From Deltaproteobacteria bacterium (lineage in GTDB: Bacteria; Desulfobacterota; Desulfovibrionia; Desulfovibrionales; Desulfovibrionaceae), in NCBI GenBank assembly GCA_031264465.1, contig JAISDX010000065.1:1-39591 (forward strand): a DNA stretch of 39,591 bases, read 5' to 3'. The position numbers were made by a program, and so were the translations under genes. Under the pieces are notes generated by a model. It saw only the letters and a program-made list of their open reading frames with translations. It was not told the DNA's origin and did not search any database. Positions 1-39,591 of the stretch are shown one piece after another (positions within the stretch are counted from its first letter, which is position 1; the number at the start of each line of letters is the position of its first letter).

Positions 1-1
1 C

Positions 2-172
2 AAAAAGCCGCGCAGCGCCGTGCTCATGGAACTGCAAACCAGAATTTCCCGCGCCCTGCAACTTCCGGTAAAGATCAACGGGCAGGAAGACCGCGGGCGG
101 CTCTGCATCAAGTTTGCATCCAGCGAAGAGCTTAACTCCCTGCTGGCCAAGTTCGGAATGGGGGAAAACTAA
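2..172 (+). CDS. parB: ParB chromosome-partitioning protein, C-terminal fragment (truncated by window edge)
   Basis: The open frame runs from base 2 to a TAA at 170-172 and gives the last 56 residues of a protein. The fragment reads through LMELQTRISRALQLPVKI and ends SSEELNSLLAKFGMGEN. It resembles the C-terminal dimerisation domain of chromosomal ParB proteins, where a short amphipathic segment is followed by a Leu-rich helix. ParB binds parS sites near the origin and works with ParA to segregate sister origins. The family call rests on this short tail plus the position about 8 kb from dnaA, so it is good but not certain. The stop codon directly abuts the ATG of the next gene, which implies translational coupling. 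No parS palindrome was noticed in the window. Confidence 0.72.
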   Translation, partial: KKPRSAVLMELQTRISRALQLPVKINGQEDRGRLCIKFASSEELNSLLAKFGMGEN

Positions 173-1252
173 ATGACGGCAGCAAACCAGGGCAAGCACG
201 AGCAAAAACATTGGAGATCCTTCCAGGCGCGCGACCTGGCCGCGCGCCTTCCGGAACTCGTCGGCGTTCCCGTACTGATTATCGGCGACGTCATGCTCGA
301 CGAATACTTCATCGGCGATGCCAGCCGGATCTCGCCCGAAGCGCCGGTGCCGGTGGTGCTGGTCAGCCAGGAACGCCTCCTGGCCGGCGGAGCCGGTAAC
401 GTGGCCCGCAATATCCTGGCCCTGGGCGGCAGGCCCCACCTGGTCGGCGCCTGCGGCGACGGTCACAACAGCGACCGCCTCCGGCGCACCTTGGCGAACG
501 AAGGGCTGGAAACCAGCCTGATCACCCTGCCCGGTCGGCCGGCCACCACTAAAAGCCGCATCCTGGCCCGTGGCCAGCAGTTGTTGCGGATAGACCACGA
601 AGACGCCCGGCCGCTGAGCGCCAAAGAAATAAAACAGGCCTTGGAGGTAATCGAGGCAAAATGGCCGGAGCAGCGCGTTGTCATCATTTCCGACTACAAC
701 AAGGGAATGATCGGCAAACGCCTCTTGCAGGGCATTTTCGACATCAAAAAGCGCCATTCCAACCCGGTATCCATCCTGGTGGATCCCAAGGAAACACATT
801 TCCCGCTCTATAAAAACGTCGACCTGCTCACTCCCAACACCAAAGAAACCGGCGAAGGCGCCGGCTTTCCCATTCGCAGCCGGGAAGACCTGCTCAGGGC
901 CGGGGCCGCCATCCTCAAAAAGCTGCGCAGCCCGGAGCTCCTCACCACCCTCGGCGCCGACGGCATGGCTCTTTTCAGCACCAAGGGCAGCCGCCAGGGG
1001 CAAGAGCTGGAAGTCATGCACATCCCCACCCTGGCCCGCCAGGTCTTTGACGTGACCGGCGCAGGCGACACGGTGATCGGAACCCTGGGCCTGGCCCTGG
1101 CCGCCGGCTTTCGTCTGCCCGAAGCCTGCATCCTGGCCAACTATTCCGCCGGCATCGTGGTGGGCAAGACCGGCTCCGCCACCGCCAGCCCGGATGAACT
1201 GAAAGAAGCCATCGAAACTCTGGCCGGACCGGAGATAGAATATTGGCTGTAG
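173..1252 (+). CDS. hldE: D-glycero-beta-D-manno-heptose-7-phosphate kinase (HldE kinase domain only)
   Basis: This 359-residue PfkB-family sugar kinase phosphorylates heptose-7-phosphate at C1 in ADP-heptose synthesis for the LPS inner core. Visible hallmarks are IIGDVMLDEYFIGDASRISPEAPVPV near the N terminus, the glycine-rich GGAGNVARNILALGG, and the C-terminal catalytic/anion-hole motif DVTGAGDTVIG around residue 290. It lacks the adenylyltransferase half found in the bifunctional 477-residue E. coli HldE, so it is the separate kinase type (RfaE1/HldA) and the nucleotidyltransferase must lie elsewhere. The ATG immediately follows the parB stop, so the two genes are probably co-translated. 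The gene ends 13 bp before the converging TPR lipoprotein gene. Confidence 0.9.
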   Translation: MTAANQGKHEQKHWRSFQARDLAARLPELVGVPVLIIGDVMLDEYFIGDASRISPEAPVPVVLVSQERLLAGGAGNVARNILALGGRPHLVGACGDGHNSDRLRRTLANEGLETSLITLPGRPATTKSRILARGQQLLRIDHEDARPLSAKEIKQALEVIEAKWPEQRVVIISDYNKGMIGKRLLQGIFDIKKRHSNPVSILVDPKETHFPLYKNVDLLTPNTKETGEGAGFPIRSREDLLRAGAAILKKLRSPELLTTLGADGMALFSTKGSRQGQELEVMHIPTLARQVFDVTGAGDTVIGTLGLALAAGFRLPEACILANYSAGIVVGKTGSATASPDELKEAIETLAGPEIEYWL

Positions 1253-1265
1253 GTTCAGCGATTCC

Positions 1266-2078
1266 TTAATACTGGATTTTAGGCGGCGCCTTCAAGTACT
1301 CAATCCGCGCCTCAATCACGCTGTTGTTCGGATAGGTAAAACGAATGCTCTCGAACAGGGCCAGGGCGTCCTGCTTTTCGCCCTTAAGTTCAAGAGCGTC
1401 GGCCAGCATGAAGATTGCAAGAACCTGCAGGTCGTCATCAACGCCGTCCTGCAACAGCAGGTCGCGCAGGGTGGCGATGCCGGCATCGGTATCTTCCATG
1501 ATCATATAGGCGTCGGCCAGGTCGTATTGGCAGTCGGACTTGATGGACCGCGGCAGATCCAGGGCAAGGCACTGGTTGAGCGACGTTTTGACATGCTCGA
1601 ATTCAAGGCGGCGCAGGTAAATTCTGGCCATGCTCCGGTAAATGGAAGCCTTTTGCAGAGCCGGGGTGCCCGGGGCGGCCTCAATTTGGGCCCAAAGCGC
1701 CATGGCCCGATCAAAACGGCGGGACTGCTCATACTCCGAGGCCAGCCGCTCCTGCACCAGCCTGAATTCCGGGTAAACCCCTTCGTACTCTATCAGCATG
1801 GCTTCCAGCAGCTCAATGGCCGCCACCCGGTTATGGCGCACGTTCAGGGCCAAATCCACCAGATTGTTCCAAACTTCCCAACGGTCTTTACCGTCGGGGT
1901 TGCGGCGCAAATAGCGCTCAAACGACTTTTCCGCCTCCATGAAATCACGGTGGCGCATGTATTCGCGGGCTTCGGACAAATCGTCGCGGCCGGCCGTGTC
2001 GTCAAAACAGCCGGACAGGCAGAACATGGCGCCCAGCACTGACAAGAGCAACACCACCATGAAAACTGAACGGACCAT
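1266..2078 (-). CDS. TPR-repeat lipoprotein downstream of gyrA
   Basis: This is a 270-residue protein. The N-terminal hydrophobic segment (about residues 4-22) ends in a lipobox LSGC with the acylated cysteine at position 24. The residue after Cys is Phe, not Asp, which fits outer-membrane sorting. The rest is helical and reads as tetratricopeptide-like repeats, for example YMRHRDFMEAEKSFERYLRRNP and SIYRSMARIYLRRLEFEHVKTSL. Such proteins usually act as scaffolds in envelope assembly, and no enzymatic motif is seen. The ATG sits 2 bp after the gyrA stop, so the gene is transcribed as the distal member of the dnaA-dnaN-gyrB-gyrA run. I recall a TPR protein in the same place in other Desulfovibrio genomes. 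Its specific role is unknown. Confidence 0.85.
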   Translation of the reverse strand: MVRSVFMVVLLLSVLGAMFCLSGCFDDTAGRDDLSEAREYMRHRDFMEAEKSFERYLRRNPDGKDRWEVWNNLVDLALNVRHNRVAAIELLEAMLIEYEGVYPEFRLVQERLASEYEQSRRFDRAMALWAQIEAAPGTPALQKASIYRSMARIYLRRLEFEHVKTSLNQCLALDLPRSIKSDCQYDLADAYMIMEDTDAGIATLRDLLLQDGVDDDLQVLAIFMLADALELKGEKQDALALFESIRFTYPNNSVIEARIEYLKAPPKIQY

Positions 2079-2080
2079 GG

Positions 2081-4531
2081 CTATTCGTCCTGCTGGCCGG
2101 CGTCGACGCTTTCATCCACCTTGTCAAAGCTGACCACATAGCCGCCTTCATCAATGGAAACTAGGCGCACCCCCTGGGTGTTCCGGCCGATGCTGTTGAT
2201 GTCGCGCACCCCGAAGCGGATAATCTTGTTGGTCGAGGTTAAAAGCAGCAACGCGTCGCTGTCCGTAACCGTAACCGCCCCGATCACCACGCCGGTTTTC
2301 GGCGTAACCTTGAAGTTGATTACCCCGTAGCCGCCACGCGACTGCAGACGGTACAAGTCTATGGAAGTACGCTTGCCGTAGCCGTTGCTGGAAACGGACA
2401 TGATCGTGGCGTTCTCGTCGCCGCCCGGCACGATCACGCAGGCCACCACCTTGTCGTTGCCGCGCAGGGCAATGCCCTTCACGCCGGTGGCGGTGCGACC
2501 CATACTGCGCACATCGCGACAGTTAAAGCGAATGGCCATGCCCTTTTCGGTGGTGAGCACCACGTGGCTGGCATCGTCAATTTCCCGCACGGCAATAAGT
2601 TCGTCGTCATCGCGCAGGCCCAGTGCCTGAATGCCTGTCTTGCGGCACCTGGCGTAAAGCTGGGCATCGGAACGCTTGACCATGCCGCGCCTGGTGGAGA
2701 AGAAGAAAGATTTTTCGGCCGTAAATTCACGCACGGAAAGCACCGTGGCGATATATTCGTCTTTTTCCAGCGGCAAAAGGTTGGCAATATGCACGCCCTT
2801 GGCCGTACGGCTGCCTTCCGGCACCTGATGCGCCTTGAGCTGGTGCATGCGCCCCCGGTTGGTAAAGAGCAGCAGGAACTGATGGCTGGAGGTGGTCAAA
2901 AAGTCCTGCACAAAGTCGTCTTCGCTGGTATGCACTCCGGCAATGCCCTTGCCGCCGCGCTTTTGCTGCTGGTAGACGTCCAGGCTGGTGCGCTTTATGT
3001 AGCCGCGCCGCGACAGGGTGATTACCACGTCGTCGTCTGGAATGAGATCCTCAATATCAATGCCGGTCAGTTCGTCCTCAAGCATTTCGCTGCGCCGGGG
3101 CGTAGCAAAGGTTTTTTTAAGATCTTCCAGCTCTTCGCGAAGAACGCCGCGCAGCACGGTTTCGTCTTCCAGAATGGATTTGAGATAGGTAATCAGTTTG
3201 AGCAGTTCGCGGTATTCCTCAAGCAGCTTCTCGTGCTCAAGGTTGGTAAGGCGCTGCAGACGCATGTCCAGAATAGCCTGGGCCTGAGCTTCGCTGAAGC
3301 TGAAGCGGTTCATCAAATTTTCCCTGGCTTCGGGCGGAGTCTTGGAAGCGCGAATCAGCGCCACCACTTCGTCAATATTGTCCAAAGCCACCCGCAGCCC
3401 CTCCAGGATGTGTGCCCGGGCTTCCGACTTCTGCAAATCGAAACGGGTACGGCGAATAACCACCACCCGGCGGTGCTCCAGGAACTGCTCCAGGGCCGTC
3501 TTCAGGTTCAGCAGCTGCGGCCGGTTGTTCACCACCGCCAGCATGTTGAAGCCGAAAGAGGTCTCCAGCGAAGTAAACTTGTACAGGGAGTTGATGACAA
3601 TGTCCGGAATGGTGCCGCGCTTCAAATCCAGCACAATCCGAATACCCTTGCGGTCCGACTCGTCACGCAGGTCGGAAACGCCGTCGATTTTCCGGTCGTT
3701 CACCAAACTGGCGATTTTTTCCACCAGCGCGGATTTGTTCAGCGCAAAGGGGATTTCGCGAATAACAATAGATTCCGTGCCCTTCTTGCGCGTCTCGATT
3801 TCCACCTTGCCGCGAATTTTAACGGAACCGCGCCCGGTGTGGTAAGCGTCGTACAGCCCCTTGCCGGCATAGACAAAACCGCCGGTGGGAAAGTCCGGCC
3901 CCTTGATATAGGCCATCAAGTCGTCAATGGCGCAGTTGGAATCTTCCAGCAAAAGCAGCAGCCCATCACAGAGTTCGCCCAGGTTGTGCGGCGGAATATT
4001 GGTAGCCATGCCCACAGCGATGCCGGAAGAGCCGTTAAGGAGCAGGTTCGGCACCTTGGTAGGCAGTATGGCCGGTTCCTGCATGGTATTGTCATAGTTG
4101 GGGCGGAACTCGACTGTACTCTTGTCAATATCAGACAAAAATTCGCCGGCCAGGCGGGACATGCGCACTTCGGTATAACGCATGGCCGCCGCAGCGTCGC
4201 CGTCAATGGAACCGAAGTTGCCCTGGCCTTCCACCAACGGGTCGCGCATGGAAAAATCCTGAGCCAGGCGCACCAGGGCGTCATAAACAGCCGAATCGCC
4301 ATGCGGGTGATACTTACCAATGACGTCGCCGACCACGCGGGCGGATTTTTTGGGCGCCCTGTTGAAAGTATTGCCCAACTCGTGCTGCGCGAACATAATA
4401 CGCCGGTGTACCGGCTTGAGCCCGTCACGCGCGTCCGGAATGGCCCGCCCGATAATTACCGACAGCGAATATTCCAGGTAAGACTTCCGCAGCTCTTTCT
4501 CAATACTGATCTGATCGTTTATCTCAGCCAC
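2081..4531 (-). CDS. gyrA: DNA gyrase subunit A
   Basis: GyrA is the DNA-breakage and rejoining subunit of gyrase, which introduces negative supercoils. The protein is 816 residues if it starts at the GTG whose first base is 4531. That start has GAAGG (4539-4543) seven bases upstream and gives [22 protein letters not shown], close to the usual family N terminus. An in-frame GTG at 4558 would add nine residues but has no good ribosome site. The winged-helix region carries [10 protein letters not shown] (quinolone-determining region with Ser and Asp, the sensitive-type residues) and the catalytic Tyr119 in AMRYTEVR. The GyrA box QKRGGKG needed for DNA wrapping is present at the start of the C-terminal beta-pinwheel. 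Two tiny open frames precede it (see 4542-4615). Confidence 0.97.
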
Positions 4532-4541
4532 AGTGTAACCT

Positions 4542-4615
4542 TCATAAAAATATCCCACGCATTACCGCGGGAGCAAAATATCCAGTAAAACAATCCTACT
4601 TGCCTTACCCCACAT
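4542..4615 (-). CDS. Possible leader: two tandem mini-ORFs between gyrB and gyrA
   Basis: On the minus strand an AGGAGG (4620-4625, with a further GAGG adjoining) lies just upstream of an ATG at 4615. That ATG opens a 17-codon frame, [17 protein letters not shown], ending TAA at 4562-4564. The TAA overlaps a second ATG (TAATG) that opens a six-codon frame, MRGIFL, ending TGA at 4542-4544. This TGA overlaps the GAAGG that serves the gyrA GTG. The arrangement could couple gyrA translation to the leader or regulate it. It could also be chance, since the frames are very short. No homologue is known to me. Confidence 0.3.
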
Positions 4616-4666
4616 CCTCCCTCCTGAAAAGTTTTGCAGCGGGGATGGGAGCAGTGAGGAGCTTTT

Positions 4667-8280
<3,614 letters not shown>

Positions 8281-8309
8281 ATAAACTCCTTTTGTAGAAG
8301 CAGGGTCTG

Positions 8310-8339
8310 AGTATATGTTTTTAAAATTTATAATGACAA
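8310..8339 (-). promoter_or_regulatory. Predicted sigma-70 promoter for dnaN-gyrB-gyrA
   Basis: Read on the minus strand, TTGTCA (8334-8339) and TATACT (8310-8315) are separated by 18 bases of almost pure A+T. Each hexamer matches the sigma-70 consensus at five of six positions. It lies about 30 bp upstream of the dnaN ATG and would allow dnaN and the gyrase genes to be transcribed independently of dnaA. Confidence 0.55.
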
Positions 8340-8375
8340 TAAATAATTAAAAATTAAATTAACACTAACTATAGC
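8311..8375. other. AT-rich segment between dnaA and dnaN (possible DNA-unwinding element)
   Basis: The dnaA-dnaN gap contains a run of about 65 bases that is almost entirely A and T, with A- and T-tracts such as TTTTTAAAATTTATAAT and AATAATTAAAAATTAAATTAA. In many bacteria an unwinding element flanks dnaA. No consensus DnaA box was seen beside it. It overlaps the dnaN promoter, so the composition may simply reflect that. Confidence 0.35.
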
Positions 8376-8396
8376 TGACCCGGATTTTTACGCGCA

Positions 8397-9758
8397 TCAG
8401 GCAACAAATGACCCGCGGCGGTTTTTAGTCAGGCACATATTTCTCAAGTTGGTGACAAGTTTGTTAATATCTCTGTTTGTTTTAATCATTTCCTTAACTT
8501 TATTAATAGAATAGACCACGGAAGAATGGTTCAGACCCATGAACTCGCCAATCAGGCTCAAATTGACCGGAAGCAGTTCGCGTAAAAGGTACATGGTCAA
8601 CTGACGGGCCAGTACAACCTGGCGGGAACGCTCCTTGCCCCTGAGGCCGGCGGCGGCAAGGTTCATATGTTCCGCCACGCAATTCAGCACCAGTTCCGGC
8701 GTGAGACTAACGGCACCGCTGACGCCGGAGTTCTTTAAAATATCGGACAGGACGAAATCCGTATCGCTGGGCTTCAGGCTTTTAAATGACCAAACTTTAA
8801 GCATGGTGCCGTGGATTTGTCTGAATTCCGAATAGAGTCTGGCCAGGTAAAGAATTTCCTCTTTTTTAAGGTGCAGTCCGAGTTTGTCGTTCTGTCCCTG
8901 GATGTAACGGGTTTTTATGTCCAAATCTGGTTTTTTTATTTCGATGATCAGTCCGCTTTCCAGGAGCGAACGCAGCCTGCCGGAAAGGTAGGGGCAGGCT
9001 GCCGGGGACGCGTCAACGGACAGGGCAAGATAAATTTTTTGTTCCGAGCACTGCTCCAGCAACTTGACCAGATTTTTCTGAAATTCCGGCTTGCCGGCGC
9101 ACTCTTGAAAGTTGTCGATTATGAGCGCTTTCAAATCGCAGAACGGCAAAAAAAACGGATTGCCTTTTCCCTTATTGTTCTCAATTATTGTTTCTAATTC
9201 TTCCAACTTACCAAAAAATATGCTGTTTTCATGAATATAAGTCCTCATTTCCTGAAAGATGGCGGTCAGAATATGGCTTTTTCCATAGCCGGGCGCGGCG
9301 TAAAAAGCCAGTTGCCCAGGTCCTTCAAGTTTGGCGAATTCCCTGGCGGCCGATAGCGGAAATTCGTTTTTCCGGTTGTAGAGAAAGTTTTCAAAAGTTT
9401 GAGAAAAAGTTTTGGCGAAGCTTTGGACCGCGACCGCTTCATCTGTTTTTTCCAGACTCTGTTTATTGGTGAACAGCCGGTAACTAGTGTTTTTTTTTGT
9501 CTTTAACTTGTCACCCGGCCAGCACAGTCCGGAATGGTCACAATAGACCGGAATCAGGTTTGAAGCAGCGAATTTGTTTAGTTTTTTTTCAAAAGAGGAG
9601 CGGTAGTTGGCGTCAAACCACTCAAAAAAAAGCCGATGTGGAAAGCGCACCTGGAGATTATTTTTATCCTGCTGAAATAGAAGCGGGTCAAACCAGATTT
9701 CAAGCTCGGTTTCAGGAATTTCCCCAAGAAAAAAGTCGCGCAACCGCTGTTTTAACAT
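8397..9758 (-). CDS. dnaA: Divergent chromosomal replication initiator DnaA
   Basis: The 453-residue protein has the DnaA architecture: domain I (about 1-85), linker, AAA+ domain (about 110-345) and helix-turn-helix domain IV (about 350-445). Key motifs are eroded. Walker A is APGYGKS (A154-S161) instead of GGTGLGKT. Walker B is LIIDNFQ (D215, N216) instead of the usual DD. In box VII the RL.S core is kept (R261) but the position aligning with E. coli arginine finger R285 is Leu265. Sensor II Arg313 is retained. In domain IV the recognition signature GRDHTTV reads GLNHSSV (408-414), while the phosphate-contacting Arg385 is kept. The gene is visibly richer in A+T and Lys/Asn than its neighbours. 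The family is clear from synteny and domains; normal initiator activity is not. There is no strong ribosome site before the ATG. Confidence 0.9.
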   Translation of the reverse strand: MLKQRLRDFFLGEIPETELEIWFDPLLFQQDKNNLQVRFPHRLFFEWFDANYRSSFEKKLNKFAASNLIPVYCDHSGLCWPGDKLKTKKNTSYRLFTNKQSLEKTDEAVAVQSFAKTFSQTFENFLYNRKNEFPLSAAREFAKLEGPGQLAFYAAPGYGKSHILTAIFQEMRTYIHENSIFFGKLEELETIIENNKGKGNPFFLPFCDLKALIIDNFQECAGKPEFQKNLVKLLEQCSEQKIYLALSVDASPAACPYLSGRLRSLLESGLIIEIKKPDLDIKTRYIQGQNDKLGLHLKKEEILYLARLYSEFRQIHGTMLKVWSFKSLKPSDTDFVLSDILKNSGVSGAVSLTPELVLNCVAEHMNLAAAGLRGKERSRQVVLARQLTMYLLRELLPVNLSLIGEFMGLNHSSVVYSINKVKEMIKTNRDINKLVTNLRNMCLTKNRRGSFVA

Positions 9759-9833
9759 CAGTTTTTATCAGTAAAATTAATAAATTATGAAATAAAAGGG
9801 CCATGCCGGCGGCAATTTGGATTTCCTCTAAAA

Positions 9834-9842
9834 TTATCCATA
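9834..9842 (+). promoter_or_regulatory. Near-consensus DnaA box
   Basis: TTATCCATA differs from the consensus TTATCCACA only at position 8. It lies about 75 bp upstream of the dnaA start. It is the only good match I noticed in the dnaA-flanking gaps. The DnaA encoded here has an altered recognition helix, so the true site may differ. Confidence 0.4.
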
Positions 9843-9880
9843 AATGTAACACGAAATTAAGATTTTTACAACATCCATCT

Positions 9881-9910
9881 CCGGTTTATCGGTTGCTTTA
9901 CGATAACCGG
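9881..9910. repeat. Imperfect inverted repeat upstream of the RacA-like gene
   Basis: CCGGTTTATCG (9881-9891) is mirrored by CGATAACCGG (9901-9910), complementary except for one extra T, around a nine-base spacer. The element ends 45 bp before the 9956 start codon. It looks like an operator for a dimeric DNA-binding protein, either the adjacent HTH protein or the divergent DnaA. Confidence 0.5.
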
Positions 9911-9955
9911 ATATGTTAAAGAAAATGCGGTCGATCAAAAAAAATGGGGTAATTT

Positions 9956-11092
9956 ATGAGCGAAAAGGCACTCACGCATAAAGAATTGTCCGTACTGCTC
10001 GGTGTTTCCGAAACCACTGTAAAAAGTTACCGGCGCAAGTTTCCGGGCAGCATTCCGGTGGCCAACAAAGGAAAGCCTATTCGTTTCAAGCCTGAAGCCG
10101 CCGGAATTTGCCTGCGCATTCGCGACTTGTTCGCCGAGGGCATGTCCGTTGAAGAGGTGGGGGCCAGACTGACTCAGGAATTTGGCTGGAGGCGGCCCAG
10201 AAGCGCCGAGAGCGCCGTCAGGCCGCCGCAGAAAAAAAACGGCGGCGTTGACCTTTCGCAAAGCTTCGCCACGGCGCTGGGCAACATGGCCAAGAGCATG
10301 ATTTCTCTTAACCAGTCGCACACCGGCATTTTGAATACCCTTAAAAATGTTGAGACCATGCTGGGCGAGATTGGGCTGGGCAATTTCAAAATTGACGCCG
10401 AAGCCATCGTGGACGCCCGGCGCAAGAACGAGGCCGTCGCGTCCGAAGCTTTTACCGGCATTACCCGGGCCATGGACCAGGCGGCCGCCACGTTGGAGTC
10501 GACCGGGGTAGCCCTGGAGGAAAGCCGTGAACTGCGCCGGGAGCAGGCCAGGGAAAACGCGGTTATCATCGAAACCCTGGAAAAAGTTCTGGAAGCGCTA
10601 AGAGATGTTTCCGCCAGGCCGGCCCTCTCCGCTCCTCCCGAAAGGCCGAAAGTGGTCTACCTGCATCAGGAGCGGTCGGCTGGCGAGTCGGCCGCGAGTT
10701 CCGTTCAACCGGAAACCGCGTCGGATCTTTCGCCGGACTTTTCGGAAGCCCCGCGCCGCCTGCTGCAACTGCCCCTAGTGGTCCGCCTGGAAAACGGCAC
10801 TTATATCAGCGCAGGCGGCAAGAGCCTCGGCAAAATAACCCTTAACGACGTCAAGGCCATGCTGGCCCAGTCCTACCTGCCGCCGGACAACTTCCAACTG
10901 CGCTGGGAGCGCGACCCTGAGGGAATTTGGGCGGTGCTGGAACAGCGCGAGGGAACGGCCCTGCGCCTGCTCACCAGCGAAATAGTCTCGGCCCGGGGAA
11001 CCAGCGTGCTGGAGGTGGCCGCTTTCAAGGAAGAAGGCGTGCAGCAGCACCCGGTGGATTTTTGTCGCTTCCTTGGGGAAATCGGCCGCTGA
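9956..11092 (+). CDS. MerR-type HTH / coiled-coil protein, RacA-like architecture
   Basis: This is a 378-residue protein. Residues 1-75 form a MerR-like winged HTH (THKELSVLLGVSETTVKSYRRKFPG, then IRDLFAEGMSVEEVGARL). A basic, low-complexity linker follows. About residues 95-220 are a long helical, coiled-coil-like region (LNQSHTGILNTLKNVETMLGEI, ESRELRREQARENAVIIETLEKVLEAL). A linker rich in Ser, Pro and Glu leads to a folded C-terminal domain of about 110 residues (LPLVVRLENGTYISAGGKSLGKITLNDVKAML to the end) that I do not recognise. No ligand-binding domain of a classical MerR regulator is visible. The layout resembles Bacillus RacA, which anchors the origin region, but that is architecture only. 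It is transcribed divergently from dnaA. A transcriptional regulator is the main alternative. Confidence 0.8.
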   Translation: MSEKALTHKELSVLLGVSETTVKSYRRKFPGSIPVANKGKPIRFKPEAAGICLRIRDLFAEGMSVEEVGARLTQEFGWRRPRSAESAVRPPQKKNGGVDLSQSFATALGNMAKSMISLNQSHTGILNTLKNVETMLGEIGLGNFKIDAEAIVDARRKNEAVASEAFTGITRAMDQAAATLESTGVALEESRELRREQARENAVIIETLEKVLEALRDVSARPALSAPPERPKVVYLHQERSAGESAASSVQPETASDLSPDFSEAPRRLLQLPLVVRLENGTYISAGGKSLGKITLNDVKAMLAQSYLPPDNFQLRWERDPEGIWAVLEQREGTALRLLTSEIVSARGTSVLEVAAFKEEGVQQHPVDFCRFLGEIGR

Positions 11093-11226
11093 GTTTGCCC
11101 GGCAAGAAAACTGGCAAAAGGCGCGCGCAACATTTTGTTACAGGGCTTTTCGCCTGAAATAGCTTGCGGCCAGGGCCGAGAGAGTTTATTAAACCCGGTG
11201 AAGCTGCAAACTTTTATGGAGTAAAA

Positions 11227-12939
11227 ATGAATATGGTTTTAAAAAGTATCGCTTTGTTCCTGATCTTTTCAGGCTTTGCCGTTTCCGCCGCTGGCCTGGT
11301 CAATGTGGGGACGGCCGGACGGGCCGAGGCCGCGACCGCTAAAACCTATCTGATCCTCCCGTTTAACGTGGAAGGAAACAAGCAGAACGCCTATCTTGGA
11401 AAATCGCTGCCCGCGGTATTCAACTCCGGTCTGAACTGCCCAGGTGTGGCCGGGCGGCTGGACAGCTATGAAAACTTCAATAAAAACCCGGCTTCCGGCG
11501 AGGCAGACGCCAGAAAAATCCAGAAAAGCTCCGGCGCCGATTACGTGGTCTGGGGAAGCATCATCTTTATCGGCGACGAATGCAGCCTGGTGGTCAACGT
11601 AACCGACAAGGACGGCAAGAACACCCCCATGTCGCGCAGCAGCAACATGGGCCGGCTCAGCAACGACGTGCTTTCGGTCTGCAGCAGCATCAAGGCGGAA
11701 GTTTTCGGCTGCCCGGGCGCTTCAGCCGGGCGCGGCTCCGGCGCGGCGGACGGCGTGTATGCCGTGCCTTCGGCCGCGCAAAGCGCCCAGCAGCAAGCTC
11801 CGGCCGGGCGGCGCTCGCCTGCCGGCATCAACCCTTCCATCCGCATGGAAGGCGGCAGTTCCAGCGACGAGACCCGCCTGCGTTCGCAGCAGCTCCCTTA
11901 TGCCGCGCGCGGCATGGAAGTTTGCGACGCCGACGGTGACGGTCTTAAAGAAATTTTCATTATCGACAAGTTCAACCTTTACGCCTACCGCTTTGAAAAC
12001 GGCCGCCTCGCCCCGCTGGCCAGCACCAGGGTGAATCTGAATCTGGAAAACCTGACCATCCGCTCCTTTGACGTCAACGGCGACGGCACCAGGCAGCTTC
12101 TTATTTCCAGTATCGACAGCGAGCAGTACCCGCGCAGCCGCGTGTATAGCTTCAACGGCAAAGAACTCAAGCTGGAAATGAGCAACATCCGCTATTTCCT
12201 TAACGTGCTGCGCGACCAGAACGGCGTGGAAATGCTTATCGGTCAGCCAGCCGACAAGTATGATATGTTCAGGGTGAACGCCATCACCCATATGGTGAAA
12301 AAGGGCAACACCCTGGAGCCTGGCGAGGCCCTGCGGCTCCCCAAGGAAATCAACCTCTACAGCTTTGCCTACCTGCCGGCCGGCCGGGCTATGGATATGG
12401 ACACCAAGATCATCAGCGTCTCCAAGCTGGAAAAGCTCAAGGTCTGGACGCTGGGAAACAGCCTGCTGCACACCGGCAGCGAAGATTACGCCGGTTCGCC
12501 GGTTTACATGGAAATCAACCCGAACACCAAGGGCATGGGCGACGAAGGGATCAGCATCAAGCAGATGTACTACATCCCCATCCGCATGCTGCCGGTGGAC
12601 CTCAACCAGGACGGCGACTGGGAAATCGTGACCAACTATGCCGTAACCCTGGTCGGGCAGATTTTCAAACGCTACCGCAACTTCTACCAGTCGGAAATCC
12701 ACGGCCTTTATTATGACGGCACCGGCATGAACGTTCAGTGGCGCACCAGGGCCATTCAGGGCGGCACGGTGGACGTGGCCATTACGGACTTCGACAACAA
12801 CGGCACGCTGGATCTGGTGGTTTGCATCAACATCGGCAACGAGTTCACGGACCGCAAATCCCAGGTTATCGGTTACGTTCTGGATCTCAGCCAGGTGGAC
12901 GAGCGCGCCGGCGAGGGCGACTTTGTGCGCGGAAGATAA
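11227..12939 (+). CDS. Exported FG-GAP/VCBS repeat protein
   Basis: The chosen ATG has GGAG (11218-11221) five bases upstream and yields a 570-residue protein. An N-terminal signal peptide (MNMVLKSIALFLIFSGFAVS) is probably cleaved near the AEAA at residues 34-37. Residues 38-180 (TYLILPFNVEGNKQNAYLG, then GADYVVWGSIIFIGDECSL) resemble the alpha/beta domain of TolB- or CsgG-like periplasmic proteins. From about residue 235, repeats carry aspartate-rich calcium-type loops: DADGDGLKE, DVNGDGTRQ, DLNQDGDWE and DFDNNGTLD. Such repeats form beta-propellers used in adhesion or polysaccharide binding. Its last 17 bases overlap the next gene. A secreted or outer-membrane-associated role is likely; the partner is unknown. 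Confidence 0.8.
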   Translation: MNMVLKSIALFLIFSGFAVSAAGLVNVGTAGRAEAATAKTYLILPFNVEGNKQNAYLGKSLPAVFNSGLNCPGVAGRLDSYENFNKNPASGEADARKIQKSSGADYVVWGSIIFIGDECSLVVNVTDKDGKNTPMSRSSNMGRLSNDVLSVCSSIKAEVFGCPGASAGRGSGAADGVYAVPSAAQSAQQQAPAGRRSPAGINPSIRMEGGSSSDETRLRSQQLPYAARGMEVCDADGDGLKEIFIIDKFNLYAYRFENGRLAPLASTRVNLNLENLTIRSFDVNGDGTRQLLISSIDSEQYPRSRVYSFNGKELKLEMSNIRYFLNVLRDQNGVEMLIGQPADKYDMFRVNAITHMVKKGNTLEPGEALRLPKEINLYSFAYLPAGRAMDMDTKIISVSKLEKLKVWTLGNSLLHTGSEDYAGSPVYMEINPNTKGMGDEGISIKQMYYIPIRMLPVDLNQDGDWEIVTNYAVTLVGQIFKRYRNFYQSEIHGLYYDGTGMNVQWRTRAIQGGTVDVAITDFDNNGTLDLVVCINIGNEFTDRKSQVIGYVLDLSQVDERAGEGDFVRGR

Positions 12940-13918
12940 GAGCAACATTCACATCATCGGCGAGGCCGAGGCGGGAACTAGGCTGCTGCGCTTTTTGGAG
13001 CGCGGGCTGGGCCTGCCGCGGCCTCTGCTTTTCCGGCTGCTGCGCAGCGGGCAGGTGCGGGTGAACAAGGGGCGGGCCAAGCCGGAAAGCGTGCTCCTGA
13101 CCGGCGATGCAGTCCGGCTGCCTCCCGCCCTGGCTTTTCCCGGCCGGGCCGACCCGGAAGCCGCTCCGGCCGGCTTGAACGCTCTCCCGGAATTGGGACC
13201 GAACTTGAGAATAGTCCAGGCCGGCAAACATTGGCTGGCACTGGACAAGGGGCCCGGCTTGCCGGTGCAGCCCGGCAGCGCGCATGAGGATAGTCTCAGC
13301 GCGCGGCTGAGGCAGGCCTTTGCGCGGCTATCCGGGGGAGTTTCCTTCACGCCGGCTCCGGCTCACCGGCTGGACAAGCAGAGCACGGGCCTGGTCATGG
13401 CTGGCCGCACTCCCCTGGGACAGCGTTGGCTGAGCGCTCTTTTTGCCGGCGACAAGCGCGAACTCTTGCGTATCTACCTGGTTTGGGTGTCCGGCCAATG
13501 GGAGAGCGCCGGGGCGGAAACGCTGCGTGACCGGCTGGTCCAGAAGCGCGGCCCGGACGGGCTGGAACGGATGTACAGGCTGGCCGGGCCGGAGCAAAAC
13601 GACGCGGCCAGGGAAGCCGCGGCCAGCTATCGCCCTCTGAAATTTATCGAGAGCAGCCCCTGCGGTCCGGCCAGCCTGCTGGAAGTGCAACTGTTCAGCG
13701 GGCGCAAGCATCAAATCCGGGTGCAGTGCGCCGAGCGCGGCCACCCGGTAATCGGCGACCGGCGCTACGGCGGGCCGCTTTTCCGGCAAATGCTCCTGCA
13801 CGCCGCCAAAATCAGCCTGCCAGCAGCAGAAGATTATTACGGCGAAAGTTTTGCAGCCGTCAGACTTTGCCTCGACCCGCCTTGGCCGGCGCCATTTAAT
13901 TACAGCATCGAACCTTAA
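12923..13918 (+). CDS. RluC/RluD-type 23S rRNA pseudouridine synthase
   Basis: This 331-residue enzyme converts uridine to pseudouridine in rRNA. An N-terminal S4-like RNA-binding domain (about 15-68, RFLERGLGLPRPLLFRLLRSGQVRVN) precedes the catalytic domain. The catalytic Asp151 is in AHRLDKQSTG, and the conserved RKHQIRVQCAERGHPVIGDRRYG motif follows. It starts at TTG 12923, inside the end of the preceding gene, with GAGGG at 12913-12917 five bases upstream, so it is probably coupled to it. The exact target uridine cannot be told from sequence. It belongs to the RluA-type family and looks most like the C/D branch because it has an S4 domain. Confidence 0.88.
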   Translation: MCAEDKSNIHIIGEAEAGTRLLRFLERGLGLPRPLLFRLLRSGQVRVNKGRAKPESVLLTGDAVRLPPALAFPGRADPEAAPAGLNALPELGPNLRIVQAGKHWLALDKGPGLPVQPGSAHEDSLSARLRQAFARLSGGVSFTPAPAHRLDKQSTGLVMAGRTPLGQRWLSALFAGDKRELLRIYLVWVSGQWESAGAETLRDRLVQKRGPDGLERMYRLAGPEQNDAAREAAASYRPLKFIESSPCGPASLLEVQLFSGRKHQIRVQCAERGHPVIGDRRYGGPLFRQMLLHAAKISLPAAEDYYGESFAAVRLCLDPPWPAPFNYSIEP

Positions 13919-14043
13919 GGTTCCCCCGGCTTCATCCCCCGGTTGGGTACGGGGCGGCGCCTTGGCCGCCGGAGGCAGCTTTGCCCGGGGCCATTCACAA
14001 AGGCAAGCTTTTGGTTTATACAGGCGAGCTCGAGAGGTGGCGG

Positions 14044-14709
14044 ATGGAAAATTTACTTGCAAGCTTGTCCGCGCAGTTCAGCGCTCTTTCAGTCCCCTTG
14101 TTTGCCGGGCTTTGCGCTTTGGCCTATCTGCTGGGCTCGGTACCGTTCGGCTTGGCGATCGCCAAAGTTTTTTGCGGCATTGACCCGCGCCTGGGCGGCA
14201 GCCGGAATATAGGCACCACCAACGTGGCCCGGCTGTGCGGCTTCCACTGGGGGGTGGCCACGCTTTTGTGCGACGCCATGAAGAGCGCCCTGCCCACGGC
14301 CCTGGCCCTGTACCTGCTGGGCTCGCATTTTTTTGCCGGGCTGGTGGGGCTGTTCGCCCTGGTCGGGCACATGTTCTCAATTTTTTTGCGCTTCAAGGGC
14401 GGCAAGGCCGTGGCCACCACCGTGGGCTTGTTTTTGCCCCTGGCTTTTTTACCGTTGCTCATCTCCGGGGTGATCTGTCTTTTGATCATCTGGCGCACTA
14501 GGTATGTGTCGTTGGGGTCGCTGACGCTGGCTACGCTATTGCCGATTTGCCTGCCGTTTTTCGGCCGGGCCGACCTGGTGCCGCTCAGCCTGCTTGTTTT
14601 GCTGATTATCGTCAGCCGGCACCGGGAAAATATCAAACGGCTGCTGCGGGGCGAGGAAAAAAGCTTTATGAAGGCCGCGAAAGATCCGCCAAAAAACAGC
14701 ACAAAATAG
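14044..14709 (+). CDS. plsY: Acyl-phosphate:glycerol-3-phosphate acyltransferase
   Basis: PlsY is the inner-membrane enzyme that makes lysophosphatidic acid from acyl-phosphate and glycerol-3-phosphate in phospholipid synthesis. The protein is 221 residues with five or so hydrophobic segments. The family motifs are present: GSVPFG, GGSRNIGTTNVARLCG and GHMFSIFLRFKGGKAVATTVG. The start ATG has GAGAGG (14032-14037) six bases upstream. An upstream in-frame ATG at 13981 would add 21 hydrophilic residues and is less likely. A perfect intrinsic terminator follows the stop directly. Confidence 0.95.
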   Translation: MENLLASLSAQFSALSVPLFAGLCALAYLLGSVPFGLAIAKVFCGIDPRLGGSRNIGTTNVARLCGFHWGVATLLCDAMKSALPTALALYLLGSHFFAGLVGLFALVGHMFSIFLRFKGGKAVATTVGLFLPLAFLPLLISGVICLLIIWRTRYVSLGSLTLATLLPICLPFFGRADLVPLSLLVLLIIVSRHRENIKRLLRGEEKSFMKAAKDPPKNSTK

Positions 14710-14736
14710 AAAAACCCGGAGTCATGCCGGGTTTTT
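14710..14736. terminator. Bidirectional intrinsic terminator after plsY
   Basis: AAAAACCCGG (14710-14719) pairs perfectly with CCGGGTTTTT (14727-14736) across a seven-base loop, giving A- and T-tracts on both sides. It separates the converging plsY and lipoprotein genes and can serve both. Confidence 0.88.
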
Positions 14737-14781
14737 CAGATTGATTTTCAGAGCGGCTTTCAGAAACCGGCAGGAGAAGCT

Positions 14782-15249
14782 TTAAATTTTTTGGGTCATG
14801 TAGACGCGCATTTCGGTGGACATGCTGCCGTCGGTGGTAATCACAACCGCCAGCAGGTTATCTTTCACAAAAACCAGGGCCGTCTGCTTGGAGCCCTGCG
14901 AGCCGGAGTACAGGCCCCAGCCGTCGCGCGTCATATAATCGCGCATGGCCTGGTTGAGCGAATTGATTTCCACCCGGCCGGTGAAGGTTTCCATCCCGAC
15001 CTTGATGTTGCCCGAAGTATAGACCGAGTAGCTGTCTTTGGTGCTTTTCATCTCCACGGGAATCGGAACATCCGCGAAACTGCTGTAGTAATACTCGGGC
15101 CGGGCCGGGGCGGCAGTGGAGTAGCCGCTGTCGGAACTTGAACCGCTGTTGCTGAAACCGCTGAACAAATCCGCGCAGCCGGAAAGAGCCAGGGCTGACA
15201 CAAGAAGGAAGGCGGGCAGAAGTTTACGGCAAGTTACGCTGATTTTCAT
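14782..15249 (-). CDS. Small uncharacterised lipoprotein
   Basis: The protein has 155 residues from the ATG at 15249, which has AAGGAG seven bases upstream. A signal segment (MKISVTCRKLLPAFLLVSALA) ends in lipobox LSGC with Cys25. A Ser/Gly-rich linker (about residues 30-50) leads to a small domain. It reads YYYSSFADVPIPVEMKSTKDSYSVYTSGNIKVGMETFTGRV and ends SMSTEMRVYMTQKI. I recognise no named family with certainty. Conserved hypothetical lipoproteins with this DVPIP/LNQAMRDYMTRDGW style are familiar from Desulfovibrio-type genomes. It stands alone, divergent from queA. Confidence 0.82.
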   Translation of the reverse strand: MKISVTCRKLLPAFLLVSALALSGCADLFSGFSNSGSSSDSGYSTAAPARPEYYYSSFADVPIPVEMKSTKDSYSVYTSGNIKVGMETFTGRVEINSLNQAMRDYMTRDGWGLYSGSQGSKQTALVFVKDNLLAVVITTDGSMSTEMRVYMTQKI

Positions 15250-15380
15250 ATCGATGCTCCTTGGAAAGGGGAAATAACAGATCAATATTTGCAAAATATG
15301 GATAATAGTCAAGAGTTTTTTAAGATTTTTAGTCTGACCTGGCTGCTTTTAATCCGCCCGGTCAAGAATACGGAAGCAAA

Positions 15381-16568
15381 ATGCATAAGGATTTTACCGG
15401 CAACGGCCTTTCAACGGGAGCGGACATTACCTCCGGCATCCCTGCGGATTGTTTGCTTGGCTCCTACCATTACGACCTGCCGGAAGAACTTGTTGCCCAG
15501 TACCCCAGCCCCGAGCGCGGCGGCTCGCGCCTGTATGTGCTGAACCGGCTGAATGAGGCCGCGCAAGACCTGCGCAGCAGCTTCAGCCTGCTGCCGGAGC
15601 TGCTGCCGCCGGGTGCCCTGCTGGTGGCCAACAACTCGCGGGTGATCCCGGCCCGCCTGCAGGGCCGGCGCGAGGGCGGCGGCAAGCTGGAATTTTTGCC
15701 GCTCACTCCTCTGCCCCTGCTCCTGGAAAATGCCGAAACCCGGCCCGGCGGCTGGTCGACCGCGCCGTCCCAGGCCCTGCTGCGCCCGGCCAAGAAGCTG
15801 AAAAGCGGCACCCCGTACGCGCTCACCCCCAATTTGCGCTTCCGCATCCTGGAAAAGCTGGAGTTCGGGCAGTGCGAGGCCCTGCTCGAGTGGCGCGGTG
15901 ACCTGCTGCACGAAATCGGCCTGGCCGGTTCTCTGCCGCTGCCGCCCTACATTCACCGCCCGGTCGAAGAACTGGATACGGAACGTTACCAGACCAGCTT
16001 CAGCGACCCGGGCAAGCCAGGTTCCGTGGCCGCCCCCACGGCCGGGCTGCATTTTACCCCGGAGCTGCGTGAAGAGCTGCGCAAAAAAGGGCATGACTGG
16101 GCCGAGCTTACCCTGTTTGTGGGCTACGGCACCTTCAGCCCGGTACGGGTTCAGGATATCCGCCAGCACCGCCTGCACCCAGAATACGTGGAAATATCCG
16201 CCGCCTGTGTGGAAAAAGTGCTGCTGGCCAAGCGCGAGGAGCGCCCGGTCATCGCCGTGGGCACCACTTCCACCCGGGTGCTGGAAGGCTTGTCCGCAAA
16301 TTTGACGGCAAGTTGGGCCGGTGCCGGTAAAACCCCGCTCCTGGAGGCCTACCGGGGCTGGCTCAACTGCTTCATCTACCCGGGCCGCCCGGAAGGGCCG
16401 TTACGCGTTATCGATGGTCTGATCACCAATTTTCACCTGCCCGAATCCAGCCTGCTCATGCTCGTCTCCAGCCTGTGCGGCCGTGAACGCCTGCTCGCCG
16501 CCTACCGGCAGGCGATTACGGATCGCTTCAGGTTTTTTTCCTACGGCGACGCCATGCTGGTGCTGTAG
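15381..16568 (+). CDS. queA: tRNA preQ1(34) S-adenosylmethionine ribosyltransferase-isomerase
   Basis: QueA transfers and isomerises the ribosyl group of SAM onto preQ1 at the wobble base of GUN tRNAs, making epoxyqueuosine. The 395-residue sequence shows the family signatures: YDLPEELVAQYP near the start, LLVANNSRVIPARLQG, PTAGLHFT, AVGTTSTRVLE and NFHLPESSLLMLVSSLCG. It is about 40 residues longer than E. coli QueA, mainly from a short N-terminal extension (about 25 residues before LLGSYHYDLPEELV) and a mid-domain insertion around PLPLLLENAETRPGG. The ATG is preceded by GGAAG. It is monocistronic. Confidence 0.95.
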   Translation: MHKDFTGNGLSTGADITSGIPADCLLGSYHYDLPEELVAQYPSPERGGSRLYVLNRLNEAAQDLRSSFSLLPELLPPGALLVANNSRVIPARLQGRREGGGKLEFLPLTPLPLLLENAETRPGGWSTAPSQALLRPAKKLKSGTPYALTPNLRFRILEKLEFGQCEALLEWRGDLLHEIGLAGSLPLPPYIHRPVEELDTERYQTSFSDPGKPGSVAAPTAGLHFTPELREELRKKGHDWAELTLFVGYGTFSPVRVQDIRQHRLHPEYVEISAACVEKVLLAKREERPVIAVGTTSTRVLEGLSANLTASWAGAGKTPLLEAYRGWLNCFIYPGRPEGPLRVIDGLITNFHLPESSLLMLVSSLCGRERLLAAYRQAITDRFRFFSYGDAMLVL

Positions 16569-16600
16569 AGCCGGGTGGAGCGACCAAGCGCAAGTACAGC

Positions 16601-16645
16601 AAAAGGGGCCGGCACCCCTGGGCCAGCCCCTGCAAAAATTTTCTT
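16601..16645. terminator. Probable terminator between queA and the HD-domain gene
   Basis: GGGGCCGGC (16605-16613) can pair with GCCAGCCCC (16622-16630) with one mismatch. The stem is flanked by an A-run on the left (16601-16604) and AAAAATTTTCTT on the right. It sits between converging genes and could act in both directions. The T-tract is short. Confidence 0.5.
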
Positions 16646-16660
16646 CCCCGGCAGCGTCGG

Positions 16661-17203
16661 CTATGTTCTCTCGGTCATGGCCGAGATGGAGATTTCCAGA
16701 AATTCTTCCAGGCTGAGGCCTATTTTTTCGCATTCGCGGATGCGGTCGCGGCTGACGGCGGCGGCGAAGTTTTTATCTTTCATTTTCTTTTTGATGCTTC
16801 GCGGTTCCATGCCCGCCAGGCCGGTGGGGCGCATCAGGGCGGCTGAGTGGATCAGGCCGGTCACGGTTTCGGCGGGGCGCAAGGCCAGATCCATTGGCGA
16901 GGCGGGCTCCACCCCGGTGTATTCGTAGTTGTGGGCCTGCACGGCCTGGATGATTTCGTCGGTCATGCCGTCTATTTCCCTGAGCATGGGCACCGCTTTC
17001 AGGCCGTGGGCGGAGTAGTCGGCGCTGGTCAGGGGAAAGTCGATGTCGTGCAGCAACCCGGCTAGGCCCCAAGTGTCGGGGTCGCCGCCGAAGCGGGGAG
17101 CCAAGGCGCGCATAATGGCCTCCGAGTTCAGCGCGTGGTCCAGCTGATGCCCGTCGGGTTTGTATTCTCTGAGTTTTTTCAGGGCCGCGTCACGATCAAT
17201 CAT
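16661..17203 (-). CDS. HD-domain (HDIG-type) metal-dependent hydrolase
   Basis: The protein has 180 residues from the ATG at 17203, which has AAGGAG seven bases upstream. The metal-binding pattern of the HD superfamily is complete: His23 (QLDHALNSEA), His52-Asp53 in LAGLLHDIDFP, His66 (YSAHGL) and His91 (VQAHNYEY). Family members are phosphohydrolases acting on nucleotides or related phosphate esters; the substrate cannot be told from sequence. Stand-alone HDIG proteins of this size are common in anaerobes. A much longer upstream open frame exists but has no good start, and it covers the promoter region of the divergent ricT gene. Confidence 0.85.
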   Translation of the reverse strand: MIDRDAALKKLREYKPDGHQLDHALNSEAIMRALAPRFGGDPDTWGLAGLLHDIDFPLTSADYSAHGLKAVPMLREIDGMTDEIIQAVQAHNYEYTGVEPASPMDLALRPAETVTGLIHSAALMRPTGLAGMEPRSIKKKMKDKNFAAAVSRDRIRECEKIGLSLEEFLEISISAMTERT

Positions 17204-17315
17204 GGCTGTACTCCTTGATTGAAGTATATGGCAACCGGCTTGAATCGGCAAGGGGAGGGCGGCTGGAAAAGAAGGCGGCAGTTGACAGCCGGGCGGGAAA
17301 AGACGAAAAGGCTTA

Positions 17316-19277
17316 TTGAGAAACATATGCACCGAACATGCGGATATGGACGAAATGGAAGACATGGACATCAAGGACGGGGCCGAAACCCTGAGCGGCA
17401 CCGGGGAAGACGGCTGGGTTGACCAAGTGGTGCGGTTGGCGGAACAGCCGGCGGAGCCCGCAACGGCTTTCGCAGACAGGGAAGACTCCGCAACCGCAAC
17501 CTCCTCGGACGAGCCTGACCGCGCATTGGCCCCGCATCTCGACGGCTTTGACGCGGCCATACCCTGGCGCGGCATGCCCTCGCTCCCGTCGGCCCAGCCG
17601 CTGGTGGCCGGGGTGTTGCAGGGCGCCCGCGATGCCGGCGCTTACGACCCCGGTTTTCCGGAGATCTCGGAGTTTTCCGACTTTGGGGCCGACCTTGAAG
17701 CTGTTCTTGATTCCAACGCGGAGGAAGACGGTATTTCGGTGGCGGCCGGCGTCTTGCCGCAAGCGGAGGCCGATGACTACTTCAAGGCGGAAGAAGCACT
17801 CCTGGAGAGGTTTTCCGCCTTGCCCGAGGCGCCCGGCCTGCCTGTTTTTGCGGTCGAGTTGGTACTGGGGGTGAAATTCAGCCAGTACGGCCCGGTATAT
17901 TTTTTCACCGCCGCCCAGGTGGAAGCAAAAGACGCCGCCCCCGGCAAGATGGTGCTGGTGGATACGGAGCAGGGCGTGGCCCTGGCCGAAGTGGTCACGG
18001 CCCGGCGGCTGCGCCTGCCCTTGCCCAAGATTCGCACCGAGGAAGGGCTGGAGGTGGAAATCAAGCCCATCCGCGGCTTGGCCGGCGCGGCGGATATCGC
18101 GGCCGCCTCCGACAACCGCATCCTGGCCTCCGGCGCGCGCATGTTCTGCCGGGAATGCATCCGGGAACGCGCCCTGGACATGAAACTGGTGGAAGTGGAA
18201 GTGCTGCACGACCGCAGCAAAATAATCTTCTACTTTACCGCGCCCACCCGCATAGACTTTCGCGAACTGGTCAAGGACCTGGTGCGCAATTACCACACCC
18301 GCATCGAGCTCCGGCAAATCGGGGTAAGGCACGAAACGCAGATGATCGGCGCCCTGGGCAACTGCGGCATGACCTGCTGCTGCCGCCGCTATTTGCGCAA
18401 ATTTGCGCCGGTCACCATCAAGATGGCCAAGGAGCAGAACCTCTTTCTCAACCCGGCCAAGCTTTCAGGCATGTGCGGGCGGCTGCTCTGCTGCCTGGCT
18501 TACGAGCAGGAAAACTACGACGAATTTCACAAGCGCAGCCCGAAAATCGGCAAGAAATACAAGACCGACAGCGGTATCGTAAAGGTGATGCGGGCCAGTC
18601 TGTTCCGCCAGAGCATTTTCGTGCTGGACGAAGCCAACGTGGAAAACGAATACCAGCTTGAGGAATGGGAAGCCCTGCACCCGGTGCGTTACGACCAACC
18701 CGCCCCGGCCGGCGGGCCAGTCCAGGCGGGCCAAGCCGGCGAACACGAACGCAGTCAGGAACAGGGGCCGGCCCGCCCGCGCCGGCCCGAGTCTGAAGAT
18801 CGTCTGGCCGCTGGCGAGAGCCGGGCCGGACGCGGCGGCGATGACAATGACGACGACCGGCTCGGGCTGGCGGAAGCGCTCGGGGCGGTTTCCGCCCCGG
18901 ATTTTTTGGATGACTCCGCCGGGGACTTCGCTGCGGAGGCTCTTGCGACTGATGACGAATCAGGGCAAGATGAGGCCTTTCCGCCGGACCAGCTTGACGA
19001 CGAAGCGGCGCCGGCCGCCAAACCCGGCCCGGGCCAGCCTTCCGACAGGGCTTCGGACAAGGCCGCGAAATCTATTTTCGGCTTGCCCGGCTCGCGCTAC
19101 GCCGGCCAGGGCGAGCCGGACTCTCCCGGCAATTCTTCCCGGGGCAGGCCACCCGGCCCCCCGGGGCAAGGAGCGCCCGGCGGAGCGGCTGGCGGGCGGC
19201 TAAACCACAACCATAAACACGGCAACAGGCATAAACCATCTAAAAAAGGCCGAAACTCTGGCGGAGGCCAGAACTGA
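17316..19277 (+). CDS. ricT: PSP1-domain RicT (YaaT) family protein with long acidic extensions
   Basis: The core of this 653-residue protein (about residues 175-460) is a PSP1/RicT domain. It has KLVEVEVLHDRSKIIFYFTA, the RIDFRELVKDLVRNYHTRIELRQIG segment and the cysteine-rich ALGNCGMTCCCRRYL and GMCGRLLCCLAYEQ motifs. In B. subtilis, RicT belongs to the RicAFT complex, which binds Fe-S clusters and affects RNase Y. That protein is about 275 residues. Here an acidic N-terminal extension (about 175 residues) and a Pro/Gly/Asp/Glu-rich, probably disordered C-terminal tail (about 185 residues, ending in a basic HNHKHGNRHKPSKKGRN stretch) are added. The TTG at 17316 is used provisionally. In-frame ATGs at 17346 and 17355 are alternatives and none has a convincing ribosome site. 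metG follows by 18 bp. Confidence 0.88.
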   Translation: MRNICTEHADMDEMEDMDIKDGAETLSGTGEDGWVDQVVRLAEQPAEPATAFADREDSATATSSDEPDRALAPHLDGFDAAIPWRGMPSLPSAQPLVAGVLQGARDAGAYDPGFPEISEFSDFGADLEAVLDSNAEEDGISVAAGVLPQAEADDYFKAEEALLERFSALPEAPGLPVFAVELVLGVKFSQYGPVYFFTAAQVEAKDAAPGKMVLVDTEQGVALAEVVTARRLRLPLPKIRTEEGLEVEIKPIRGLAGAADIAAASDNRILASGARMFCRECIRERALDMKLVEVEVLHDRSKIIFYFTAPTRIDFRELVKDLVRNYHTRIELRQIGVRHETQMIGALGNCGMTCCCRRYLRKFAPVTIKMAKEQNLFLNPAKLSGMCGRLLCCLAYEQENYDEFHKRSPKIGKKYKTDSGIVKVMRASLFRQSIFVLDEANVENEYQLEEWEALHPVRYDQPAPAGGPVQAGQAGEHERSQEQGPARPRRPESEDRLAAGESRAGRGGDDNDDDRLGLAEALGAVSAPDFLDDSAGDFAAEALATDDESGQDEAFPPDQLDDEAAPAAKPGPGQPSDRASDKAAKSIFGLPGSRYAGQGEPDSPGNSSRGRPPGPPGQGAPGGAAGGRLNHNHKHGNRHKPSKKGRNSGGGQN

Positions 19278-19295
19278 CCGGCGAAAAGAGGCATC

Positions 19296-21227
19296 ATGAG
19301 CAAATCTACCTTTTACGTGACAACGCCGATTTTCTACCCGAATGCCAAACCGCATCTGGGTCATTCCTTCACCAGCATAGTTGCTGACAGCATTACGCGT
19401 TTTCAGCGTCTTATGGGTATGGACAGCATGATGCTCACCGGTACGGACGAACACGGCGACAAGCTGGCCCAGACCGCCGCCAAGGAAGGAGTCACCCCGC
19501 AGGAACTGGTGGACGCCAACAGCCCCAAGTTCCGCCAGCTCATGGACAAGTTGAGCGTGGGGCCGCACCGCTTCGTACGCTCCACCGACCCGCACCACAC
19601 GGCCAAGGTGCGGGACTTCCTGCAACTGGTCTACGACAAGGGCGACATTTACTTCGGCGAGTACGGCGGCCACTACTGCACCGGCTGTGAACGCTTCTAC
19701 ACCGAAAAAGAGCTGGAAAACGGCCTTTGCCCGCAACACCTCAAGGCTCCGGAATATATCAGCGAGAAAAACTACTTCTTTCGCATGTCCAAGTATGCGG
19801 ACTGGCTGCGCCAGCATATCCTGGACAACCCGGACTTCATCCAGCCCGAGCAGTATCGTAAGGAAGTCCTGGCCATACTGGACTCGGGCGAACTGGAAGA
19901 TTTGTGCATCAGCCGGCCAAAAACCCGCCTGACCTGGGGTATCGACCTGCCCTTTGACAAAGACTATGTCTGCTACGTCTGGTTTGACGCTCTGCTCTGC
20001 TACCTGACCCCGCTGAACTGGCCCGACGGCGAAGAATATAAAAAATACTGGCCCGGCCACCAGCACATCATCGGCAAGGACATCCTGAAGCCGCACGGCA
20101 TTTTCTGGCCCACCATGCTGAAGTCCGCCGGGCTGGAACTGTACCGCCGCGTGAACGTGCACGGCTACTGGCTGGTGCGCGACACCAAGATGTCCAAGTC
20201 CCTCGGCAACGTGGTGGACCCGCTGGACATGATCGACACCTACGGCGTGGACGTGTTCCGCTACTTCCTGATGCGCGACATGACCTTCGGGCAGGATGCC
20301 AGCTTTTCCGAAGAGGGCCTCGTCGGCCGCTTCAACTCCGACTTGGCCAACGACTTGGGCAACCTGTTCTCGCGCGTGCTCTCCATGGCGGCCCGCTACT
20401 TTGACGGCCAGTCCCCGGCCGTCGGCGCCCCCGGCGAAGCCGAAAAGCAGATCCAGGCCCTGGCCGCCAACAGCTTTCGCAATTTCCAGTCGCTTTTCGA
20501 TAAGTTCCGTTTCTCCAACGGCCTGGAAGCGCTCTGGGAACTGGTGCGCGCTCTGAACAAGTACGTGGACGCCTCCGCCCCCTGGGCCCTGCACCGGGAA
20601 GGTAAAACCCGGGAGCTGGGCACGGTAATCCACACCCTGCTGGACATCATGCGCAAAGTGGCTCTGCACCTCTGGCCGGTCATGCCCGGCACGGCGGAAA
20701 AACTGCTCGCACAGCTCGGCCAGACCATCGACCCGGACAATACCAACCTGGCGGACGAAGCCGACACCTTCGGCCTGTTCCCGGCCGGCGTCCGCCTGGC
20801 TTCCTCCTCCAATCTCTTCCCGCGTATTGAGGAAAATAAAGAGGCCCAGCCGGCCAGGAACGCCAAAAAAGAAAAAGCCGGCACGCCTGACAAAAAAGCC
20901 GACCCCATTGAATTTGCCGACTTCGAAAAAATCGACCTGCGCGTGGGCACCATCCTGAGCGCGGAAAAACACCCGGACGCCGACAAGATCCTCTGCTTCA
21001 AGGTGGACCTGGGCGAAGAAACGCCGCGCAGCATTGTGAGCGGCATCGCCCAATACTTCGCCCCGGCCGATCTGCAGGGCAAGCAGGTCATCGTGGTGGC
21101 CAACCTGCCTTGCCGCAGGATCCGCAACGTGGAATCGCAAGGCATGCTCCTGACCGCCGAAGACGAAACCGGCCTCACCCTGGTAGCCCCAGACGGACAC
21201 AAGGCCCCGGGAACCAGGATTTACTGA
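19296..21227 (+). CDS. metG: Methionyl-tRNA synthetase
   Basis: This is a 643-residue class I aminoacyl-tRNA synthetase. The HIGH motif is HLGH (residues 20-23) and KMSKS is exact at 298-302. A single zinc knuckle is formed by C128, C131, C145 and H148 (CTGC...CPQH). The anticodon-binding helical domain follows. A Lys-rich linker (about 510-530) leads to a C-terminal Trbp111/EMAP-II-like tRNA-binding domain from about residue 535 (FADFEKIDLRVGTILSAEKHPDADKI, ending APGTRIY), as in dimeric bacterial MetRS. AGAGG precedes the ATG at short spacing. It is likely in one unit with ricT. Confidence 0.97.
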   Translation: MSKSTFYVTTPIFYPNAKPHLGHSFTSIVADSITRFQRLMGMDSMMLTGTDEHGDKLAQTAAKEGVTPQELVDANSPKFRQLMDKLSVGPHRFVRSTDPHHTAKVRDFLQLVYDKGDIYFGEYGGHYCTGCERFYTEKELENGLCPQHLKAPEYISEKNYFFRMSKYADWLRQHILDNPDFIQPEQYRKEVLAILDSGELEDLCISRPKTRLTWGIDLPFDKDYVCYVWFDALLCYLTPLNWPDGEEYKKYWPGHQHIIGKDILKPHGIFWPTMLKSAGLELYRRVNVHGYWLVRDTKMSKSLGNVVDPLDMIDTYGVDVFRYFLMRDMTFGQDASFSEEGLVGRFNSDLANDLGNLFSRVLSMAARYFDGQSPAVGAPGEAEKQIQALAANSFRNFQSLFDKFRFSNGLEALWELVRALNKYVDASAPWALHREGKTRELGTVIHTLLDIMRKVALHLWPVMPGTAEKLLAQLGQTIDPDNTNLADEADTFGLFPAGVRLASSSNLFPRIEENKEAQPARNAKKEKAGTPDKKADPIEFADFEKIDLRVGTILSAEKHPDADKILCFKVDLGEETPRSIVSGIAQYFAPADLQGKQVIVVANLPCRRIRNVESQGMLLTAEDETGLTLVAPDGHKAPGTRIY

Positions 21228-21281
21228 TATATGGCGGCCAGCATGGGGAGGCTGTCCCCTCGCCGGCCGCCCGACAAGCAG

Positions 21282-21338
21282 GAACTTCCGGCTCAGGCGT
21301 CCTGGGCCGGAAGTTCTTGTTTATGGCGGTAAGCCGCC
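21282..21338 (+). terminator. Terminator region after metG
   Basis: GAACTTCCGGC (21282-21292) pairs perfectly with GCCGGAAGTTC (21306-21316), an 11-bp stem followed by TTGTTTA. A second small hairpin, GGCGG-TAAG-CCGCC, follows at 21325-21338. The T-tract is modest, but the position between converging metG and the DUF116 gene fits termination. Confidence 0.65.
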
Positions 21339-21357
21339 TGCGCTTCCCGTAAATTTT

Positions 21358-22107
21358 TCAGGCGATAAAGCGTTGCAGGGCCTTTTCAATAGCGGGAACC
21401 GCCACCCGGGTGTCCAGGCAGGGGCCGTTGGGCCGTTCGTTCAGCACGCCGTAAGCCGGCAGGGGGTGGGTGTCCTGGATGCCGCTGGTCAGGTCGCGTT
21501 CGCAGGCCACGGCAATGATCAGGCGGGGGTTTTTGCTTTTGACGATGCGCCGGGCCAGGGTGCCGCCCGTGGCCACGCCAATGCCCACGCCGTATTTGTC
21601 CACGAGTTCCATCAGGCCGGCCAGGTCGCATTGTCCGCAGCGGGCGCAGTTTTCCGGGCGGTTGCTGACGCGCAGGGAACAGCCGCTCCATTGCAGGCAG
21701 TGCGGCAGGAGAATCAGAATTTCCGCCGGGCGAAAGCGCCCGACTTCGGCCGCGACCAGGTCGTTGTTGACCTGGATGAAGGAGCGGCGCACCCGCTCCA
21801 CCGGCAGGCCGCAGAGGCGACCCAAAAGCTCCATCAGGGGCAGGAAAAAGCGGATGGAAATGCCTCTGGCTAACTTGGACAGCCCGCTCCCGAACGGTTT
21901 TTTGCCGGTTCCCGCTTGTATGGCCACACTCAGGGCAACCAGGACTATGCCGATCAGCAGGGCGGCCAGAGCCAGCCCGGTGACGGCGGACAAGCCCGGG
22001 TGAATGTTGTCGAAGCCGATATAAGGCACCAGCCAGGCCAGGCCGAGCAACAGGCAGAGCAGGGCGGAAACCGCGCCGGTAAGTGCTATGAAAAGCCGTT
22101 TATGCAT
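21358..22107 (-). CDS. DUF116 family membrane protein
   Basis: The protein has 249 residues with two hydrophobic segments near the N terminus (about 5-30 and 40-65). A cytosolic domain with a DUF116 pattern follows: ILLPHCLQWSGCSLRV, the cysteine cluster NCARCGQCDLAGLMELVDKYG, GVATGGTLARRIV and IIAVACERDLTSGIQ. The six or more conserved cysteines suggest metal or Fe-S binding; the function is unknown. It starts 22 bp after the holB stop, with AGGAA about ten bases before the ATG. It is probably the last gene of purA-holB-DUF116. DUF116 genes beside tRNA or DNA metabolism genes are common in anaerobes, but this gives no clear role. Confidence 0.85.
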   Translation of the reverse strand: MHKRLFIALTGAVSALLCLLLGLAWLVPYIGFDNIHPGLSAVTGLALAALLIGIVLVALSVAIQAGTGKKPFGSGLSKLARGISIRFFLPLMELLGRLCGLPVERVRRSFIQVNNDLVAAEVGRFRPAEILILLPHCLQWSGCSLRVSNRPENCARCGQCDLAGLMELVDKYGVGIGVATGGTLARRIVKSKNPRLIIAVACERDLTSGIQDTHPLPAYGVLNERPNGPCLDTRVAVPAIEKALQRFIA

Positions 22108-22129
22108 ACTGTTTGGGTTCCTGGCCGGA

Positions 22130-23173
22130 CTAACGGCGAGTGTTGCCGGAAAATACGAAAAACAGCCGGGTGGCCAACCAGTCCAGCACCAGGGCCGGAT
22201 TGACGTTGCAGCCCAAGCTGTCCTGACATGCGGCCAGCGCCTGGTCCAGGATGCGCAGGCTGGCCGGGGTGAGCTCCTTAAAAGCGGCGGCGGGGCCGGC
22301 GGCCGGGTGGGCGGGGCCGCCCGGCGCGTCGTCCGCCTGGCCGCTTAAAGCCAGGAGCAGAGCCCTTTGGCAGAGCAGCACCAACTGCATGGCGAGCGCG
22401 GCATCCAGGTTGCCGCGCTTGGCGGTGCGTTCCATCCAGCCGGTGCCACGCGCCCGCCCCGGCCCGCCCCGGGCAAAGTCCAGCAGGGCTGTGCTCCATT
22501 CCAGGAGCGGGGCGGCGCGCTCGGCCTCATGCAAAAAGGCCGGTTCCTGCGGCCAGGGCAGGGTGAGCACCCAGGAGCGGGAAAGCAGGGTAGGCAGCAG
22601 CCGCTCGCGCTGCGGGGCCGTGAGCACGAAGGATGTGCCCGGCCGGGGCTCTTCCAGCGACTTCAAAAGCGCGTTGGCGGCCGCTTCCATGAGCGACTGC
22701 CCCTCGGCCAGGATAATGACCCGGCATTGGGCTTCCTGTGCGCCTTGGCCCAGGCTGGAGCGCATTTCACGCACGTCGTCGATCTTGATGTTGCCGACCC
22801 GGCCGTCCAGCAGGCTGAGGTCGCGGTGCAGGCAACTGATGAAGCGCAGGCAATCCGGACAGTTCAGGCAGGGCTTGGCATAAGGCTGGCCGGCTCCGGC
22901 GGCTTCTTTGCAGTTCAGCAGGGCGGCCCAGTACAGCGCCGTCCACACCCGTTGGTCCGGGCTGCCGCCCTCCAGCAAGAGGCTTTGCGGCGGAGAATGG
23001 CGCAAGGCGCCCAGGCTGCGCCGGGCCGGAGCGAAACGCGGTTCGGCGGCCAAGGCGCGCACGGAAGCGCGGAGCTGTTCCCGGGCGGCCTGATCCAGGT
23101 CCGTCGCGCCCTCGGAAGCGGAGCTGGCGGCGGCCGGCTTTTTCTTGGAGGCTGGCTTGCGCGTCTGGCTCAT
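22130..23173 (-). CDS. holB: DNA polymerase III delta-prime subunit
   Basis: This 347-residue clamp-loader subunit helps load the DnaN clamp. Recognisable parts are the cysteine cluster CLNCPDCLRF (a zinc module, with an upstream Cys in NCKEAAG), DDVREMRSSLGQGA, the strongly conserved ANALLKSLEEPRPGTSFVLTA, and LLPTLLSRS. A functional P-loop is absent (LLLEGGSPDQRV), as is usual for delta-prime. The SRC motif that supplies the arginine finger reads SRS here. A basic Lys/Ala-rich N-terminal extension of about 45 residues is unusual. It lies 31 bp after purA on the same strand. Confidence 0.87.
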   Translation of the reverse strand: MSQTRKPASKKKPAAASSASEGATDLDQAAREQLRASVRALAAEPRFAPARRSLGALRHSPPQSLLLEGGSPDQRVWTALYWAALLNCKEAAGAGQPYAKPCLNCPDCLRFISCLHRDLSLLDGRVGNIKIDDVREMRSSLGQGAQEAQCRVIILAEGQSLMEAAANALLKSLEEPRPGTSFVLTAPQRERLLPTLLSRSWVLTLPWPQEPAFLHEAERAAPLLEWSTALLDFARGGPGRARGTGWMERTAKRGNLDAALAMQLVLLCQRALLLALSGQADDAPGGPAHPAAGPAAAFKELTPASLRILDQALAACQDSLGCNVNPALVLDWLATRLFFVFSGNTRR

Positions 23174-23204
23174 CTCAAGTCCGTTCCAAGTTTATATCGT
23201 AAAC

Positions 23205-24482
23205 TTACCGGAAAATTGTCTGATTACGATCCGGACCCACGGAGACAATCTTTATCGGAACTTTAAGCAGTTCTTCAATTCTGGCCACATAGGCCCGCAC
23301 CTTGGCCGGCATCTTGTTCCAGTCGCGGATGGCGGTAAGGTCGTCGTCCCAGCCGGGCATGTTTTCGTATACCGGTTCGACTCGGGCCAGGGAATTTTCC
23401 TCCTGCGGCGGGTAGAGCAGGGTTTTGCCGTCATATTTGTAGGCGGTGCAGATTTTCAGCTCGGGCAGGCCGCTGAGCACGTCCAGCTTGGTGAGGGCGA
23501 TTTCCGTAATCCCGTTCAGGCGCACGGCGTGGCGCAGGACGGCCAGGTCCAGCCAGCCGCAACGGCGCGGGCGCCCGGTGACGGTGCCGGCTTCAAAGCC
23601 TTTTTCCCGCAGGTAGTTGCCGGTGGCGTCCAAAAGCTCGGTGGGAAAGGGGCCGGCCCCTACCCGGGTAGTGTAGGCCTTGGCAATGCCGAGAATACGG
23701 TCCAGCGACCAGGGCGAAACTCCACTGCCCGCCGCCGCGCTGCAGGAAACGGTGTTGGAGGAGGTGACGAACGGGTAGGTGCCGTGGTCGATGTCCAACA
23801 TGGTGCCTTGGGCGCCTTCGAACAGCAGTTTGCCGCCGCTTTCCAGGCAGGCGTTGACGGCGCCCGGCACATCGTCCAGGAAGGGCGCCAAGTGGGCGGC
23901 CGCTTCGCGAATCTCGTCCATGACGCCGTCCACCGTAAGCGGTTGCGACTTATACAGCGTGGCGAGCAGGGCGTTTTTTTCCAGCAGCACTTTGGCGATT
24001 TTTTTGCGCAGGAGATTTTCGTCGGCCAGATCGGAAGCCCGAATGCCCACGCGGGCGGCCTTGTCCTCGTAGCAGGGGCCGATGCCGCGCTTGGTGGTGC
24101 CGATCTGGTCGCTCCCCTTGCTGCCCTCGCGGGCCGCGTCCAGGGCTTTGTGGTAAGGCATGATGATATGGGTGTTGCGGCTGACGGCCAGGCGGGCCGG
24201 GGTCACTTCCACCCCCTGGGAGCGCAGGGTGTCGGCTTCCTTGTGGAAAGCCGCCGGGTCCAGCACCACGCCGTTGCCGATAAAGCAGCGTTTGCCAGCG
24301 TGCAGAATGCCTGAAGGGATGAGCTGGAGGATATATTTTGTGCCGCCCACAATGACGGTGTGACCGGCGTTGTTGCCGCCCTGAAAGCGAACCACAACAT
24401 CCATGTCCGGGGTGAGCAGATCCACTATTTTGCCTTTCCCCTCATCGCCCCACTGAGCGCCGACAACAACCAAGCTTGACAT
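23205..24482 (-). CDS. purA: Adenylosuccinate synthetase
   Basis: PurA joins IMP and aspartate with GTP hydrolysis, the first committed step to AMP. It has 425 residues from the ATG at 24482, with AAGGAG six bases upstream. The GTP-binding loop GDEGKGK (12-18) includes catalytic Asp13, and His41 is in NNAGHTVIV. Later motifs include GTTKRGIGPCYEDKAAR, EGAQGTMLDIDHGTYPFVTSSN and the C-terminal RVEPVYENMPGW. A 65-residue upstream in-frame extension exists but lacks homology to the family. It heads the purA-holB-DUF116 run. Confidence 0.97.
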   Translation of the reverse strand: MSSLVVVGAQWGDEGKGKIVDLLTPDMDVVVRFQGGNNAGHTVIVGGTKYILQLIPSGILHAGKRCFIGNGVVLDPAAFHKEADTLRSQGVEVTPARLAVSRNTHIIMPYHKALDAAREGSKGSDQIGTTKRGIGPCYEDKAARVGIRASDLADENLLRKKIAKVLLEKNALLATLYKSQPLTVDGVMDEIREAAAHLAPFLDDVPGAVNACLESGGKLLFEGAQGTMLDIDHGTYPFVTSSNTVSCSAAAGSGVSPWSLDRILGIAKAYTTRVGAGPFPTELLDATGNYLREKGFEAGTVTGRPRRCGWLDLAVLRHAVRLNGITEIALTKLDVLSGLPELKICTAYKYDGKTLLYPPQEENSLARVEPVYENMPGWDDDLTAIRDWNKMPAKVRAYVARIEELLKVPIKIVSVGPDRNQTIFR

Positions 24483-24704
24483 ATGATGCTCCTTATGAAA
24501 AAAACTCGCGAACTGCAGCCGGGTATGTCTGTGCTTTAACAGTCCCGCCAGAGATAATGCCCCATAACCAATATGGCTGCAAAGATTTTTTTTGGAGTCA
24601 CCCCTCGCCGCCGGCGCCTCTTGGTTCTCACACGCGCTCTTACGGAACATGCTCTGCTCGCAACATATTGGCGGCATTCATCTATTTGTGAATAAGGATT
24701 AATT

Positions 24705-26027
24705 TTGTCGAATAAACTGATTATAGCCATAGGCGCGCTTCTGGGGAGTTTTTTGCTTTGCCTGTTCGTCACCGGCCACGAACGGCTCGGCCGTGGCAAC
24801 AGTGCGCCCGACCAACTCAACATCGTGCTGCCCTACGAAAAGCGCCTGCTGCGCGCCTCCACGCCCTTCGGCCCCGGCATGGACCAGGAGCTTTTGGACA
24901 AGTTCCTGGCGGAAAACGGCCTGGAAGCCCGCTACTATTACGTGCGTAACTATCGCGAGGCCCTGGATCTCGTCCGGCTCGGCCGTTGTGACCTGGTGGT
25001 CGGCTTCAGCGGCGAGCCGCCGGAAGACCAGCGTTTTTTCCTGGCAGAAAGCCCGGTTTACGCCAGCTTTTATCCGGTACTGGTCAAAACCGGGGGCAAT
25101 GCGGAACATATTTATTCCAACGTGCTGAGCGGCGGCCTGAAAAATCTGCCGGACGAAGCGCGCCGCGAGCCCGTTGCCGACCGCCAGCCGGACAAGGAAA
25201 CGCTGTATCTCCTCAACCCGCACGCCTATTCCATCCTGGTGCCCATGTACAAGAACCTGCACACCCAGCGCTGGTTGACCGAGCGCGTGGGTTACCGCTG
25301 GTTCTGGAGCGCGGAAAACGCCGAGCTGGGCGAAAAGCTTGAAGCCTTTTGGCAAAAGCTGGCCGGCGACACGCTGGAGGAGATGCGCGAGCGCTATTTC
25401 GGGTTCATGCCCAAGCGGGCCAGGCCCGCAGAACTTTTAAACCTTTCACAGGTCGTTTCCGGCAAAATGGAGCCCTACAGCGCGGCCATCATAAAAGCGG
25501 CCGATGAAACCGGGCTGGATCCCTTCCTGATCGCGGCGGTTATTTTTCAGGAATCACGCTTCGATCCGGAGGCCGTGAGCTTCACCGGGGTGCGCGGCAT
25601 CATGCAGCTCACCACCGACACCGCCAACATGCTCAAGGTGGATCGGCTGGATCCGGAACAGTGCATCCTGGGCGGGGCGCGCTACCTGCGTTCGATTAAC
25701 GACAGCCTGGAAAAACTGGATATCCCGGAATGGGACCGCTGGTGCATGGTCCTGGCCGGCTACAACCAGGGGCCCACCACCCTGCGCAACGCCATACGCA
25801 AGGCCGAAGCCCAAGGCCTGCCCCTGAACTGGGCCTCCATGCGCAAAATTTACCCCGGGCTCAAGCAGCCCAACAACCCGCGCTTCAGGCCGCAGGAGGC
25901 TCTCAGCTACGTGGAAAACGTGCGCTACTACTATTACGTGATGTCAAGACTTGCCGCCGTTGCGGGCGACAGGGAAGAGCAGGACTTTGCGGCGCTGCGG
26001 CTTTTGTCCGCCGCTTCCGGCGCCTGA
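24705..26027 (+). CDS. MltF-like membrane-bound lytic murein transglycosylase
   Basis: The 440-residue protein has an N-terminal hydrophobic anchor (about 4-23). A periplasmic substrate-binding-protein-like domain follows (about 38-235, LNIVLPYEKRLLRASTPFG, then LGRCDLVVGFSGEP). The rest is a soluble lytic transglycosylase (SLT) domain with catalytic Glu283 in AAVIFQESRFDPEAVS, GVRGIMQLTTDTA and AGYNQGPTTLRNAI. This two-domain order is that of MltF, which cleaves peptidoglycan glycan strands to 1,6-anhydro ends. The start is TTG 24705, with AGGA six bases upstream. Its last 84 bases overlap a convergent gene. A true lipobox is not seen, so it is an anchored rather than lipid-modified form. 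Confidence 0.9.
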   Translation: MSNKLIIAIGALLGSFLLCLFVTGHERLGRGNSAPDQLNIVLPYEKRLLRASTPFGPGMDQELLDKFLAENGLEARYYYVRNYREALDLVRLGRCDLVVGFSGEPPEDQRFFLAESPVYASFYPVLVKTGGNAEHIYSNVLSGGLKNLPDEARREPVADRQPDKETLYLLNPHAYSILVPMYKNLHTQRWLTERVGYRWFWSAENAELGEKLEAFWQKLAGDTLEEMRERYFGFMPKRARPAELLNLSQVVSGKMEPYSAAIIKAADETGLDPFLIAAVIFQESRFDPEAVSFTGVRGIMQLTTDTANMLKVDRLDPEQCILGGARYLRSINDSLEKLDIPEWDRWCMVLAGYNQGPTTLRNAIRKAEAQGLPLNWASMRKIYPGLKQPNNPRFRPQEALSYVENVRYYYYVMSRLAAVAGDREEQDFAALRLLSAASGA

Positions 26028-26354
26028 AGCGGCCTTGCCCGCGCCTTCCTTGGCGCTCTTGGCCGCGCCGGCCGGCGCCCGTCCGCCCGAGAGCGATTCC
26101 AACTTGTCCCGGAGCTGTTTTTCTAGTTCCCGGTCCTGTTCGGCCCGCTGCTGGTTTTCAATCATGCCGCAGTTGAAGAGCTGGTTTTTCCAGTGCACCG
26201 CCTGGATCATGCAAAAGGACAGCACCGCCTCTTCCCAGCGCCTGGTGGGCTCAAAACGGGCCACGATGTGGGCGTAACGGTCCCACAGGCTGGTCAGGGA
26301 TGATGAATCGTACTGGTTCAATTGCTGAGCCAATTTCTGCAAAGCTCTTTCCAT
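25944..26354 (-). CDS. Small uncharacterised protein, convergent overlap with mltF
   Basis: This is a 136-residue frame. Residues 1-75 look like a real folded helical domain rich in conserved-looking aromatics (SLTSLWDRYAHIVARFEPTRRWEEAVLSFCMIQAVHWKNQLF, then NQQRAEQDRELEKQLRDKLESL). The tail is low complexity (Ala/Gly/Lys) and ends in a basic stretch, QRRKVLLFPVARN. The last 84 bases are antisense to the end of the mltF gene. No ribosome site is obvious before the ATG, which weakens the start. I cannot name a family. I judge it coding because its composition differs from the usual shadow frames and most of it lies outside mltF. Confidence 0.6.
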   Translation of the reverse strand: MERALQKLAQQLNQYDSSSLTSLWDRYAHIVARFEPTRRWEEAVLSFCMIQAVHWKNQLFNCGMIENQQRAEQDRELEKQLRDKLESLSGGRAPAGAAKSAKEGAGKAASGAGSGGQKPQRRKVLLFPVARNGGKS

Positions 26355-26512
26355 GGCGGCACTCGGTTGCCCGTTCGGGGCTGCTGAAAAATTTATCCGG
26401 GGAAACTCTCTATTACGTCACCCGCGCATAATGCCGTAAATCCAAATTGCCCGTCAAGGCTCGCTGTGATACAGAGCGGAAAAATCACAACTTGCAAGCT
26501 GGAGTTTATCTG

Positions 26513-27784
26513 ATGAGTTCCCTCAAAGGCATGTACACCCGTCTGCTTAAAGACGACTTTCCCGCTGGCCTCACCCTGGACATGGGCGGTCAGAAGCTCG
26601 TTTACAAAAAGCGCCAGTGGACTCTGGAAGACGAGGTCAAAGGCCTGCGCTACGGCGAAAACCCTGACCAGCCCGCCGCCCTGTATGAACTGGTCAAAGG
26701 CGGCCTAGAGTTCGGCGGCGTGGCCATGCGCGGGCCTGACGAAGGCATCGTCTCGGCCATCAGCGAAGCCCAGATGCTCCAGGCCGGCAAGCACCCCGGC
26801 AAGACCAACCTCACCGACGTGGACAGCGGGGTCAACATCCTGCAAAGTCTCACCCAAAAGCCCGCCGCCGCCATTTTGAAGCACAACAACCCCTGTGGCG
26901 CGGCCTGGAGCGAAGGCGGCATTGGCGAAGCCCTGGAAAAGGCTTTCTGGTGCGACCGCATTGCCGCTTTCGGCGGCGCGGTGGTGGTGAACACCCCCCT
27001 GGACAAGCGCGCGGCCGAAATAATCGACTCCGCCTACTTTGAAGTGGTGGCCGCCCCCGACTTTGAGCCCGGTGTGCTGGAAGTGCTGAAAAAACGCAAA
27101 AACCTGCGCATTTTCAAGCTGCCGGCTCTGGGCGACCTGTCCGGTCTGGCCCGCCGGCCCTTCCTGGAAATCAAAAGCCTGGTGGACGGCGGCCTCATCG
27201 TCCAGCAGTCCTTCATGAACCGCATCCGCAAGGTCGAAGACTTTATCCCGGCCAGCGCCGCCGCCTCGGACGGCAGCGCCGTTACCGCCGCCACCCCTAC
27301 CCCGCGGGAACTGGACGACCTGCTCTTCGCCTGGGCCGTGGAAAGCGGCGTGATTTCCAACTCGATTATTTTCGCCAAAGACGGCGCCACCGTGGCCATC
27401 GGCGCCGGCGAACAGGACCGGGTCGGTTGCGTCGAGCTCGCCATCTTCAAATCCTGCACCAAGCACGCCGACAAGCTGGCCTTCAAACGCTGCGGCCTGT
27501 CCCTGTACGAACTGCGCCTCAAAGCCGCCAAAGACAAGGAAGCCGCCGCCAGCCTGGCCGAAGTGGAGGCCGCCACCCAGGCCGCCAAGGGTGGCCTAAA
27601 GGAAAGCGTTATGGTTTCCGACGGCTTCTTCCCGTTCCGCGACGGGGTGGACGCCGCCCTTTGCCACGGCATCCGGGCCATCGCCCAGCCCGGCGGTTCC
27701 CTGCGCGATGCCGAGGTAATCGCCGCCGTAAACGAACAGCACGCCGCCATGGTCTTCACCGGCCAGCGCGCGTTCAAGCATTGA
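26513..27784 (+). CDS. purH: AICAR transformylase (stand-alone PurH C-terminal domain)
   Basis: The 423-residue protein matches the AICAR formyltransferase half of PurH. It uses 10-formyl-THF to convert AICAR to FAICAR in purine synthesis. Signatures are LRYGENPDQPAALYE, the catalytic Lys123-His124 motif ILKHNNPCGAAW, FGGAVVVNTPLDK, VESGVISNSIIFAKDGATVAIGAGEQDRV, SDGFFPFRDGVD and the C-terminal NEQHAAMVFTGQRAFKH. The N-terminal IMP cyclohydrolase (MGS-fold) domain of bifunctional PurH is missing, so ring closure to IMP must be done by another protein. The chosen ATG has GGAG (26501-26504) eight bases upstream. Confidence 0.92.
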   Translation: MSSLKGMYTRLLKDDFPAGLTLDMGGQKLVYKKRQWTLEDEVKGLRYGENPDQPAALYELVKGGLEFGGVAMRGPDEGIVSAISEAQMLQAGKHPGKTNLTDVDSGVNILQSLTQKPAAAILKHNNPCGAAWSEGGIGEALEKAFWCDRIAAFGGAVVVNTPLDKRAAEIIDSAYFEVVAAPDFEPGVLEVLKKRKNLRIFKLPALGDLSGLARRPFLEIKSLVDGGLIVQQSFMNRIRKVEDFIPASAAASDGSAVTAATPTPRELDDLLFAWAVESGVISNSIIFAKDGATVAIGAGEQDRVGCVELAIFKSCTKHADKLAFKRCGLSLYELRLKAAKDKEAAASLAEVEAATQAAKGGLKESVMVSDGFFPFRDGVDAALCHGIRAIAQPGGSLRDAEVIAAVNEQHAAMVFTGQRAFKH

Positions 27785-27860
27785 GGGCGCTTCACGCTTC
27801 AAATGCTTGCTGGATTTTATCAGTTTGTATAACAAAATATTCATCCGCCTGAAGGGTGCG

Positions 27861-27942
27861 GGGGAGGTCGCCTCCCCTGCCTGGAGAATGCTTAAGGAGC
27901 CCGCCATTAAGCAGGTGGCCCTCCTTAAGCCGCCGGAGGCGG
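27861..27942. repeat. Tandem inverted-repeat cluster upstream of the RNase II gene
   Basis: Three hairpins follow one another. They are GGGGAGG-TCG-CCTCCCC (27861-27877), GCTTAAGGAG (27890-27899) with CTCCTTAAGC (27921-27930) around a 21-base loop, and CCGCC-GGA-GGCGG (27930-27942). The 12-mer GCCGCCGGAGGC at 27929-27940 also occurs at 13965-13976 in the gap before plsY. It may be a dispersed extragenic palindromic element, or a terminator for the preceding gene, though no T-tract follows. Confidence 0.6.
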
Positions 27943-27960
27943 TAAAGGCTTGGCTGTTTA

Positions 27961-30246
27961 ATGTCAAATTCTTCGGTTAAATTTGCCGGTGTCGGCTGCG
28001 TGGTGGAGCTGATGCAGGGGGGACGCCCGTTGTTGGCCTGGGTGCTGGAAGAGCAATCCGGTCAGTTGCGTCTTTGGAGCATCAACAAGCGCGAGATGAA
28101 AATGGCGGCCGGGCGTGTTTTGCCCTGGCTGGGCCCGTCTTGCGGCAACGTGGGCAGCCGGCAGGAAATTCAGGAACGGCTTGAACAACACCGGAAGCGC
28201 CGGGATGAACTGGCTGCCGGGCTGGACATGCTGCAAATCTGGGAGTTGGCCCAGGGCGAGATTCGCCAGGCCGACGCCCGCTGGTTTGCCGAGCTCATCT
28301 GGCCGGAGCCGGACGCCGATCAGGTGGCGAGCATGGGGCAGGCCCTTTTGGCGCAGAAAACGCACTTCAAGTTTTCCCCGCCGGTGTTCGAGGTTTATCC
28401 GGAAGAACTGGTCGCGCAGCGCCAGGAAAAGCAGCGCGAGGAAGAAGCGCGCATGGAGCTGGCCACGGTGGGGGCGGAGATATTCCGCAAGCTTTACGAG
28501 GCCTCCCGCCAGCGCCGGGTGCTGCCGGAAAACGAACGCCCGAAATTTGCAGGCGAAGGCGGCGCCATTGCCGTTGCCCTGGCTGAACTGCTCAAGGCCC
28601 GCATTGCCGACCCGGACGCGCACGACGCGGACGGGCTGTGGAAGCGGCTGATCAAGGCCTTGCCGGCAAAGATGGGGCAGGGCGCACTGGGCCAGCCGGG
28701 GTTTACGCCGGCTGTTGCCGCCAAGCTTGAGGACGAGCCCCATTTGCCGCTGATGCTGGCCACGGCCTGGGGCTTGGTGCCGGAGCACTACAATTTTTGG
28801 CTGGACCGGGCGGACTACAACCCGGCGGCGGACTGGCATCTTCCGTACCAGAAGGAAATTGACGATATTTCAGAAGCTGTCGATAAGTTTCTTAAAGCGG
28901 CGGAGAACAACGAACTGCCGAAAATTGAACGCTGCGAAAACGAAGTGGTCAGCGTGGACCCGGACAGCACCCGGGACTGGGACGACGCCTTCAGTATCGG
29001 CCGCTCGCCCGACGGCGGCTACCGGCTGAAGGTGGCCCTGGCCTGCCCGGCTCTGGGTTGGCCGTTTGAATCTTCCGCCGGCGAAAACGGGGAGCATGCA
29101 CCCGGCCGCAAGCCTGGCCTGGACCGGGCGGTTTTCCGCCGGGCCACCAGCCTTTACCTGCCCGAGGCCGTATACTTCATGCTGCCGTCCACGCTGGCTT
29201 TGAGCTGTTACAGTCTGGAGGCCGGAAAACTCCGACCCGCCCTGCTGCTCTGGCTGGAGTTCGACCCCGCGGGCAACATGCTGGCCTTTGAGCCCCGTCT
29301 GGCCGCCGTGCGGGTCAAAGCGAACCTTACCCAGAAATACTGTGAAGCCATGCTGAACGGTGATAACGGGAACAGCGCGGGAGCCGTGAGCGCCCTGCCT
29401 GAAGACAAAGCCGCCCTGGCCGCCATGTTCCAAAATGGCTTGGCCCTGGCGGAAAAGCTCCAGGCCCGGCGCCTGGAAAACGGGGCCATTATTACCGAGC
29501 GTCCGGAAATTGATATCGTGGTCAAAGCGGACGATGAGGGCGTCAGCGTGGCTCTGGAGCGTGCCGCGGCCGTGCCGCGAACCCAGTTGCTGGTCAGCGA
29601 GCTGATGATCGCCGCTACCCTGGCCCTGACCCAATGGTGCATGGAAAACGCTATCCCGCTCTTGTACCGCTCGCAGGATGTTGCCCTGCCCAGGGAATTT
29701 GCCGGCATCTGGCGGCGGGAGGAGGAAATAGCCCGCGTGCTCAAGGCGTTGCCGCCTTCGCTGCTCGGCCTGGAGCCCAAGCCGCACGCCGGCCTGGGGG
29801 TGAAGTTTTATTCCAGTTTCACCGCGCCCATCCGGCGTTACCCGGACCTGCTCAACGAATCCCAGGTGGTCTGCCGTCTGCAAACCGGCCAGCCCAGGCT
29901 GAGCAAAGACGAACTGGCCGCGCTGCTGCCCCAGCTCAATTCCCGCCTGGACCAGGCCGGGCAGATTCAGCGTTTCCGGCCGCGCTACTGGAAGCTGTTG
30001 TTCTTCCAGCAGCAGGAGCAGCAGGCGCAACGGCGTAAAACCCGCTTGAACTACTGGGACGCGGTCATTACAGAGGAAAACAGTTATTTTGTCGGGGTTA
30101 TGCTGGAGGCCGCCCAGCTTTACCTGCGCGGCCCTCGGCAGCTTTTCGGCGGCAGGACCGTGCCCGGCACCCCGGTGCGGGTGCGCCTAGGCAAAATCAA
30201 TCCGCTGCGCAACGAAATCCAGATTATGGAAGTGTTGGAAGAGTAA
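27961..30246 (+). CDS. RNase II/R (RNB) family exoribonuclease
   Basis: The protein has 761 residues. The RNB catalytic core starts near residue 325, with metal ligands D333, D339, D341 and D342 in SVDPDSTRDWDDAFSI. It ends with the RNA-contacting arginines of FTAPIRRYPDLLN near residue 630. Conserved helpers include LPEAVYFMLPSTLALSCYSLEAGKLRPALL and LLVSELMIAATLALTQW. The N-terminal 300 residues are divergent and contain a charged helical stretch (EELVAQRQEKQREEEARMELA). No clear cold-shock domains can be pointed out by eye. 3'-to-5' single-strand RNA degradation is expected. The start is preceded by a hairpin cluster and has no good ribosome site. ATG 28012 in frame is an alternative. Confidence 0.85.
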   Translation: MSNSSVKFAGVGCVVELMQGGRPLLAWVLEEQSGQLRLWSINKREMKMAAGRVLPWLGPSCGNVGSRQEIQERLEQHRKRRDELAAGLDMLQIWELAQGEIRQADARWFAELIWPEPDADQVASMGQALLAQKTHFKFSPPVFEVYPEELVAQRQEKQREEEARMELATVGAEIFRKLYEASRQRRVLPENERPKFAGEGGAIAVALAELLKARIADPDAHDADGLWKRLIKALPAKMGQGALGQPGFTPAVAAKLEDEPHLPLMLATAWGLVPEHYNFWLDRADYNPAADWHLPYQKEIDDISEAVDKFLKAAENNELPKIERCENEVVSVDPDSTRDWDDAFSIGRSPDGGYRLKVALACPALGWPFESSAGENGEHAPGRKPGLDRAVFRRATSLYLPEAVYFMLPSTLALSCYSLEAGKLRPALLLWLEFDPAGNMLAFEPRLAAVRVKANLTQKYCEAMLNGDNGNSAGAVSALPEDKAALAAMFQNGLALAEKLQARRLENGAIITERPEIDIVVKADDEGVSVALERAAAVPRTQLLVSELMIAATLALTQWCMENAIPLLYRSQDVALPREFAGIWRREEEIARVLKALPPSLLGLEPKPHAGLGVKFYSSFTAPIRRYPDLLNESQVVCRLQTGQPRLSKDELAALLPQLNSRLDQAGQIQRFRPRYWKLLFFQQQEQQAQRRKTRLNYWDAVITEENSYFVGVMLEAAQLYLRGPRQLFGGRTVPGTPVRVRLGKINPLRNEIQIMEVLEE

Positions 30247-30254
30247 AGCATTCA

Positions 30255-30277
30255 GCAAAATTCCGCAGGAATTTTGC
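30255..30277. repeat. 10-bp hairpin between the RNase II and MBL-fold genes
   Basis: GCAAAATTCC (30255-30264) and GGAATTTTGC (30268-30277) form a perfect stem with a three-base loop. It starts 9 bp after the stop codon. It lacks a trailing T-tract and resembles the larger hairpin at 39369-39403 in its AAAATTCC/GGAATTTT core. Confidence 0.6.
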
Positions 30278-30301
30278 CTGGTTGAACAGGAGAACAAGGT
30301 T

Positions 30302-31150
30302 ATGCTGAAGATATCCGTACTGCTTGAAGATTGTGATGCGCCCGGCTTCGGCTACGAACATGGGCTTTCTCTCCTGCTTGACAGCGATGAGGCCGTAATC
30401 CTTTTTGATACCGGTGAAAGCGGCGTTTTTACCCGCAACGCCGAAAAAATGGGACTGGACCTGGGCCGGGTTACGGAAATAGTGCTGTCGCACGGCCATC
30501 ACGACCACGGCAACGGTCTGGCCGGCGGGCTACCCTGCATCGCCCGGAAAAAGGGCATGCGTGACCTCCCGCCGCTCATCGCGCACCCGGAAATAACCCT
30601 GCCGCGGCGGTTTTTTGTGGGCGTTTCCGCCGACTGCCCGGAGGGCTGGATGGACGTGGGCATTAACCAGCTCAGTCTGATGGAGCTTGGCAAATGGCCG
30701 ACCCGCTATTCCCGCGCCCCGCTCTGGTTGCGCGACAAGATTGTGTTTCTCGGCGAAATACCGCAAAAATACCCGCACTTGGCCGTGCGCGTGGGCGAAA
30801 CCCCCACCGGCCCGGACGGCGCCTTTGAGCCGGACCGCCTGGCCGACGACACCGCCCTGGCTTACGTGACGCCCAAGGGGCTGGTTATTGTGGCCGGCTG
30901 TTCGCACTCCGGCGTGGTGAACATCATTGAGCAGGCCAGGGCCGTGACCGGCGTGAACAAAGTCCACGCCCTGTTCGGCGGTCTGCATTTTCGCGACATG
31001 GCTCCGGCGGCCATCGAGCAGAGCATCGAATACCTGCGGGGGCTGGAACTGGCCGAAGTCTGGGCCGCCCACTGCACCGAGCACGATCTGGCCGGCCTGC
31101 CGGGCCAGATCCAGCTGAAAACCGGGAAAATTCACTGTATCGATTATTAA
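30302..31150 (+). CDS. MBL-fold metallohydrolase, dihydropteroate-synthase-like (COG1237 type)
   Basis: This is a 282-residue metallo-beta-lactamase-fold protein. The metal motif SHGHHDHGNGL gives H64, H66, D68 and H69. Further conserved elements are LFDTGESGVFTRNAEKMGLDL, LAYVTPKGLVIVAGCSHSGVVNIIEQA and HALFGGLHF, the pattern of the COG1237 subfamily. That subfamily is often named after 7,8-dihydropterin-6-methyl-aminobenzene-phosphate synthase, a methanopterin-pathway enzyme. In a Desulfovibrio-like organism the true substrate is uncertain. The ATG follows AGGAG by nine bases. It lies between an exoribonuclease gene and a protease gene and gives no clear pathway hint. Confidence 0.85.
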   Translation: MLKISVLLEDCDAPGFGYEHGLSLLLDSDEAVILFDTGESGVFTRNAEKMGLDLGRVTEIVLSHGHHDHGNGLAGGLPCIARKKGMRDLPPLIAHPEITLPRRFFVGVSADCPEGWMDVGINQLSLMELGKWPTRYSRAPLWLRDKIVFLGEIPQKYPHLAVRVGETPTGPDGAFEPDRLADDTALAYVTPKGLVIVAGCSHSGVVNIIEQARAVTGVNKVHALFGGLHFRDMAPAAIEQSIEYLRGLELAEVWAAHCTEHDLAGLPGQIQLKTGKIHCIDY

Positions 31151-31173
31151 AAATTGTGGAGACAATTTTTTAA

Positions 31174-33660
31174 ATGCGTAAAAATCATGCCATTACCGCG
31201 GCTGAACTGAGGGCCGACCTTAAACCGGCGCGCGTGCCCTACGCCAGCAGCGCCGACATAGCCCTGCGGCAAAACCTGGTGCCGCCGCAACCCCGGGCCC
31301 TGCAGGCCCTGGAACTGGCCCTGCATATTCAGGAGCCGGGCTACAACGTTTACTTGGCCGGCGAGTCCAATCTGGGCCGCTCCTACATGCTGAACTACTT
31401 CCTGCAGCCCAGGGCCAAAAAGGCCCCGGTGCCGCCGGACCTGCTCTACGTGCACAATTTCGAGAACCCGGATTCGCCGCACCTGGTCCAGGTGCCGGCC
31501 GGGCAGGGCAAAAAATTCAAGGACGCCTTGAACAAGGCCCTGGCCCGCATCCGCAAGGAACTGCCGGCCTTCATGGAACGCGAAAGCTACACCAAGCGGC
31601 GCAACTCGTTGCAGGTGAAGTTCCAGGACGAGAAAAGCAAGATCTTCAGCCATATGGATAAAGTGGCTGACGGCGAAGGTTTCAAGCTGGACCTGGACGA
31701 CAGCGGCGCCATGACTCTCTACCCCATGCTGGACGGCAAACGCCTGAGCGAGCAGGATTTTGACAAGCTGGAAACCGGGCAGCGCAACACCATCAAGCTC
31801 AAGGGCGACAGTCTGGCCCAGACCATGCACACTTACCTGCGCAAACTGGGACGGGCCGAACAGAGCTTCATTGAAAGCGAGCGCAGCCTGGAAAAGGAAG
31901 TGGCTTCCGAACTGGTGGGCGAAGTGCTGGATGTGCTTGAAGAGCGCTTTAAAGGCAAGTGCATAGAGTGCTTGCCGGAAGGTTACTTTACCCAGGTAAG
32001 GGAGGACATCCTGGAAAACCTGGACTACTTCCTGCCTGCGGAAGTGCTGCCCACGCCCGGCGCGCCTGGCGCCCCCGGGCCTTACCAGGCCCCGGCGCAT
32101 GGGGGTTTTGGAGGGCACGGCGGTTTTGGCGGCTATGGCCAGCACGAGACCCCGCCTTTTGTGGACCTGGCCCACCGCTACGACGTGAACCTGTTTGTGG
32201 ATAACGGAAAATTGCAGGGCGCGCCGGTGGTGTTTGAAGACCACCCGACCGTTTCCAACCTGCTGGGCAGTATTGAGCGCGAGTCGGAAATGGGCGCGCT
32301 GGTCACCAACTTCACCCTGGCCAAGGCCGGCTCGCTGCAGCGGGCCAACGGCGGCTTTCTGATCCTGCGGGTGGAGGACGTACTGCAATACCCGGCCGCC
32401 TGGGAGGGGCTATTGCGCAGCCTGCGCTCGGGCCGGGCCCGCCTGGACGACAACTACGAGTTCGACACCGCCAAAACCCGCAGCATCAAGCCCGAGCCGC
32501 TGGAGTTGAAAGTAAAGGTCATCCTGATCGGCGACGAGAATATCTACGACGCCCTCTACATGGCCGACAGCCGCTTTAACAAGCTGTTCCGGATCAAGGC
32601 GCAGCTCTCGCGCCGCATGCCGCGCAACGCCGCCGGAATCAAGTTTTACCTCGGCAACATCAGGCGCATCGTCGAGGCGGCGGGCCTGTTGCATTTTGAG
32701 CGCGAAGCCATGTCCGAGTTGGTCGATTACGGCTCGCACCTCCTGGAGGACAAAAGATACCTTTCTCTGGAAATACCCCTGTTGCGCCAGATCATGATTG
32801 AAGCCTCGGCCCGGGCCCAAATGGACGGCTGCACGCTGGTCACGGCCGCACACCTGCGCGAAGCCATGCACGCCCGCGAGTTCCGGGCCAATCTGGTGGA
32901 AGAGTCCTTCATGAGCGAGTACGACCGCAACCTGATCAAGGTAAACACCAGCGGGCAGGGCATCGGCACGGTGAACGGCCTGTCCGTCACCTGCTACGGC
33001 GACTTCGAGTTCGGCCTGCCGCACCAGATTTCCTGCACCGTGGGCGTCGGGCACGACGGCATCATCGACCTGGAGCGCGAAGCCGAGTTGGGCGGCCCTA
33101 TCCACACCAAGGCCATCATGATTCTGAAAAGCTACCTGGTTTCGCTCTTCGCCCGCAAGAAGCCGCTTTACCTCACGGCCAGCATCTGTTTTGAGCAGAG
33201 CTACGCCGGCATTGAGGGCGACTCCGCCTCCGGGGCCGAACTGGTCGCCCTGCTTTCGGCCATTGCCCAGGTGCCCGTGGACATGGGGCTGGCTTTTACC
33301 GGCGCCCTGAGCCAGTCCGGCCAGATCATGGCCGTGGGCGCGGTAAGCCGCAAGGTGGAAGGCTATTTCGAGGTCTGTCGCCGGCACGGCCTTTCCGGCT
33401 CCCAGGGAGTTATCATTCCCAAGGACAACCTTGAGCATCTCATGCTCAAGCAGCCGGTGCTGGAGGCCATTGAAAACCAGCAGTTCCATATCTACCCCGT
33501 GGAGCATATCAGTGAGGCCATGGAACTTTTGACGGGTATTCCCTGCGGGAAGCTGCGCAAGAACGGGAGTTTTACGCCGGATTCGCTTTATCACAAGGTT
33601 GACAGGCGGTTGGCGGAGTTGGCAAAGCTGGCCATCAAGTCCGGCCGGGACAAAGATTAG
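31174..33660 (+). CDS. LonH-like ATP-dependent protease (AAA domain plus Lon S16 protease domain)
   Basis: This 828-residue protein belongs to the Lon-related YcbZ/LonH-type proteases. The C-terminal S16 domain has catalytic Ser684 in IEGDSASGAELVALLSA and Lys727 in VSRKVEGYF, 43 residues apart, the same spacing as in Lon (S679-K722). The P-loop region reads GESNLGRS (63-70): Arg replaces the usual Lys. A region of about 210 residues (85-295) is helical, followed by a Gly-rich insertion at about 296-322 (PGAPGPYQAPAHGGFGGHGG). A degenerate AAA core follows, with a Walker-B-like GGFLILRVEDV (393-403) and a sensor-like KVILIGDENIYD. The Ser-Lys dyad supports proteolysis, while nucleotide use is doubtful. 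It starts 23 bp after the MBL gene. Confidence 0.87.
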   Translation: MRKNHAITAAELRADLKPARVPYASSADIALRQNLVPPQPRALQALELALHIQEPGYNVYLAGESNLGRSYMLNYFLQPRAKKAPVPPDLLYVHNFENPDSPHLVQVPAGQGKKFKDALNKALARIRKELPAFMERESYTKRRNSLQVKFQDEKSKIFSHMDKVADGEGFKLDLDDSGAMTLYPMLDGKRLSEQDFDKLETGQRNTIKLKGDSLAQTMHTYLRKLGRAEQSFIESERSLEKEVASELVGEVLDVLEERFKGKCIECLPEGYFTQVREDILENLDYFLPAEVLPTPGAPGAPGPYQAPAHGGFGGHGGFGGYGQHETPPFVDLAHRYDVNLFVDNGKLQGAPVVFEDHPTVSNLLGSIERESEMGALVTNFTLAKAGSLQRANGGFLILRVEDVLQYPAAWEGLLRSLRSGRARLDDNYEFDTAKTRSIKPEPLELKVKVILIGDENIYDALYMADSRFNKLFRIKAQLSRRMPRNAAGIKFYLGNIRRIVEAAGLLHFEREAMSELVDYGSHLLEDKRYLSLEIPLLRQIMIEASARAQMDGCTLVTAAHLREAMHAREFRANLVEESFMSEYDRNLIKVNTSGQGIGTVNGLSVTCYGDFEFGLPHQISCTVGVGHDGIIDLEREAELGGPIHTKAIMILKSYLVSLFARKKPLYLTASICFEQSYAGIEGDSASGAELVALLSAIAQVPVDMGLAFTGALSQSGQIMAVGAVSRKVEGYFEVCRRHGLSGSQGVIIPKDNLEHLMLKQPVLEAIENQQFHIYPVEHISEAMELLTGIPCGKLRKNGSFTPDSLYHKVDRRLAELAKLAIKSGRDKD

Positions 33661-33795
33661 AGCATTTCGTCATTGAAAGTATCTATTCCGGTGAAAGGCT
33701 CTGGCCTTGTGAAGCGAAGCGTAGCAAGGCCCGCGAGATTGGCGTAGGCGAGCTTTGCTCGCCGTTAAGCGACAACCTCCGCGACATGCTATAAG
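33661..33795. repeat. Structured intergenic element with terminal and internal palindromes
   Basis: The segment between the protease and rsmB genes holds GGCCTTG (33703-33709) paired with CAAGGCC (33725-33731), and GGCGAGC-TTT-GCTCGCC (33747-33763). Its outer ends, AGAGCATTTCG just after the stop codon and CGACATGCTAT before 33795, are imperfectly complementary. The size and layout resemble a REP- or MITE-like element. AGAGTATTTCG recurs directly after the nrdJ stop codon at 39161. It encodes no protein that I can support. Confidence 0.5.
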
Positions 33796-33909
33796 GAAGG
33801 GTTGCTTAATGAGGATTTTTGTTTCCCGGCAAGCCTTGCTCTGGCAACCGAGTTCCGGGCGGAGCCTGACGCGGCCGTGGAGCGAAAAGACCATTGGAGG
33901 CACAAAAAA

Positions 33910-35322
33910 ATGACGCCTAAATATAAAGGCTTGCAGCACCGGGCCGGCAACGACCCCAGGGCGGCGGCATTGTTGGTTGTTTCCGAAATATTGACTTCGG
34001 ACGCGGACTCGCAGGCGGCCCTGGACCGGCGCCTCAAGGCTTCCTCTCTGGTGCCGGGCGACAAATCGCTGTGCACGGAGCTGACCTATGGACTGCTCCG
34101 GCGTCATTTGCGGCTGGAGTGGTTCCTGCGGCAAAAGCTGGATAAGCCGGACAAGCTTCCGGCGGAAGTGCTGCTGATGTTGGAGTTGGCCGCCTACGAA
34201 CTGGCCCATACCCGCATTCCGGCCCACGCCAGCCTGAACTGGACGGTCAACCTGGTGCGCAACCGCTTTGGGCGGGGGCTGGCCGGGGTGGCCAACGGAG
34301 TGCTGCGCGGCTTTCAGCGCGGCTTGAGCCAGGAATACGAAAATCCGTCTTTTTACTTGGAACGCCTTGGCCTCGGCGAGGCCGGCGGGCAGGAAGAACC
34401 GGCTTTTCTGGCCGTTTTTTACGGTATGCCGGAATGGATCGTCAGGCTCTGGCTTAAAGCCTACGGACCGGAAAAAACCCGCATCTGTCTGGCGGCGGCC
34501 CAGGAACCAGCCCCCCTGGGGTTGCGCGTCAATATGCTCCGGCCGGAGGCCAGGGCCGTGCACAACGAACTCAGCCAGGCCAGGAGCGACAACGGCGGCA
34601 TGTTCTGGCTCGAGCCGGATCTCGCGGTACTGCAGGGCGGCGGGGCCGCCCTGCCGTTGCGCCGCTGGCTGGAGCAGGGGCTGGTCAGCTGTCAGTCGCC
34701 TGGAGCCTACCAGGCTCTCTGGGCCCTGCGGCCGCGTAACTGGAAGCTCCCGATCTGGGACGCCTGCTCCGGGCGTGGCGGCAAGAGCCTGGCCCTCCTG
34801 GAGCAAGGCATACCCGTAGCCCTGCTCAGCGACGCCAGCGCCGCCCGCCTGTCCGGCTTCGGGCAGGAATTCGACCGGCTCTTCGGCCCGGCGGAAGGGC
34901 GCATTGCAAACGCGCCGGAACTGCCGGAAAGCAAGGCCGGCGCCGCCGGAGGCCTGCCGGCCGGGCAAAAATTCGGCACAGTGCTGCTGGACGTGCCTTG
35001 TTCCGGCCTGGGCACTTTGTCGCATCGGCCGGAAATACGCTGGCGCCGCTCCCCGGAAGACCTGGAGAAACTTTGCGCCAGCCAGGCGGAAATTCTGGAG
35101 GCCGGCGCCGCCGCCCTGCAGCCTGGCGGCCGCCTGGTTTACCTCACCTGCACGCTTAACCCGGCGGAGAACCTGGAGCAGGTGGAACTTTTTCTGGAAA
35201 AGCACCCGGAGTTTAAAAAAGAATTGTTGTGGGATGCTCTGGAAGGGCAGAACTGGCCGCAGGAACTGGTATTTTTCCCTTGCCTGGGCGAGTTCTTCTG
35301 TGGCGCGGTTCTGACCCGCTAG
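33910..35322 (+). CDS. rsmB: 16S rRNA (cytosine-967-C5)-methyltransferase
   Basis: The 470-residue protein runs from the ATG at 33910, which has GGAGG nine bases upstream. An earlier in-frame ATG at 33802 would add 36 residues unlike the family. The N-terminal NusB-like RNA-binding domain (about 15-135) precedes a Rossmann SAM-methyltransferase domain. Motif I reads DACSGRGGKSLAL where the family norm is DACAAPGGKT. The two cysteines of the m5C mechanism are present: Cys364 in DVPCSGLGTLSHRPEIRW and catalytic Cys414 in YLTCTLNPAEN. RsmB is the closest match by architecture. The altered motif I deserves caution, but the family is clear. Confidence 0.88.
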   Translation: MTPKYKGLQHRAGNDPRAAALLVVSEILTSDADSQAALDRRLKASSLVPGDKSLCTELTYGLLRRHLRLEWFLRQKLDKPDKLPAEVLLMLELAAYELAHTRIPAHASLNWTVNLVRNRFGRGLAGVANGVLRGFQRGLSQEYENPSFYLERLGLGEAGGQEEPAFLAVFYGMPEWIVRLWLKAYGPEKTRICLAAAQEPAPLGLRVNMLRPEARAVHNELSQARSDNGGMFWLEPDLAVLQGGGAALPLRRWLEQGLVSCQSPGAYQALWALRPRNWKLPIWDACSGRGGKSLALLEQGIPVALLSDASAARLSGFGQEFDRLFGPAEGRIANAPELPESKAGAAGGLPAGQKFGTVLLDVPCSGLGTLSHRPEIRWRRSPEDLEKLCASQAEILEAGAAALQPGGRLVYLTCTLNPAENLEQVELFLEKHPEFKKELLWDALEGQNWPQELVFFPCLGEFFCGAVLTR

Positions 35323-35428
35323 AGACTGTTTTCCCGGGCCTTGCCCCCAGTTTCTATTTTACGAGAGGGCGCGCTTTATGCTAGCTTGAAGTCAGAGCTT
35401 GCATCAGCATCAACGAAGGACAATACTT

Positions 35429-36643
35429 ATGAAACTGGAAGATTTTGAAGGCGCAAGAGACCTGCTCAAGGGCATCGTGCGTGAAACCCGGCTAATCCGT
35501 AGCGAGTGCTTTTCCGAATATTGCGAGAACGACGTTTATATGAAGCCGGAAAACATGCAGGTTACCGGTTCGTACAAGATTCGTGGCGCTTATTGTAAAG
35601 TCAGGGCTCTGCTGCGCGAAAAAACGCCGCGCGGCATCATTACCTCGTCCGCCGGCAACCACGCCCAGGGCGTGGCCTATGCCGCGCAGAAAGCCGGCGT
35701 TAACGCCACCATTGTCATGCCCGTGACCACTCCGCTGGTCAAGGTCAACAACACCAAGCAATACGGCGCCGAAGTGGTTTTGGAGGGCGATTTTTTTGAC
35801 GAAGCCTACCAGGCCGCCCTGCGCCTGGCCGCCCAGAAGGGGTACGAGATGATCCACCCCTTCAACGATCTGGATATCGCCCTGGGCCAGGGCACCATGG
35901 TATTTGAAATTCTGCGGGATCTGCCCGACGCCGAGGTGCTGATCGTGCCCATCGGCGGCGGCGGCCTGGCCGCCGGCGTGTCCACTCTGGCGAAAATCCT
36001 CAACCCGGAAATCCATATCATCGGCGTTGAGCCCAGCGGCGCGGCCAGTATGACCCTTTCCCTCAAAAACGGGCGCATATCCACGGTCAAGAACGTACAG
36101 ACCATCGCCGACGGCGTGGCCGTGGCCACCCCCGGCGACATCGTTTTCCCCTTCATCAGGGAAAACGTGGACGAGGTTCTCCTGGTGGAGGACGAAGAGC
36201 TGCCCACGGTATTCCTGGACCTGGTGGAAAAGCACAAGCTCATCGCGGAAAACGCCGGCCTGCTCAGCCTGGCCGCCCTGCGCAAGCTTAACTTCAAGGG
36301 CCGTAAGGTCGTGTCCGTCATCAGCGGCGGCAACATGGACGTCATGACCATGGCCGGCATGGTGCAGTACGGGCTGGTGGACCGGCGCCGCGTCTTCACT
36401 TTCTCCGCCCTCCTGCCCGACCGCCCCGGCGCCCTTGCCAAGCTGACCAGCCTGGTGGCCAAGCACAAGGGCAACCTGATCCGCCTGGAGCACAACCGCT
36501 TTGTCAACGTGAACCGCAACGCGGCCGTGGAGCTGGAAATAACCCTGGAAGCCTTTGGCCGCGAACACCGCGACGAAATTATGGAAGCGCTCAAGGAAGC
36601 GGGGTACGACGCCCACCTGAGCATGACCAAGACCATTACCTGA
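35429..36643 (+). CDS. ilvA: Threonine ammonia-lyase (threonine dehydratase) with ACT domain
   Basis: This PLP enzyme deaminates threonine to 2-oxobutyrate, feeding isoleucine synthesis. It has 404 residues from the ATG at 35429, with AAGGA eight bases upstream. PLP Lys50 lies in TGSYKIRGAY, and the later motifs TSSAGNHAQGVAYAA and PIGGGGLAAGVST are present. A single C-terminal ACT-like domain (about 325-404, FTFSALLPDRPGALAKLTSL) follows. This is the short 400-residue form, which differs from the 514-residue E. coli IlvA with two ACT-like domains. Catabolic TdcB has no ACT domain. Whether isoleucine inhibits it cannot be told from sequence. A GC-rich terminator follows at 36674. Confidence 0.93.
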   Translation: MKLEDFEGARDLLKGIVRETRLIRSECFSEYCENDVYMKPENMQVTGSYKIRGAYCKVRALLREKTPRGIITSSAGNHAQGVAYAAQKAGVNATIVMPVTTPLVKVNNTKQYGAEVVLEGDFFDEAYQAALRLAAQKGYEMIHPFNDLDIALGQGTMVFEILRDLPDAEVLIVPIGGGGLAAGVSTLAKILNPEIHIIGVEPSGAASMTLSLKNGRISTVKNVQTIADGVAVATPGDIVFPFIRENVDEVLLVEDEELPTVFLDLVEKHKLIAENAGLLSLAALRKLNFKGRKVVSVISGGNMDVMTMAGMVQYGLVDRRRVFTFSALLPDRPGALAKLTSLVAKHKGNLIRLEHNRFVNVNRNAAVELEITLEAFGREHRDEIMEALKEAGYDAHLSMTKTIT

Positions 36644-36673
36644 TCCTACCGGACAGATGACAAGTTGATTGGG

Positions 36674-36698
36674 CGGCCCGTGTGCGCAACGCGGGCCG
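36674..36698 (+). terminator. Probable terminator after the threonine ammonia-lyase gene
   Basis: CGGCCCG (36674-36680) pairs with CGGGCCG (36692-36698) around an 11-base loop. TTTGCTTT follows immediately. It lies 30 bp after the stop codon. The remaining gap to nrdJ (36699-36899) is AT-rich but shows no promoter or riboswitch that I can support. Confidence 0.65.
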
Positions 36699-36899
36699 TT
36701 TGCTTTATCAAGGCTCCCCGACCTTTTCCAGATCTATGATATCATTAAAAGTATTTAAAATAAATAGGTTATGAATTCGCCTCAAGCCTGCTCCGGATAA
36801 ACGGCGGCTTTCCATTTTGTCAGTATGGAGCTAAAATCGGATTTTGCCTGGTGAGGAAAAGTTCTTGTTTTTAACTCTTAGGATCGCTGTGAAATTGTC

Positions 36900-39161
36900 A
36901 TGAAGAAACCCGCTAATCTCCCCAAGGTGCAGTTGAACCCCAATGCGGCCACGGTGCTGGCCAAACGTTACTACCGCAGGGGGCCGGACGGCCAGGCCCT
37001 GGAAGACGCCGAAGGGTTGTTCTGGCGTGTGGCCTCGGCCATTGCCGAGGAAGAGAGAAAATATCAGGACTCCGTCTTCAAGCCGGAAGAGCTGGCCAAA
37101 ATCTTTTACAAGCTGATGACGGACTGGAAATTTCTGCCCAACTCACCCACCCTGATGAACGCCGGCACCGGGCTGGGGCAGCTTTCGGCCTGCTTCGTGC
37201 TGCCGATTGGCGACTCCATCGAGGAAATTTTTGACGCCGTGAAGCACGCGGCCATGATTCACAAATCCGGCGGCGGTACCGGTTTTTCCTTTTCCCGCCT
37301 GCGCCCCAAGGACAGCCGGGTGGGCTCCACCGGCGGGGTGGCTTCCGGGCCGCTTTCCTTCCTGCGCATCTTCAACACAGCCACCGAGCAAATCAAGCAG
37401 GGCGGCACCCGGCGCGGCGCCAACATGGGCATTTTGCGCGTGGACCATCCGGATATCATGGAGTTTATCCGGGCCAAGGAGCGCGAGGGAGAGTTCAACA
37501 ACTTCAACCTTTCCGTGGCCCTGACCGAAGACTTCATGAAAGCCGTGGCCAAGGATGAGGAATACCCGCTGGTGGCGCCCAACACCGGCGAGGTCAGCGG
37601 CTGCCTGAACGCGCGCGAAGTGTTTGAAATCCTGGTGCGGAAGGCCTGGGAAAGCGGCGACCCGGGTATCGTGTTCATTGACCGCATCAACCGCGACAAC
37701 CCCACCCCCGACCAGGGGGAGATGGAATCGACCAACCCCTGCGGCGAGCAGCCGCTCCTGCCCTACGAGGCCTGCAACCTTGGCTCCGTCAACCTGGCCC
37801 GTTTCTTTGTTCCGGATCAAAAAAGCCTGGAGTCTTCCATCGACTGGGAGGATCTCAAGCGGGTCATCCATCTGGCAGTGCGCTTTCTGGACAACGTGGT
37901 GGACGCCTCGGTTTTTCCGCTGCCCCAGATTACCGAAAACGTGCGCCGCAACCGCAAGATTGGCCTGGGCGTCATGGGCTGGGCCGACCTGCTCTATCAG
38001 CTTGAAATCGCCTATGACAGCCAGGAGGCCGTGAAACTGGGCGAACAGATGATGCAGTTCATCCACGATGAGGGGCGTTCTGCCTCCAGGCAGCTGGCCC
38101 GCGAGCGCGGCCCTTTCCCGGCTTTTGCCACTTCCGTTTTCCAGGAAAGGGATCTGGGCCCCTTCCGCAACGCCACCGTTACCACCATTGCCCCCACCGG
38201 TACCCTGTCCATTCTGGCCGGCTGTTCTTCCGGGGTGGAGCCGCTTTTCGCCCTGAGCTTCTCGCGCCACGTCCTGGACGGCGAAAAGCTGGTGGAAGTG
38301 AACCCCTACTTCGAAGCCGCCCTGAAAAAGGCCGACACCTACAGCCCCGCGCTCATGGAAAAGGTTACGGAAAAGGGCAACATCCACGGCCTGGACGTTT
38401 TGCCGGAAAAGCTGCGCCAGGTGTTCGTGACCGCCATGAACATCGCGCCGGTGTGGCACTTGCGCATGCAGGCCGCCTTCCAGCTTTTCACCGACAACGC
38501 CGTCTCCAAGACCGTTAACCTGCCCCATTCCGCCACCCAGGACGACATTCGCCAGATTTACTGGATGGCCTACGAGCAGGGCTGCAAGGGCGTGACCGTA
38601 TATCGCGACGGCTGCAAGAGCGTGCAGGTGCTCTACAGCGGCGAAGCCAAAGCCCAGGCGCCGGGCGCGGCCGCCGGCGAAAGCGTTGTCGAGGAACAGC
38701 GCCGCGCCGTGCGCAACCGGCCCGACCTGATTTACGGCTTCACCCAGAAAGTGAATACCGGGCACGGCAAGATGTACGTCACCATCAATGAAATTGACGG
38801 CAAGCCCTTTGAGCTGTTCGCCACCATCGGCAAGTCCGGCCGTTCCACCATGGCCAAGGCCGAGGCCATCGGCCGCCTGGTTTCGCTGGCGCTACGCTCC
38901 GGCATTGCCGTGGCCGACATCGTGGCCCAAATCAAGGGCATCGGCGGCGACGCCCCGGTGTTCCAGAAAGGCAAGCAGGGCGTGGTCCAGTCCATTCCGG
39001 ACGCCATCGCCTGGATTCTGGAAAACCGCTACCTCAAGGCCCGTGTGTCCGTGGACGGCTGCGGCGGCTTTGGCGCCTACTGCCCCAACTGCGACGGCGA
39101 GCTGATTTTCAGCGAAGGCTGCCAGTCCTGCCCGATCTGCGGTTACAACAAGTGCGGTTAG
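36900..39161 (+). CDS. nrdJ: Adenosylcobalamin-dependent (class II) ribonucleoside-diphosphate reductase
   Basis: This oxygen-independent enzyme makes deoxyribonucleotides using a B12-generated thiyl radical. It has 753 residues. Family features are LPNSPTLMNAGTGLGQLSACFVLP with the redox Cys98, the substrate loop KSGGGTGFSFSRLRP, the STNPCGEQPLLPYE motif with Cys281 and Glu283, and the phosphate-binding PTGTLSILAGCSSG. A C-terminal TSCPD-like domain (TGHGKMYVTINEIDGKPFELF) and a terminal zinc ribbon with C728, C731, C744 and C747 follow. All belong to the cobalamin-dependent class, so growth of this organism probably needs B12 or its synthesis. The ATG has only a distant AGGA and no strong ribosome site. 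No NrdR box is visible upstream. Confidence 0.95.
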   Translation: MKKPANLPKVQLNPNAATVLAKRYYRRGPDGQALEDAEGLFWRVASAIAEEERKYQDSVFKPEELAKIFYKLMTDWKFLPNSPTLMNAGTGLGQLSACFVLPIGDSIEEIFDAVKHAAMIHKSGGGTGFSFSRLRPKDSRVGSTGGVASGPLSFLRIFNTATEQIKQGGTRRGANMGILRVDHPDIMEFIRAKEREGEFNNFNLSVALTEDFMKAVAKDEEYPLVAPNTGEVSGCLNAREVFEILVRKAWESGDPGIVFIDRINRDNPTPDQGEMESTNPCGEQPLLPYEACNLGSVNLARFFVPDQKSLESSIDWEDLKRVIHLAVRFLDNVVDASVFPLPQITENVRRNRKIGLGVMGWADLLYQLEIAYDSQEAVKLGEQMMQFIHDEGRSASRQLARERGPFPAFATSVFQERDLGPFRNATVTTIAPTGTLSILAGCSSGVEPLFALSFSRHVLDGEKLVEVNPYFEAALKKADTYSPALMEKVTEKGNIHGLDVLPEKLRQVFVTAMNIAPVWHLRMQAAFQLFTDNAVSKTVNLPHSATQDDIRQIYWMAYEQGCKGVTVYRDGCKSVQVLYSGEAKAQAPGAAAGESVVEEQRRAVRNRPDLIYGFTQKVNTGHGKMYVTINEIDGKPFELFATIGKSGRSTMAKAEAIGRLVSLALRSGIAVADIVAQIKGIGGDAPVFQKGKQGVVQSIPDAIAWILENRYLKARVSVDGCGGFGAYCPNCDGELIFSEGCQSCPICGYNKCG

Positions 39162-39434
39162 AGTATTTCGCACCGGACCTCTTTGATTTTTTTGTATTAA
39201 GTAAATTAACGCTAAATTATAACGATAACAAATGTATAAACATATAATTATAAAATTTTTAATAAAATAACTATATTATGGATATGATAAAAATATATTA
39301 AAATAGATAAAATTACCATGCTGCAAGATAGGGATTGAAAATTCGCTTTCGGCAGTCCGGCTGGTCTGGCAGAAAAATTCCTGGGAGGTCGGAATTTTTC
39401 TGCATAAATTTTTTCGGAGCGGGGTGCCGGGCTG
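39162..39434. other. AT-rich gap between nrdJ and the tRNA genes
   Basis: The gap from the nrdJ stop to the tRNA-Gln gene is 315 bp; this entry covers the part before the promoter. About 39185-39315 is almost pure A+T, with runs like AAATATATTAAAATAGATAA, far below the composition of the surrounding genes. It then returns to mixed sequence, with a 13-bp hairpin at 39369-39403, and ends at the tRNA promoter. A few short open frames occur but none looks coding. I see no direct repeat, integrase fragment or CRISPR unit in it. Confidence 0.6.
39369..39403. repeat. Perfect 13-bp hairpin upstream of the tRNA genes
   Basis: GCAGAAAAATTCC (39369-39381) pairs perfectly with GGAATTTTTCTGC (39391-39403) across a nine-base loop, followed by ATAAATTTTTT. 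It could be a terminator protecting the tRNA promoter from upstream transcription. Its AAAATTCC core is shared with the hairpin at 30255-30277. Confidence 0.65.
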
Positions 39435-39463
39435 TTGACATCGGCAAAAAGTCCTAATATAAT
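39435..39463 (+). promoter_or_regulatory. Consensus sigma-70 promoter for tRNA-Gln/Glu
   Basis: TTGACA (39435-39440) and TATAAT (39458-39463) are both perfect and separated by 17 bases, the optimal spacing. The tRNA-Gln gene starts 14 bases after the -10 hexamer. This is the strongest promoter seen in the window. Confidence 0.92.
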
Positions 39464-39476
39464 CCCAATTCCACAC

Positions 39477-39551
39477 TGGGCTATCGTTCAATTGGCAGGA
39501 CACCGGATTCTGACTCCGCCAATCTAGGTTCAAGTCCTAGTAGCCCAGCCA
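39477..39551 (+). tRNA. tRNA-Gln (anticodon CTG)
   Basis: This 75-nt gene folds as a cloverleaf. The acceptor arm is TGGGCTA/TAGCCCA. The D arm is GTTC/GGAC with a TTGG-type loop. The anticodon loop TTCTGAC has CTG at 39510-39512, and the T arm is CTAGG-TTCAAGT-CCTAG. The CCA end is encoded (39549-39551). The anticodon stem CCGGA/TCCGC has a C-C mismatch at the top pair (27:43). The U1-A72 start TGGG and discriminator G are typical of glutamine tRNAs. Confidence 0.93.
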
Positions 39552-39557
39552 GTATGC

Positions 39558-39591
39558 GTCCCCATCGTCTAGCCGGCCCAGGACAACGGCC
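39558..39591 (+). tRNA. tRNA-Glu, 5' part (truncated by window end)
   Basis: The sequence GTCCCCATCGTCTAG followed by a GG-containing D loop and AGGACA matches the 5' half of bacterial glutamate tRNAs. It starts six bases after the tRNA-Gln CCA and so shares the same promoter. The anticodon lies outside the window, so the identity rests on the acceptor and D-arm sequence. Confidence 0.78.

Follow-up and report, generated by a model that had tools for sequence, protein, structure and literature searches.

The dnaA gene that precedes dnaN in this genome encodes a divergent DnaA. It is probably the displaced original initiator of the order, kept as an accessory protein that would bind DnaA boxes without unwinding DNA and that is now eroding in its genus. 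The observed basis of this reading consists of two dnaA copies in the genome, synteny, the phylogenetic tree, residue losses, faster evolution, deletion or truncation of the gene in congeners, and DnaA-box-like sites upstream of the other copy. The gene starts with ATG and encodes 453 amino acids on the minus strand of the window, which here means the whole stretch of 39,591 nucleotides analyzed. The locus is composed as follows.

2081–4558, minus strand: gyrA (profile match).
4667–7108, minus strand: gyrB (profile match).
7108–8280, minus strand: dnaN, sliding clamp, the next gene downstream of the window dnaA (profile match).
8281–8396: AT-rich spacer between dnaA and dnaN, GC 0.276 (composition).
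8397–9758, minus strand: divergent dnaN-linked DnaA paralog with domains I–IV (profile matches, AlphaFold model, structure matches).
9759–9955: AT-rich spacer upstream of dnaA, GC 0.325, with the near-box TTATCCATA at 9834–9842.
9956–11092, plus strand: divergent MerR-type HTH gene, the same locus flank as in congeners.

A preliminary description made from the letters alone had called the gene more AT-rich than gyrB, gyrA and the genes to its right, and this is indeed the case: its GC content is 0.459, against 0.516 for dnaN, 0.56 for gyrB, 0.60 for the right-hand gene and 0.593 for the whole window, and its GC3 is 0.544 against 0.66–0.72. The low GC and GC3 of the dnaN-linked dnaA are found mainly in the window's genus and were not seen order-wide.

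As one of two alternatives, the same description had supposed that a second, canonical DnaA elsewhere initiates replication and that the window copy has a specialized role. A profile search of the genome (2.27 Mb, 176 contigs, 97.6% complete) for PF00308/PF08299 returned exactly two genes, the window copy and one on contig C164 that scores 134 bits with PF00308. In the C164 DnaA, Walker A and B are intact along with the Arg finger, sensor II and R227, the residue at R245 is basic, and the motifs read SEPGLGKT, LLLED, SRLFSRISSG (Arg finger) and GRTHSTV. Its gene follows ruvB- and thyX-like frames, named by eye from the translation, and dnaN is not near; upstream of it there are sites resembling DnaA boxes. 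As the genome does contain a second DnaA, this alternative stands; the intact C164 protein supports its first half, and that support does not extend to the specialized role. The C164 DnaA is most likely the one that carries out initiation. A count of two dnaA genes per genome is on record for Desulfovibrio, Desulfomicrobium, Desulfohalobium and Lawsonia (PMC3080875), and the preliminary description was thus correct in mentioning two for some Desulfovibrio genomes. The copy number is the same as here; the passage concerned gives copy numbers and nothing on locus, residues, ancestry or acting copy.

The window DnaA belongs to an order-wide, dnaN-linked paralog of the Desulfovibrionales. Such a divergent copy is present in 43 of 59 genomes searched (42 by score, G048 by locus), and at all 18 readable loci (the window and 17 relatives) it lies directly upstream of dnaN-gyrB-gyrA. 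A direct search for the other copy succeeded in every order genome to which it was applied, and none of the 20 loci checked for that copy has dnaN nearby. About ten genomes have the other copy alone, and in these no dnaA stands beside dnaN-gyrB wherever dnaN was readable. In a careful tree of 47 rows, the dnaN-linked copies, including that of the window, cluster together (100/100). So do the other copies (100/100), and their group falls within a phylum-wide class (100/100) that was never beside dnaN in the loci checked; typical DnaAs of the phylum are often dnaN-linked. In an AU test, the topology with the two copies as simple sisters was rejected only marginally (p 0.038) and a deeper shared origin of the two classes was not rejected (p 0.54); synteny, more than the tree, is therefore the ground for reading the gene as a displaced original. 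Two genomes of another family (G123 and G167, L128–L132) carry a dnaN-proximal typical DnaA together with one or two unlinked-class copies, possibly an intermediate state of initiator replacement.

By fold and domain architecture the window protein is a DnaA homolog. It passes both Pfam cut-offs, with 58–61 bits for Bac_DnaA (PF00308, cut-off 23) and 65.4 bits for Bac_DnaA_C (PF08299, cut-off 31.5). The AlphaFold model, built with 28 sequences, has a mean pLDDT of 84.6; domain I, the AAA+ domain and domain IV are mostly above 90, and the linker 87–117 is disordered. The best PDB matches of the model are all DnaA (8btg, 1l8q and 2hcb). The protein shares with known DnaA domains I, III and IV, the fold, the position before dnaN, the Walker A Lys, the Walker B Asp, sensor II and the box-contact Arg and His. 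Unlike known DnaA, it is one of two in its genome and scores 197.2 bits with the DnaA equivalog TIGR00362, well under the cut-off of 343.9 bits. Residue positions were taken from an alignment to E. coli DnaA and more than 100 relatives.

9276–9299, minus strand: Walker A AAPGYGKS (residues 154–161); Lys160 and Ser161 kept, first Gly replaced by Ala154.
9138–9140, minus strand: Cys207 at E. coli Arg227 (AID-1).
9111–9116, minus strand: Walker B Asp215-Asn216 at E. coli D235-D236.
9084–9086, minus strand: Glu225 at E. coli Arg245 (B-motif, single-stranded origin binding; role from PMC5742627).
8964–8966, minus strand: Leu265 at the arginine-finger position (E. coli Arg285).
8820–8822, minus strand: Arg313, sensor II (E. 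coli Arg334), kept.
8628–8630, minus strand: Arg377 (E. coli Arg399), kept.
8517–8537, minus strand: domain IV motif GLNHSSV (residues 408–414); E. coli GRDHTTV.

Every residue named in the preliminary description holds in this alignment: Leu at R285, Asp-Asn in Walker B, GLNHSSV for GRDHTTV, and the retained sensor II and phosphate-contacting arginines. The alignment adds Ala154, Cys207 and Glu225 to the deviations. Thus four initiator-class residues (arginine finger, second Walker B acid, Arg227 and Arg245) are missing, being Leu265, Asn216, Cys207 and Glu225, and two, sensor II Arg313 and Walker A Lys160, are present. The contact residues R377, R385, Q386 and H411 are kept. Ser at T435 is nothing unusual, being present in 27 of the 29 typical DnaAs sampled from the phylum, and on this alignment the real deviations in GLNHSSV are R432L, D433N and T436S only. 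A loss at V211 was dropped because two alignments put different residues there.

Taken as evidence of inactivity, two of the three original diagnostics, R285 and the domain IV motif, do not hold up, since one genus has a sole-copy DnaA without R285 and none of the 21 other copies examined has retained D433. In five genomes of genus g33 (5/5 species; loci L312, L315, L317, L318 and L319 of G038, G055, G043, G051 and G047), the sole DnaA has Gln at the arginine-finger position (SQFCDG), and the other-class DnaA has Tyr there in G041 and Cys in G024. Here an essential initiator seems to function with the Arg finger missing. At D433, the 21 copies of the presumed initiator have Arg, Lys, Thr, Ser, Asn, Gln or Ala, and Gln408 is mostly Asn (L036–L054, L074 and the C164 copy, L035). 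With these replacements, the box preference of this DnaA may differ from TTATCCACA.

Within the dnaN-linked paralog, 29 of 30 copies from other genera retain R285, the exception being one species; all four copies read from the window's genus have lost it. Two further ATPase positions are also lost mainly in the genus. As most members in the order keep the arginine finger, Walker B and a GKDHST motif, the protein may bind and hydrolyze ATP outside the window's genus. The losses at R227 and R245 are more telling than R285 or the domain IV motif. In E. coli these two arginines are tied to oligomer activation and single-strand binding (PMC5742627). Nearly all DnaAs of the typical kind and of the other class have Arg or Lys at R227, which most dnaN-linked copies have lost; at R245 a basic residue is found in 19 of 21 other copies and 27 of 30 typical DnaAs, and most members of the dnaN-linked clade have a non-basic one.

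All the above suggest a probable course of events. The lineage of the window gene would be the original DnaA at the dnaA-dnaN-gyrB-gyrA position, and an unlinked DnaA of a different class, in this genome that of C164, would have taken over initiation. The window copy is predicted to retain a folded domain I, a nucleotide-binding site and the box-binding domain IV, but the residues on which activation of the oligomer by ATP and capture of single strands depend are missing. The protein should therefore bind DnaA-box-like sites without unwinding. What is left to it is most likely an accessory role, in which it would compete with the true DnaA, titrate it or assemble together with it by way of domains I and IV. 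Within the genus of the window, constraint would have relaxed further and the gene would be on its way to being lost. For the order as a whole, we tentatively suggest that the initiator was swapped: a DnaA class never linked to dnaN, with altered box contacts and in places without an arginine finger, would initiate, and the dnaN-linked original would be a dedicated non-unwinding regulator lost lineage by lineage.

The dnaN-linked copies form a single order-wide clade with its own signature (for example NKKNYFPLASA, against GxxNQFAxAAA in typical DnaA), keep domain IV and, in most members, the arginine finger, and are linked to dnaN. These features would also suit a dedicated negative regulator with a defined, order-wide control function, acting with an effect like that of Hda or of box titration and being no leftover at all. 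We consider this possible but rather doubtful, as the gene has been lost repeatedly within the order with no evident substitute. In Hda, domains I and IV are absent and the arginine finger is retained. The window protein shares the DnaA-like AAA+ domain with Hda, and the structures 3bos and 5x06 match; unlike Hda it has the full DnaA architecture with domains I and IV, and its 62.6 bits with the Hda profile TIGR03420 are far under the cut-off of 194.8.

The state of the gene in close relatives bears on whether it has any function left. In the congener G001, some 430 bp of AT-rich non-coding DNA separate dnaN from the MerR gene, and tblastn detects no trace of DnaA there. This clean deletion argues against essentiality of the dnaN-linked copy. 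The congener G006 has a 330-codon dnaA frame without domain I and box VII, and the frame is intact in G000 and G002. Compared with G002, the window dnaA is 51% identical, the other dnaA 64%, dnaN 80%, gyrB 79% and gyrA 87%. For the G000–G002 pair of the window dnaA, pN is 0.33 and pS 0.79; pN and pS are quoted and dN/dS ratios were dropped because synonymous sites are saturated for this pair. With pN well under pS, the window dnaA still encodes a constrained protein, loosely. A pure relic, functionless in the window's genus and decaying until deleted, would account for the deletion and the truncation, for an identity of 51% where the neighbors have 79–87%, for the low GC and GC3 of this genus only and for the two further ATPase positions lost mainly there. 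We nevertheless judge it unlikely, given the intact frames in two species, the excess of pS over pN, the three domains modeled with high confidence and the four contact residues that are kept.

The 300 bp upstream of the other copy contain 18 one-mismatch boxes over 21 species (shuffled mean 1.9, maximum 7), concentrated about 200–230 bp before the start, which looks like autoregulation. The 300 bp upstream of the dnaN-linked copy contain 5 (shuffled mean 2.05, maximum 6), and no box cluster lies upstream of the window copy, where 9759–9955 has the one near-box TTATCCATA. Clusters of TTATCCACA-type boxes were rejected as a mark of oriC, as there are none by the window copy and the autoregulation-like sites of the other copy are no proof of oriC. 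A pair of TTTTGCACA sites with a near-copy occupies a short intergenic region on contig C145 of the same genome (14084–14113, L309), and this cluster showed no sign of being an origin. In G012 (L077:500–1494), from which the dnaN-linked dnaA has been lost, about 1 kb of very AT-rich non-coding DNA lies upstream of dnaN, with TTATGCACA-like sites near its right end; it is possibly a retained origin.

Coarse GC skew was informative in the complete genomes G042, G058 and G118 (L160–L219) and uninformative in G031. The distance of the switch from the dnaN-linked copy is small in G118, 20–200 kb in G058 and about 300 kb in G042; in none of the three is the switch at the other copy. Both this result and the peculiarities of the other copy (D433 replaced, R285 lost in some species) count against the reading of the window gene as a displaced initiator. 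The origin of G042 and G058 seems not to be next to any dnaA gene. Since the switch is never at the other copy and variably far from the dnaN-linked one, the origin does not identify the initiator. Placement of the origin by GC3 skew across the two loci was discarded because it is confounded by coding direction. That the window copy is itself the active initiator, with an unusual oligomerization mode and a different box, as first proposed, and that the other copy is secondary is very improbable: it occupies the classical dnaA locus, in G118 and G058 the dnaN-linked copy is the nearer of the two to the skew origin, and the g33 protein implies that an initiator can lack the arginine finger, but the dnaN-linked copy is missing from many order members and deleted (G001) or truncated (G006) in congeners, the other copy is found in every order genome directly searched, R227 and R245 are lost, and conserved boxes upstream of the dnaN-linked copy were not found.

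In the literature that could be searched, neither the locus pattern nor the residue losses nor the stepwise loss turned up in any earlier work. D. vulgaris Hildenborough has two dnaA genes, the dnaN-linked DVU0001 and DVU2252, and the main texts of the literature searched do not state which dnaA of D. vulgaris is essential. The dnaN-adjacent dnaA serves to name oriC, to set genome coordinate 1 and to build markers, and the G118 genome sequence starts at the divergent dnaN-linked dnaA. If this copy has been retired in the Desulfovibrionales, these anchors point to the wrong protein. The order would then be a natural experiment in the replacement of the DnaA initiator, with intact, eroded, truncated and deleted stages in close relatives. 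The sole DnaA without an arginine finger in one genus makes a textbook requirement directly testable. A second divergent DnaA is likewise kept throughout a clade in the case of DnaA1/DnaA3 of the Chlamydiae (PMC4989314), which belong to another phylum; the likeness lies in the clade-wide second copy. In G205, a single-contig genome of the same phylum, 17 PF00308 matches were reported.
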